DNA of 42,400 bases from a virus. The notes beneath the pieces were generated by a model. The model was not told the DNA's origin, did no database searches, and was given only the letters and a program-made list of their open reading frames with translations. The stretch spans positions 1 to 42,400 of the IMG/VR virus record IMGVR_UViG_3300036045_000029; one strand, given 5' to 3'. Below are positions 1-42,400 of this stretch, in pieces. The first letter of the stretch is position 1. Each line of letters begins with the position of its first letter. The position numbers and the translations under genes were made by a program.

Positions 1-80
1 CCCCCGCCTCCACCACCTCCGCCGTACGCTCCCTGCATGCCCGGCCAGTCGCTGTATCCACCAGTGCCGTACGCCATCAT
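1..80 (-). CDS. 5' end of a Gly-rich virion-type protein (cut by window edge)
   Basis: Minus-strand reading frame starting at ATG 80 (or the adjacent ATG 77) and running off the left edge. A GGAGG Shine-Dalgarno lies just upstream, and the start overlaps the stop of the upstream gene (ATGA), so the two are translationally coupled; the second ATG has the better spacing. The visible 26 residues are Gly/Tyr-rich and end in poly-Gly. The right edge of the window (41774-42400) holds a gene body that also begins in a Gly-rich stretch, so this is probably the same gene split by linearisation. Joined directly, the frames are one base out. Function is not recognised; the position in the structural operon suggests a virion or ejection component. 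Confidence 0.6.
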   Translation of the reverse strand, partial: MMAYGTGGYSDWPGMQGAYGGGGGGG

Positions 81-616
81 CCACCTCCGTAGTTGCGCAG
101 CAGACGTTGCATGCGAATCTGTTCGAGCTGCGGCGTCAGCGAATCAGTGCCGCGAGCCCCCGACATTCCGAATGCCGGCATCTGGGAGAAGCCACTGCCA
201 CCCTGAAGCTTGAAGGGTGTGTAGCTCGGCGGAGCACTGAACGCTCCACCTCCTCCGGTTGGGTCACTCGCCACCGGCATGGGCGGCATTCCCCCGCCGC
301 CTCCGCCCGTGCCGTTCCCATACATCTGGTAAATGTTCTTGACCTGGATGTTGCCTTCCGCGCCGTAGAACGGGTCTCCGAACGCAGCACTGCCGGCGCG
401 GTAGTAGCCGGTCTTGGACGGGTCGATGTACCGCCGCCCTTCCTGCGTCTTCGCCCACTCCCAGAACTTCGTCGCCTGACTGACCTCGGGGTCTCCAAAG
501 ACAGGGTTCTCCTGCGCCTCGAACCACTCCCAGTCGGAGCCGTTCCAGCGCCAAGTCCCCTTCGTGGGGTCCTTGCCAGCCGGAGGAGAGCTTGGGGGCG
601 TGCGCGGGTCAGCCAT
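77..616 (-). CDS. Hypothetical structural-region protein, Gly/Pro-rich
   Basis: A 179-residue protein. The N-terminal half is Trp/Tyr-rich (TWRWNGSDWEWF near residues 21-32). A Gly-rich and Pro-rich middle (about residues 102-130) resembles the low-complexity linkers of the next protein. The C-terminus returns to a charged, helix-like end. The GGAGG upstream of ATG 616 is only one base away from the start, which is unusually close, so initiation may be weak or the true start may differ. It sits between a secreted fibre-like protein and the Gly-rich gene that crosses the window edge. No family is recognised; a minor virion protein is an inference from position only. Confidence 0.7.
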   Translation of the reverse strand: MADPRTPPSSPPAGKDPTKGTWRWNGSDWEWFEAQENPVFGDPEVSQATKFWEWAKTQEGRRYIDPSKTGYYRAGSAAFGDPFYGAEGNIQVKNIYQMYGNGTGGGGGGMPPMPVASDPTGGGGAFSAPPSYTPFKLQGGSGFSQMPAFGMSGARGTDSLTPQLEQIRMQRLLRNYGGG

Positions 617-638
617 GCCTCCAAGCTACCGCGGGGAG

Positions 639-1256
639 CTAGTTCGTGTCGAAGACGACGATGCTGAACGCCGTGTTCGTCAGCGTGCTCACGTCGTTTT
701 CGCAGGCGATGGTGATGTGCGGAGCCGAGGTCGACCGGCCCGTGGTCGAGCACCAGACCGAGGTCGTGTGCGCGGTGATGAGCACCATGAAGGCGGTGTC
801 CGTGGGCGTGTAGTTCAGCGTGAGCTGATACGTGCCCGCGGTGCCAGTCGCTTCGAGCGCGCTGTTCCCGCTGCCCGCTCCTCCCGAAGTCGAGAGGAAC
901 TGAACCTGCTCGATGCCCGTAACGAGGTCTGTCCCTGCCGCCACGGACGGGTCCATCGTTGAAGTCGTGACGAACACCGCCTTGGCGATGAGTCCCGGAC
1001 GCGCCATCTTCGAGTGCGTGATGGCAGCGCTGCTGCTGATGTGCGCGTCCACGATGCCGCCGCTGAACGTATTGTGCATGTGCTGCACGGTGTCGTTCAG
1101 ATTCTGGTACGTCACCGGGTTGCCGCTGCTCCAGGTCGTCGGAGAAGGCGTCCCGGTGTGCGCGTGAGCGACGGCAACTGCAAACGCCGTCATTCCGAGG
1201 AAGACAGCGCCGACGATGGCGAGCGTGTTCAGAATCAGCTTCGAGATACGCAGCAT
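639..1256 (-). CDS. Secreted fibre-like protein
   Basis: A 205-residue protein with an N-terminal hydrophobic segment (about residues 8-30) ending in Ala-His-Ala, which looks like a signal peptide or membrane anchor. The segment after it (PTTWSSGNPVTYQNLND, about residues 38-54) resembles the start of many short phage fibre proteins, where a T-W-x-S-G motif is followed by an L-N motif. The rest is Ser/Thr/Gly-rich and beta-like, ending in a short hydrophobic strand. It begins four bases after the stop of the large tail gene on its upstream side, so it belongs to the tail operon. A signal peptide on a fibre-like protein is odd; it could be an envelope-exposed protein rather than a virion part. 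Confidence 0.75.
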   Translation of the reverse strand: MLRISKLILNTLAIVGAVFLGMTAFAVAVAHAHTGTPSPTTWSSGNPVTYQNLNDTVQHMHNTFSGGIVDAHISSSAAITHSKMARPGLIAKAVFVTTSTMDPSVAAGTDLVTGIEQVQFLSTSGGAGSGNSALEATGTAGTYQLTLNYTPTDTAFMVLITAHTTSVWCSTTGRSTSAPHITIACENDVSTLTNTAFSIVVFDTN

Positions 1257-1259
1257 GGT

Positions 1260-3320
1260 TTATCCTCCGTAGGAACCACCCGGGCGGCGACCGATGGGCC
1301 GCGCTCGAATGGTGAGAGACTTCAACGAGAAGCGCCGCATCCGCAAGTCGTCCGTGGACGTGTACGGGTTCACGGTCGGCACCTGGATGCTGTAGAGCTG
1401 GAGCTGGAACGTGCGCGCGAGATAGCGCGACCCGCTCACCGGAAACGCCACCACCGGAATGTACGTCTCGGAGAGCGGCACGCTCAGCGCTCCACCTCCG
1501 CTGAGCTTGTTGAAGTCGATGGTGAACCCGACGCTGCTCGGGTCGCTCTGCGTGAACGTCCCGGTCGGTGTTCCTGCCGGCGAAGTCGACAGCACGTTGC
1601 GCCCGCCGTTCCCAATCCACCGCATGGAGAAGGGCGAGTCGCCCGCGGCGGCGACTGCGAGCGCGCCGAGCCCGATGTCCCAGGTCGCGTTCAGCTCGAC
1701 CGCCTCGATGATTTTTTCGAGGTCGTCGTCACCGAAGTCCATCTCGCGGAAGCGCACGTCCTGCTGCACGCTGCTCGGCGGCGTGTTGAGGTCGTAGCCG
1801 GCGATTCCACTCGCGTTGAAATTCCCCGGGTCCTGAAGGTCGTAGCCGCGCGCCTCCGTCGCGCCAGTCGTCGAGTCCTGCGCGTCGATGCCGCTTTCAG
1901 CGAGCGTGAACGGCTGAATCACGTACCTGTCGTCTGTGTTCCAGAACGGGGTGATGCCCATCACCTGCCGCGGACCATCCGGCATGCCGAGGCTGAGCAT
2001 GTGAGAAGCACGCACGTCCATCGGCCCCCACCACCGCGGCTCATCAGGCTTGCGCAGGTCGCACCAGAACTGCTGAGACGCGAGATACGTGCGAGCCTGC
2101 CCCGCTGAGTTGGCAGCTCCGTACTTCGTGCCGGTCGTCAGTCCTTGAGGGCTCGGGAAGTTCAGATACAGCACGTCATCGTGGTACTCCATCCACCACG
2201 CGTCGACCGGCTGCTGCGGAAGCTTCTCCAGGAAGCCCTTGATTTTGTCTCCGATGGGCTTCGGCTCCGTGCCCGGAGGCATCAGGTACACGTTCCGCCC
2301 CGAGCACCACGCCGTGCCGTACGGCGTGTTGCACACCGCATGCGGCGCGACGAGACCTTCGCGGCGCATCACCGGGCTCACGCGCATGTCGCCAGAGTCC
2401 GTGCTGGACGGAGGAATGCCCTGCACGAGCCAAATGCTCCGCTGCTTCATCGCGAGTACGTACGGCTCGACTGCGTCGCTGCCGCCGATGATGGGCACCG
2501 TGACCGCGCGCAGCAGCTTGTCGCCGTCTCCGAAGCCGATGCCCGCCCACTTCGCAGGCGTGAGCAGCGTGTCGGGCGTGTCGCCGGTCTCCGTGAACGC
2601 GAGCAGCGATTCGTACGGCGCGGGGAGCCCGCCAAGCACGAACACGTTCCGGTACACGTCCCCGAAGGCGAACTTGAACCTGTCCGCGGTCGTGCCGCTC
2701 GCAGACGCCCACTCCTTCCCCAGCTCGCGGAACCGCACCTGCCCGCCTTGCGCTCCCTTCGTGAAGTCGTCAGCTCCGAGCACGAGCCCCGCGTAGGTGT
2801 GCCCGAGGAACAGGTACAGCTCGTTATTGTAGACGAGCGAAACCGGTCGACGCGGCTCAGTCACCGCGAGCACTGACGAGAGCCCGGCGTTCAGCGGGCG
2901 GTCGGGCAGCATGATGACCGGCGTGTCGCTGAGTCCGAGGAAGCCGGCTGTGGTGCGGCAGAAAACCGCCAGTGGCTCATTCGCAGCGCCGACGCCACCA
3001 GAACCGCCGACGAACGGTACGTACATGATTACGTGGTGAGCGCCCTTCGCGTCGATGAAGTTGTAGAGCCCTGCCTCGAAAGCGCGGTCATCGGGGTTCG
3101 GGAAGTAGAGCCCGGTCAGCGCGGTCTCGACATCGAACAGCCCAGTACCGGAGTTGCGAAGCTTCTCGTAGACGCGCTGTACCGGGCGCGGCGTGATGTA
3201 CCCGCGCGACTTGCTCCAGCAGTTGCGCGCCCACGCCAGCTCGTCATCGCCAATTTCCGTCGCAGGGTCGGTGAGGTTGACGCCCTTCCAATCCTTCACC
3301 TTCGAATAGCCTACCGGCAT
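1260..3320 (-). CDS. Podovirus-type tail protein (P22 gp10-like / tail hub)
   Basis: A 686-residue protein. Its N-terminus (DWKGVNLTDPATEIGDDE, about residues 9-26) matches the pattern common in podoviral tail stabilisation or tubular proteins, in which a G-[VI]-N motif is followed by an acidic stretch and then an 'R-N-x-W/M...G...RP' segment. The rest is beta-rich with repeated short strands. The start at 3320 is preceded by GGAG with good spacing. Its neighbours, an adaptor-like protein immediately upstream and a fibre-like protein downstream, fit a short-tail module. No tape measure is present, which supports podovirus morphology. The exact role (tail tube, hub or needle attachment) cannot be fixed from sequence alone. 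Confidence 0.8.
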   Translation of the reverse strand: MPVGYSKVKDWKGVNLTDPATEIGDDELAWARNCWSKSRGYITPRPVQRVYEKLRNSGTGLFDVETALTGLYFPNPDDRAFEAGLYNFIDAKGAHHVIMYVPFVGGSGGVGAANEPLAVFCRTTAGFLGLSDTPVIMLPDRPLNAGLSSVLAVTEPRRPVSLVYNNELYLFLGHTYAGLVLGADDFTKGAQGGQVRFRELGKEWASASGTTADRFKFAFGDVYRNVFVLGGLPAPYESLLAFTETGDTPDTLLTPAKWAGIGFGDGDKLLRAVTVPIIGGSDAVEPYVLAMKQRSIWLVQGIPPSSTDSGDMRVSPVMRREGLVAPHAVCNTPYGTAWCSGRNVYLMPPGTEPKPIGDKIKGFLEKLPQQPVDAWWMEYHDDVLYLNFPSPQGLTTGTKYGAANSAGQARTYLASQQFWCDLRKPDEPRWWGPMDVRASHMLSLGMPDGPRQVMGITPFWNTDDRYVIQPFTLAESGIDAQDSTTGATEARGYDLQDPGNFNASGIAGYDLNTPPSSVQQDVRFREMDFGDDDLEKIIEAVELNATWDIGLGALAVAAAGDSPFSMRWIGNGGRNVLSTSPAGTPTGTFTQSDPSSVGFTIDFNKLSGGGALSVPLSETYIPVVAFPVSGSRYLARTFQLQLYSIQVPTVNPYTSTDDLRMRRFSLKSLTIRARPIGRRPGGSYGG

Positions 3321-3329
3321 GGCGTCTCC

Positions 3330-4061
3330 TTAAACCGGACCCATCCACCCCGGGCCGCGGTCGCGAGGGTTGCGCCGCTTGTGCGGCCCCCCGAGCGTCA
3401 CCTTCGAATTCGCGTGATTCATGTTGCCGTACCTCACGCGGTCCTTCTTCGCCATGTCCTCGAACTTCTCCCACTCCTCGCGCGCTCGCTCGTCCTGCTG
3501 ATGCTTCAGCGCGAGAGCGTAGATGCCCTGCAACACCGTCAGGTCATCCGGGTACGGATTCACGACTGCGGCGCTGTACGTCGCCTGATTCAGCCCCAGC
3601 GAGTTGGCGATGATGAGCAGCCGATAGCTTTCGTCCGGGTACGGTGCGAGCGTCACGTCGAAGTTCGCCTGATTGTCCGTCTCGACAATCGCCACGCGTG
3701 GACGCCCCGACGAGGCTGCGAGCCCGGTCGCCACGCCTGAGACTCGCGGCATGTACTCGATGATGAGGTCTTCCCACTCCGAGTCCAGCTCATCGTTCGC
3801 CGCCATCAGGATACGGTCGATGCCGTTCACCTGCACGGACGCGAGCACATCTGCGCTCGCGTCTCGCCCGACGCTGAAGCTGCTCGTCCCCGCCGTCACG
3901 ACCTTGACCGCCTTCAGGTTCGCGAGCTGGGGGAACGAGAACTTCTCGTTGAGGTGCCGAAGGACCAACCCGAGCCACACCTGCGCACGCGCAGTGAGCC
4001 CGGTGTTGCCGGCCAGCTCCAGCGCCTCCGTGACCAGCTCCGCGTGCGTCAAGGTGCCCAT
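3330..4061 (-). CDS. Head-tail adaptor / tail accessory factor (P22 gp4-like)
   Basis: A 243-residue protein starting LTHAELVTEALELAGN, followed by a helix with LTARAQVWLGLVLRHLNEKF. This arrangement (helical start, T/R-A-x-x-W-L, then a beta region with FSV and ID-R-I) is typical of P22 gp4-like tail accessory factors and related podoviral adaptors, which dock on the portal and seal the packaged head. The C-terminal third is helical and charged, ending in a basic Gly/Pro tail. GGAGG five bases before ATG 4061 supports the start. It lies directly upstream of the tail protein, as in other podoviruses. Confidence 0.78.
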   Translation of the reverse strand: MGTLTHAELVTEALELAGNTGLTARAQVWLGLVLRHLNEKFSFPQLANLKAVKVVTAGTSSFSVGRDASADVLASVQVNGIDRILMAANDELDSEWEDLIIEYMPRVSGVATGLAASSGRPRVAIVETDNQANFDVTLAPYPDESYRLLIIANSLGLNQATYSAAVVNPYPDDLTVLQGIYALALKHQQDERAREEWEKFEDMAKKDRVRYGNMNHANSKVTLGGPHKRRNPRDRGPGWMGPV

Positions 4062-4073
4062 CGTGTCCTCCAG

Positions 4074-4676
4074 TTAGTTTGGCGTCAGCGTGAAGCCCTG
4101 AGCCTCCGCCATCCGCACTTCCTTGTCCCAGCCGCGAATCTTGCCGAGGTCGAAGCGCGACTTCCGCTTCATCGTCTCGTAGTTCGCGACGCCGCACATG
4201 ATGTTCTGATACATCGCGGCCGGCACAACGCAGACGCCGAAGTAGTTCACCCCGTTGCGCTGGATGCCGTTGAAGCCCTCCATGTTCTCGCTCGCCCACG
4301 GGAGCACGCGCGCGTTGACGTGCTTGCCGTTGCAGACCTTGAGGTACTGGCCGCACGTGCCGCACTGCACGTACTTCGGGAGCAGGTCTTCGGGGCGCAC
4401 GCCCTTGTTGAGCTTGCCGTCCGTCTCCCGCTGGTTCTGGAGGCTCTCCACCACCCGCGTCAGCTTTTCGAGCTGCGCTTCGAGGAACTTCACGCGCTCC
4501 TCGCTCGCGCCCGCCTCCTTCGCGCGGTCGACCGCCCCCTCCACCAGCGCGGGGAGCTGCGCGTTCTTGTCCACCGCCGCCTCGTCACCAGCGCGCTGGT
4601 CCTGCGCGCGCGCCTTCTCCTCATCCTGCCGTGCCGAGTCGCCAGACTTCTTGTTCTTCTCTCCAAACATGCCCAT
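4074..4676 (-). CDS. Zinc-ribbon-like structural-region protein
   Basis: A 200-residue protein. The frame is open further upstream, but ATG 4676 has AGGAGG at ideal distance and the upstream extension would run through a terminator. Residues 1-90 are highly charged and predicted disordered or coiled coil (Lys/Glu/Ala-rich, with a KFLEAQLEKLTRVVESLQN heptad-like stretch). The C-terminal half has Cys 105 and 108 (CGTC), 115, 149 and 161, so a zinc-binding fold is likely. It lies between the capsid gene and the tail adaptor. No family is recognised; a minor head, completion or scaffold-type role is possible from position. Confidence 0.75.
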   Translation of the reverse strand: MGMFGEKNKKSGDSARQDEEKARAQDQRAGDEAAVDKNAQLPALVEGAVDRAKEAGASEERVKFLEAQLEKLTRVVESLQNQRETDGKLNKGVRPEDLLPKYVQCGTCGQYLKVCNGKHVNARVLPWASENMEGFNGIQRNGVNYFGVCVVPAAMYQNIMCGVANYETMKRKSRFDLGKIRGWDKEVRMAEAQGFTLTPN

Positions 4677-4720
4677 GTGCTTCCTCCTGTGAAGCGCTGC
4701 GTGAGTGAGCGGCCACGCTA

Positions 4721-4763
4721 CCCAAAAAACGAACGCCCGGCACCTTTCGATGCCGGGCGTTCG
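4721..4763 (-). terminator. Rho-independent terminator downstream of the capsid gene
   Basis: A perfect 13-bp GC-rich stem (4730-4742 with 4751-4763, 8-base loop) is followed, in the minus direction, by six T residues (read from 4728 to 4723). It lies between the stop of the major capsid gene (4801) and the next leftward gene (start 4676). Confidence 0.9.
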
Positions 4764-4800
4764 CCCACGCGCACTCAACAGGGTGGTGAGTGCTCTATGT

Positions 4801-6069
4801 TCAGTTGAAGTTCGACGCCAGCTCCACGATGAGCAGCGCGGCCTGCCGGCGAATGCCCGCCTTCGCCATGTACTTCGAGCCCACCTTGCGGCGCTGAACG
4901 AGCGGGTCGGAGTCGCTCGGGCTGGGCTGCGTGACGAGACCCTTCTGCGTCAGCGGACTCGCCTTCACCCAGTTCGCCGCCTCCTTGCCCATCATGTAGA
5001 TGGGGTGGACGGAGACGCCCGAGGCGGGCGTCGTCGGAGCCACGTCGCCGCTGGTCGGCACGGAGTCGATGTTCACGACGCCGCTCGGGTCGACGCCCTG
5101 CACGTACAGGCGCAGGTTCGAGTCACCGGTCGTCGTGCCGATGTACACGTCGTAGGAGAAGCCCGAGGTCGAGGGCGCGGTGAACGTCAGCCGCGTCTCG
5201 CCCGCGCCGGTCGCCTTCGTGATTTCGACCGTCATGCCCTCCCCGAAGCCGCGCTGCTTCGAGCGGCGCACGACCTTGATGAAGTGGTTCGTGCTGGAGG
5301 CGAGCGCGCCGCCCGTGCCGCCGACGAAGTTCGCGGAGGTCACGGTGGTGATGCGCGTGAACACCGGGATGAAGTTCGTGCGGATGATTTGGAAGCCGAG
5401 CCACGCACCCGCGGTGCCCTTCTCGACCTTCTCGACCTTGCCGCTGTGCGATTGGAGCAGCGAGTACCCGGTGAACGAGGAGCCGTTCGTCTCGTTCACG
5501 ATGTCGGCTTCGACGTTCGGGTCGCACACGGCGATGAAGAAGTCGCCGTTCCGCTCGCCCGCACCGCTGTTGCGGAGCGTCACCGCCGCCTTCAGGAAGA
5601 CCTCCTTCTTGAACACGTCGGTCGCCGTGATGGCGGAACGGTCGGCGCGAGTGCCGTCCCAGAACTGCTTGTTCGTGCTGCCGAAGTTGAACACGTCGGC
5701 AATCGTGTAGTCCTGCACGCGCGCGATGGCGTCGGCCAGCAGCTCGATGGCGGCGTTCAGCAGCGGGTGCTTCGTGGTGAACAGACCCACGTCGGTGAGC
5801 GTGATGTAGAGACCCCACTGGTCCATCGTCACGGAGACCGTGCTGATGGTCATCGGAGTCTCGACCGGCGTCACGCCTTCCGAGAGCGGCGTCTGGGGGA
5901 TGTCCGTCCGGTTGTACAGGATGAAGTTCGCCGTCTTCCCGTTGCCGTCCTCCAGCTCCACGTCCTCGCAGAGCTGAGGGAACTTGTGGATGAGCATCGA
6001 GCGGCTGATGAGCTTGTCGCCCACCCAGCGGTTCTGGTCGTTCGTGAAGACAGTAGAGAGATTCGGCAT
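4801..6069 (-). CDS. Major capsid protein, N4-gp56 family
   Basis: A 422-residue protein. Residues about 49-75 (FILYNRTDIPQTPLSEGVTP and the following TISTVSVT..WG) match the characteristic segment of N4-gp56-type HK97-fold capsid proteins, in which a 'R-Y-x-x-L-P...L-x-E-G-V-T-P' pattern is followed by a 'Q-Y/W-G' motif. A long helix (LLNAAIELLADAIARVQDY) corresponds to the family's spine helix. The start at 6069 has GGAG nine bases upstream. It lies downstream of portal and scaffold-like genes, as expected. Terminators lie on both sides and a likely promoter sits just upstream, so it appears to be an independently transcribed, high-output cistron. Confidence 0.88.
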   Translation of the reverse strand: MPNLSTVFTNDQNRWVGDKLISRSMLIHKFPQLCEDVELEDGNGKTANFILYNRTDIPQTPLSEGVTPVETPMTISTVSVTMDQWGLYITLTDVGLFTTKHPLLNAAIELLADAIARVQDYTIADVFNFGSTNKQFWDGTRADRSAITATDVFKKEVFLKAAVTLRNSGAGERNGDFFIAVCDPNVEADIVNETNGSSFTGYSLLQSHSGKVEKVEKGTAGAWLGFQIIRTNFIPVFTRITTVTSANFVGGTGGALASSTNHFIKVVRRSKQRGFGEGMTVEITKATGAGETRLTFTAPSTSGFSYDVYIGTTTGDSNLRLYVQGVDPSGVVNIDSVPTSGDVAPTTPASGVSVHPIYMMGKEAANWVKASPLTQKGLVTQPSPSDSDPLVQRRKVGSKYMAKAGIRRQAALLIVELASNFN

Positions 6070-6102
6070 GGCGCGATGCTCCGGGGGAAAGAGTTGCGGA
6101 GA

Positions 6103-6132
6103 AGCCTAAGCAGCTCCTCTGACGCGTGTAAA
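6103..6132 (-). promoter_or_regulatory. Candidate sigma70-like promoter for the capsid gene
   Basis: Minus strand TTTACA (6132-6127), 18-base spacer, TAGGCT (6108-6103), placed between the upstream terminator and the capsid start codon at 6069. The -35 matches consensus in five of six positions and the -10 is weak. Supported mainly by its position just after a terminator. Confidence 0.45.
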
Positions 6133-6174
6133 GGTCGGTGCGGCTCTTTCCCGCGTCAGCGTGCGCCAGAAACA

Positions 6175-6211
6175 CGAAGGGCGGCGAGGTGTCTAATCTC
6201 GCCGCCCTTCG
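6175..6211 (-). terminator. Terminator hairpin between scaffold-like and capsid genes
   Basis: A perfect 14-bp stem (6175-6188 with 6198-6211) around a 9-base loop. In the minus direction it is followed by TGTTTC, so the U-tract is poor, but stem strength and position in the only sizeable gap after the scaffold-like gene favour a terminator or RNA-end stabiliser. Confidence 0.75.
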
Positions 6212-6257
6212 CTCGGTCTCAGTTCTAGCCAGCGTTGCTGGGTTTGACCGCCGAACT

Positions 6258-6992
6258 TCAGAAACCGGTCTTGTCGAGAGCCGCCTCGCGCAGCTTGATG
6301 CGCTCGTCCAGCGGCTTCTGCTCGACTTCCTCGAAGTTGAGCCCGGTGTTGGGCGGGCGATACCCCGCGGCGGGGTTCTCGAACGCGGCGGTGCCGAGGA
6401 GCTGCTGCCGGAGCGCCTGCACCTGCTTCTGCGGCGCTTCCTTCATGCGCGCACCGAAGACTCCTCCGCCGAGCACGAACTTCAGCGCTTCAGCACGCGT
6501 CGGAACCTTCTCGACGCGCCGCTTCGTCCGCGGGTCGACCACGACCGTGCGCAGGCCGCTGGCCTGCCACGCTTGGAACTGCGACTCCGCCTCCGCGACC
6601 TCCTGGGGCGAAACGCCGGCAGCCGCCGCCTGCTGCATGAACAGCATCTGGTCGAGCTGGTCGTGCTGCGCCGCGAGGCGCTCCTCCAGCGGCGTCAGCC
6701 GCTCGCTCACGCGCCGTTCGAGGATGGCGTTCGTCTCCGGGTCGAAGTCGGGCGGCGCTTCCTCGCGCTGGTTCCGCCCGCCGTCGTTGTCGGTCGCCTG
6801 CACGCGCTCCGCGAGCTTGTTCAGCGCCTCGATGTACTGGCCTTCCTTCGCCTGCCACTCCTTCTCCCGCTGCTCCATCGCAGCGAGGCGAGCGGCGAGG
6901 TCGCCACCCGCGGGCGGCTGCTGAGCGGGGGGCTGCTGCCCAGTCGGCAGGTCCGAGACTCCGGGCGGGTTCTGGTTATTTTCGTTCGGCAT
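6258..6992 (-). CDS. Probable scaffold protein
   Basis: A 244-residue, strongly charged protein. The first 30 residues are Asn/Pro/Gln-rich and disordered (PPGVSDLPTGQQPPAQQPPA). A long coiled-coil-like region follows (AARLAAMEQREKEWQAKEGQ and onward), with further helices and a charged helical end. Composition, length and position between portal and major capsid genes fit a capsid scaffold protein. The start at 6992 has GGAG seven bases upstream and overlaps the end of the upstream gene by 17 bases. No protease gene is seen next to it. The role is inferred from position and composition, not from a recognised domain. Confidence 0.7.
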   Translation of the reverse strand: MPNENNQNPPGVSDLPTGQQPPAQQPPAGGDLAARLAAMEQREKEWQAKEGQYIEALNKLAERVQATDNDGGRNQREEAPPDFDPETNAILERRVSERLTPLEERLAAQHDQLDQMLFMQQAAAAGVSPQEVAEAESQFQAWQASGLRTVVVDPRTKRRVEKVPTRAEALKFVLGGGVFGARMKEAPQKQVQALRQQLLGTAAFENPAAGYRPPNTGLNFEEVEQKPLDERIKLREAALDKTGF

Positions 6993-7368
6993 CGGTCTTC
7001 TCCTTGTTGGTTTTCTTCTCTTCCTGCGCGTCCATCATGGCGATTCGCTTCAACGTCAGCTCCGGCCATTCTCTCATCTTCCGCGCCATCTTCAGCTCGC
7101 CGCTCCACTTCAGCAGCTCGTTGGGGCTCGAACTGTCTCGGATGAACGCTTCGATTTGAGCTTCCGCTTCGATGAGCTGCGCGCGGAACACGCTCCAAAC
7201 CACGGAGTCGCGCAGCGTGGTGATGTGGCGCTTCAGCTCGGCGCGCTTCTCCTTCGTGGAGAAGTCAACCTTGTCCACCTGCTCAATCGCCGCTTCAAGC
7301 GACGTCTGCCGCTTGTCGGGGGGAGCAGTCAGCAAGTCGTCTGGAAGCCCTTCGATTTTCCCTGTCAT
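6976..7368 (-). CDS. Hypothetical helical protein between portal and scaffold genes
   Basis: A 130-residue, almost entirely helical, charged protein (EKRAELKRHITTLRDS, then a Lys/Glu-rich tail EEKKTNKEKTDAERK). It starts at ATG 7368, 34 bases after the portal stop, without a strong Shine-Dalgarno, so translation may depend on coupling with the portal. Its 3' end overlaps the scaffold-like gene start. Unknown function; it may be a second assembly or internal core protein. Confidence 0.65.
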   Translation of the reverse strand: MTGKIEGLPDDLLTAPPDKRQTSLEAAIEQVDKVDFSTKEKRAELKRHITTLRDSVVWSVFRAQLIEAEAQIEAFIRDSSSPNELLKWSGELKMARKMREWPELTLKRIAMMDAQEEKKTNKEKTDAERK

Positions 7369-7401
7369 GCGGCGCAGCTTCGCCCACCACTACTCCCGTG
7401 G

Positions 7402-9381
7402 TCAACTGAGGAACGGGTCGGGCTCCTCTTCCTCGCCGGGCAGGTTGTTCTCGCCCTCGCCGGCAGCGAGGAGATTCGCCTCCTGCCGCACAGCTCCGAA
7501 CGCACCGCTCGGGTCTAGACCCGGCTGCGCGCCGTTCAAGCTGCCGGGGTCCTGCACCGGCTGCTGCGGCTCCGCGCCGGGCTGCGGCGGAGGCATGCCC
7601 GGCATCGGCGGCTGCTGCGGACTCTGCACGAGAATCTTGTCCGTGTCGCGGAAGCCGAACACGTCGCGGAGCAGCCGCTGAATCAGCGGCATCAGGTTCA
7701 CACGCACGCCGAACTGCATCAGCGCCTGCATCGTCTGCGGATTCCCCAGCACCTGCAACGCCTGCATGATTTGCTGCCCGCGAACCTGCACGTTCATCAA
7801 CTGCGTGGAGGCGTTCCATCGGAAGCGATAGTCGCCGTACAGCGACATCGGATTGATGGTCTTCTTCGCCGCCAGCGCGAACGGACCCCCTGCGGAGATG
7901 ACCACCGGGTCCTTCGCGAAGACTTGGTCGAGACCCCAGAAGCGCTTCATCGTCGGCTGCCACGTGTCGGTCTCCTGCGACCGCACGATTTGCTGGAGCG
8001 GCGTCTCCGCGTTCTTCTGCGCAGTGCCGATGCCGGTCGCCGTGCGGAACGCGCGGCCCGGAGCGCTTCCACCTTGCAGCACCGGAGGAGCCATGCCGAA
8101 GTCGTTCAGCCAGCTCTGCGTCTGCGTCATCAGCACGGCGCTGCTCTGAATCATCTCCTGCGGCGGGCGAAACTCCTTCAACGCGTTGTTGATGTCCGTC
8201 GCGAGCACCTGGAAGCCGGGCTCGAATTCGGTCACCGCGGTCATCAGCACGTTCGGGTTGCTCACGATGCCCGGGTTCAGAACCCAAGTCGCGATGTCCA
8301 TCGCCTGATTCACTTGGTCGTTCAGCAGGAGCTGAAGAGGATAGATGTCCTCGACCGTGCCGCTGCCCCAGAGCCGCCCGACGATTTGCCCGAGTCGTCC
8401 GAGCACGTACGGGTGACACGCGCCCGGGCTCGTGTAGTGCGCTTCCACCACGCGCAGAACCTTCCCATCCTTCGTCACTGTGATGCAGAAGGGGCGCGGG
8501 TTTTTCTCCGCCTCCTCTTCCTTCGCATCCGGGTCGAATTCGCAGAAGACGTGCGAGCAATCCACGTACTTGACCGTGGTCTGCTCCGCCTGCGGCGGGC
8601 TGATGCCCTGCGACGCGAGGCGAGCTTGGTCCGCCATCTCCTTCTCAGGGTTCACCGCGGAGCCAGCGGCTTCACACTCTGACTTCACGTACACGCCCTG
8701 CGCCGCCTTCCGCATCAGGTCGCGCTTCGTGCTCGTGAAGTCCTCGAAGACGCCGTCAGCGTCCTCCAAGCTGTTCGCCGTCGCCGGCCACGCATAGAAG
8801 TTCTCCACCGGGATGGGCGTGAAGCACGGACCCTCGTAGCCCACCGCCAGCTCCGGCTTCTTCAGCAAGCCGTACAGCTCGTCTTCCTTCTCCACCGCCT
8901 TCTTCCGCTTCACGGTCGAGTAGTTCTTCGACTTCCAGTGAATGCGCGCGGGGGAATTCCCCTTCATAAAGAGCTGCCGGTAGTACGCCTCGGCGTGCTG
9001 GCGAATCTTCGCGTCCTCAGCGCGGTTCTGCTCCAGCACCTGAACGTCAGCGGCCATCGCGCCGTATTCGTCGCGCTCGGGCTCCACGGCAAAGAATTCG
9101 TCGCCGGGGAAGGTTGCTGCGACGGTCTGCGCGACCAGCGTCTCCACGACCTTCTTCGTCGCCGGTATGTAGATGTTGGACTTGCCCTGGTAGGCTTGAA
9201 ACTCGTGCTCCTTGCTCCATGCCTTGTGGTAGCGCGCCCAGTCAAAGTTCAACTGTGAGCGGCTTTGCCGGCACTCATCCATGAGCGGGATGATTTCCTT
9301 CTTCACGCGAGCGCGAACTTCTTCGCTCTCAGCGTAGTTCTTCACCGCCTTCTGCTGGTCGCCGTAGGCCATACCCAGCAC
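7402..9381 (-). CDS. Portal protein
   Basis: A 659-residue protein. The N-terminal helix-rich region with LDMDECR-type and NFDWARYHKAWSKEHEFQA segments, the stretch SNIYIPATKKVVETLVAQTV, and the later PGACHPYVLGRLGQIVGRLWGSG fit the N4/P22-type portal family, in which a '...Y.P.T...ve...a' region precedes the stem and crown. The C-terminus is Pro/Gln/Gly-rich (PPMPGMPPPQPGAEPQQPV), a common disordered portal tail. It starts at GTG 9381 with GAGG four bases upstream; ATG 9372 is an alternative. Position downstream of the large terminase supports the call. Confidence 0.85.
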   Translation of the reverse strand: MLGMAYGDQQKAVKNYAESEEVRARVKKEIIPLMDECRQSRSQLNFDWARYHKAWSKEHEFQAYQGKSNIYIPATKKVVETLVAQTVAATFPGDEFFAVEPERDEYGAMAADVQVLEQNRAEDAKIRQHAEAYYRQLFMKGNSPARIHWKSKNYSTVKRKKAVEKEDELYGLLKKPELAVGYEGPCFTPIPVENFYAWPATANSLEDADGVFEDFTSTKRDLMRKAAQGVYVKSECEAAGSAVNPEKEMADQARLASQGISPPQAEQTTVKYVDCSHVFCEFDPDAKEEEAEKNPRPFCITVTKDGKVLRVVEAHYTSPGACHPYVLGRLGQIVGRLWGSGTVEDIYPLQLLLNDQVNQAMDIATWVLNPGIVSNPNVLMTAVTEFEPGFQVLATDINNALKEFRPPQEMIQSSAVLMTQTQSWLNDFGMAPPVLQGGSAPGRAFRTATGIGTAQKNAETPLQQIVRSQETDTWQPTMKRFWGLDQVFAKDPVVISAGGPFALAAKKTINPMSLYGDYRFRWNASTQLMNVQVRGQQIMQALQVLGNPQTMQALMQFGVRVNLMPLIQRLLRDVFGFRDTDKILVQSPQQPPMPGMPPPQPGAEPQQPVQDPGSLNGAQPGLDPSGAFGAVRQEANLLAAGEGENNLPGEEEEPDPFLS

Positions 9382-9389
9382 CGTACCTC

Positions 9390-9433
9390 AAAAAGCGAAG
9401 CCCCCGCGCGGCTGTCCGTTCGCGCGGGGGCTT
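9390..9433 (-). terminator. Rho-independent terminator upstream of the portal gene
   Basis: A 13-bp GC-rich stem (9398-9410 with 9421-9433, 10-base loop) is followed in the minus direction by CGCTTTTTG. It follows the decoration-type gene (stop at 9469) and precedes the portal start at 9381, so it probably attenuates rather than fully ends the operon. Confidence 0.85.
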
Positions 9434-9468
9434 CAAGCTGCGGAGCGAAGGGGGGAATCGCTCAGCGC

Positions 9469-9897
9469 TTACGTCTTCGTCAGCAGCATCGCCGCCAGCG
9501 CCTGCGCGACGGCGCGCGACGGGATGACGAGGTAGCGAATGGTCGCGGACGCGAGGTCCACCGCACCGCCGCTCTCGTTCTGGATGCGCGTCTTGCACGT
9601 GTCGGCAGCGCTCACGTAGTGCGTGACGGTGATGCCCGCCTCGTCCACGCTCATCGAGCCGAGCACGAGGTCACCCAGCGCCGCGCCGGTCACAGTCGCG
9701 CCGGTCGACGTAGCACCCGCCCCGTCCACGAGGTTCGCCGTGTCGTACGTCTCGGACCCGACGAGCGCGCCAGCGCCAGTGCCACCCGTGGCCGCACCCA
9801 GCATCTTGCGCACCGCGGTCAGCTCGTCGAACAGCAGGTTGAGAATGTCGCGCTGCGCTTGGTCCTGAAACGCGTTCGCGATTGCAGTGACACCCAT
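9469..9897 (-). CDS. Probable capsid decoration / head-fibre-like protein
   Basis: A 142-residue protein starting at ATG 9897, seven bases after GGAGGT; a GTG nine bases further upstream overlaps that ribosome-binding site and is less likely. The first 30 residues are helical. The rest (TYDTANLVDGAGATSTGATV, then GAALGDLVLGS, ITVTHYVSAADTCKTRIQNE, VDLASATIRYLV) is a beta domain seen widely in phage structural genes as a stand-alone or C-terminal module. It has its own likely promoter and a terminator, which suggests high expression. Decoration or fibre function is inferred from this context. Confidence 0.7.
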   Translation of the reverse strand: MGVTAIANAFQDQAQRDILNLLFDELTAVRKMLGAATGGTGAGALVGSETYDTANLVDGAGATSTGATVTGAALGDLVLGSMSVDEAGITVTHYVSAADTCKTRIQNESGGAVDLASATIRYLVIPSRAVAQALAAMLLTKT

Positions 9898-9926
9898 GTG
9901 AACCACCTCCGAAAAGAGTTGACTTG

Positions 9927-9955
9927 ACGCTATGTGGAGTCGAGCCGACGTGCAA
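9927..9955 (-). promoter_or_regulatory. Candidate promoter for the decoration-type gene
   Basis: Minus strand TTGCAC (9955-9950), 17-base spacer, TAGCGT (9932-9927), between the terminase stop (9960) and the gene starting at 9897. The elements are partial matches to sigma70 consensus. The terminator after this gene gives it the look of a monocistronic unit. Confidence 0.45.
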
Positions 9956-9959
9956 CTTC

Positions 9960-11441
9960 TCAGCGGCCCGTGTACGGGTTCCGCACTTTGTGCAGCTTCG
10001 TCGGAAACTTCGAAGTATCCACGAGCGGTCCTGCAAGCCCAACTTCAATGTATCCGTCAGCGTCCATCGGGTGTTCATACCACCCATCTGCGAGCGGTTT
10101 GTCCTTGATTGCACCGGTCGTAGGGCTCGCCGGGGGCCAGCAGTAACCACCGCCGTAACCTTCAATCAAAAGACCGCAGTTCGTACGGTCGTAGAGACTG
10201 CGCGGCTTCTTGTCGACGAGAGTCGTCAGCCCCTTGCTCATCAGCTCCAACCGCGTCGCGATGCTGTGGTGCCGCGAGCGCGGATTGACACCCAAGCTGC
10301 GCAGCACGTCGAGGCTGGTCTGCTCGGACACGTCTCGCTTCGCGTCGCCGTGAGGGTCGCAGAAGTCCGTCCAAGACGTGATGCCCGGGAACTGCTCTCC
10401 ACACCGCGCCAGAATCTTGCGCCCGAAGTTCTCCAGCGATTCGTTGTTGCCCATCTGCGCCGCCAGACGCCACACCTGCCCATTGCGCTGCTTCTGCGCG
10501 ATAACGCACGCGGGACGCCGCCGCCCGAAGTCCCACCCGCGAATGCCTCCCAAGCCACGCGTGTAGTTCTTCGCGAGCCCGTCGCGTACGTGCAGGTTGT
10601 TATCCCATTCCTGCACGAACACACCCTCGCCTGCCGGGTCCGGGCCGCACTGCCCCTCGATGAAGCGCAGCTTCATCTCCGGTGTCATGCCCTTGGCGCG
10701 GTCCTCGTAGTAGCCGGGCGGGAGGTTCGCCTCGTTCTCCTTCTTGTCCGCGAGGAACTTCCGTCCCCAGGGCACCGGGTCACAGTCTTCCTCGCCGCAG
10801 AACATCTTGTGCAGCCAATGCGAGCGGCGCACCGGGTTGCTCACGAAGTTCAGGTAGAAGGGTCCGACCGGCTGCTTTTGCCACCGCAGGCGCTTGCGGA
10901 GACGCGCGTCCAGCGTCGCAGCCTGCTGCTGGGTAATCTCGTTCGCTTCGTCCACCTCCACTCCGGTGAACGCCGTGCCGCCGAGCTTCTCCAGGTCGTC
11001 AATGCTGTGGAAGATGAATTCAACCGGCTCAGCCTTGCCGTCGTCCGGTGAGGGCACAGCCGGCGCGAGCCAATACTTGATGATGGGGCTCTCTTGCTTG
11101 TCGACGATGAGCCCCGGACCCAACCTAGACCAGATGGAGAGGTACTCCTTCAGGGTCGTCTCTTCGAGCGTCCACTTCACCGCGCGCCCGACGAACCACG
11201 AGCTGCCGGGCAAGCACAGCGCGGGAATCGTCATCCGCGCGACTGCGGCGGCGGTCTTGCCGGTGCCGATAGGCCCGGTCAGCCAGCTCACCTTGTCGTC
11301 ATAGAAGATGTACTCGCTCTGCGTCTTGTGGAGGGGTCCACCCATCATCTGCGCAGCCAGCTCCTCCAAGGAGCTGAGCTGCTGCGCAGTGAGCACCGGC
11401 TGAGACTCCAGCCGCATCTTCTCGATTCGGGACAGCCGCAT
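9960..11441 (-). CDS. Terminase large subunit
   Basis: A 493-residue DNA-packaging motor. The ATPase has Walker A GPIGTGKT (residues 56-63), Walker B VEVDEA (161-166) and a coupling-type motif LNFVSNP (197-203). The C-terminal RNase H-like nuclease shows a first acidic strand GWDFG (302-306; Asp 304) and a second cluster with DFCDPHGDAKRD (359-370; Asp 362). Length and domain order are normal for the family. It hydrolyses ATP to pump DNA through the portal and cuts concatemers. It lies downstream of the small-terminase-like gene, with two tiny genes in between, and upstream of the portal. Nothing suggests inactivation. Confidence 0.93.
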   Translation of the reverse strand: MRLSRIEKMRLESQPVLTAQQLSSLEELAAQMMGGPLHKTQSEYIFYDDKVSWLTGPIGTGKTAAAVARMTIPALCLPGSSWFVGRAVKWTLEETTLKEYLSIWSRLGPGLIVDKQESPIIKYWLAPAVPSPDDGKAEPVEFIFHSIDDLEKLGGTAFTGVEVDEANEITQQQAATLDARLRKRLRWQKQPVGPFYLNFVSNPVRRSHWLHKMFCGEEDCDPVPWGRKFLADKKENEANLPPGYYEDRAKGMTPEMKLRFIEGQCGPDPAGEGVFVQEWDNNLHVRDGLAKNYTRGLGGIRGWDFGRRRPACVIAQKQRNGQVWRLAAQMGNNESLENFGRKILARCGEQFPGITSWTDFCDPHGDAKRDVSEQTSLDVLRSLGVNPRSRHHSIATRLELMSKGLTTLVDKKPRSLYDRTNCGLLIEGYGGGYCWPPASPTTGAIKDKPLADGWYEHPMDADGYIEVGLAGPLVDTSKFPTKLHKVRNPYTGR

Positions 11442-11452
11442 GAAGCGGCAGA

Positions 11453-11749
11453 CTACAGGCGTTCTTTCAATCCCTCAATCTCTGCCCACGCCGCGTCACG
11501 AGCTTCGCTTGCATCCTTCCATCCGGCTTTGGCTTCGTCGAGCTGTAACTCCAGCTCCTTCACGCGCGCCTGCTCCTTCTGCAATGCTTCACGCGCGAGC
11601 TTCAGGCTCTCCGTGCTCGCCGCCAGCATCGGCGCAATCACCTCTTGCACCTGATTCCGCAGCGCACGATACGCTTCAGCGAGCAGCGGGGCTCCCCTTC
11701 GCATCGGGTTGAGCTGTTCATCCGTCAGCATTTTCACCATTTTCAGCAC
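11453..11749 (-). CDS. Small coiled-coil protein upstream of terminase
   Basis: A 98-residue protein that is nearly one continuous amphipathic helix (LLAEAYRALRNQVQEVIAPM, then a Lys/Glu/Leu heptad stretch to the end), so a coiled-coil oligomer is likely. It starts at GTG 11749 behind GGAGGTGGGGCT, overlapping the stop of the upstream gene; ATG 11740 is an alternative. Gene order next to the large terminase hints at a packaging accessory, but no family is recognised. Confidence 0.65.
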   Translation of the reverse strand: MLKMVKMLTDEQLNPMRRGAPLLAEAYRALRNQVQEVIAPMLAASTESLKLAREALQKEQARVKELELQLDEAKAGWKDASEARDAAWAEIEGLKERL

Positions 11750-11949
11750 AGCCCCACCTCCATGCTGTTCGCAGCGCGACGCTCCAGCTCTCGTTCAGCG
11801 ACGAGAAACTTCACGTCATTCACTCCGCCCTTCCTCCTCCGGTTCAGCTTCTCGTACTCCTTCACCAGCTCCGGCTCCGTCAGCTCCTTCGCCGGCAGCC
11901 AAACCATCTCCCCCTTCCTCTTCACCAGAAACCTCTTCTCCAGTTCCAT
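11743..11949 (-). CDS. Small basic hypothetical protein
   Basis: A 68-residue protein beginning MELEKRFLVKRKGEMVWL. ATG 11949 has GGGAG six to seven bases upstream; a longer open frame upstream of it lacks such a site. It reads as a short beta hairpin followed by a basic helix. About 134 bases of its 5' part overlap, in another frame, the low-complexity C-terminus of the small-terminase-like gene. It is coupled to the next gene by a short overlap. Function unknown. Confidence 0.6.
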   Translation of the reverse strand: MELEKRFLVKRKGEMVWLPAKELTEPELVKEYEKLNRRRKGGVNDVKFLVAERELERRAANSMEVGLC

Positions 11950-12538
11950 GCACGTCTCCCTGTGTACGGCGCGTGAGAACTTCACCTTGAATCTGCTTCA
12001 CCTGCGTCTTCTGTGCCAGCAGCGGAATGCGGCTCGGGTCCAGGTTGATGATGCTCACCGGACCGTTGATTTCGACTGGCGCGTCTCCCCGCCGCGTGAA
12101 GCCCATGCGGTCCAGGATGTTGTCCGCTGCCGCGTCGCCAGCCGGTCCCGGCACCAGCAGCGCCTTGCGGATGATGCGCTCCAGCGCCAGCGGCGCTGCC
12201 TGTGCGGTGCGCTCGCGCAGGTACTTGAACACCGAATCGCCCTGTTTGAAGACAGGCGCGGTCGCCGGCTTCGGGAGCGGGTGAACGTCGTCCCATGCAG
12301 CCATGCGCCCGCGAGCGTCCAGCAGCCGCTCCGTCTCCTCCGCGTACGCGACTGCCTCGGGTGTCTTCTTCCCACCGTCTGGCCCCAGCTTGTTCGCTTC
12401 CCTCACCGCGGAGTGGGCTCCGCCGCGCTTCTCGCAGCACTCGTCTGGCGTGCAGCGCCCGCGTCCTTGCACACGGTGCGGCAGCGGGTGCCTCCGCGGG
12501 CACTTCAAGAACCGTTCAGCTCCTTCGCGCAGCGCCAT
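11816..12538 (-). CDS. Terminase small subunit-like protein
   Basis: A 240-residue protein starting at ATG 12538 (GAGGAG seven bases upstream, ATGA overlap with the upstream gene). The N-terminus has a CPRRHPLPHRVQGRGRCTP...CC segment (Cys 13, 29, 34, 35), a possible zinc knuckle. The middle (PLALERIIRKALLVPGPAGD, then AADNILDRMGFTRRG) resembles the conserved 'L..l...a......r..Aa..iLdr.G' segment of many phage small terminases and DNA-recognition proteins. The last 45 residues are Gly/Glu-rich and lie in the region overlapped by another gene. Role in selecting viral DNA for packaging is inferred from motif and position. Confidence 0.62.
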   Translation of the reverse strand: MALREGAERFLKCPRRHPLPHRVQGRGRCTPDECCEKRGGAHSAVREANKLGPDGGKKTPEAVAYAEETERLLDARGRMAAWDDVHPLPKPATAPVFKQGDSVFKYLRERTAQAAPLALERIIRKALLVPGPAGDAAADNILDRMGFTRRGDAPVEINGPVSIINLDPSRIPLLAQKTQVKQIQGEVLTRRTQGDVHGTGEEVSGEEEGGDGLAAGEGADGAGAGEGVREAEPEEEGRSE

Positions 12539-12744
12539 CAGTTCACTCCTCGTGCAGCTCTCATCGGGAACAGCGGCTTCGGGCGGTGCGCGAAAGCGCA
12601 CGCGCAGACCGGACACGGAATCTTCACCGTGCGAATCTTGAAGGTCTGTGGCGTGATGTGCGTCGGCACGAAGAGGTCAGGGAGCTGTGGCTCGTACTCG
12701 ACCTTCGTCACAAGCCGCAGGTCACTACAGAACGAGCAGTGCAT
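12538..12744 (-). CDS. 68-residue zinc-ribbon protein
   Basis: Starts at ATG 12744 directly after GGAGGAG and overlaps the preceding stop (TAATG); its own stop overlaps the next start (ATGA). Two CxxC pairs, CSFC near the N-terminus and CPVC in the C-terminal half, make a four-Cys zinc ribbon. Tight coupling on both sides supports it as a real gene even though a longer frame extends upstream out of context. It may act as a small nucleic-acid-binding or host-takeover protein; this is not shown. Confidence 0.75.
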   Translation of the reverse strand: MHCSFCSDLRLVTKVEYEPQLPDLFVPTHITPQTFKIRTVKIPCPVCACAFAHRPKPLFPMRAARGVN

Positions 12745-13055
12745 TACTCCTCCGCGTCTTCTAGGTCGTCCTTCGCCGGGCGGAATTCCTCGGGCTGTTT
12801 GTCGCGCATCGTCTTCAGGATGGCGCGTGCTCCCTTGCTCGCGAGCCACGCTTCCATCGGGACGCCGCCCTCCGTGATGCGCTCGATTTCGTACGCCATC
12901 GGCAGCCCCGGGAATTCCTCCCCGGACAGCCACCGCGAGAGGCGGCTCATGCTCTTGTCTCCGAGCCGCCGCTGAAACTCGCGGCTCGTCATCCCAACGC
13001 GGTTCAGCCACACCGCCAACGCCGAGTTGTGCTTCGTGCCCTGTGCACGTCCCAT
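12744..13055 (-). CDS. HTH (Cro/CI-like) DNA-binding protein
   Basis: A 103-residue protein. Residues about 10-45 (ALAVWLNRVGMTSREFQRRL followed by SMSRLSRWLSGEEFPGLPMA) read as a helix-turn-helix of the XRE type: a first helix, 'GMTSREFQRRLG', then a recognition helix 'SRLSRWLSGE'. The tail is acidic. It sits near the start of the leftward operon, next to the control region with palindromes, so it is a candidate regulator of the divergent promoters. No integrase is present, so a lysogeny repressor role is not supported. Confidence 0.7.
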   Translation of the reverse strand: MGRAQGTKHNSALAVWLNRVGMTSREFQRRLGDKSMSRLSRWLSGEEFPGLPMAYEIERITEGGVPMEAWLASKGARAILKTMRDKQPEEFRPAKDDLEDAEE

Positions 13056-13058
13056 CGT

Positions 13059-13655
13059 TTACTCCTCGCCTTCAGCTTCGCGCTTTTTCTTCTTTCCTGC
13101 ATCCACCTCGATGGGGCGTGCTGCTTCCGGGTTGCTGTACGCCGTTCCGAGGTAGTCACGCGCGAAGCGGTCGACGCGCTGCCGGTCCCAGCCCAGCTTC
13201 TCGACGGTCTCCCAGATGGCTTCCGCGACCTTCTTCGCCGGCTTCGCCAGCGGGTGAAGGTCCAGCGGCTCAATGCCGAGCTTCTCCACCGCAGCGGCGT
13301 GCCGAGCTTCTTCCTCCTCAGCCGCCGCCTCCATGATGGTGCTCAGGTCCATGTCGTTCACGATGGCGTCGAACACGAAGATGCTCAGCCACGGGCGTTT
13401 CCGGCAGAACCCCTTCAGCTTGTTGTAGAGGTTCGAGCGGTCAGCGCCCTGCTTCGCGGTCTTCAGCAGCACCTTCCCCGCGGCGCGAATCATCGCCTTC
13501 TCCGCTGCCTCCTTCGTGTCCTCGGTCCCGTCCACGAGAACCTTCTTCCACGCGTAGACCTCCCAGCCCCACTTCCCGTCCGACATCTTCTTGACCTTGA
13601 ACCGAGTGCCCGGGTGTCCGAACACGCTGTAGCCCTTCTGTTCTCTCTCACTCAT
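13059..13655 (-). CDS. First leftward gene, hypothetical
   Basis: A 198-residue protein starting at ATG 13655 with GGGAGG four bases upstream; an ATG seven codons earlier overlaps the ribosome-binding site. The N-terminal part (GYSVFGHPGTRFKVKKMSDG KW.W) looks beta-rich, the middle is helical (EAAEKAMIRAAGKVLLKTAK), and the end is Lys/Glu-rich. It is first in the leftward unit, downstream of the candidate promoter and a strong leader hairpin. No family recognised. Confidence 0.75.
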   Translation of the reverse strand: MSEREQKGYSVFGHPGTRFKVKKMSDGKWGWEVYAWKKVLVDGTEDTKEAAEKAMIRAAGKVLLKTAKQGADRSNLYNKLKGFCRKRPWLSIFVFDAIVNDMDLSTIMEAAAEEEEARHAAAVEKLGIEPLDLHPLAKPAKKVAEAIWETVEKLGWDRQRVDRFARDYLGTAYSNPEAARPIEVDAGKKKKREAEGEE

Positions 13656-13676
13656 CTTTCCTCCCTGTGGCTCCAA

Positions 13677-13703
13677 CCCTAGCCCCCTCTAGGGGGGCTA
13701 GGG
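13677..13703 (-). promoter_or_regulatory. Leader hairpin of the leftward operon
   Basis: An 11-bp perfect stem (13677-13687 with 13693-13703) around the 5-base loop TCTAG. It lies between the candidate promoter and the Shine-Dalgarno of the first leftward gene, 12 bases upstream of that site. It could be an operator dyad, a 5'-stabiliser or an antitermination element. Confidence 0.6.
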
Positions 13704-13729
13704 TGTTGTGATGTTGGTGGTGTGTGGTG

Positions 13730-13759
13730 TGTATAGGATATGGAGCATTGAGGGGTCAA
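13730..13759 (-). promoter_or_regulatory. Candidate main leftward promoter
   Basis: Minus strand TTGACC (13759-13754), 18-base spacer, TATACA (13735-13730). Both boxes are good sigma70 matches and this is the most A/T-rich spot in the region. Transcription would start near 13723 and run into the 13655 gene. Confidence 0.65.
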
Positions 13760-14118
13760 CCAAGGTGCGGACCTATACGGCCCCCGGCCAGCCCCCCGGT
13801 GGGGGGCTCGCAGGGGGCGGGGGTCATCGCGTGCGCGTTCACGCGCGCACGCGCGGAGTGAAGGCTCGCGTTCCCGCCCCCGCGCCCCGGGGCTACCGCC
13901 CAGGGCGTGGGGTGCGCGGCGCGGGAGGGGTGTCGGGTGCTCACCGCCCGCTCCGCGGGCGAAGCTCCGCCGTGAGCGGTGCGGCACGGGTGCGCCGCTG
14001 CTCACGCCGCGGGAGCGGCGGCAGCGGGTGCCCGGCGCTCGTACGTCAGCGCCCGTCATGCACGCTCGGACACTCGACCATGCGCCCTGGTAGCACTGCA
14101 GCGCGCATGCACCATGTG

Positions 14119-14132
14119 GAGCATGCATGCTC
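14119..14132. repeat. 14-base perfect palindrome
   Basis: GAGCATGCATGCTC, perfectly self-complementary, in a cluster of GCATG-type words within the control region about 70 bases upstream of the rightward promoter candidate. It is a candidate operator or initiator site. Confidence 0.6.
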
Positions 14133-14203
14133 GCACCTTGGCACGGGAAGCTATGTCATCATGTTTTGCAGTTTTCACTCGCACTCCGAACACGTCTGCG
14201 CAC

Positions 14204-14232
14204 TTGCGTGTGTCATGTGGCGCTGGTATTTG
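14204..14232 (+). promoter_or_regulatory. Candidate rightward promoter
   Basis: TTGCGT (14204-14209), 17-base spacer, TATTTG (14227-14232). Only partial matches to sigma70 consensus, but it is the best candidate before the first rightward gene, and the leader hairpin follows at the expected place. Confidence 0.4.
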
Positions 14233-14261
14233 TTCTGCACTAGCGCTGCGGCAGCAAGCGC

Positions 14262-14280
14262 GCTGGGCACGGTGCCCAGC
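14262..14280 (+). promoter_or_regulatory. Leader hairpin, copy A
   Basis: GCTGGGCA-CGG-TGCCCAGC: an 8-bp perfect stem with a 3-base loop, 29 bases upstream of the ATG at 14310 and followed by GCATCGGAGAGAC, which contains the ribosome-binding site. Copies B, C and D share the design. Confidence 0.7.
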
Positions 14281-14309
14281 GGAGCCTTGCGCATCGGAGA
14301 GACCTGGAA

Positions 14310-15575
14310 ATGACTGCCGCACTTCGCGCCGTTCCCCCGCCGCCCGCCGCTGTGGCAGCGGCTCTCACTCGTCAGCCGTTCGAATTCGACGCCGCTCTGA
14401 CGCATGAAGGCCCCGCCGTCTACGTCCCCGCTGGGGACTTCAGCGAGGTCATGCGGCAGTGGTCGGAGCGCATCGAGGAACAGCAGCTCCGCGACGTGCC
14501 CATCAGCTCGCTGCACTCTCTCAGCGTCGACCACCGCGATGGCGCATTGGTCCGTGGGCAGGGCGGAGCCTGCTACACGCCGCATGCGTGGTCTCAACTC
14601 GTCTCGCTGATGCGTGCGCAGGGCGCTCCCGCGGGTGTCGCCAACGCCCTGCGTTGGCTCTCACCGCTCACGCGTCATCATGGCTGGGCGGACGTGGTCC
14701 GCACCTCGCAGCGCCCGCGCACTGAGGAAGGAATCCTCCGCATGTTCCGCGCTCGCACTCCAAACGGCAGCATGAACCCCGCCATCCGCGCGGTCGTCAG
14801 CGGTCGCCACTCGCTGAAACACTTCGATGACGCTGCTGTGCTCAAAGTGATTTCAGAGCTTGACGAGACACCGGTCCGCGCTCGCGTGTCTCGCGGCTGG
14901 GATGTGACTCACGGCAGCTTCGACTTGGACGCGGGCAACGCTGACGTTGCGCTCTCGTTCTACCTCCAGAACAGCGAAACGGGATGCGCCTCGCTTTCAT
15001 TCTCCGCGGCGCTCCGCCTCGCTGTGCTCGACGCGACCGTGGTCATGCCCAGCGGCGAGCGGTACGAGCGCATCGTGCGTCTCGCCGCCGAGAACAGTGC
15101 GACCACTCGCCGCCGTCACACGCTGCCGCGCTACAGCTCCAGCAGCGGCAACCGCATCAGCGAGGAACGGCGCGGCGAGATTGCGCAGCAACGCATCGCG
15201 GCAGACATCGAGGTCGCGCTCGCTGGCTCGCGCGTGCTCGCTGAGCGGTGGGAGAAAGCACGCGGCGAGGTGTTCGCGGCGCTCGTCCCTCTGTGCAAGG
15301 CGACTGTGGCCGATGACTTCGCGGTGCGCGTGCTCGCTGACGCGCTCCAGGAAGCGGGCGTTCCCGCGGGCGATGAACCGGAGCTGGTCAAGGCGCTCGC
15401 CGCGGTCATCGCGGATGACGCTCGCCTCCGCTCGCTGCCGCACGGGAGCGCCGCGCACTTCGCCGCAGCGCTCGCCATCGTGGCGGCGGACACGCGCGAG
15501 AAACGGAGCTGGGAAGACACGCTCCGTATTCAGCGCATGTCCGGTGAAGTCCTGATGAACGGCTGGCCGAAGTGA
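14310..15575 (+). CDS. DUF932-like early protein
   Basis: A 421-residue protein, the first gene of the rightward unit. The segment IRAVVSGRHSLKHFDDAAVL (about residues 155-174) recalls the 'R-A-x-x-S-x-R-Y...D' motif of DUF932 (phage/plasmid-like) proteins, and WDVTHGSFDLD further on fits the same family layout. The C-terminal 150 residues are helical with many Ala/Arg. DUF932 proteins are common early or accessory genes on phages and plasmids; their biochemical role is not established. Its ribosome-binding site GGAGAG lies eight bases from the ATG within a conserved leader. The family assignment is tentative; that it is a real gene is near certain. Confidence 0.7.
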   Translation: MTAALRAVPPPPAAVAAALTRQPFEFDAALTHEGPAVYVPAGDFSEVMRQWSERIEEQQLRDVPISSLHSLSVDHRDGALVRGQGGACYTPHAWSQLVSLMRAQGAPAGVANALRWLSPLTRHHGWADVVRTSQRPRTEEGILRMFRARTPNGSMNPAIRAVVSGRHSLKHFDDAAVLKVISELDETPVRARVSRGWDVTHGSFDLDAGNADVALSFYLQNSETGCASLSFSAALRLAVLDATVVMPSGERYERIVRLAAENSATTRRRHTLPRYSSSSGNRISEERRGEIAQQRIAADIEVALAGSRVLAERWEKARGEVFAALVPLCKATVADDFAVRVLADALQEAGVPAGDEPELVKALAAVIADDARLRSLPHGSAAHFAAALAIVAADTREKRSWEDTLRIQRMSGEVLMNGWPK

Positions 15576-15583
15576 GCTGACAG

Positions 15584-15620
15584 CAGGGTGAGCGGCGAGC
15601 TACCTCGCCGCTTCGCCCTG
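15584..15620 (+). promoter_or_regulatory. Long intergenic hairpin after the DUF932-like gene
   Basis: A stem of about 16 bp with one bulged base and one G-U pair (15584-15599 with 15604-15620), loop CTAC. It begins eight bases after the stop of the upstream gene and is followed at once by leader hairpin B. There is no T-tract, so it may stabilise or process RNA rather than terminate. Confidence 0.6.
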
Positions 15621-15623
15621 CCC

Positions 15624-15642
15624 GCTGGTCATGGTGACCAGC
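15624..15642 (+). promoter_or_regulatory. Leader hairpin, copy B
   Basis: GCTGGTCA-TGG-TGACCAGC: an 8-bp perfect stem with a 3-base loop. Compared with copy A, the sixth pair is T-A instead of G-C, a compensatory change. GCATCGGAGAGAC follows, identical in 13 bases to copy A, ahead of ATG 15664. Confidence 0.7.
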
Positions 15643-15663
15643 GGTGCGGCATCGGAGAGACGA

Positions 15664-15927
15664 ATGACGAATCAGGTTTTTGTGGTGGTGACGTACCGCG
15701 ACGGGCATCAGCACGTCATGCCGCTGTACCCTGCGGAGCTGACGCTCCAGAGCGCGCTCGACCTCGCGCGGCAGGCGGCGGAGGAACACGGCAAGCGGGG
15801 CTCACACGCGGTCGACGGCGACCGCATCGACTTCGCCGCAGTGGAAGCGGCTGACTCGCTGATGGCGGTGAATATCGCCAGCCACGTGGCGAAGCGCCGC
15901 CTCGTTCACGGGAGCTTCACGCTGTGA
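15664..15927 (+). CDS. Small early protein, hypothetical
   Basis: An 87-residue protein (MTNQVFVVVTYRDGHQHVMP...). The start at 15664 follows GGAGAG by four bases and stands after the leader hairpin; an in-frame upstream ATG lies inside that hairpin and is unlikely. Mixed alpha/beta pattern with an N-terminal beta strand pair. Its end overlaps the next gene by four bases. No family recognised. Confidence 0.75.
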   Translation: MTNQVFVVVTYRDGHQHVMPLYPAELTLQSALDLARQAAEEHGKRGSHAVDGDRIDFAAVEAADSLMAVNIASHVAKRRLVHGSFTL

Positions 15928-16157
15928 ACGCCTACCGGTACGTGCTCAAGCAGCGCCAGAAAGACGGCAGCGTGTGGACTTCACCGGAAGTGTTCGAGGG
16001 TGACTATCACGCCGTCAAGCAAGCCGTGGTCGCGGGGTTCATCTCGGGTGAGGCGCGCTGGGCGGAGACCAGCAGCGACTCTCTCAACCCGGGGTTCTTT
16101 CTCTACGGGTTGAACCGCTTCGGCAAGCCCGTCAGCAGTGACCCTGACTTCGACTGA
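15924..16157 (+). CDS. Small early protein, hypothetical
   Basis: A 77-residue protein starting at GTG 15924 with GGGAG upstream, overlapping the previous stop (GTGA). It is aromatic- and charge-rich (YRYVLKQRQKDGSVWTSPE) with a helical middle; it looks like a small globular protein. Function unknown. Confidence 0.7.
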   Translation: MNAYRYVLKQRQKDGSVWTSPEVFEGDYHAVKQAVVAGFISGEARWAETSSDSLNPGFFLYGLNRFGKPVSSDPDFD

Positions 16158-16213
16158 CCTTTCTCTCCGAACCCACGGCGCGGCTGGGCGATTCGCCGCG
16201 CACTTTGTGAGGG

Positions 16214-16229
16214 TGCGAGCGCGCTCGCA
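16214..16229. promoter_or_regulatory. 16-base perfect palindrome beside a promoter
   Basis: TGCGAGCGCGCTCGCA, perfectly self-complementary, ending two bases before the -35 box at 16232. The placement is that of an operator or activator site. Confidence 0.6.
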
Positions 16230-16231
16230 TC

Positions 16232-16261
16232 TTGACATGGTGGTGGACGAACAGCTAAGAG
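16232..16261 (+). promoter_or_regulatory. Candidate early promoter with shared 16-base element
   Basis: TTGACA (16232-16237), a perfect -35 match, then T and GGTGGTGGACGAACAG (16239-16254), then CTAAGAG as a weak -10. The 16-base element recurs behind TTGACG at 18136. The gene start follows at 16312 behind leader hairpin C. Confidence 0.6.
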
Positions 16262-16273
16262 CTGCACTGCCAC

Positions 16274-16292
16274 GTTGGGCATGTTGTCCAGC
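16274..16292 (+). promoter_or_regulatory. Leader hairpin, copy C
   Basis: GTTGGGCA-TGT-TGTCCAGC: an 8-bp stem with two G-U pairs and a 3-base loop, 19 bases upstream of ATG 16312 and followed by CGGAGATAGAC, similar to the region after copies A and B. Confidence 0.6.
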
Positions 16293-16311
16293 GCTGAACG
16301 GAGATAGACAC

Positions 16312-16599
16312 ATGCAAGCAATTACCGTGAAGTACATCCCGCCGACGAACACCCGCGGCTCCCGCTGGCGTGCGAAGTGCGACGCGGGGAGCGTCACGCT
16401 CGCGCAGGACTACGCGGTCGAGCCGTCCGCAAACGCGCGGCTCGTAGCGCTGGCGCTGGCGCGCAAACTCGGTTGGCGCGGGGCTTTCTTCGAGGGCTCG
16501 CTCCCGCGAAGCAACTCCGAAGCATACGTGTACGTCTGCGTTCCGCGCGGAGCGGATGGCAGCACCTCGCCGCGCGCGGCTTTCACGGTGGAGAGCTGA
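16312..16599 (+). CDS. Conserved small mobile-element protein
   Basis: A 95-residue protein. The opening QAITVKYIPPTNTRGSRWRA, then AGSVTLAQDYAVE and LALARKLGW, follows a pattern seen in many small proteins from plasmids and phages ('QAI.TKYLGPTN.RGSR.KA.A.AG..T...D......N...AA..LA.KLGW'). Their role is not established. The start at 16312 follows a conserved leader; GGAG lies 11 bases upstream. It forms a pair with the next gene, which belongs to the same accessory gene set. Confidence 0.8.
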   Translation: MQAITVKYIPPTNTRGSRWRAKCDAGSVTLAQDYAVEPSANARLVALALARKLGWRGAFFEGSLPRSNSEAYVYVCVPRGADGSTSPRAAFTVES

Positions 16600-16602
16600 C
16601 CC

Positions 16603-17088
16603 ATGCCTACCTTCGACCGGTTCGACATCTGCGAAGCGTATGCCTGCCTCGAATGGGATTGGAACAGTGGCGGGTGGGTACGCGAGCGTCCGAGCAACGC
16701 TCGACGGCGCGAAGCGACTTCCGTGCAGCTCTCGCGGTTGGGCTTCAAGCCCCGCCCGAACCTCAGCACGGAGACGCTCACCGAAAACGGGCGGGAGATT
16801 TACGACGCGCTGTGCGAGCGGTACGGCTTCAAGGAACCGAACCGCAAGTGGCGCACGGAGACGGTAACCCTGCCCGCTTACCTCGCCAGCGCCCTCATCA
16901 ACGGAGACGTGAGCGGCTTGGAAGACGACGACATGAAGTGGCTGAAGGCGGCAGAGGACTACGTGGCTCCCGGGCGCATCGTGAGCTGCGACGGGGAGAG
17001 CTACTTCAGCCACACGTGCGACCTCTGGGGTCACCCCGCGTGCGACGTGCTGGAGTACACCGTGATGTACGACGGGGAGGAGAGCTAA
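16603..17088 (+). CDS. Conserved accessory protein (DUF6926-like)
   Basis: A 161-residue protein. The N-terminal FDRFDICEAYACLEWDWNSG and FKPRPNLSTETLTENGREIY match a plasmid/phage family with 'FD..EAy' and 'f.P.p....l..n...iY..L..r'. The C-terminal half has the separate motif TLPAYLASALINGDVSGLED ('LP.w...aLinGD.sGL.D'), often found alone or fused in these elements. So this is likely a two-part accessory protein. Function is unknown; such genes often sit in anti-defence or adaptation clusters of mobile elements, which is only a hint here. Confidence 0.75.
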   Translation: MPTFDRFDICEAYACLEWDWNSGGWVRERPSNARRREATSVQLSRLGFKPRPNLSTETLTENGREIYDALCERYGFKEPNRKWRTETVTLPAYLASALINGDVSGLEDDDMKWLKAAEDYVAPGRIVSCDGESYFSHTCDLWGHPACDVLEYTVMYDGEES

Positions 17089-17091
17089 GCC

Positions 17092-17397
17092 ATGCGCCGC
17101 AACTGCAACAACTGGCTAGGCAAGGCGTGCGACTCGTTCGACCGCACCGGAAAGCATGATGAGCTGTGCTGCAACGCGAGGGGCGAGAAGAAATTCGAGC
17201 CGACGTGGCTGACGCCGCAGCGTGCTCGCAAAATCTGGGAGAACCGCTCCAGCGCTGGCGACTTCGTGGGCGTCGTGTCGCGCGAAGAAGACGAGGAGGT
17301 GTCCCGGGTGTGGCAGACCATGCCCGGTGACACGAGCTGGGTTGATGCGCTGCTGAGCATCAGCCGTGGAGAACACCCGAGGAAGGAGAAGCCCTAA
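17092..17397 (+). CDS. Cys-containing early protein, hypothetical
   Basis: A 101-residue protein with several Cys in the N-terminal third (NCNNWLGKACDSF..., LCCNARGEKKF), possibly a metal site. The rest is helical and acidic. Its stop overlaps the next start (TAATG). No family recognised. Confidence 0.7.
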   Translation: MRRNCNNWLGKACDSFDRTGKHDELCCNARGEKKFEPTWLTPQRARKIWENRSSAGDFVGVVSREEDEEVSRVWQTMPGDTSWVDALLSISRGEHPRKEKP

Positions 17398-17957
17398 TGA
17401 GCACCCCGAAGATTCCGAACCTGCGAGAGATGTTCGAGGCGACGTGCCGCACGATGAACGTCACGATTCCCCAGCGATACCGAATCGTCCAGCAGGGTCG
17501 TCGCGTTTACGGTGAATTCCAGTGGCGCACTGAGCTAGACCTGAAGTGGGAGAAGCGCGCTTACGGGTACGGTGAGCACGTCTGGTTCAACTACAACGGC
17601 AAGACCGCAGAGGAGGGAGTGCAGGAGCTGGTGCAGCGCTACGCAAAAAAGGCGCGCGCTCGCGCCAAGGCTGACGCCGCAGCGGCTGAGCGCTGTGCCG
17701 CAGCGCAGCGTGACCACGCCGCACGTATCGAGGGGCTGAGCGCAGAGCTGCGTGCGCTGAACCTCAAGGAGCTGCCGCGTTCCGTGGAGCTGCGAGACGG
17801 TGAAGGGCAGGTCGTGCTGCGCCTCTGGATTGAGCGCTTCATGGGCGAGGAAGTCGAGCTGTTCGTGCAGACAAAGGTCAAGCTCCGTACGCTCGTGGAG
17901 ATGACCGAACACGGCGTGGTGAACATCAACTTCGACGGCGTGCAGGAGCTGAAGTGA
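17397..17957 (+). CDS. Early protein with central coiled coil, hypothetical
   Basis: A 186-residue protein. The N-terminal 60 residues look like a small mixed fold (YRIVQQGRRVYGEFQWRTEL). Residues about 75-125 are an Ala/Arg-rich coiled coil. The C-terminus is beta-like. The GTGATG at its end couples it to the lipoprotein gene that follows. Function unknown. Confidence 0.72.
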   Translation: MSTPKIPNLREMFEATCRTMNVTIPQRYRIVQQGRRVYGEFQWRTELDLKWEKRAYGYGEHVWFNYNGKTAEEGVQELVQRYAKKARARAKADAAAAERCAAAQRDHAARIEGLSAELRALNLKELPRSVELRDGEGQVVLRLWIERFMGEEVELFVQTKVKLRTLVEMTEHGVVNINFDGVQELK

Positions 17958-18139
17958 TGCGCGCGCTCGTCCTGATGCTGGTGGTGGCGTGTGGCGGGGC
18001 GAACAGCTCCGCCGCACTCGACGCGGGCACGCTGAGCTGGGCGTGCGAGTACCCGCGCTGCTGTGAACGTCGCAGCTCCGACAACGCGTGCATCGACTTC
18101 GGGTGCTGCGATGACGACGGGTGGCGATTCGCCCCTTGA
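17957..18139 (+). CDS. Cys-rich early lipoprotein
   Basis: A 60-residue protein with a short hydrophobic signal ending in a lipobox-like LVVAC (Cys 13). After it come seven further Cys (CEYPRCCERR..., ACIDFGCCDDDGW), so the mature part is small and probably disulphide-bonded in the periplasm. ATG 17957 is coupled to the upstream stop; GTG-ATG choices overlap. Early phage lipoproteins can block receptors (for example Llp of T5), which is a plausible but unproven role here. A lipoprotein implies a Gram-negative envelope or a Gram-positive membrane target; the former fits the rest of the window. Confidence 0.7.
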   Translation: MRALVLMLVVACGGANSSAALDAGTLSWACEYPRCCERRSSDNACIDFGCCDDDGWRFAP

Positions 18140-18164
18140 CGGGTGGTGGACGAACAGGCAGAGT
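18136..18164 (+). promoter_or_regulatory. Candidate early promoter, second copy of the 16-base element
   Basis: TTGACG (18136-18141) followed directly by GGTGGTGGACGAACAG (18142-18157) and GCAGAGT. It overlaps the 3' end of the lipoprotein gene by four bases, and the HNH gene starts 11 bases downstream (18175). The -10 is weak as in the first copy, which suggests a phage-specific activator or sigma contact rather than a plain sigma70 promoter. Confidence 0.55.
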
Positions 18165-18174
18165 GAGCACACCG

Positions 18175-18561
18175 ATGACGCGAGAGCAGAAACCGTACAG
18201 CGAGCGAACGACGCCGGAGCAGCGCAGGGAGTACCGGCAGCGCCGGATGCGCCGCGCGAAGAAGCTGCACCGGGAGCTGATTCGGCAGCTCTGTCTCGAC
18301 CGGTTCAAGGCGAAGAAGTCGAAGACGGCGAAGCCGCACTGCGCAATCTGCGGGAAGACGCACCGCCTTTCTGAGCTGGAGGTCGACCACGAACGCGGCA
18401 AGCGCTGGCGCGCGAAGCAGTTCCGGTATGACGCCCGCGTCGACCGCTACGTGGAGGAGTACAAGCGGGGAGTGAAGCTCCGCCCTGCGTGCCGTCCGTG
18501 CAATCGGATGGACGGCGTGGCGAGGCGGAAGGAAGGGCGCGTGAGCGCCGCAGAGGATTGA
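18175..18561 (+). CDS. HNH endonuclease
   Basis: A 128-residue protein starting at ATG 18175. The N-terminal half is very basic. The HNH core shows CAICGKTHRLSELEVDHERG (Cys-x2-Cys, then the Asp-His catalytic pair) and LRPACRPCNRMDG (Cys-x2-Cys-Asn), which together form the beta-beta-alpha-metal nuclease with a structural zinc. Length is typical of a stand-alone phage HNH. It lies in the early cluster, not next to the terminase, so a homing-type or host-DNA role is more likely than packaging. It has its own promoter candidate. Confidence 0.85.
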   Translation: MTREQKPYSERTTPEQRREYRQRRMRRAKKLHRELIRQLCLDRFKAKKSKTAKPHCAICGKTHRLSELEVDHERGKRWRAKQFRYDARVDRYVEEYKRGVKLRPACRPCNRMDGVARRKEGRVSAAED

Positions 18562-18573
18562 AGGTCTACAAGG

Positions 18574-18717
18574 CGGGTGGCCGGCAATGACCGGTAGCTG
18601 CGAAAGCAGGCTCGAACCCCGTACTAGCGCCATGCCCGGTAAGGCGTGAACCCGGGCGCATCTTTCAGCAGCACCCGGTGGGCATGGTGCCAACCGGCAA
18701 ACGTGGTCAGGAGACCA
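18574..18717 (+). ncRNA. Candidate structured RNA or long structured leader
   Basis: A gene-free stretch between the HNH gene and 18722. It can fold into a closing stem (18574-18579 with 18672-18677), hairpin 1 (18580-18584 with 18591-18595), hairpin 2 with a GAAA tetraloop (18598-18601 with 18606-18609, extended by AG/CT around a bulged G), hairpin 3 (18634-18639 with 18652-18657), then leader hairpin D, and a small hairpin TGGTC-AGGA-GACCA that presents the Shine-Dalgarno in its loop. It does not fit a tRNA: there is no consistent acceptor stem and the T-arm pairs badly. It could be an independent RNA, a riboswitch-like leader or chance structure in GC-rich DNA. Confidence 0.4.
18675..18697 (+). 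promoter_or_regulatory. Leader hairpin, copy D
   Basis: CCGGTGGGCA-TGG-TGCCAACCGG: a 10-position stem with one G-A mismatch and a 3-base loop, sharing the GGCA-TGG-TGCC core with copies A to C and lying upstream of the gene at 18722. Confidence 0.5.
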
Positions 18718-18721
18718 GCAG

Positions 18722-19360
18722 ATGAGCAACCCCAAGAACGAGAAGCCGTCCAAGACTGTCACCGCCCGCGCCGCAGGTCAGAAGCCGACCAACTACGTCG
18801 GCTCGGCGCTCACGAAGCAGGAGCCCGAGCGGAAGCTCACTCGCGCGCAGCAGATGCAGGCCGCGAGCGACGCGGTCATCAAGGCGATGGAGAACTTCGC
18901 TTCGCTGCTGAGCGGCGAGCACGTCACGCTCCCGATGATGCAGGCCGGCTACTACATCATCGACAAGCTGTGGAAGAAGCCCATCGACGACATGCGCAAG
19001 ATGGTGAACACCGCGCTGAAGGAGCACATGCGCGAGCACGAGGTCGAGCGCGACGGGCAGCGCGTGAAGGAGCCGCTAACGGAGCTGGTGCTCGACTACG
19101 GCGGCGAGACGTACAAGGCGGAGCGCGAAGTGCAGCGCCACAAGATGGGCAACGCGCCCGGCATGGCGGACGTGAAGCAGCTCGCGGAGAAGCTCGGCGT
19201 CGACTGGCTCAAGCTCTGCAACCCGGTCACCACGTACGAGTACAACGAGCAGATGACCATCGCCATCATCAAGGAGAAGATGCCCAAGGCGGACCCGGCC
19301 AAGGTCATCGACGAGGCGCGGCTCCAGAAGTCCGAGAGCCTCAGCATCGAGAAGGTCTGA
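18722..19360 (+). CDS. Early protein, hypothetical
   Basis: A 212-residue, mostly helical, charged protein. Residues 1-45 are Lys/Pro/Thr-rich and flexible. A segment with ELVLDYGGETYKAEREVQRH may form a small beta-alpha unit, and the rest is amphipathic helix. It starts at ATG 18722 with AGGAG in a hairpin loop upstream. The long, specifically structured leader suggests regulated expression. No family recognised. Confidence 0.78.
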   Translation: MSNPKNEKPSKTVTARAAGQKPTNYVGSALTKQEPERKLTRAQQMQAASDAVIKAMENFASLLSGEHVTLPMMQAGYYIIDKLWKKPIDDMRKMVNTALKEHMREHEVERDGQRVKEPLTELVLDYGGETYKAEREVQRHKMGNAPGMADVKQLAEKLGVDWLKLCNPVTTYEYNEQMTIAIIKEKMPKADPAKVIDEARLQKSESLSIEKV

Positions 19361-19372
19361 GGAGACGCCACC

Positions 19373-19576
19373 ATGACGACCAAGAAGCGCGCTCCCTTCG
19401 GGCTGGGGTTCAACGGTCACGCCTATAGCTGCGACTGCGTTCGCTTGAAGCTCCCGACCTCCGCCGCCCAGCCGGTGTTCGTCCGCGCCCACTACAAGCG
19501 GAGCCCGAATCACCTCCGCAAGTACAGCCGCACGCGCACGATGCTGCGCGCGACGCTGAAGCGGTTCGTGTCGTGA
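19373..19576 (+). CDS. Small basic protein, hypothetical
   Basis: A 67-residue basic protein with AYSCDCVRLKL in the middle and an Arg/Lys-rich C-terminal half. GAGGAG lies nine bases before ATG 19373. The last codons overlap the start of a tiny membrane protein (GTGA). Its charge suggests nucleic-acid binding, without further evidence. Confidence 0.65.
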   Translation: MTTKKRAPFGLGFNGHAYSCDCVRLKLPTSAAQPVFVRAHYKRSPNHLRKYSRTRTMLRATLKRFVS

Positions 19577-19662
19577 CCTTCCGAGAACACGTGGTAGATG
19601 CGCTGTTAACCGTCGCAATCTGGGTGGTCATCATCGCCACCCTTCATTGGCTGTTGAGCTGA
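19573..19662 (+). CDS. 29-residue single-pass membrane peptide
   Basis: A short frame starting at GTG 19573, overlapping the previous stop as GTGA, and ending at TGA 19660-19662. The peptide has a charged N-terminus (TFREHVVDA) and a hydrophobic helix (LLTVAIWVVIIATLHWLL), long enough to span a membrane. It fills most of the gap between two genes. The coupling and the clear membrane helix support it, but such a short frame could be chance. Confidence 0.45.
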   Translation: MTFREHVVDALLTVAIWVVIIATLHWLLS

Positions 19663-19686
19663 CAGCCCCAACAAGGAGTCTGCGCC

Positions 19687-19911
19687 GTGGCACGACAGAA
19701 GTTCCAAGACATCAACTTCAAGCCTGAGACGTTGGAAATCATCGCTCGCGCGAACGGAGTAGTCGCGGAGTACCAGAACGCCGGATATCGGATGACGCTC
19801 CGGCAGCTCTACTACCAGTTCGTCGACGATGACGCTCTCGAAGCGCTGAACCAGCAGGAGGACGAGGAGCGCGATGCGCTCGTCACTGCGCTGGAGAACA
19901 TCGAGCTGTAA
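19687..19911 (+). CDS. Truncated homologue of a larger phage protein (LRQLYYQFV motif)
   Basis: A 74-residue protein starting at GTG 19687 behind AAGGAG. It contains GYRMTLRQLYYQFVDDD, the hallmark of the N-terminal winged-helix-like part of a phage protein family that usually continues to several hundred residues and carries a Toprim/topoisomerase-VI-like portion. Here the motif is followed only by an acidic helix and a stop, so either the domain works alone or this is a shortened remnant. There is no further frame downstream that restores the rest. Confidence 0.6.
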   Translation: MARQKFQDINFKPETLEIIARANGVVAEYQNAGYRMTLRQLYYQFVDDDALEALNQQEDEERDALVTALENIEL

Positions 19912-19935
19912 CCCACGCAGGAACAGGAGAAGCAC

Positions 19936-20331
19936 ATGAGCAACGTACGAGAGACAGTGGTTCGGCTGATGACCAAGGCGAAGGTTTTCAGCCGCAAGTC
20001 GGACGGCGTCATCACCATGCTGGTCATCGAGGACAGCACGGTGGGCACGCTGCCGGAGGACCGGCTGACCGGTGAGCAGGTCGCGTTCGTCAACCGCAAC
20101 GGAGAGGCGCTCGCGGTCGCCATCACGATGAGCCTGCTGCACATCGCGCAGGCGAAGACGCCCGCCGAGAAGAAGAAAGCGGCGACCATCCGCTACGCGC
20201 CCGACGTGGCAGCGGACAGCGTGAGCGCGGAGGAAGCGCGGCGCACGGCGCAGGACATTCTGCGGCAGGCGGAATCGGACAAGCCCGTCATCGAAGGGCT
20301 CGACGAGACCGGCAACCCGAAGAAAGACTGA
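19936..20331 (+). CDS. Hypothetical protein upstream of the replication block
   Basis: A 131-residue protein with a compact N-terminal mixed fold (VRETVVRLMTKAKVFSRK, then TMLVIEDSTVGTLPEDRL) and a charged helical C-terminus. AGGAG sits upstream of ATG 19936. It ends four bases before the RepA-like ATPase gene, so it likely belongs to that operon. Function unknown. Confidence 0.75.
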   Translation: MSNVRETVVRLMTKAKVFSRKSDGVITMLVIEDSTVGTLPEDRLTGEQVAFVNRNGEALAVAITMSLLHIAQAKTPAEKKKAATIRYAPDVAADSVSAEEARRTAQDILRQAESDKPVIEGLDETGNPKKD

Positions 20332-20335
20332 CCGC

Positions 20336-21100
20336 GTGAGCGAGCACTTCGAAGCGTGGGAGCGGTGGCAGAGCAAGCTCGTGCCTCTGGCGCGAGTGAA
20401 CCCTGACCCGCCGCGGTGGATTCTCCCCGGCCTGCTGCTGCCCGGCATGGTGCTGCTGGCCGGTGAAGCGAAGACGCTGAAGACCACGCTCGCGATGTGC
20501 ATGGCTGCGGCACTGGGTGACGGGCACCCAGTGCCGAACTTCCGGTACGGCAAGAAAGCCGTGGTCGCGAAGGAGCGGCGGACCGTCTTCTACATCGCGT
20601 ATGAGCAGTCAGCCGGGCGACTGCGCGTGATGTACGAGAAACGCATCCTCAAGCGACCGCTGAAGCCGCGTGAGACGCACGTGGTAATGGCGAAGACCGC
20701 CCACTACTGGCAGGTTGACGAGCCACAGCGCGGGTGCGACCCGGTGGAGCTGATGCTCACGCTGAAGCCCATCCTGATGGTGGTCGACCCACTGGTGAAC
20801 GCGCACTCTCAGGACGAGAACGACCCGCGAATGATTCGCCCGTTCATCCCGCTGCGCGACGCAGCTCTGGAGGTGGGGAGCTGCTGCCTGCTGGTCCACC
20901 ACATGAACAAGGGCGGCGGCGAGTCTGGTGGTGGACGAGCGTCTGACCGAGCTTCATTCAACCGTGTCCGAGGCACGTCGGCGCTGTGGGGCATGATGGA
21001 CGCGGGACATCTCGTGAACAAGTCTCCGACCGGGGGGCTTTACTACACGTCCGAGTACAAGGACTTCCCGGCGCGGCAGTGGACGTGGAGGAAACCGTGA
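20336..21100 (+). CDS. RepA/AAA_25-type RecA-fold ATPase (replicative helicase-like)
   Basis: A 254-residue protein starting at GTG 20336. P-loop-like GEAKTLKTT at residues 43-51, where the usual second Gly of the Walker A (G-x4-G-K-T) is Leu. Walker B PILMVVDP (145-152), then LLVHHMNKGGG (186-196; the 'HH..K' sensor) and RGTSALWGMMDAG (212-224; the 'rGS.al...aD' motif). This set is typical of hexameric RepA/DnaB-like ATPases called AAA_25 in phages and plasmids, which unwind or load at the origin. No primase is found nearby, so the phage may use the host's. Its stop overlaps the next start. Confidence 0.78.
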   Translation: MSEHFEAWERWQSKLVPLARVNPDPPRWILPGLLLPGMVLLAGEAKTLKTTLAMCMAAALGDGHPVPNFRYGKKAVVAKERRTVFYIAYEQSAGRLRVMYEKRILKRPLKPRETHVVMAKTAHYWQVDEPQRGCDPVELMLTLKPILMVVDPLVNAHSQDENDPRMIRPFIPLRDAALEVGSCCLLVHHMNKGGGESGGGRASDRASFNRVRGTSALWGMMDAGHLVNKSPTGGLYYTSEYKDFPARQWTWRKP

Positions 21101-21330
21101 GCGCATCCAAGGCCAAGTACATCGTGCTAGTCGAGCCCGAGGAATCCGAGCTGCACATCTGCGGCGCGTTCATGGAGCTGCTGGCTGGGGTGCGGTGCAT
21201 CAAGGACGACCACGCAGACACCGGCATCGGCGTGCAGCACTACCGCATCGAGTGCTGGCGCGGAAGGCAGTTCCTTGGGACGTACGACCACGACGGGAAG
21301 CTGGTGGAGGTCACGCGTGCCGAAGAGTAA
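21097..21330 (+). CDS. Small hypothetical protein
   Basis: A 77-residue protein starting at GTG 21097 with GGAGG five bases upstream, overlapping the ATPase stop (GTGA). It begins with two beta strands (AKYIVLVEPEESELHICGAF) and ends with two more (QHYRIECWRGRQFLGTYDHD), so a small beta-rich fold is likely. Function unknown. Confidence 0.68.
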   Translation: MSASKAKYIVLVEPEESELHICGAFMELLAGVRCIKDDHADTGIGVQHYRIECWRGRQFLGTYDHDGKLVEVTRAEE

Positions 21331-21517
21331 GCCGTGCCAGCTCTGCGGCGGCAGCACGATTCCCGTCCCGAAGCAGATGCCGGAGTCGACCAAGCGCCGC
21401 ATGTGCTGGGACACCGGCAGCATGAGCTGGTGCGGTGCCGGCAAGCTGAGCAGCGGATACAGGTTTCACGTCGCACAGCCGTACTTGCCGTTCAAACAGG
21501 GAGAGAAGAAGAAATGA
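21317..21517 (+). CDS. Four-Cys zinc-ribbon-like peptide
   Basis: A 66-residue protein starting at GTG 21317 after GGAGGT, overlapping the previous gene by 14 bases in another frame. CQLCGG near the N-terminus and CW...SWCGAG further on give four Cys for a zinc site. The C-terminus is Lys-rich. It is coupled to the next gene (ATGA). Function unknown. Confidence 0.65.
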   Translation: MPKSKPCQLCGGSTIPVPKQMPESTKRRMCWDTGSMSWCGAGKLSSGYRFHVAQPYLPFKQGEKKK

Positions 21518-21777
21518 GAGTCAACATTTACAGCCAAGAGCTGACGAGCGAAGTGCAGCACGTCGTCAAGAAGTCCAACACCGGCATCGAGTACCACGCT
21601 GCGATGCTGATGCCGCACTCCTCCAGCAAGCTGCGCCATCCGCCTCTCGACGACGACCGAAGCGGCGTGGCGTTCTGGCTCCCGAAGTCGCAGAGCTGTC
21701 GCGAGCAGATGGCGAAAACGTTCGAGCGCATCGCGAAGCTGTTCCGCACTGCACCACCGAACACCGGGCTCGACTGA
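21514..21777 (+). CDS. Small hypothetical protein before the helicase
   Basis: An 87-residue protein. ATG 21514 overlaps the previous stop and its own stop overlaps the helicase start (TGATGA), so the group is translationally coupled. It reads as a short beta-alpha protein (VNIYSQELTSEVQHVVKKSN..., GVAFWLPKSQSC). Function unknown. Confidence 0.7.
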   Translation: MRVNIYSQELTSEVQHVVKKSNTGIEYHAAMLMPHSSSKLRHPPLDDDRSGVAFWLPKSQSCREQMAKTFERIAKLFRTAPPNTGLD

Positions 21778-23441
21778 TGAAGCCCGCCACGAAGGGCTTC
21801 GGCCCATTCCCGCCGCTGTTCAAGTACGTGGACGGGGTTCTCCGCCCGATGAAGCGTGCGCTCACGCCCGGCGAGAAGGGGCGCGTGGGAAACATCCCGG
21901 GCGCGCGTGTCGACCACGAGACCGGCGAGGTGGAAGGTCAAGACCACGCGCTCTGGACGGTCGCGAAGGTTTTCGGCGCAGAGGGCTACACGCCACCGAA
22001 CACCGCGATGAAGGAGCCGCTGTTCCCGAAGTCGCAGCTCGCTCCGTTCCAGCAGGTCGGCGCGTTCAAGCTCGCTCGGGTTGCTGAAGACGGCGCGCTC
22101 TGTCACGACGACATGGGGCTGGGGAAAACCGTGCAGGCTGTCGCTGCTGCCTGCACCTTTCAGTGGCACAAGCACGCGAAGCTCGTGCTCTGCCCTGCGT
22201 TCCTCCGACCGCAGTGGACGAGCGAGATTCGCCGCTGGACGGAGAGCTTCGACATAGGGCGCGCGCCGGCTCCGGTGCTGGAGATGCGACCGGGCGACAA
22301 GCACCGCACGTACGGCGACCCGTACGCCGGCAGCGTTGCACCGTGGGTGGTCGCCTACTACCACGACGCTGAGCGCGCGATGGACTTCATGCAGGAGCAG
22401 GGGCTGAGCTACCTGCTCGTCTTCGACGAGGCGCACAACCTCCGCGGGTACAAGACCGAGCGCACGGAGTCCGTTCACGCCGCTGCGACCTTCGCCGCGG
22501 GCCGCATCGCGCTGACCGGCGACCTGCTGGTGAACAACGCCGCGAAGCTGCACCCGGTACTGAACCTCATTCAGCCGGGCGCGTTCGGCAACTACAAGAG
22601 CTTCATCCGCAGGTACGCCAGCGCCTCCGAGAACGACCTCGGTTATCTGGTGCCGGGGAAGCTCTCGAACGAGGCGGAGCTGCGCGAGCGAATGAAGTTC
22701 TTCGCGTACCGCCGCACGTGGGACGACATCCCGAACAACGAGCGCCCGTTTGAGACGAAGATGCAGACCACCTGGGTGGAGGTCCGCAAGGGGCACGCAG
22801 CGCTCCGCAGCTTCCTCGTCAAAGGCGTCGCGCTGATGCGGTACGCGGAGGCTCTCGCGGATGCGAAGATGGAGGCGACCATCGACCTGCTGCGCAACGA
22901 GGTTGGTGCCGGCATCCCGAGCCTCGTGTTCACGCTCACGAAGAAGCACGCCTCTGAGCTGGTGGAGGCGGTGCGTTCGAAGGAGTGCCAGCCGCTGCTC
23001 ATCCACAGCGAGGTCGCCAACGCGGACAAGCGACTCGCGAAGGTGGCGGAGTACGTTCACCGCGAGAGCGTCGCGAAGCGACTGCCGATGGTCATCGCCA
23101 CGCTGGGCTCGCTGAAGGAAGGCGCGAACCTTCAGTGGGCGAAGTGCGTCACGTTCGCAGCACTGCCGTTTGGTCCCGACGAGATTCGACAGGGGCTCGC
23201 CCGCGCTGCACGCATGGGGAACACGGGCACCATCACCGTGCGCTTCATCGTCGCGAAGGGAACCGGCGACCAGTATTTCGTGGACCTGATGAAGCACAAG
23301 CTCAAGGAGCAGATGGCGCTGGCAGGGACGAGTGAAAGCGCGAAGGTCGACCTGAACAAAGCGCTGAGCTTCACGAAGACGGACGTGGAGAACGTCCTCG
23401 AAAAGATGTATGCAGCAGCACGCGCGAAGGGAGAAGAGTGA
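21777..23441 (+). CDS. SNF2-like superfamily 2 helicase/translocase
   Basis: A 554-residue protein. Motif I DDMGLGKTVQ (111-120), Ia-type region LVLCPAFLRPQW, motif II DEAH (217-220), motif III ALTGDLLVNN (245-254) in SNF2 form ('LTGTP..N'), and a C-terminal lobe with DEIRQGLARAARMG (about 467-480), close to the SNF2 motif VI 'Q..GR..RiGQ'. It uses ATP to move along double-stranded DNA. Phage SNF2 helicases of this size accompany polA-type replication modules and are thought to help replication or recombination. It sits between small coupled genes and a nuclease. Length and motifs look intact. Confidence 0.88.
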   Translation: MKPATKGFGPFPPLFKYVDGVLRPMKRALTPGEKGRVGNIPGARVDHETGEVEGQDHALWTVAKVFGAEGYTPPNTAMKEPLFPKSQLAPFQQVGAFKLARVAEDGALCHDDMGLGKTVQAVAAACTFQWHKHAKLVLCPAFLRPQWTSEIRRWTESFDIGRAPAPVLEMRPGDKHRTYGDPYAGSVAPWVVAYYHDAERAMDFMQEQGLSYLLVFDEAHNLRGYKTERTESVHAAATFAAGRIALTGDLLVNNAAKLHPVLNLIQPGAFGNYKSFIRRYASASENDLGYLVPGKLSNEAELRERMKFFAYRRTWDDIPNNERPFETKMQTTWVEVRKGHAALRSFLVKGVALMRYAEALADAKMEATIDLLRNEVGAGIPSLVFTLTKKHASELVEAVRSKECQPLLIHSEVANADKRLAKVAEYVHRESVAKRLPMVIATLGSLKEGANLQWAKCVTFAALPFGPDEIRQGLARAARMGNTGTITVRFIVAKGTGDQYFVDLMKHKLKEQMALAGTSESAKVDLNKALSFTKTDVENVLEKMYAAARAKGEE

Positions 23442-23908
23442 TGAACATGGCAGCACCGGATGAGAACAAGAGGGAGAGGCTGGGGCGCAGGTTGATGGCG
23501 AACACGCGCCTCGCAGATGCAGTGAACGGAGCACTCACGATGGAGCGGAGCATGGGGTTGCACGGAATCAACGAGGCGTTGGATTGGGCGTTTCAGCAGG
23601 GGCGTGCGCGAGCGGAGATGGCGCACGACATGCGCGAGACCGAACGCTACGCCTCCGAGAAGGAGCGCGAGCTGGCGGAGCTGAAGCCCAAGTTCTTGAT
23701 GCTCGCGGAGCAGAACAAGGAGCTGTTCGAGAAGTGCCAGTCGTTCAGCGACATGATTACCGCCCACACGCAGGCGGGCGGCGAGCAGCAGACGCGCATC
23801 AAGGAGCTGGAGGCGCTGCTCCAGAAGGAGCGCGCTGACGCTGCCGAACAGGCGCGTGTGCTCACCGCCGAGGTCGAGAACAAGCTGGCGGCGAGCGGCA
23901 TCATCTGA
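23441..23908 (+). CDS. Coiled-coil protein, hypothetical
   Basis: A 155-residue protein starting at ATG 23441, overlapping the helicase stop (GTGATGA). The first third is helical with RLADAVNGALTMERSMGLHG. The rest is a long Glu/Lys/Leu-rich coiled coil (ERELAELKPKFLMLAEQNKE and onward). It ends with TGATGG, starting the next gene. It could be a structural partner of the recombination proteins, but no family is recognised. Confidence 0.7.
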   Translation: MNMAAPDENKRERLGRRLMANTRLADAVNGALTMERSMGLHGINEALDWAFQQGRARAEMAHDMRETERYASEKERELAELKPKFLMLAEQNKELFEKCQSFSDMITAHTQAGGEQQTRIKELEALLQKERADAAEQARVLTAEVENKLAASGII

Positions 23909-24309
23909 TGGCTCGCCAGCTCACACCCGCCGACGTACGCGCGATGCACCACGCGAAAGCTCAGCGAGCGGCGAGCAGCTTTGCTCTCCGACTTGCTGAG
24001 CGAAAGCGCAAGGCACGCATCAGCGTCTTCGCGACGAGCGCGGTGGAGCTGGCGATGAAGAACGGGCTGGAATGGGCGGTTAAGAACCCCCGCCCATTCC
24101 TCCAAGAAGGTGGAGCAGTGGTCGACGGCAGCTCACTGACCGCGGAGGAACAGGACGCGGTCGTTGAGGTGCTTCAGAACCTGCTCGACCGACTGGTGGA
24201 GCGGCCCGGGATGCTGTGGAAAGCCCGCGGTCGAAGCGACCGCGGGACCAAACGACGCAAGACGATAGAGCGTGAGGCTGCCGAAGCCGGAGCGCGGAGA
24301 GGATGGTAG
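23908..24309 (+). CDS. Basic helical protein, hypothetical
   Basis: A 133-residue, basic, helical protein (AMHHAKAQRAASSFALRLAE; Arg/Lys-rich end). It starts at ATG 23908, coupled to the previous stop. It may bind nucleic acid; no family is recognised. It overlaps nothing downstream, as the nuclease starts at 24314. Confidence 0.65.
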   Translation: MARQLTPADVRAMHHAKAQRAASSFALRLAERKRKARISVFATSAVELAMKNGLEWAVKNPRPFLQEGGAVVDGSSLTAEEQDAVVEVLQNLLDRLVERPGMLWKARGRSDRGTKRRKTIEREAAEAGARRGW

Positions 24310-24313
24310 CTTC

Positions 24314-25261
24314 ATGCCCATGCCCACGAAGCTGACCCCAGGGAAACTGCTCAAGCTGGAGCTGGAGAGCACTGCGAAGGGCTGGTCGAACATCGAGCCC
24401 GGAGCTGCGCACTGCTGGAAGGAGTACCAGTTCGCACGCGTCCGCCGAATGCTGCTGCGCGGCGAAGAAGTGCCGATGCACTTCGCAGTCGGGCTCTACA
24501 TGCACGCAGCTCGCGCGCAGTGGCTGAACGACAAGTACAGCGGCGACCTCTGGAAGAAGCAGATTCGCGCGTTCCGCGACGCGTGGGACGCGAAGTACCC
24601 GCGCCGCCCGATGCCGCAGCGTGCGCTCGGAATCGCAGAGAAGACCTTCGAGGGGTACGTGAAGCACTGGAAGCTCCTCCCGAAGCCCGAGGTGCTAGCG
24701 GTGGAGTACGAGCTGGAGCCACGTGGGCTCACCAAGGAAGCGCCGGAGTGGGCGTGGCGCGGCGCACGGCTCGACTCCGTCGAGCGCTGGCGCGGCAACA
24801 TCTACATCGGGGAGTGCAAGAGCACCTCCGAGTCCGCGAACGCGGTCATGGACAACTACGCGCTCCACGGGCAGCCGCTGCTCTACATGGCGCTTTGGTC
24901 GAAGAAGGAGGTCGAGCGCTTCGGCCCGCTGAAGGGGCTGCTCTACGACGTGGTGAAGAAGGCCACGGACACGGATGCTGCTCGCTGCTACCCGCGTGCG
25001 GTGCTCGCGGTGGATGCTGTGCAGCACGCGCTCTCGTGGTTCCGCAAGGACTTCACGACCTGGGTGATGCAGTCGTCCCTCATCGACTGGAACGCGAGCC
25101 CGGAGCGCCGGCTGAACTGCACGCGCCCGTACGGTCCGTGCAGCTACCGCGACATCTGCACGAAGGGACGCGACGGCGCGCTTGGCTACGAATTCGAGGA
25201 CGGCACTCCGGTCATCAAGTGGAAGCCGGAGCCCGGGAAGGAAGTTCCACCCTGGATGTGA
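24314..25261 (+). CDS. Cas4/RecB-like PD-(D/E)XK nuclease with Fe-S cluster
   Basis: A 315-residue protein (start at ATG 24314; a longer frame from 24272 overlaps the previous gene). A helical start with a Cys in AAHCWKEYQFARVR is followed by GARLDSVERWRGNIYIGECKST, which carries the PD-(D/E)XK signature (Asp, then Glu-x-Lys), and by NYALHGQPLLYMAL, a QxxxY-type helix. At the C-terminus NCTRPYGPCSYRDIC brings three Cys, completing a four-Cys Fe-S site with the first one. This is the layout of Cas4/AddB-type exonucleases. It likely resects DNA ends for the recombination proteins downstream. Confidence 0.82.
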   Translation: MPMPTKLTPGKLLKLELESTAKGWSNIEPGAAHCWKEYQFARVRRMLLRGEEVPMHFAVGLYMHAARAQWLNDKYSGDLWKKQIRAFRDAWDAKYPRRPMPQRALGIAEKTFEGYVKHWKLLPKPEVLAVEYELEPRGLTKEAPEWAWRGARLDSVERWRGNIYIGECKSTSESANAVMDNYALHGQPLLYMALWSKKEVERFGPLKGLLYDVVKKATDTDAARCYPRAVLAVDAVQHALSWFRKDFTTWVMQSSLIDWNASPERRLNCTRPYGPCSYRDICTKGRDGALGYEFEDGTPVIKWKPEPGKEVPPWM

Positions 25262-25281
25262 AGTAGAAGGAACCTGCGCCA

Positions 25282-25782
25282 ATGACGAACGACATGCTGA
25301 AGCTGTACCTCTGGCGGCGATGGCTGTCCGAGAAGTCCACCATCGGAGAGCTGTACCTGAACCCCAAGGACGAAGGGAACCGCGGCTTCCAGTGCTACAC
25401 GCTGGAGGACAAGTTCCTGGGTGACGAGGTCAAGGACAAGGGACGGAGCTGCATCCCGAACGGAACGTACAGCGTGGAGTTTCGGCACAGCCCGAAGTTC
25501 GGGCAGGAGCTGCCGGTCATCTTCACGCGCAAGGAGCCGAACGGCATCTACGTCATCGAGTCACCGCTCAAGAAGGTGCGCTTCGAGCAGTGCATGTTCC
25601 ACGCGGGCAACGTCCCCGAGCACACCGAAGGCTGCCCGCTGGTCGGGCAGGAGCGCGGCACCGACCGCATCGACTTCAGCAACCCGGCGCTCGCCGCGCT
25701 GCTCCAGCGCCTGCGCTGGGCGATGGGTCGTGGTCAGCTCCTCTTCCCGCTCCAGGTTTCCCTCAAGTCGCCTTTCGAGTAG
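25282..25782 (+). CDS. DUF5675 family protein (possible cell-wall enzyme)
   Basis: A 166-residue protein. CYTLEDKFLGDEVKDKGRSC, IPNGTYSVEFRHSPKFGQEL and FHAGNVPEHTEGCPLVGQE match the DUF5675 pattern ('TLEd...', 'IP.G.Y.v....SpkF...lP', 'H.GN...dt.GC.lvG'). The His...Gly-Cys arrangement resembles L,D-transpeptidase-type active sites, and some DUF5675 proteins are thought to act on peptidoglycan, but this is not settled. No other endolysin is recognisable in the window, so it is a candidate lysis or cell-wall gene placed inside the replication block. AAGGAACC precedes ATG 25282. Confidence 0.78.
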   Translation: MTNDMLKLYLWRRWLSEKSTIGELYLNPKDEGNRGFQCYTLEDKFLGDEVKDKGRSCIPNGTYSVEFRHSPKFGQELPVIFTRKEPNGIYVIESPLKKVRFEQCMFHAGNVPEHTEGCPLVGQERGTDRIDFSNPALAALLQRLRWAMGRGQLLFPLQVSLKSPFE

Positions 25783-25826
25783 TAACCGAGCGGTGACATC
25801 CGCTGCTCGTCCACGTCGCTGTCCGT

Positions 25827-25840
25827 TTACCCAGGGGTAA
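25827..25840 (+). promoter_or_regulatory. Short dyad overlapping the ribosome-binding region of the Sak4-like gene
   Basis: TTACCC-AG-GGGTAA, perfect 6-bp arms, five bases upstream of ATG 25846. The only Shine-Dalgarno-like bases (AGGGG) lie in it, so it could work as an operator or translation control site. Confidence 0.45.
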
Positions 25841-25845
25841 CAAAC

Positions 25846-26652
25846 ATGAAGCTGACCACAGCCGGCGCTCTGCTGAAGGGCGTCATCTACGCGTTCGTTT
25901 ACGGTGAAACCGGCGTCGGGAAGTCCCGACTCGCGCTCACGCTCACGCCGGAGGGGAAAGGCGAGGGCGCTGCGTGGGTGACTCCCGAGCCCGGCGAGGC
26001 GCACTCCATCGCGCAGGTCGCGCCGAACGCTCGCGTGGCGCTGCTCGACTCGCAGAACCCGGTGGAGGAAGCCGCCTCCGCAGTGCGGCAGCTCCGACAG
26101 GACAAGACGGTCACGGTCATCACCGTGGACGGGCTCTCCGTGATGTGCGGCCAGCTCGTGAACTACCTGAGCGACGGCGAAGGTGAGAAGGCGCTCGGGT
26201 TCGAAGGCTGGCAGGAGGTGCTCGCCAACTTCCGCACGCTGGAGATGACCTGCAATGACACGGTGAAGAAGTACGGCAAGAGCATCATCTTCACCGCATG
26301 GGAGGCGCAACCCACCTACGAGGACACGATGGGCGGTCAAGCGCTGAAGGACGGCGGTGAAGGTCGCCCGTTCCTCCAGGGCAAGGCGAAGCAGTGGATG
26401 CCCGGCCAGTGCGACATCATCGCGCGCATGACTTCGAAGATGGTCACGGTCAAGAACGAGCAGACCGGGAAGCTGGAGAAGAAGTGGAAGGGTCTCCTTC
26501 ATCTCGACCGCTCCGGCGACTGGATTTGCAAGAGCCGCTGGGCACTCCCGTCGCCGTACCCTGCCAACCTCGGGAAGATGCTTGCCGAGGTGCGCGGCAT
26601 CAAGAAGAAGCTTCAGACCACGAAGGTGGCTCCGCCGCTCAAGAAGAAGTAG
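25846..26652 (+). CDS. Sak4-like RecA-fold ATPase
   Basis: A 268-residue protein. Walker A GETGVGKS (20-27) and Walker B VTVITVDG (89-96), with a layout like phage Sak4 and RecA-type ATPases (AAA_24), which assist single-strand annealing recombination and work with a phage SSB. The next gene looks like such an SSB and the Cas4-like nuclease lies upstream, so the three probably form a recombination module. The C-terminus is Lys-rich (IKKKLQTTKVAPPLKKK). Confidence 0.8.
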   Translation: MKLTTAGALLKGVIYAFVYGETGVGKSRLALTLTPEGKGEGAAWVTPEPGEAHSIAQVAPNARVALLDSQNPVEEAASAVRQLRQDKTVTVITVDGLSVMCGQLVNYLSDGEGEKALGFEGWQEVLANFRTLEMTCNDTVKKYGKSIIFTAWEAQPTYEDTMGGQALKDGGEGRPFLQGKAKQWMPGQCDIIARMTSKMVTVKNEQTGKLEKKWKGLLHLDRSGDWICKSRWALPSPYPANLGKMLAEVRGIKKKLQTTKVAPPLKKK

Positions 26653-26749
26653 GCGGAGTGTACGAGGGGAGGTTTGCGGTGAAGCTCCCTCGCAGTTGAA
26701 TGCGAAACCGCATCCCACGCTGTCCAACCCAAACGAAAGGTAGCAAGTC

Positions 26750-27664
26750 ATGCCGAAAGGTGAAGCGAAGGTCATCGAGTACAACCCGGGCCAGAAGCCC
26801 ACGCAGTCACTCCCCGTCGATGATGGCGCGTACGCTCTCGCGCTGAAGTCGAAGGGGAGGCCGGGGCCGAAGGGGTGGCGGAAGAAGTCCCCCAAGAGCT
26901 ACCCGAACCGGATGCTCGTGTTCAAGATTCTGAACACGGAGGACGAAATCACCGGGAACGAGAAGGAGGTCGTGGAATTCGCCTCCCTGTCGCCGGGCTT
27001 CTCGTTGCAGAAAATCGCCTTCCTCGCGTACGCCGCCGGCTACCCGAAGAAGCTGAAGCTGGAGAGCGGCCCGAAGAAGAAGCCGAACGACCCGACCGTG
27101 ATGCGCAACATGAAGGCGGTCGACGAGCTGCTCCAGTACATCGAGGACAACGAGGTCGAGCTGCGCGCGTACCTCGCGGGCGACTCGTACAACGGGGAAG
27201 ACCGGAACAAGGTCGCGAAGTGGCTCCCGCCCGACGCCGAGCTGGACTCCTCCAGCGACGACGCCGAGGAGACGGAGGACGAGGAGACGGAGGAGGCGGA
27301 GGGCGAGGAGAGCGATGACGAGGGCGGCGACGAGTCCGAGGACGAGGGCTCGGAGGACGAGTCCGAGGAGGAGTCCGAGGAGGCTTCCGAAGACGAAGAA
27401 GCCGAGGAGGAGTCCGAGGACGAGGACGAGGAGGCGGAGGAAGTCGACGACGAGAGCGAGGAGACCGAGGAGTCGGACGAGGCGGAGGAAGCCGAGGAGT
27501 CCGAGCCCGAGGAGACCGAGGAGGAGCCGGAGGAGAAGCCGGCCAAGTCCAAGAAGGGCTCCGAGCTGGACTCGCCCGCCGTGAAGAAGGCGAAAGCGAA
27601 GCAGGCCGCGGAGAAGGCCAAGGCGGCTGCCAAGAAGGGCAGCAAGAAGAAGTCGAAGAAGTAG
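26750..27664 (+). CDS. ssDNA-binding-like protein with very long acidic tail
   Basis: A 304-residue protein. Residues 1-165 form the likely OB-like core: YALALKSKGRPGPKGWRKKS, MLVFKILNTEDEI, FASLSPGFSLQKIAFLAYAAGY and YIEDNEVELRAYLAGDSYNG, the pattern of phage SSB-like/DUF669-type proteins. Residues about 165-262 are almost only Glu, Asp and Ser. The last 40 are Lys/Ala-rich. An acidic tail is normal in SSBs, where it contacts replication partners, but it is usually 10-30 residues; this one is about three to ten times longer and followed by a basic tail. AAAGG precedes ATG 26750. Position after the Sak4-like gene supports the call. Confidence 0.7.
   Translation: MPKGEAKVIEYNPGQKPTQSLPVDDGAYALALKSKGRPGPKGWRKKSPKSYPNRMLVFKILNTEDEITGNEKEVVEFASLSPGFSLQKIAFLAYAAGYPKKLKLESGPKKKPNDPTVMRNMKAVDELLQYIEDNEVELRAYLAGDSYNGEDRNKVAKWLPPDAELDSSSDDAEETEDEETEEAEGEESDDEGGDESEDEGSEDESEEESEEASEDEEAEEESEDEDEEAEEVDDESEETEESDEAEEAEESEPEETEEEPEEKPAKSKKGSELDSPAVKKAKAKQAAEKAKAAAKKGSKKKSKK
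27244..27545 (+). repeat. Purine-rich low-complexity tract
   Basis: About 300 bases in which the plus strand is mainly G and A (GAG, GAC, GAA, TCC-GAG patterns), encoding the acidic tail of the SSB-like protein. Such polypurine tracts can form unusual DNA structures and are prone to slippage, so length variation between relatives would be expected. Confidence 0.75.
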
Positions 27665-27668
27665 CAGC

Positions 27669-27965
27669 ATGGACGTAAACCCAGATGACCTGCCCCCCGG
27701 GATGACCGGGGGGAGCAACTGGGAGCTGTTGGTCGAGGCTCTGCGGACGTGGCGTGCCGTACCTGGACGCCATAGTCCGCGAGCGCTCGGCGTCGCCATG
27801 AAGGGTGACCCGCTGGACGAGCAGCTTCAGGAGCAGCGCCGAGAGCGCGCCCGGAACGAGTCGCGGAAGTTCTACGCGAAGATGAAGAAGGACCCCGTGT
27901 GGCTGGAGAAGCGGCGGGCGTATTACAGAGCGAAGTACCACGCAGCGCGAAACAGGGAGAAGTGA
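27669..27965 (+). CDS. Small basic helical protein, hypothetical
   Basis: A 98-residue protein from ATG 27669, five bases after the SSB-like stop, without a clear Shine-Dalgarno; a later start near 27798 (MKGDPLDEQLQEQRRERA...) is possible. The C-terminal part is a basic helix (EKRRAYYRAKYHAARNREK). Near its start lies an 8-bp GC hairpin (27693-27700 with 27706-27713) that could slow ribosomes or polymerase. Function unknown. Confidence 0.55.
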   Translation: MDVNPDDLPPGMTGGSNWELLVEALRTWRAVPGRHSPRALGVAMKGDPLDEQLQEQRRERARNESRKFYAKMKKDPVWLEKRRAYYRAKYHAARNREK

Positions 27966-27967
27966 AC

Positions 27968-28249
27968 ATGGCGAAGTTCAGCAGCAAGAAAGCGCGTCGC
28001 AGCAAGGCAGCAGCTCGCGCAACGAAGACGCTTCAGGAGCTGGCGGAGCTGAAGCCGAGTCCGCGAGTCGAGCGCGTCGAGCTACCGGTGAACATGACGA
28101 TGGTGGTTGACGACCTCAGCGCTCGCGACATCTTCGCCATCGCTGCGCTGAACGCGAGCAGCTTCAGCGGCAACCGCTCGCCGGAGGACATGGCGAAGCA
28201 CGCGTACCTCGTCGCGGACGAGATGCTGAAGCGTCGAGCTGAACCGTGA
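27968..28249 (+). CDS. Small hypothetical protein
   Basis: A 93-residue protein starting at ATG 27968 after GGGAGA. The N-terminus is Lys/Arg/Ser-rich, the middle beta-like (RVELPVNMTMVVDDLSARDI), the end helical. Its stop overlaps the UDG-like start (GTGA). Function unknown. Confidence 0.68.
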   Translation: MAKFSSKKARRSKAAARATKTLQELAELKPSPRVERVELPVNMTMVVDDLSARDIFAIAALNASSFSGNRSPEDMAKHAYLVADEMLKRRAEP

Positions 28250-28767
28250 AGCGCTACGACCCGCGCGCGCACGGGGCTCGCTGCGACCTCTGCCCGAGGA
28301 AGATGCAGACGCCCGTACCGCCCGAGGGTCCGAAGCGAGCGATGCTTTGCTGGCTCGGGCAGGACCCCGGCAAGAACGAGGTGAAGCAGCTCCGCCCGTT
28401 CGTCGGAGCGACCGGCACGCGCCTCGCGGGGCTCTGGGAAGCCGGCTGCGAAGCGAACAAGGTTGCGCTCCCACGCTCCCAAATCTGGGTGACGAACAGC
28501 GCGCTCTGCCTGCCGTTAACCAAGTCAGCTTCCGAAGCGAAGCGAGCTGTCGACTGCTGCGCTCCGCGGCTGCGGAAGGAGCTGCTGAACCTGCATCCCA
28601 GCGCCGGCATCCTCGCGATGGGAAAGTGGGCGTTCTACGCGATGACGAACAAGCTGAAGGGCATCGGCAAGTTCAGCGGGTTCTTCAAGGAGCTGAAGAA
28701 GCTGCCGCCTGTACCTGAAGTGAAGGAGAAGAAGTCCAAACCACGCAAGAAGGAGAAGAAGACATGA
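28246..28767 (+). CDS. Family-4-type uracil-DNA glycosylase homologue, C-terminally altered
   Basis: A 173-residue protein starting at GTG 28246. Cys 13, 16, 88 and 104 are arranged like the four Fe-S ligands of family 4 UDGs. GQDPGKNEVKQLRPFVGATG (38-57) matches the catalytic and DNA-facing motif ('GE.PG..E...G.PFVG..G'), and VTNSALCLP (82-90) matches 'TN...C.P'. The usual C-terminal 'HP' motif that contacts the flipped base is missing; instead a Lys-rich tail follows. It may be a weakened glycosylase or a polymerase-associated protein, as seen for other phage UDG-like genes. Coupled to genes on both sides. Confidence 0.78.
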   Translation: MKRYDPRAHGARCDLCPRKMQTPVPPEGPKRAMLCWLGQDPGKNEVKQLRPFVGATGTRLAGLWEAGCEANKVALPRSQIWVTNSALCLPLTKSASEAKRAVDCCAPRLRKELLNLHPSAGILAMGKWAFYAMTNKLKGIGKFSGFFKELKKLPPVPEVKEKKSKPRKKEKKT

Positions 28768-29204
28768 AGGGTCTCGAAGTGCGCGCCGATACCGGCGACT
28801 ACATGAGCGTTCGAGCGGAGATGCTGCTCGACTTCATTGACCGCGAGATGTCGAAGCAGAAGCCCCCGCCCGACGAGGCGACCGTGAAGCGCGCTGCCGA
28901 ATTCGTGGAGCGCCTCAGCTCGCTGCGCACGCTCAGCAAGGACATCCTCCTCCGCCTCGTCGCGAATCCCGAGATGGTCGACGCGCCCGCCAGCGCGCTC
29001 GCCAGCCGCAGCGTGACGCTCGCGGAGTGCCTGCTCGCGGAGCTGGGCAAGGTCGAGAAGGGGGAATTCGTCACGGAGGAGGAGAACATGATGCAGGGGA
29101 CTCTCTTCGCTCTGTTCCGGCAGTGGTACTACAAGAAGCGCGAGGGCGCGGGCTGGGAGCCACCGCCCGAAGCGCTGGCACCGGAAGGAGGGACGCCCGG
29201 ATGA
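28764..29204 (+). CDS. Hypothetical helical protein
   Basis: A 146-residue protein of helices (MLLDFIDREMSKQK, EFVERLSSLRTLSKDILLRL, TLFALFRQWYYKKR) with a Pro-rich C-terminal end. It overlaps the UDG-like stop (ATGA) and the next start (ATGA). Function unknown. Confidence 0.7.
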   Translation: MKGLEVRADTGDYMSVRAEMLLDFIDREMSKQKPPPDEATVKRAAEFVERLSSLRTLSKDILLRLVANPEMVDAPASALASRSVTLAECLLAELGKVEKGEFVTEEENMMQGTLFALFRQWYYKKREGAGWEPPPEALAPEGGTPG

Positions 29205-29770
29205 GCTGCCACCTCCCGAAGCCCATGCCGCCCGGATACCTCTGCGCGTGCGCTCCCTCGTGCTCGTGCCGCGCTGGAGGACCGTGTACCGGTACAGCCA
29301 GCCCGGCAGTCATGCTCGATGGTGGTGGACGAAAGAACGACTCCGGCAAGCCGATGCTCTCCCTCGTCAGCACACCGGCTCTCTTCGGGCTCGCGCGTGT
29401 GCTCACCTTCGGCGCGCAGAAGTACAGCGCGGACAACTGGCGCGACGGCTTCGCGTGGCGGCGGCTCATCAACAGCCTGCTCCGTCACGGGCTCGAATTC
29501 AGCGACGGGCAGGACATCGACCCGGAGAGCGGGCTGCCGACCATCGACCACCTCGGCTGCTGCTGGATGTTCCTCAGCGAAGCGCAGAAGCGTCGGCAGG
29601 GCACCGACGACCGCTTCAAGGCAGAGCCGTCCGAGCGGGAGAAGAAGCTCGCCGCGTTCAAGAAGGTCTTCCGCGAGCGCATCGAGCGGAGCGGCGACGG
29701 CGTCAGCGACGAATTCCAGCTTTTCAACAAGCGGGAGATTCGGGAGCTGCTGGAGCTGCTCGATGGCTAA
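29201..29770 (+). CDS. dATP/dGTP diphosphohydrolase-like protein (DUF5664)
   Basis: A 189-residue protein. KNDSGKPMLSLVSTPALFGL (45-64), LTFGAQKYSADNW (68-80) and LLRHGLEFSDGQDIDPESGL (93-112) with a following IDH match the DUF5664 family ('DdGKpr.dLip..al......l.yGa.KY....W', 'R H ... g.diD..sG..hl.H'). Members include dATP/dGTP diphosphohydrolases related to MazZ of base-modified phages. The N-terminal 30 residues carry six Cys (positions 3, 15, 17, 21, 23, 29), which is unusual. It would trim the purine nucleotide pool next to the polymerase gene; no PurZ is present. Confidence 0.78.
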   Translation: MSCHLPKPMPPGYLCACAPSCSCRAGGPCTGTASPAVMLDGGGRKNDSGKPMLSLVSTPALFGLARVLTFGAQKYSADNWRDGFAWRRLINSLLRHGLEFSDGQDIDPESGLPTIDHLGCCWMFLSEAQKRRQGTDDRFKAEPSEREKKLAAFKKVFRERIERSGDGVSDEFQLFNKREIRELLELLDG

Positions 29771-30071
29771 GAAGAACCCGGAGACGGGCATGGACATCTG
29801 CGAGTGCGTCGACTGCACGAACCCGAAGGCGGAACCGTACCCGCTCGTGATGTCCTGCCCGAACTGCGGCCTGAAGCACGTCGACAAGGTCGACCCGACC
29901 ACCGGCATCGACTGGGTGACCAAGAAGCACCACACTCACCGCTGCGTGAAGTGGGAGACGGTTTTCGTCGGTACCATCGGAGACGAAGGTACGACGTTGC
30001 AGTGGGTCGACCGCGGCTGCGGCTATGAGTGGACGCCGAGCCTCGTTCACACCGTAGGCGTGGAGGGCTGA
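29763..30071 (+). CDS. Zinc-binding hypothetical protein
   Basis: A 102-residue protein starting inside the end of the previous gene (ATG 29763). CECVDC, CPNCG and later Cys/His (HHTHRC, RGCGYEW) suggest one or two zinc sites. It is directly upstream of the polymerase and followed by GGAGGG for that gene. Role unknown. Confidence 0.7.
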   Translation: MAKKNPETGMDICECVDCTNPKAEPYPLVMSCPNCGLKHVDKVDPTTGIDWVTKKHHTHRCVKWETVFVGTIGDEGTTLQWVDRGCGYEWTPSLVHTVGVEG

Positions 30072-30074
30072 TGC

Positions 30075-32186
30075 ATGTGGATGATGGCGGTGACACATCC
30101 CGCCGCCTCATTCCGCAACCCGATGACGCTCGGGCCGCTGATGGCGCACGTGGAGAACTTCATCCACTGCGCCGTCAACGGTCCGCCTCCGCGTCCGCGT
30201 CTGGAGCGAAATCCCTCCGCGAAGCGCTTCAAGGAGTTTCTCCGCACCGCACGGCGAGAGAAGCTCGCCATCAACATCGACGTTGAGACCGGACGCTACG
30301 GACACATCGCTGCGTTCGCAGAGCTGAAGATTATCGGCGTCGGCATCGACTACGGAACCGGCTGGGGGCTCTCGTGGGACTACTCGAAGATGCCGTACGC
30401 GGTGCGCCAGCTTCTGAAGAAGGTTCTCCGCAGCCGCAAGTACGTCAAGTGCGGCATGAACCTGGACGGCTACGACCGCCCGGTGCTTCGCCGCTACGGA
30501 TTCGTCCTGCGCGGCAAGGTCGAAGACATCCGCGATGGACGCCGCGCGCTCTCCGCGACCTCCAAGCTCGCGCTCGACCATCAAGCCGCTATCTACATCC
30601 CGGGCTGCCCGCCCTGGAAGACGTTCGTTCGCGAGGACGACGACGGCAACGTGAAGGGCAGCTACTTCGTCGGCAAGAACGTGACGGACGACGACCTCGA
30701 TTACAACGCCGAGGACGCCGTCCGCACCGCGCAGATTCGACGAAGGCACCTCCCGGAGCTACGCGAGGGCGGACCGCGTGTGCAGCGCATCTACCAGCAG
30801 CTTCGGCGACTGAGCCGCGTTGCTGGCGAGATGATGGAGAACGGCTGCCCCTTCGACCGCGGCGAGCAGGTTCGGCTCGACATCCAGCTCAAGAACATCT
30901 TCCGCAGGGAAGCCTCCGCGTTCAAGAAGCTGGTCGAGAAGCGAGCGCCATACTTCCGCTTCGACGGCACCGGCACGAACAAGGAAGACCTCAAGGCGTT
31001 GTTGTTCCGCGAGTGCAGCAAGCCCGGCATCAAGAGCTTCAACCTGGAGGTGCCGCTCTCGGAGAAGTGCTGGACGGACAGCGGGCAGCCCTCCGTCGAC
31101 CGCGACGCGCTGCTCTACCTGTTCGCTCAGCCCGACACGCCCGACGAGGTACGGCACATCCTCCGCAGCTCGTGGAAGGTGAACGCGCCGCTGAAGGTGC
31201 GCTCGACCTACGTCCGTTCGAAGCGCGTGGAAGACGCCATCGGCCCGGACGGGCGCGTGCATCCCTCCATCAACTCGTGCGCCGCAGAGACGTACCGGTG
31301 GACGTGCTCTCGCCCGAACCTGTTCAACCTCAGCAAAGAGGTGCTCGAAGAGGACGAGAACCTCCGCGGCGTGCTCCCCAATCCGCGCGCGCTCTACCAC
31401 GCGCCCCGCGGCTACGTGCTCGTCAGCCGCGACTTCAAGGCGCTGGAGCTGGAGGTGATGGCTGAGTACACGGGTGACGCAGCGCTGCGCCGCATGCTCG
31501 ACCTGGACAAGCCGACTGACCGCAAGTGCAAGGTCACCGGCAAGCCGCTGAAGATGGACGTTCACAGCCAAACGGTGCGGCTGTGGTTCCACAAGCCCGA
31601 GGATGAGAACCCGCCGAGCCAGATTCGCGTGCAGGCGAAGAAGGTGCGGTTCAGCTCCGGCTACGCAGCAGGCTGCGAACAGGTTTACATGAAGGTTCTG
31701 GAGCAAATCCAGGACGCAGTCTGGGAAGAAATCCACGCGATGTGGACGATGTTCCAGGAGACTCACACTGGCATCACGCAGCACTGGGAAGCTTCCATGC
31801 AGGAAGCAACTCAGTACGGGTACAACGAAGCGCCCATCATGGGCTACCGGCGAACGTACCCGCCCGGCAGTCAAATCAAGCCGACTGAAACATCGAACTA
31901 CGCTATTCAAGCTGGCGCTGCTGCCATCGCGAACTGCACGCTCGTGGGGTTCGGAGATGAAGAGAGCTACAAGCGTTCGTTGCACTACCGGTTGAGGAAG
32001 GAATTCCCCGACGCCTACATGTTCATGCACGTGTACGACTCGTTTGATGTCGCGTGCCCGGAGAAAGATGCAGCCGGTGTCAACGCTCTGGTAGAAGAAT
32101 GCATGCGTGGCCCCTGGGAGATTGGCTCCCGACCGAAGCTCTACGCGAGCGACGGGAAAATCGGCTACCGATGGAGCGAAGTGTGA
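30075..32186 (+). CDS. Family A DNA polymerase with 3'-5' exonuclease
   Basis: A 703-residue replicative polymerase. The exonuclease domain has Exo I NIDVET (Asp 69, Glu 71), Exo II GMNLDGYDRP (around Asp 131/134) and Exo III DYNAEDA (Tyr 210, Asp 214). The polymerase domain has motif A SRDFKALELE (Asp 453, Glu 458), motif B RVQAKKVRFSSGY (Arg 518, Lys 522, Phe 526, Tyr 530) and motif C HVYDSFDVA with Asp 655. Motif C differs from the usual 'HDE': His is Tyr and Glu is Ser, so the second acidic residue is missing or moved to Asp 658. GGAGGG precedes ATG 30075. Other features look intact and full-length for a phage PolA. Confidence 0.93.
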   Translation: MWMMAVTHPAASFRNPMTLGPLMAHVENFIHCAVNGPPPRPRLERNPSAKRFKEFLRTARREKLAINIDVETGRYGHIAAFAELKIIGVGIDYGTGWGLSWDYSKMPYAVRQLLKKVLRSRKYVKCGMNLDGYDRPVLRRYGFVLRGKVEDIRDGRRALSATSKLALDHQAAIYIPGCPPWKTFVREDDDGNVKGSYFVGKNVTDDDLDYNAEDAVRTAQIRRRHLPELREGGPRVQRIYQQLRRLSRVAGEMMENGCPFDRGEQVRLDIQLKNIFRREASAFKKLVEKRAPYFRFDGTGTNKEDLKALLFRECSKPGIKSFNLEVPLSEKCWTDSGQPSVDRDALLYLFAQPDTPDEVRHILRSSWKVNAPLKVRSTYVRSKRVEDAIGPDGRVHPSINSCAAETYRWTCSRPNLFNLSKEVLEEDENLRGVLPNPRALYHAPRGYVLVSRDFKALELEVMAEYTGDAALRRMLDLDKPTDRKCKVTGKPLKMDVHSQTVRLWFHKPEDENPPSQIRVQAKKVRFSSGYAAGCEQVYMKVLEQIQDAVWEEIHAMWTMFQETHTGITQHWEASMQEATQYGYNEAPIMGYRRTYPPGSQIKPTETSNYAIQAGAAAIANCTLVGFGDEESYKRSLHYRLRKEFPDAYMFMHVYDSFDVACPEKDAAGVNALVEECMRGPWEIGSRPKLYASDGKIGYRWSEV

Positions 32187-32572
32187 GCCACAAGCAAGTG
32201 ATGGTGAAGTACAAGGGCGGCAGCGAGATTCGCACGGCGCTGCCGGTGGAGCTGCTGGAGAGCGGCGACCTGCTGAAGATTTCCGGCGACAAGTACATCA
32301 AGCTGGTCGGCGCGGACGCGCACGGCACGCTGATGTTCGAGGAGGTCGACGCGCCCGACGCGAAGACGGTGACCGAGAAGGAGGTCAAGGTCATGCGCGA
32401 CGAGAAGGAGGTCGTCGTCGGCTCCGCGGTCGAGCGCCTCTTCGCGCAGACGAAGTTCCCCGAGCCCGGTCCGTCGAAGCCGCTCGTCGGGGACGACGGG
32501 CAGCCGCTCCCGCCCCCGGAGGGCCCGGAGGCGTTGAAGGCGAGCGGCAAGAACATGCGCCGCGTGCCGTAG
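32183..32572 (+). CDS. Hypothetical protein after the polymerase
   Basis: A 129-residue protein starting at GTG 32183 with GGAG six bases upstream, overlapping the polymerase stop. Beta-rich N-terminal half (QVMVKYKGGSEIRTALPVEL, LKISGDKYIKLVGADAHGTL) and a Pro-rich end. It closes the replication block; a leader hairpin follows. Function unknown. Confidence 0.72.
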   Translation: MSHKQVMVKYKGGSEIRTALPVELLESGDLLKISGDKYIKLVGADAHGTLMFEEVDAPDAKTVTEKEVKVMRDEKEVVVGSAVERLFAQTKFPEPGPSKPLVGDDGQPLPPPEGPEALKASGKNMRRVP

Positions 32573-32589
32573 CCGTTCGGTAACACCTG

Positions 32590-32634
32590 TGGGTAGAGTG
32601 TCCTCCGTTAACTCTTAGCGGAGGACACTCCCCA
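32590..32634 (+). promoter_or_regulatory. Strong hairpin burying the ribosome-binding site of the next gene
   Basis: A perfect 12-bp stem (32596-32607 with 32619-32630, 11-base loop), extended by TGGG/CCCA around a 2-base bulge to about 16 bp. The right arm contains GGAGG, the only Shine-Dalgarno before ATG 32635. It has no T-tract. It probably represses translation until opened, or terminates upstream transcription partially. Confidence 0.7.
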
Positions 32635-33054
32635 ATGAAGCGCCCCTCAAAGTTCACCGTCTTGTTCGCAGCCTGCACGCTCATGGCGTGCGGCGCGTTC
32701 GTTCACTCCGTCGTCACCGCTCGTGCGTGGGCGGTCGACAAGTATCAGGCGACGCCCGGAAAGTTCCGCTGCGTGCAGGTCGCCGTGCAGACGACCGCAA
32801 CCACGGTCATCTCCGGCAGTTCCGAACGCAACGCGTGGGTCATCCAGAACCTCGGAGTGAATCCGCTGTACTGCGACGGCACCGCCAGCGTCACCTCGGA
32901 CACCGGCATTCAGGTGCCGGCGAACGGCGGCATTCTCACCGCCGACATGTTCGGCGGACCAAACTCTGCCAGCGATACCATCACCTGCGTGACGGTCTCC
33001 GCGAACCAGCTCGGGACCGGCACGGCGAACACCCGAAAGTGTATGGTGTACTAA
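32635..33054 (+). CDS. Secreted small structural-like protein
   Basis: A 139-residue protein with a signal sequence of about 30 residues (basic start, then VLFAACTLMACGAFVHSVVT), with a possible lipobox-like LMAC. The mature part is beta-rich (CVQVAVQTTATTVISGSSER, GTASVTSDTGIQVPANGG). It lies behind a ribosome-binding-site hairpin and before a larger fibre-like lipoprotein. It could coat the virion or be exported to the envelope; no family is recognised. Confidence 0.72.
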   Translation: MKRPSKFTVLFAACTLMACGAFVHSVVTARAWAVDKYQATPGKFRCVQVAVQTTATTVISGSSERNAWVIQNLGVNPLYCDGTASVTSDTGIQVPANGGILTADMFGGPNSASDTITCVTVSANQLGTGTANTRKCMVY

Positions 33055-33056
33055 TC

Positions 33057-34070
33057 ATGCGCGCCTTCACCCTTTCTCTCATCCTGCTGGTCGCGTGCGC
33101 TCACGCGCCAGCTCCGCAGCTCGACACTCACGCGCTCGACATTCAGATGTCTCGCGAGATGCCTCGCGAGGAGGAGCCGATTCCGAGCGGCGTCCGTAGC
33201 TGGCCGAACAAGATGGCGAACAAGATGATGCTCGCCAGCAGCGGCGTCGACCTGCGTGGGGCTGCCAGCGCCTCCAACACTCCAACGTTCACCGGTACAG
33301 CCGCGACAGTGGTCGTAGCTGTGAGCCCTCAGACCGCGTGCTACGGCTTCGGCGGCGCAGTTGTTGGTGAGTCGTGTATCAACTCCGGCTCGTTTACTCT
33401 CTTCGGAGATGCATCTTTTCTGCGCATCTACTACGGCAACCAAGTTCGACTCACAAACAGCATCGCAAGCGGTGCGTGGATTACGCCTTACGCGTTCGAG
33501 ACCTCCGCCGCGGTGACCGCGTTCACGATGACCGACGTGAACGGCACGTCCCGCGTTGCGTGGGGTAACGGCGTCTACATCAACGCGACTGGCGGCACAC
33601 TCAACTCCAGCGCTGGCATCACCGCAACTGCCGGCGGGTTCACTGCGCGCAATGCGACTGCTCAAGCGCAAGTTGGCACTGCCAGCAATGCCTTCTGGAT
33701 AGCGGACGCGGCGGGTCAGTACGAGAGCACTGCGTTCATTGCGTACCAAGAGCTGCCGACCGTAGTCAGCATCGCGAACAATGCGGTGGGCGCGTCTCCA
33801 GCTACGTACACGAGCACATTCTCTGAGTCCGACGCTTCCGTGAGCATCACGTGCAACGACCCGGACGGCTGCAACGTGACGCTGACCGAGACCAGCATTC
33901 TCGATGGACAGCGCGTCTGCTACGTGAACGTGAGCGCGAACACGGTCAACTTTGCCGACACCGCGGGTGTCAGCGAGATTGCCGGCGCGTTCGCTGCTGG
34001 GCAGTGGGACAGCATCTGCCTTCAGTACCGTACAGACCGCTGGGTCGAGCTGTCTCGCAGCAACAACTAA
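33057..34070 (+). CDS. Fibre-like lipoprotein
   Basis: A 337-residue protein. Its N-terminus is a signal with a lipobox, LILLVACAHAP (Cys 14). The mature part is Ser/Thr/Ala/Gly-rich with many short strands (NSSAGITATAGGFTARNATA and similar), like trimeric fibre or spike stems, ending in a small globular part with WVELSRSNN. ATG 33057 follows the previous stop by two bases with a poor Shine-Dalgarno, so coupling is likely. A lipid-anchored fibre-like protein is unusual: a surface-displayed adhesin-like or exclusion role is as possible as a tail role. Confidence 0.72.
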   Translation: MRAFTLSLILLVACAHAPAPQLDTHALDIQMSREMPREEEPIPSGVRSWPNKMANKMMLASSGVDLRGAASASNTPTFTGTAATVVVAVSPQTACYGFGGAVVGESCINSGSFTLFGDASFLRIYYGNQVRLTNSIASGAWITPYAFETSAAVTAFTMTDVNGTSRVAWGNGVYINATGGTLNSSAGITATAGGFTARNATAQAQVGTASNAFWIADAAGQYESTAFIAYQELPTVVSIANNAVGASPATYTSTFSESDASVSITCNDPDGCNVTLTETSILDGQRVCYVNVSANTVNFADTAGVSEIAGAFAAGQWDSICLQYRTDRWVELSRSNN

Positions 34071-34080
34071 GGAGCACCAC

Positions 34081-34470
34081 ATGAACCGCAACGCTCTCAT
34101 CGCAGCTCTCGCAGTCGGCGCAGTCATCGGCGCTGCTGCCGTGAAGACCATCACCATCGGTGACACCCTCGCCGCTCCGTTCAACGCGCGGCGCGACACA
34201 CTCGCAGACGCCGGCATCGTTACCGCGTTCTGTGTGAACCGGGTCGAGACCCCGCGCCCGGATGGAGGCACGTTCGTCAGCGCAGTGTTCAGCGGGACGA
34301 TGGTCGTTCCTGAAGTCCGCACGCTCCCAGATGGAGGCACGCGGACGGTCTTCTCAACGCTCAACAGCGAGCCGTGCGACCTCGTCGGCGCGAACCTCAC
34401 CGCTGCCGTGAACTTCGCCAACGGGCCGGTCGCTGCGTGCATCCGCGCCTCGAACGACCTGGAGCAGTAA
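34081..34470 (+). CDS. Small secreted or membrane-anchored protein
   Basis: A 129-residue protein with a hydrophobic N-terminus (ALIAALAVGAVIGAAAV), signal peptide or anchor, and a beta-like mature part with three Cys. Two PDGG-x(4)-F segments about 25 residues apart (RPDGGTFVSAVF and LPDGGTRTVF) form a short internal repeat. AAGGAG precedes ATG 34081. No family is recognised. Confidence 0.7.
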   Translation: MNRNALIAALAVGAVIGAAAVKTITIGDTLAAPFNARRDTLADAGIVTAFCVNRVETPRPDGGTFVSAVFSGTMVVPEVRTLPDGGTRTVFSTLNSEPCDLVGANLTAAVNFANGPVAACIRASNDLEQ

Positions 34471-34473
34471 GCC

Positions 34474-34809
34474 GTGGATGCAAGCGTCGCGGAGTTGATG
34501 CACTGGGTTCCGACGCCGCTTCTCGCACTCGGGTTCTGGGCGCTGATGAAGAAGGCGTTCCAGGACCACGAGGAGAAGCAGCGCTTGCTGATAGAGAAGT
34601 TCGAGAAGGCGATGGAGAAGCAAAGTCAGCATGACCTCGCGCTCGCGCTGATGAAGCAGATTCAAGACGCGCAGACGCGAGAGCTTCTCCAGCTCCGCGA
34701 CCAGAAGCACGCCCTCACAAATCACTTCATGGAGCTGCAAACGAAGGTTCTCGTCCGCATCCTCGATGAAGGCAGCGGACCGAAGCACGACCCGCGACGC
34801 CCTGAATAG
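34474..34809 (+). CDS. Membrane protein with coiled coil (holin or i-spanin candidate)
   Basis: A 111-residue protein from GTG 34474 (GGAG nine bases upstream). One membrane helix (WVPTPLLALGFWALMKKAF, about 11-29) is followed by a long charged coiled coil. One N-terminal helix plus a periplasmic or cytoplasmic coiled coil is the general plan of i-spanins and some holin regulators, and the gene lies in the late/lysis-side cluster, but the family is not recognised. Confidence 0.65.
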   Translation: MDASVAELMHWVPTPLLALGFWALMKKAFQDHEEKQRLLIEKFEKAMEKQSQHDLALALMKQIQDAQTRELLQLRDQKHALTNHFMELQTKVLVRILDEGSGPKHDPRRPE

Positions 34810-34831
34810 CTGGCGAGCGCGCTGCCTGCGT

Positions 34832-34874
34832 GGTACATCCTCCGCCGCAGTTCTCACCCCACGGAGGACGTACC
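34832..34874 (+). promoter_or_regulatory. Second hairpin burying a ribosome-binding site
   Basis: A 13-position stem with one A-C mismatch (34832-34844 with 34862-34874, 17-base loop). The right arm holds GGAGG and ends right before ATG 34875. The inner TCCTCCG/CGGAGGA half is identical to that of the hairpin before 32635. Confidence 0.7.
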
Positions 34875-35180
34875 ATGTCGAAGAAGACGAAGAAGGCAGC
34901 GGCTGACGGCGAGATGTACGAGGTCATAAAGGGAGCGCCGCCCGCGCGCACCAGCAACGTCGCGTCGAAGTACGACGCGAAGCTGAAGCAGCTCCAGGAG
35001 GACAAGGGCAACTGGGTGCGGCTCTACAAGGCCCCCGAGGGCGCGACGAAGAAGGCCGCGCACGCCCGCCGCCAGAGCCTGATGCGCGCTGTCGAGCGCG
35101 CTGGCGTGAAGGACAAGATTTCGGCACAGGTCCGCCGCGACGAGGACGGGTCGCAGGGTCTGTGGGCAATCTTCGGCTGA
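34875..35180 (+). CDS. Small basic protein, hypothetical
   Basis: A 101-residue basic protein starting at ATG 34875 directly after the hairpin (an upstream in-frame ATG at 34830 lies before the hairpin and is unlikely). It has a pattern 'YDAKLKQLQEDKGNWVRLY...KAAHARRQSLMRAVERAGVK..ISAQVRRDEDG..LWAIFG' resembling small phage proteins of unknown role found next to structural genes. It is followed by a terminator. DNA binding is possible from charge only. Confidence 0.72.
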   Translation: MSKKTKKAAADGEMYEVIKGAPPARTSNVASKYDAKLKQLQEDKGNWVRLYKAPEGATKKAAHARRQSLMRAVERAGVKDKISAQVRRDEDGSQGLWAIFG

Positions 35181-35206
35181 ACCGGGCGAGGACCCAGCCA
35201 GAAGCG

Positions 35207-35240
35207 AAGGGCGCGGAGCAGTTGGCCGCGCCCTTTGTGT
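35207..35240 (+). terminator. Terminator after the small basic gene
   Basis: A 10-bp GC-rich perfect stem (35207-35216 with 35226-35235, 9-base loop) followed by TGTGTTGC after two T of the stem. The T-tract is weak, but placement between genes at 35180 and 35261 fits a terminator. Confidence 0.65.
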
Positions 35241-35260
35241 TGCTGTAGGGTCTCCTCACC

Positions 35261-35872
35261 ATGCGCCACTTCCTCATCGCCGCAGTGCTCGTTTCAGCTC
35301 TCCCTGCCGCTGCTCACCGTGATGAAGCTCCGTGCCTCCAAGCCGACGACGGTACGCTCGTCTGCCCCGAGATGCAGATGACCGCTCCGGTCGCACTCGC
35401 CGCCGACGAGGACATCGCGCTCGCGCCCGCCGACACGGCAGCCGCGGTGAAGGAAGAAGCGCAGACGGAGAGCGCGTTCCTGAAGTTCCTCGGCGCGCTG
35501 CTCACGCTGCTGATGCCGGTCATCGCGCTGCTCGTGAAGAACTGGCGGGACGTGATGCTCGCGAAGAAGCAGGAGAGCCACCTCAACATGGGCATCGGCA
35601 TCGCGCTGCAACTGTTCGCCGCATTCCTCACGGAAGCACGGGCGAAGCTCGAACCGAAGCTCCGCGAGGCGCTGGCGGACGGGGTGGTCACCCCTGCCGA
35701 ACGTAAGGAGCTGGTCGACGTGCTCGTTCAGATGGCGCTGACCGGCTTGCCGTCTGCGGTGATGGACGCGCTGAACACCGCGTTCGGTGACTCGCTGAAG
35801 ACGTGGCTCGCGCATCAGGCAACCGAGACCGTGGACGCTGCCCTCGCGAAGGCCAGCGGCTCCCCTCAGTAG
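35261..35872 (+). CDS. Secreted/membrane protein, holin-like candidate
   Basis: A 203-residue protein. Signal peptide at the N-terminus (FLIAAVLVSALPAAA), a Cys pair (CLQADDGTLVC), then one strong membrane helix (LKFLGALLTLLMPVIALLVK, about 74-93), a charged helix and a helical domain ending the protein. The second half resembles LLH-type holins in layout. AGGG is the best upstream site; CTCCTC right before ATG 35261 can pair with GAGGACCC further upstream. Lysis function is an inference from membrane features and position. Confidence 0.65.
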   Translation: MRHFLIAAVLVSALPAAAHRDEAPCLQADDGTLVCPEMQMTAPVALAADEDIALAPADTAAAVKEEAQTESAFLKFLGALLTLLMPVIALLVKNWRDVMLAKKQESHLNMGIGIALQLFAAFLTEARAKLEPKLREALADGVVTPAERKELVDVLVQMALTGLPSAVMDALNTAFGDSLKTWLAHQATETVDAALAKASGSPQ

Positions 35873-36162
35873 CCCCGCCGTCTGACGCGCCGCGAGTCGA
35901 CGCCGCGCTGAAGGAAGCGCAGTCGACCGTGACCGCGGGGATGAACAAGGTCGCCCAGCTCGCCCCAGGTAGCGGGTACGTGGACCTGACCCTCGCCGCC
36001 GCGGGGGTAGGCTTGTCGAGCCCGGCGCTCACCGCCCGGGGCGAGCTGGGCTGGCGACCGACCGTGAACCAGTCGCTGTTCGCGTTCGGAGAAGCCAAAG
36101 CCCAGTTCGGTCAGCCACTTGGCTGGTCGGCGGGCGTCGGCTACCGGGCGACTTGGCCGTAG
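35803..36162 (+). CDS. Small beta-rich protein overlapping the holin-like gene
   Basis: A frame of up to 119 residues overlapping the upstream gene by 70 bases in another frame. The start is uncertain: GTG 35803 without a good Shine-Dalgarno, or GTG 35929 or ATG 35941. The last 75 residues alternate polar and hydrophobic residues (VDLTLAAAGVGL, ELGWRPTVNQSLFAFGEAKA, PLGWSAGVGYRATWP), like strands of an outer-membrane or porin-type hairpin. It is the last rightward gene; embedding in a membrane-protein gene recalls o-spanins, but no lipobox is seen. Confidence 0.5.
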   Translation: MARASGNRDRGRCPREGQRLPSVAPPSDAPRVDAALKEAQSTVTAGMNKVAQLAPGSGYVDLTLAAAGVGLSSPALTARGELGWRPTVNQSLFAFGEAKAQFGQPLGWSAGVGYRATWP

Positions 36163-36172
36163 TTCCGCGGTC

Positions 36173-39100
36173 TTACTTGAAGCGGTCCCGGAGCTGCTTC
36201 ATTCGCTCAGGAATCGCCTCCAGGACGCGCGAGCGCTCATCGGGGTCGTTGATGCCCCGGACCCGCTTCCGAGCGTCCAGCAGGCCAGCTCGTTCGCCAC
36301 GGAGCTGCTTTTGAGCCCCTCTCTGAGTCCGCTCTCCCACCTTCTCGATGCCGATGGGGGAGAAGGTAGTCAGCAGCGCTTCCCCGAGTCCCTGGGGCTC
36401 CTCGGTCGGGCGCAGCGGTTGACCGAGGTCGAGCTGAGCCTTCCGGGCGACCGTGCGGAACTGGCGCATCAGCGCCGGCTCCATGAACTGCGCCACCCCG
36501 CTGGCAGCCTTCCAGCCTTCTTGCCCGGGTAGCAGCGGCGGCTCGTATTCCTGGGGCGTCACGCCCAAACTTGCGAGCTGGTCGTTCACCCAGGGCTCCA
36601 TGCTGCCGCTCTGCACCATGCCCTGCACGATGGAAGCAGCCACGCGCTGCGGAATCGACATCTGCGGCGCTCCGCGGAGGAACAGCGCGAACGGGTTCAA
36701 GCCGTCGAAGCTGACGGCGTAGACCAGCCGCCCATCCTTCCCTCGAACCGGGAGCCAGTCGTGGAGCCCCTGCCGGTCGCGCCAGCTCCCCTTCAGCGCG
36801 CGCTCGCCGGCAGCAACGTCGGAGTCAGTGATGCCGTAGAGCTGCCGAGCCATGTACGCGGCGACCATCGGAGCCGCCATCCACGCCGCGGTGCGCATCA
36901 GCGGACCAAGGTCGCCCTTCATGCTGTCCGCGAGGATGTTCTTCGCGACGCGCAGATTGTCGACGTGCCACCCGATGAACGGCGCGAGCCCCAGCGAGCT
37001 GCGGCTCAGCTCGCGGAAGATGGGAGCAGCGCCGGCACCAGTCGCGAAGTAGCGGTTCACGATGTGCGAAGCGTGCGAGCGCGCCTGCTGCGGCGAGAGC
37101 CCCAGCCGCTGCCGGCCCGCTTCCACGTGGTGCATGTACGCCGCGAGCCGCGCTGCGGAGTCGAATAGCTCGTACGTCTTCCCGAGCTTGAGCTGTCCCT
37201 TCTGCATCATCCGCATCGCGGAGTCCCAGAAGCCCATCAGCCCATCAGGCTTCGAGCGCAGCACGTTCTCCGCGATGGCTCGCGCCTCCGAGCCGCCGAG
37301 GTCGGTGCCGCGACCTGGACGCACCGCTCCGTCTTCGAGCGCCATCTGAAGCCACTCGTGACCCTGCGCGAGCGAAGCGCTCAGCCGCTTCTGCCCCGCG
37401 AGAATCGAGCGGAACGCCTTCGCCATCAGCACCGGCTGCCGCCAGACGGGGACGCCGCTCGCGGTCAGGTACAGCCCGTTCGAGATGATGTTGCGTGCCC
37501 ACGTCACCGGGCTCGTGAGCACCTTCGCCGTCGCGAACCAGCCAGTGACCTTGTGAGCAAAGTCGCGCGCGAAGTTCTCGACCAGCGGTGCCGGCGCGTC
37601 GAGCATCGACTGCCGCAGAGCCGGGTGAACGAACTTCCCCGCCAGCTCTCCGAACAGACGCTTGTTCTGCGCAGGGCTCATCTGCTCGTTCCACAGCGGA
37701 CGCTCGTCCATGCCCGGCACCCACTGCTGCGCCCAGACTTTCCCTTCGAGGTCGGGAGCGAGCAGTGCTCGCGTGCGCATCATCAGGTGGTACATCGACG
37801 ACATCTGCGACGCGGTCTCCGCGACCACGAAGGCCGGGTCGTTCACCACGCCCAGCAGCGCGTGCAGCGGCGGAGGCAGCGTGCGCGCCTTCACGAGACC
37901 CGCGTCGCGGAAAGCTCCGAGCATCTGTTGCACGTTCTGGAAGCCCTCGCCCTCCGCTGCCGTCTTCAGCACTGCGCGCACGCGAGCGTTTGCCTGCACC
38001 GGGTCCATGCCCATCGACTCCGCGATGAACTTCGCGGCGCGGACGATGGCGTCTTCGGGTGGCTTCCAGCTCCGGCGCGCGTAGAACGCCTGATAGCTGC
38101 GGTGCAGGTGCAGCAGCCCCTTCTTCAGATTCTGCGAGATGGTCGCCAGCTCCTGCGGTCCGAAGTACCCGCCCTTCGCCAGCTCTACGAGCTGCGCCTG
38201 CTGCTCGCGGTGCATCTGGTCGAACAGCGCACGGAATTCAGCCGGTAGCTTGTTGAGGTCTGCGACCGTCGCCTTTCGGTCACGGAGCTGCGTGATGACC
38301 TTCTGCACCGTCGCGCGGTCGACGCTCGGCAGCTTCTCGATGACCCGCTGAAGCGCGGGGTAGAGCCGCTGCATCTGGAAGTCACCGATGGCGCGCGAGG
38401 CGTTCACGCTGCGCACCGCCTGCCCCAGCAGCTCGTCACCGCGAAACTCCGGCAACGAGAACTGCTTCAGGAAGCGCGCGCGGAGTCCCGTGTCCGCAGC
38501 GAGCAGCTTCTGCGACTGTGCTGCGAGCGCGTGGAACATCTCGTCCAGGTCAGTCGGCTGGAGCGGAGCCGAGACGGGCGGGCCGCTCTGCTGCGTGGCG
38601 GCAGGGCGCGGAGGCTCGCCGCTCCCGCCCTGAATCTCGGGCTTCAGCCGGTGCGACGCTACCCAGGTCATCTCCGGGTTCTGCTGCGAGCGCGGCAGCA
38701 GCGAGTCGCGCGGCACGTACTTCGTCGCCGTCTTCTCCAGCTCGTCCTCTCCGCTCAGCCACGCGATGTTCGCGTCGACAGACGGCTCGGGCGGAGCACC
38801 GCCCAAGCTCCGCTCTGCCGCCTTCGGAGAAGCAGCAGCCGTGCCTTGCACGTCGCGCGGGACCTCCGTGCGCAGCGGCTTCGTCAGCTCGCGGCTCGCG
38901 TTGAACTTCCGGTGCTCGCCGGCCAGCACGAGCCCAATCTCCTTCGCGGTCTTCGCGCCCTGGGGATTCTCGTTCAGCCACTTCATCATCGCAGACGGGT
39001 CACCACGGTCCGCCGCAGCAGCCGCTTCGTAGAAGCCGCTCTGGCGCAGGTAGTCCGCTTCGCGCGGGTCGTCGACCACGGTCGGGCGCTCAGCGTTCAG

Positions 39101-40552
39101 CTCGCGCACCTTCCCCAGCTTCTCGTTCACCGAAGGCTCGCCGGCTCGGCTGCCGACGCCCAGCTCACGCAGCAGCCGCGCGAGCTTCTCCGCAGGAGCC
39201 TCCGGCCCCACGTGCGTCACCGGCTCCGCGTACGACGGCGCACGCCCCTCGGGCACGAGCTGCGCCTTCCGCAGCGAGCGCGAGAGGAAGGGGCGGTCGA
39301 CCACGGTCGGCTCTCCAGCCAACGGGCGGCGACTGCTCGCCGTCACCTCCGGGTCGAGCAGCGGGTCCGTGCGCGGCTCCGCGCCGAGAAGCTCCGCGAG
39401 CTGCTGCCGCACGCTCGGGTTCGTCTCCAGCCGGTCGGGCGGGAGTCCAGGGCGCGGGCGCGAGGTGCGCGTCACCGGCTCCTCCACGTCAGGGAAGGTC
39501 CGCGGCTCCTGCCCCAGCACCTCAGCGCGGAGCTGCTGGTCACCCGGGTTCGTGACGATGCGGTCGCGCGAGAGCCCCGGTCGCGGGTTGCTCGCACGCG
39601 TCGGCACTTCAGGCGGAGGACCACCACGACCCGGCATCGTCGGCTGCTCACGCAGGAGCTGCATCAGCGGCGGCTCGTTGTGGTACGGACTCACTCGCGT
39701 GCCATCCACGCGCGCAGAAGGCTCCGGGTTCTCCACGTTCGCGTAGTCGACCGAGGTCGGCGGCTCTCCACCACGCGCGTTCGCCGCAGCCTGCTCACGC
39801 GCCTGCGCGTCGAGCGGACCCTCCGGCACGGTCTTCGGCTCCGGTGCCAGCTCCTTCATCCCGAGCCGTGCGAGCAGCCGCTTCGTTGCAGGACCGAGCA
39901 GCGCCTTCGTTGTCGCCGAGCCCTTCTCGATTCCCTTCCCGAGCGCGCCTGCGACGAGAGCGTTCACGCCGCCGCCGACGAGAGCACCCGCGACTTCCTC
40001 CTGCCCCGGCAGGAACCCCAGCATGCGCTCCTTCGGTGCCGGTGCGGAGTGCGCGCCGTGCAGCATGCCGACGAGCCCGCTCACCAGCATCTGCTCCTTC
40101 ACTTTCGTGGGGAAGGGAGAGAGCACACCCGCTGCGAGCGCAGTCTTCGGATGCCGCGCACGCGCGTCGTTGAATTCGTCATCGACCATCTTCCCGACCT
40201 CGCGCCGCTGCTGCTCCATCTGCTGCGGCGAGTCAGACTTCATCAACGGTGGCGGACGAAACCCGATGTCGGTCGCGCTGAGCGCAGCCATGCCGGCGCT
40301 CTGCCAATCCGCCATCCCGGGCTTCTCGCCGCGAGTCGGCACCACCATCGCCTTCAGCGAGCCCGGCAGCTCCTTCAGAGCTTCGAGCGCCATGTCTCCA
40401 AGACCCAACTGCTCCTGCTTCGGCTTCAGCTTCGAGCGTTCAGCGAAGATGGGCTGAAGCTTCTGCGCCTCGGCGGGCGAGAGGTCGACCTTCTCCCCGC
40501 GAGAGAGACGGTTGAACTTGTCGGCTTCTTCTGGCGTGAGGTCCCAGGGCAT
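36173..40552 (-). CDS. 1459-residue internal/ejection-type virion protein
   Basis: The largest gene. It is helix-rich with several hydrophobic patches: about 180-215 Gly/Ala-rich (LVGGGVNALVAGALG), then in the C-terminal third VTWARNIISNGLYL and WMAAPMVAAYMARQLYG. Between residues 260 and 420 lie Pro-rich degenerate repeats. The motif around 'TSPVTWARNIISN' recurs in very large phage proteins that enter the cell with the DNA. No polymerase or transglycosylase motif was recognised by eye, so the biochemical activity is unknown. It ends the leftward unit, 11 bases from the converging rightward unit. It is most likely a DNA-ejection or pilot protein. Confidence 0.75.
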   Translation of the reverse strand: MPWDLTPEEADKFNRLSRGEKVDLSPAEAQKLQPIFAERSKLKPKQEQLGLGDMALEALKELPGSLKAMVVPTRGEKPGMADWQSAGMAALSATDIGFRPPPLMKSDSPQQMEQQRREVGKMVDDEFNDARARHPKTALAAGVLSPFPTKVKEQMLVSGLVGMLHGAHSAPAPKERMLGFLPGQEEVAGALVGGGVNALVAGALGKGIEKGSATTKALLGPATKRLLARLGMKELAPEPKTVPEGPLDAQAREQAAANARGGEPPTSVDYANVENPEPSARVDGTRVSPYHNEPPLMQLLREQPTMPGRGGPPPEVPTRASNPRPGLSRDRIVTNPGDQQLRAEVLGQEPRTFPDVEEPVTRTSRPRPGLPPDRLETNPSVRQQLAELLGAEPRTDPLLDPEVTASSRRPLAGEPTVVDRPFLSRSLRKAQLVPEGRAPSYAEPVTHVGPEAPAEKLARLLRELGVGSRAGEPSVNEKLGKVRELNAERPTVVDDPREADYLRQSGFYEAAAAADRGDPSAMMKWLNENPQGAKTAKEIGLVLAGEHRKFNASRELTKPLRTEVPRDVQGTAAASPKAAERSLGGAPPEPSVDANIAWLSGEDELEKTATKYVPRDSLLPRSQQNPEMTWVASHRLKPEIQGGSGEPPRPAATQQSGPPVSAPLQPTDLDEMFHALAAQSQKLLAADTGLRARFLKQFSLPEFRGDELLGQAVRSVNASRAIGDFQMQRLYPALQRVIEKLPSVDRATVQKVITQLRDRKATVADLNKLPAEFRALFDQMHREQQAQLVELAKGGYFGPQELATISQNLKKGLLHLHRSYQAFYARRSWKPPEDAIVRAAKFIAESMGMDPVQANARVRAVLKTAAEGEGFQNVQQMLGAFRDAGLVKARTLPPPLHALLGVVNDPAFVVAETASQMSSMYHLMMRTRALLAPDLEGKVWAQQWVPGMDERPLWNEQMSPAQNKRLFGELAGKFVHPALRQSMLDAPAPLVENFARDFAHKVTGWFATAKVLTSPVTWARNIISNGLYLTASGVPVWRQPVLMAKAFRSILAGQKRLSASLAQGHEWLQMALEDGAVRPGRGTDLGGSEARAIAENVLRSKPDGLMGFWDSAMRMMQKGQLKLGKTYELFDSAARLAAYMHHVEAGRQRLGLSPQQARSHASHIVNRYFATGAGAAPIFRELSRSSLGLAPFIGWHVDNLRVAKNILADSMKGDLGPLMRTAAWMAAPMVAAYMARQLYGITDSDVAAGERALKGSWRDRQGLHDWLPVRGKDGRLVYAVSFDGLNPFALFLRGAPQMSIPQRVAASIVQGMVQSGSMEPWVNDQLASLGVTPQEYEPPLLPGQEGWKAASGVAQFMEPALMRQFRTVARKAQLDLGQPLRPTEEPQGLGEALLTTFSPIGIEKVGERTQRGAQKQLRGERAGLLDARKRVRGINDPDERSRVLEAIPERMKQLRDRFK
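39341..39610 (-). repeat. Two 43-residue tandem repeats within the large virion protein
   Basis: Coding repeats at residues about 315-357 and 358-400: PRPGLSRDRIVTNPG...QEPRTFPD versus PRPGLPPDRLETNPS...AEPRTDPL, with the same spacing of 43 residues. More degenerate units flank them on both sides. The repeat is clear at protein level and diverged at DNA level. Confidence 0.75.
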
Positions 40553-40567
40553 GCCGCCCAGGGTACA

Positions 40568-41764
40568 TCAGCCCGGAACGAGCTGCCCGTTCGCGTCGAG
40601 CGTGAAGCTCTGCGTGCCGCCCTTCTTCAGCGTCTTGCCCTTCGGGTCCATGCCCTTCTCGGAGCGCAGCGCGTTGAAGTCGCGCTCAGCCTCCGAGTAC
40701 GCACGTGCTGCATCGGCGGCAGCGCGAACGGCTTCCATGTACTCCGGGTCCGACTCGTCGGTGAGCGCGTACTTGTACTGCTGCACGAGCGCGTTCGCAG
40801 CCTTCATCGCTTGCAGGCGCGCGTCACGTTCCTGGTCTGCCCACTTCAGGGCTTCATCCTTCGACTTCGCGCCCATGCGGCGAGCCTTGATGCGCTCTGC
40901 CTGCGCCTGAAGGCTCATCGCGGAGCGAAGCAGCGAAGTCGCGGAGCGAAGCTGCTCGCGTCGCTCCCCGCCCTTCTGCCGCATCTCCTCCGCCTCCAAC
41001 GTGCGGCGCGAGGTCTCCTCGCTGTTCCGGCGCGAGACGAGGGACGGCGCGAGCTTCGCGTACATCTCCGCGCCCTCGGGCGAGAGGTCCGGTCGACGCG
41101 GAGGCTCCTCGTCGCGGAACTTGTGAGGGTCGATGCCGCCTTCGAGCTGGAGCTTCCGGTGAACGAGCGGCTTGCGCTTCGGCTCGCGCTTCCCGCGAAC
41201 CGTCGTCTCGTACCGCGGCGGAGCGCGCACCGGGTCTCCGATTTCCGCGTCCCACAGCTCGGGCTCGGAGAACGCGCCGCCGCCCTTGCCGCCGAGCACC
41301 AGCGTCGGCAGGTTCATCACGGTCTCGCCCGTGCGGTCGCCGGCAGCCACGCGCCCGCCCTGCGCGACTTCCAGCTCACGGCGCGGCGGCTCTCCACCGC
41401 CACCACCGCTCGCTGCACCCAGGTTGTACGGCAGCGGCTCATCCGCACCGAACGCTCCGCGAAGCGTGCTGTAGTCGCTCGCCGCTCCGGGCGCGTAGCT
41501 GCCGGGCGGCGGCTGCCGCTCGTACGGCTCGACCGGAGCCTCCAGCGACCGCCGCAGACGCACGAGCGCAGGGTCGCTCATCGCGTTGCTCTGGAGCCGA
41601 CGCTGCGCGTTTCCGTACAGCCGCTGAGCCCGCGCCTCTTCCTGCGCCTCCTGCTGCATCTGCATCTGCGCCATCGCTTGCGCGATTTGCAGCGTGCTCC
41701 CGCCCTGCACGGGGTTCGAGCGCAGGAGAATCTCCATCAGGTCTCTGTCCATCGGCGCAGGCAC
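40568..41764 (-). CDS. Internal virion-type protein with coiled coils
   Basis: A 398-residue protein. The first 60 residues are Gln/Met-rich helix (QIAQAMAQMQMQQEAQEEAR), the middle Gly/Pro-rich and disordered, the last 180 a charged helical region with long coiled coils (SLQAQAERIKARRMGAKSKD and onward). It lies between the large ejection-type protein and the Gly-rich gene cut by the window edge. Composition and position fit a podoviral internal core or ejection protein; no family is recognised. GGAGACACC precedes ATG 41764. Confidence 0.72.
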   Translation of the reverse strand: MPAPMDRDLMEILLRSNPVQGGSTLQIAQAMAQMQMQQEAQEEARAQRLYGNAQRRLQSNAMSDPALVRLRRSLEAPVEPYERQPPPGSYAPGAASDYSTLRGAFGADEPLPYNLGAASGGGGGEPPRRELEVAQGGRVAAGDRTGETVMNLPTLVLGGKGGGAFSEPELWDAEIGDPVRAPPRYETTVRGKREPKRKPLVHRKLQLEGGIDPHKFRDEEPPRRPDLSPEGAEMYAKLAPSLVSRRNSEETSRRTLEAEEMRQKGGERREQLRSATSLLRSAMSLQAQAERIKARRMGAKSKDEALKWADQERDARLQAMKAANALVQQYKYALTDESDPEYMEAVRAAADAARAYSEAERDFNALRSEKGMDPKGKTLKKGGTQSFTLDANGQLVPG

Positions 41765-41773
41765 GGTGTCTCC

Positions 41774-42400
41774 TTAGAACTGCGCGAAGGCGGGCGTCGA
41801 GTACGCCCCGCGCTGGTCCAGGTTCTTCGAGTTGTACTGCGGTTCCCACCAGCCCTGGTCAATGCCGGCGCGACCGATGAAGCCGCCGAGGATGCCCGGA
41901 ATCTTGGACAGGTGAGCCTCGCGCTCCGCGTAGCCGGCGCGCACGCTCGCCTGCCGCCGAGCTTCGAGCGCCTCCATGTACTCGCGCACGAGCTGAAGGT
42001 AGCGGTCGCGCGAGCCGCTGAGCGCCTGCTGCCGCCACTGCTCGAACGCGTCGGTCGCCTCATCCACGCTCTGCGCTTCGACGCTGGCCGCGAGCGGTCC
42101 CGAGAGACCACGACCCGTCGCAGCGCGGTTGCCCGCGACGCGCGCGGAGGCTTCGAGCCGCTGAGGCACCTTCGCGTTGCGCAGCGCCGTGCCGTCAGCG
42201 CCCATCTGCTGGATGAACGGCAGCAAGAAAGCTGGGTCGCTGGGAATGCTCGCGCGAGCAGCGTCGCTCATCGCCGCCGTCTGCTTCCGGCCTTCCACAC
42301 GCCCGAGAGCCTTCTCGATGATTGCCATCCAGAGACCGCCGCTGTTTCCGGCTCCGCCGCCCCCGCCCTGTCCACCGCTGAAAGCGCCGACCATTCCACC
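41774..42400 (-). CDS. C-terminal part of a virion-type protein (cut by window edge)
   Basis: The frame runs off the right edge; an internal Met at 42394 is not a likely start as the codons before it are open and Gly. Visible part: Gly-rich segment (GGQGGGGGAGNSGG), then a helical domain (about 150 residues, including LWMAIIEKALGRVEGRKQ and EATDAFEQWRQQALSGSRDR), and a C-terminus with GYAEREAHLSKIPGILGGFI and an aromatic/Asn-rich end. The Gly run resembles the start of the gene at 1-80. The two pieces are probably one protein of about 235 residues. Likely an internal or ejection protein by position. Confidence 0.68.
   Translation of the reverse strand, partial: GGMVGAFSGGQGGGGGAGNSGGLWMAIIEKALGRVEGRKQTAAMSDAARASIPSDPAFLLPFIQQMGADGTALRNAKVPQRLEASARVAGNRAATGRGLSGPLAASVEAQSVDEATDAFEQWRQQALSGSRDRYLQLVREYMEALEARRQASVRAGYAEREAHLSKIPGILGGFIGRAGIDQGWWEPQYNSKNLDQRGAYSTPAFAQF

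Follow-up and report, generated by a model that had tools for sequence, protein, structure and literature searches.

The window analysed here, 42,400 bases of an IMG/VR phage record, has a phage-type gene order. Its minus-strand block carries the terminase, a gene in the portal position and the capsid, and its plus-strand block carries gene A, small genes, an HNH gene, gene D, an ATPase, an SNF2-like helicase and a family-A DNA polymerase. Within its first 5 kb, the latter block has four hairpins (A to D) that lie in the gaps 5′ of the start codons of gene A (14310–15575, 421 aa), gene B (15664–15927, 87 aa, no family match), gene C (16312–16599, 95 aa, PHROG 3199) and gene D (18722–19360, 212 aa), all on the plus strand. 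Going by gene position only, we presume that these hairpin-led genes are early. In another part of the window, a 304-aa gene (26750–27664) contains a long run of acidic codons (Glu/Asp) at 27240–27560.

Four hairpins upstream of start codons

All four hairpins are on the plus strand. Hairpin A (14261–14281, CGCTGGGC-ACGGT-GCCCAGCG) places the first base of its loop 41 nt 5′ of the gene A ATG, and the corresponding distance is 33 nt for hairpin B (15622–15644, CCGCTGGTC-ATGGT-GACCAGCGG; ATG at 15664), 31 nt for hairpin C (16273–16293, CGTTGGGC-ATGTT-GTCCAGCG; ATG at 16312) and 38 nt for hairpin D (18675–18697, CCGGTGGGC-ATGGT-GCCAACCGG; ATG at 18722). Copies A and B are perfect, as the initial annotation had described them, while C contains two G-U pairs and D one internal G-A mismatch. 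The starts given there (14262, 15624, 16274 and 18677) are off by at most 2 nt, the paired changes reported at stem pairs 2 and 6 are correct, and the 13 bases said to be common to A and B can be read directly as the ribosome-binding stretch GCATCGGAGAGAC at 14291–14303 and 15649–15661 (+). The proposed 8-bp stem with a 3-base loop needs to be redrawn: a loop of 3 nt is obtained if the A-T closing pair is counted, but the stems then have 9–10 bp, and the relative G002 (see below) shows that the conserved unit is better described as AYGKY, a 5-nt loop on a closing C-G pair. Likewise, the distance to the start codon, put at about 20–30 bases, is 18–28 nt when measured from the 3′ end of the hairpin.

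The four hairpins stand far above what shuffled sequences yield. The pattern GGCATGGTGNCC, with one mismatch allowed, matched hairpins A–D only, all on the plus strand of the window, with no match on the minus strand and none for the reversed-pattern control. A search for the core C-AYGKY-G with a stem score of at least 7 returned four sites on the plus strand of the window and none on the minus strand, compared with a mean of 0.135 and a maximum of 1 in dinucleotide shuffles of the whole window, so chance, the control by which the initial annotation would have abandoned the element, does not match it. The early region's largest group of hairpins with similar cores has four members, a size reached by 0 of 300 shuffles.

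A strong intergenic hairpin without a T run (15583–15621, +) abuts hairpin B on its 5′ side and possibly marks the end of the gene A unit; G002 has a counterpart at about 36730–36755, after gene A and before the leader hairpin, again without a T run. Hairpins A–D themselves were considered as intrinsic terminators and rejected, as none is among the terminator-like sites and a T run after the stem is absent.

Other repeated words were observed around these genes. The 12-mer GGTGGTGGACGA is a phage-specific site, present in the window at 16239, 18142, 20927 and 29321, always on the plus strand (4 copies versus 0.02 expected). Two copies, those 5′ of gene C and of the HNH gene, are preceded by TTGAC and have GGTGGTGGACGAACAG in common; the other two are in coding sequence. 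At the matching HNH and ATPase places G002 has TAGTGGACGA. CTAGNGC-like words before A, D and the first G002 hairpin lie at differing distances, and a fixed upstream promoter motif was dropped as a candidate.

Distribution among related phages

One contig, G001, is nearly identical to the window and has the same four hairpins, and therefore contributes no independent information. Across the scanned viral and other genomes, one independent hairpin-bearing phage was found beyond the window phage, namely G002 (IMGVR 3300049176_000105), which is collinear with the window and shares 74% identity in terminase (TerL), 71% in capsid, 72% in polymerase, 55% in gene A and 52% in gene D. Three hairpins, all on the plus strand, were found in the plus-strand block of G002. 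The first (G2_1, TAGGTAGCGC-ATGGC-GCACTACCTG), with a C-A mismatch, is 5′ of gene A with a small gene between. The second (CCCGCCGTGC-ATGGC-GCACGGCGGG) comes right after gene A, like hairpin B, and the gene that follows it is unrelated to gene B; the leader at this place has thus been retained though the gene behind it was exchanged. The third (G2_3, CTCGCAGTGC-ATGGC-GCACTGCGAG) precedes the gene D orthologue, like hairpin D, with an unrelated stem.

Two further phages, G005 and MW202477, are collinear with the window at a greater distance, with about 50% identity in terminase. In G004/G005 and MW202477 the element was found by neither the core search nor a covariance model. G003 is a 7.7-kb fragment with the terminase, from which the hairpin region is absent, and a DNA-level search of a phage collection with the window gave no match. 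Over the relatives, the covariance model returned the seven copies, their own reverse strands and one further moderate match (L046, 12474–12498, minus strand, 26.9 bits), which we attributed to chance, since the sequence behind it offered no assignable gene start preceded by a ribosome-binding site and the core was not seen a second time there. The search of related phages that the initial annotation had suggested found new copies in G002 and none in G005 or MW202477, and the element that it called phage-specific appears to be specific to a clade, having been found in G002, the window phage and the nearly identical G001 only.

The relatives also have repeats of their own. In the hairpin-less MW202477 (L051), a leader ACCTCTCANNNTGGAGTA is repeated directly before four genes (7082, 8154, 11089 and 12115), and in it CTCT could base-pair with GGAG across the ribosome-binding site. 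G005 (L043) repeats the leader word GACCAACCTCA at 8599 and 10709, before two genes, one of which is the gene A relative, and G002 (L008) has an array of short GGGCTAGGGCTT-type repeats before the ATPase gene (14680–14800).

A conserved loop on a changing stem

When the seven copies from the two phages are aligned on the loop without gaps, C-AYGKY-G is common to all and the arms are otherwise little alike. The loops seen are ACGGT, ATGGT, ATGTT and ATGGC. Pairing is kept in 93.7% of the cells of the named structure, six of its nine stem pairs show two-sided changes, and only pairs 4-22 and 10-16 are invariant. The arms differ even between orthologous positions (hairpin D and G2_3), where the loop is kept. 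The covariation score is 0.593 versus 0.158 for shuffled alignments, with 0 of 500 shuffles matching it, and none of the slid pairing registers comes near the score of the named structure. Relatedness can inflate such shuffle tests, and with two phages part of the stem changes is shared by descent within a phage; the pair-count and pair-type measures are still clear of every shuffle. Together, the seven copies from two divergent phages support the earlier proposal that selection acts on structure.

The stems are GC-rich, with energies of −11 to −22 kcal/mol. In longer context, the minimum-energy prediction leaves out hairpin D, and for most leaders shuffles are at least as stable. Rfam gave no match at gathering score in the window and, in 14200–18760, matches no better than chance. 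A conserved loop combined with a freely changing paired stem suggests that an RNA switch or handle of an undescribed type controls the genes behind it.

RNA element or DNA dyad

The initial annotation had left both an RNA structure and a DNA dyad for a dimer in play. In all seven copies the loop is 31–41 nt from the start codon, with an SD-like purine run 3′ of the hairpin, and the spacing from the preceding stop codon is variable, from 0 (G2_3) to 115 nt. The orientation is always sense (four plus and no minus copies in the window, three plus copies in G002). The arms contain no conserved half-site and their pairs change together, and the conserved centre, i.e., the loop, is asymmetric. Wobble pairs alone are not decisive, as copy C, with its two G-U pairs, favours the sense strand (−11.1 kcal/mol as sense RNA versus −2.3 for the other strand), whereas the C-A mismatch of G2_1 is a G-U on the other strand, where this copy pairs slightly better. 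The lack of a half-site, the asymmetric loop, the sense orientation and the narrow spacing narrow the choice and tip it towards a leader hairpin in RNA and away from a DNA dyad, as far as sequence can tell.

Candidate partner proteins

The HTH_3-like protein at 12744–13055, which had been put forward as the binding partner, has relatives in G002 (51%) and G005 (37%). As it is conserved in G005, where the element was not found, it does not track the hairpins, which leaves its proposed role as partner unsupported. A 67-aa basic protein whose gene immediately follows gene D (19373–19576, +) has a counterpart in G002, the other hairpin-bearing phage, and was not detected by tblastn and one motif in G005 or MW202477. 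By phyletic pattern only, it is a speculative candidate partner. Its predicted structure is of low confidence (pLDDT 49), with a C-terminal helix only.

Proposed mechanism and alternatives

We see even chances that the hairpins are a clade-specific RNA operator, read mainly via its loop by an RNA-binding protein and acting on translation initiation of the cassettes. Each cassette would carry in its 5′ leader an RNA hairpin whose stem of 8–10 pairs, free in sequence, displays the loop C-AYGKY-G at its conserved distance from the start codon and is adjoined on the 3′ side by the SD-like purine run. An RNA-binding protein, probably encoded by the phage, would recognise the loop and, by obstructing or assisting the ribosome around the initiation site, set the translation (or decay) of all these cassettes jointly. 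From these sequence features we infer that the hairpins are transcribed, are bound by a protein and affect translation, and may in this way control early genes. It is tempting to go further, to a multi-gene RNA regulon in which one loop-reading protein, possibly that at 19373–19576, would steer several unrelated early cassettes via portable leader hairpins, possibly with a leader peptide that begins at the loop AUG and stops at the gene start; we regard this extended version as doubtful.

Somewhat less probable again, and in our view unlikely, is that the hairpins are mRNA 5′ stabilisers or insulators, which would shield transcripts or keep upstream sequence apart from the ribosome-binding site and would need no dedicated binding protein. 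The GC-rich stems, their energies, their free sequence and the presence of one hairpin per cassette start would all suit such a role, but mere stability needs no A-Y-G-K-Y loop kept across two divergent phages. To our knowledge, AYGKY is not among the known extra-stable loops.

Coupling through a leader peptide appears improbable. Here the loop AUG (ACG-GUG in copy A) would open a short frame that stops at the main start, and its translation would unfold the hairpin and feed the main gene. All six out-of-frame loop frames stop between −8 and +11 of the main start, twice as an overlapping ATGA, and the seventh (copy B) is in frame with the main gene, whereas among control out-of-frame frames of the same leaders one of eight stops there. 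However, this observation is post hoc, the distance window having been picked after the data were seen, and among ordinary genes here 46% of upstream points at these distances behave in the same way, mostly through real gene overlaps. There is also no consistent ribosome-binding site 5′ of the loop AUG, copy A has ACG, and the frames of A and B differ despite their common GCATCGGAGAGAC.

We give little credence to a DNA operator on which a dimeric repressor, e.g., the HTH protein, would bind the dyad. The gene for this HTH_3-like protein lies nearby and A and B are perfect dyads, yet the absence of a half-site, the asymmetric, single-oriented centre and the retention of the HTH protein in G005, where no dyad was found, speak against it. 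A boxB/nut-type antitermination site, read on nascent RNA and carrying the polymerase through the following block, seems very improbable as well. Hairpins with a 5-nt loop do start several units, with a variable stem and a conserved loop, but the loop is not GNRNA-like, no boxA lies near the hairpins (6 boxA sites were found in the window versus 15.8 expected), a strong intergenic hairpin precedes rather than follows both copy B and its G002 counterpart, and all copies hold the narrow spacing to the start codon.

The least credible of these alternatives is an N4-type DNA hairpin promoter, which a virion RNA polymerase would recognise after its extrusion from supercoiled DNA. N4 promoters share a conserved GC-rich centre within variable inverted repeats before early blocks (PMC4496689, PMC3715699), and no sigma-70-like site was found here. 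Against this, the invariant central G is on the non-template strand, so that the template centre is C in seven of seven copies where N4 needs a template purine; the stems are longer and nothing is conserved at a fixed distance 3′ of them. In the large ORFs, searches with PHROGs, Pfam, PDB and motif B gave no RNA polymerase match, and a PF00940 search was empty, with its control equally silent. The large virion protein is, moreover, conserved in relatives without hairpins.

An RNA operator of the kind we propose would be of wider interest. A shared structured operator before several genes is rare in phages outside the well-studied ones, and a short motif with clean paired changes here offers a directly testable candidate for such a post-transcriptional regulon. 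If a phage protein reads the loop, the two would form a new orthogonal RNA-protein pair; the swapped gene behind a retained leader would then illustrate how phages bring new genes under a control circuit already in place.

Comparison with known systems

The open papers covered under a few word combinations contained no description of such an element. In the MS2-type coat-protein operators of RNA phages, a protein reads a loop whose stem can largely vary in sequence; that operator includes a bulged A and extends over the start codon, whereas the hairpins here end 18–28 nt before the start. The lambdoid boxB (nut) elements resemble the present hairpins in their five-base loop, short stem and location in early leaders, and differ in their GNRNA-like loop, a stem sequence common to the copies and a boxA partner. 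Closest in layout are the N4 virion RNA polymerase promoters, which occur as three copies before early genes, with a conserved centre and a stem that may vary if paired (PMC4496689). Their defining features, i.e., a DNA hairpin of 5–7 bp, a template-strand purine and a giant virion polymerase, do not apply or were not found here. In the proposed mode of action, the T4 gene 43 operator is closest and sets a precedent: in T4 and RB69 a phage protein recognises the conserved loop of a hairpin that lies about 40 nt 5′ of the start codon (PMC3014915). That operator serves one autoregulated gene, has the loop UAAC and extends to the ribosome-binding site, whereas the element described here is shared by several unrelated genes and displays the loop AYGKY.

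Follow-up and report, generated by a model that had tools for sequence, protein, structure and literature searches.

The start of a small gene lying just behind the replication genes of an environmental phage appears to be sealed in its own mRNA. The Shine-Dalgarno (SD) sequence is held in a strong hairpin, H1, and a second gene in the same cluster begins behind a similar hairpin, H2. The somewhat favored explanation, based on modeled folding, is that H1 (and probably H2) prevents translation of the gene behind it from early read-through mRNA, a seal to be opened by a shorter transcript. Long mRNA running on from the replication genes would carry the downstream SD locked in the hairpin, presumably leaving the gene untranslated; a shorter transcript lacking the left arm would open it. 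Such a seal would delay synthesis of a secreted late-side protein whose gene happens to close an early operon. Phage T4 already provides the device; the new element is its likely occurrence in a lineage unrelated to T4, where it goes with operon placement.

The DNA analysed (the window) is a complete IMG/VR virus record, IMGVR_UViG_3300036045_000029, of 42,400 bases from an environmental sample. The nearest annotated phage for its polymerase, portal, terminase, and coat proteins is MW202477 ("Podoviridae sp.", Manatee Spring), at about 43–51% amino acid identity; the IMG/VR contig G001 is much closer (terminase, 74%; polymerase, 73%; coat, 72%). A 26-kb contig, L127 (IMGVR_UViG_3300021517_000018), encodes a terminase protein identical to that of the window, and no match to the H1–H2 region was found in it.

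Replication genes in the window run rightward (about 14.3–32.6 kb) and virion genes leftward. The DNA polymerase A gene (30075–32186, plus strand), upstream of H1, ends the series of well-conserved genes in the replication block. Both hairpins fall within a cluster encoding secreted- or membrane-looking proteins (32635–35872) at the end of the rightward block. H1 precedes the gene at 32635–33054 (plus strand), whose 139-residue product has a signal-peptide-like amino terminus and matches no family; H2 precedes the gene at 34875–35180 (plus strand), which encodes a basic protein of 101 residues, relatives of which were not found. An earlier note on this DNA described the two as unlinked late genes. 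In fact they stand on one strand, with 2.2 kb between them, where the replication-gene block ends, and so are not clearly unlinked; "late" is inferred. The arrangement is consistent with read-through: the genes upstream are replication genes on the same strand, and no terminator-like site on the plus strand passed the scan between 30000 and 36500.

H1 (32590–32634) is built on a perfect 12-bp core, GAGTGTCCTCCG (32596–32607) paired with CGGAGGACACTC (32619–32630), and reaches about 20 pairs with a bulge. The left (5') strand, 32590–32611, comprises an outer TGGG (32590–32593), the TA bulge, the core, and an inner TTAA (32608–32611); the right (3') strand, 32615–32634, comprises an inner TTAG, the core, and an outer CCCA that extends to the ATG. 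TTAA pairs with TTAG inward, and TGGG with CCCA outward across the bulge. The SD, GGAGG (32620–32624, plus strand), lies 10 nt before the ATG at 32635 and has a mean unpaired probability of 8e-5. The RNA folds with a minimum free energy (MFE) of −32.5 kcal/mol (53 nt; z −7.2), a stability reached by none of 200 dinucleotide shuffles. When the SD and downstream sequence were held fixed and the upstream sequence was shuffled, the SD was buried as completely in 4 of 1500 trials. H1 is also a palindrome in the DNA, detected on both strands. Sealing of the H1 gene, as modeled, is well supported and may be taken as highly probable.

H2 (34831–34875) has a stem of 13–14 positions with one A-C mismatch: TGGTACATCCTCCG (34831–34844) pairs with CGGAGGACGTACCA (34862–34875, extending to the A of the ATG) around a 17-nt loop, with A34836 opposite C34869. 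Its GGAGG (34863–34867, plus strand), 7 nt before the ATG at 34875, has a mean unpaired probability of 9e-5. The 56-nt fold has an MFE of −25.1 (z −5.2), unmatched in 200 dinucleotide shuffles; in a wider 80-nt frame z is only −1.8. On predicted folding H2 is likely the same device as H1. That H1 is real and H2 an unrelated chance hairpin is the less likely view, at perhaps a one-in-three level of belief: neither relatives nor a promoter box is found for H2, and 60 of 1500 shuffles attain its MFE. Against this, burial of the SD is as complete as in H1 (matched by 2 of 1500 trials of the same upstream shuffling), and the outer GGTAC arm pairs beyond the mismatch up to the AUG. Both hairpins were thus found where the earlier note had placed them, burying GGAGG before 32635 and 34875, with no T-tract at either, and both stand out from dinucleotide shuffles (H2 only in the tight frame).

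How unusual is this burial? Among the 40 window genes that have an SD, only those behind H1 and H2 have one that is essentially always paired, and in ten relatives about 4 of some 246 other SD-bearing starts are similarly buried. The inner halves that the note found identical are indeed so: the window contains TCCTCCG-N(3–25)-CGGAGGA at just two places, H1 and H2, against 0 expected. Five of the seven shared bases pair with GGAGG, however, so that the similarity arises mostly from both arms covering the SD. A scan of viral contigs for TCCTCCG..CGGAGGA..ATG returned at least 119 contigs, by rough estimate no more than chance would give, and was therefore not used.

The window contains six perfect stems of 12 bp or longer, where 0.13 would be expected; of the others, at least two are ordinary minus-strand terminators with a T-tract. 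Strong minus-strand stems stand between the virion genes at 4730–4763, 6175–6211, and 9397–9434; clear T-tracts mark those at 4730 and 9397 as terminators, and TGTTTCT follows the stem at 6175. The leftward operon has a strong 12-bp stem ahead of its first gene (13676–13704, minus strand; CCCTAGCCCCC/GGGGGCTAGGG), and G001 has a differently spelled counterpart just above L125:14148 (GGGAGGCCC/GGGCCTCCC). The SD is not buried here; this is possibly a conserved 5' leader hairpin. Two strong hairpins without a T-tract (15591–15612 and 15622–15644) occupy the gap before the gene at 15664, and a perfect 12-bp stem (20508–20536) lies within the coding sequence of the gene at 20336.

Related phages were compared at the corresponding late-side cluster. 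An SD-burying hairpin is present at the cluster's first secreted-protein gene in all four phages in which the cluster follows a same-strand DNA polymerase: the window phage, G001, G006, and G008. In G001, the gene at L004:10785, which follows the polymerase and one small gene, has a TTG start behind GTGCCTCTGA-(8 nt)-TCGGAGGCAC; its SD is the least accessible in that genome (unpaired probability 4e-4). The secreted-protein gene of G006 (L143:4063) lies behind a perfect 13-bp stem, TGGCATCCTCCAG/CTGGAGGATGCCA, with an MFE of −26.4. Its homologue in G008 (L144, complement 13366–12602) has the stem GACAGCCTCC/GGAGGCTGTT, and an SD whose unpaired probability, 1e-3, is the sole value below 0.01 in the G008 genome. 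The stems are 10 bp long in both G001 and G008. G006 has a second gene with a buried GGAGG (L146:9722, minus strand; unpaired probability 0.0013), in a different structure.

Outside GGAGG the arms differ from phage to phage, yet they remain paired. In an alignment of ten positions anchored on GGAGG, comprising the four H1-type copies plus H2, 48 of 50 cells are paired (96%), and all five non-SD pairs have changed on both sides; registers slid out of place are 47–57% paired. The covariation score is 0.62 versus 0.23 in shuffles, an exact figure that flatters the case, since anchoring was by hand and copies were recognised by their pairing (those in G006 and G008 were noticed by scanning a few genes at the expected place). 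The note had named loss of pairing in close relatives as grounds for abandoning the idea; H1 pairing is instead kept, with compensatory changes, in three relatives. Its proposal of a translational switch accordingly fares well for H1, where burial of the SD also goes far beyond chance.

Orthology of the sealed genes rests on position and signal peptide, because the proteins are not detectably homologous between the window and G001, nor between either of these and G006/G008. Single-protein scans of viral contigs (polymerase, 34875 protein, and 32635 protein) found no relatives, and tblastn with the two small proteins (32635 and 34875) found no match in phages or in genome contigs. A DNA search for the H1–H2 region in the G002 and G003 contigs found nothing, which is weak evidence because the same search missed distant copies. 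An apparently sealed "gene" at 39529 in MW202637 was set aside, since a terminator lies there ahead of an ORF that is probably spurious.

A natural control comes from MW202477, in which the homologue of the G006/G008 protein (28693–29121, minus strand) lies within the late structural operon. Here there is no hairpin (SD unpaired probability, 0.15; MFE, −10.8). In this one case, then, the seal accompanies placement behind replication genes, as a seal against read-through early mRNA predicts. Elsewhere in the late operon of the same phage (L003), the start of the 29142–33767 gene lies directly behind GTCGGAGTACAACTCCGAC (33768–33800, minus strand), a hairpin with GGAG, and is likewise buried.

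How might the seal be opened? The base of the H1 left arm overlaps TAGAGT (32594–32599, plus strand), a candidate −10 box of the TANNNT type. TANNNT serves as a −10 box in high-GC bacteria, about 12 bp before leaderless starts (PMC3160421). G001 has an identical TAGAGTG at the same place (L004:10752–10758), also overlapping the left arm; the flanks differ, and TAGA is conserved although it lies outside the paired region. TANNNT boxes also align between the window and G001 before the portal gene (TACGGT/TACCGT) and the 36173 gene (TACCCT/TACCCT), in both cases exactly 7 nt before the start, and before the coat gene (TAGGCT/TAATCT). The same spacing predicts transcript starts at 32607 for H1 and L004:10765 for G001, about 8 nt after TAGAGT and in each phage at the last base of the left arm, so that a transcript from this box would have its GGAGG freed. 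For H1, RNA beginning at the predicted base raises SD accessibility from 1e-4 to 0.20 (about 2000-fold). In the predicted short transcript of G001 the SD remains paired, with sequence downstream of it, and its accessibility is only 0.009. At the required place no TANNNT box is present at H2 (which reads TACATC) or in G006, and G008 has only a weak TATGAC; neither a −35 element nor a full σ70 promoter was found. Opening by an overlapping promoter is nonetheless the best mechanism on offer, and close to an even call. The note would have counted transcripts starting inside the hairpin against the idea; on this analysis they are what would open a T4-type switch.

In both the window and G001, the starts of the portal gene and of the gene for a 1459-residue protein follow a TANNNT box by 7 nt and have no clear SD (window 9372 and 40552, minus strand; L125:10058 and L004:18995). 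These mRNAs are therefore likely leaderless, which hints at a host of high GC content in which leaderless starts are used. Similar boxes precede the genes at window 35261 (TAGGGT, 9 nt) and L004:14160 (TAGGCT, 7 nt).

In T4, long early transcripts that include the e (lysozyme), soc, 49, and I-TevI genes keep the SD or AUG of these genes sequestered, and short, translatable mRNA arises from a late promoter encoded in the 5' strand (PMC3014915, PMC2988022). H1 resembles these in several respects: its SD lies in a 5' hairpin, buried as judged from predicted pairing, shuffles, and compensatory change; its gene is downstream of earlier genes; pairing is predicted in related phages; and, at H1 and in G001, the DNA of the 5' strand contains a promoter-like box. 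It differs in belonging to an unrelated phage group, in the box itself (TANNNT, as TAGAGT, rather than TATAAATA), which occurs in only two of the phages, and in the sealed genes, which encode secreted-looking proteins without assigned function. Direct reading of 32560–32634 finds no TATAAATA, so H1 may work like the T4-lineage element but is not one. With leaderless genes of high-GC bacteria (PMC3160421) the window shares TANNNT about 13 nt before the portal (TACGGT) and 36173 (TACCCT) starts, kept in G001; the H1 box, unlike theirs, stands about 40 nt before the ATG and would give a short leader that bears an SD.

The seal itself could instead serve a single transcript on which a trans-acting factor (phage protein, small RNA, or metabolite) opens the SD during infection. 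This would accommodate H2 and G006, which have no promoter box in the left arm, and the sealing on which it depends is well supported. However, no sequence recurs in the loops or outer arms, either from phage to phage or from H1 to H2, which leaves no common binding site in view; and the window has no match at the Rfam gathering threshold to a known riboswitch or cis-regulatory RNA family. A trans-acting factor is thus unlikely, and the note's suggestion of a shared factor or small RNA receives no support, the common inner part being largely the complement of GGAGG.

Cleavage of the stem by RNase III or a similar enzyme, freeing the SD or stabilising the mRNA, would suit H1, which is long (about 20 pairs) and intergenic; the leaders of T7 or lambda N invite the comparison. 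The stems of G001, G008, and G006 are short for RNase III, which makes processing improbable indeed. Least probable are terminators or DNA operators that overlap the SD by chance. The hairpins do lie in intergenic gaps, and H1 is a palindrome, but the absence of a T-tract after the stem, in contrast to the clear terminators of this phage (4730–4763 and 9397–9434), led to rejection of an intrinsic terminator; loops of 3 to 17 nt are unsuited to the fixed spacing of an operator; and GGAGG stands at SD distance in every conserved copy.

The preferred explanation, in which early read-through mRNA is sealed and the gene is opened by way of a shorter transcript, leads to a tentative generalization, held at somewhat less than even confidence: podovirus-like phages of one lineage may use a two-transcript switch to control the gene that opens their late-side cluster, with the −10 box set in the DNA of the sealing strand, arms that vary provided they pair, and no seal where the gene sits in a late operon. 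If so, a distant phage group would have evolved T4-style hiding of a late gene in early mRNA on its own, using promoter boxes of the host type. The seal would then track operon placement, providing a testable rule: a gene at the end of an early operon is sealed, but not when it lies in a late operon.
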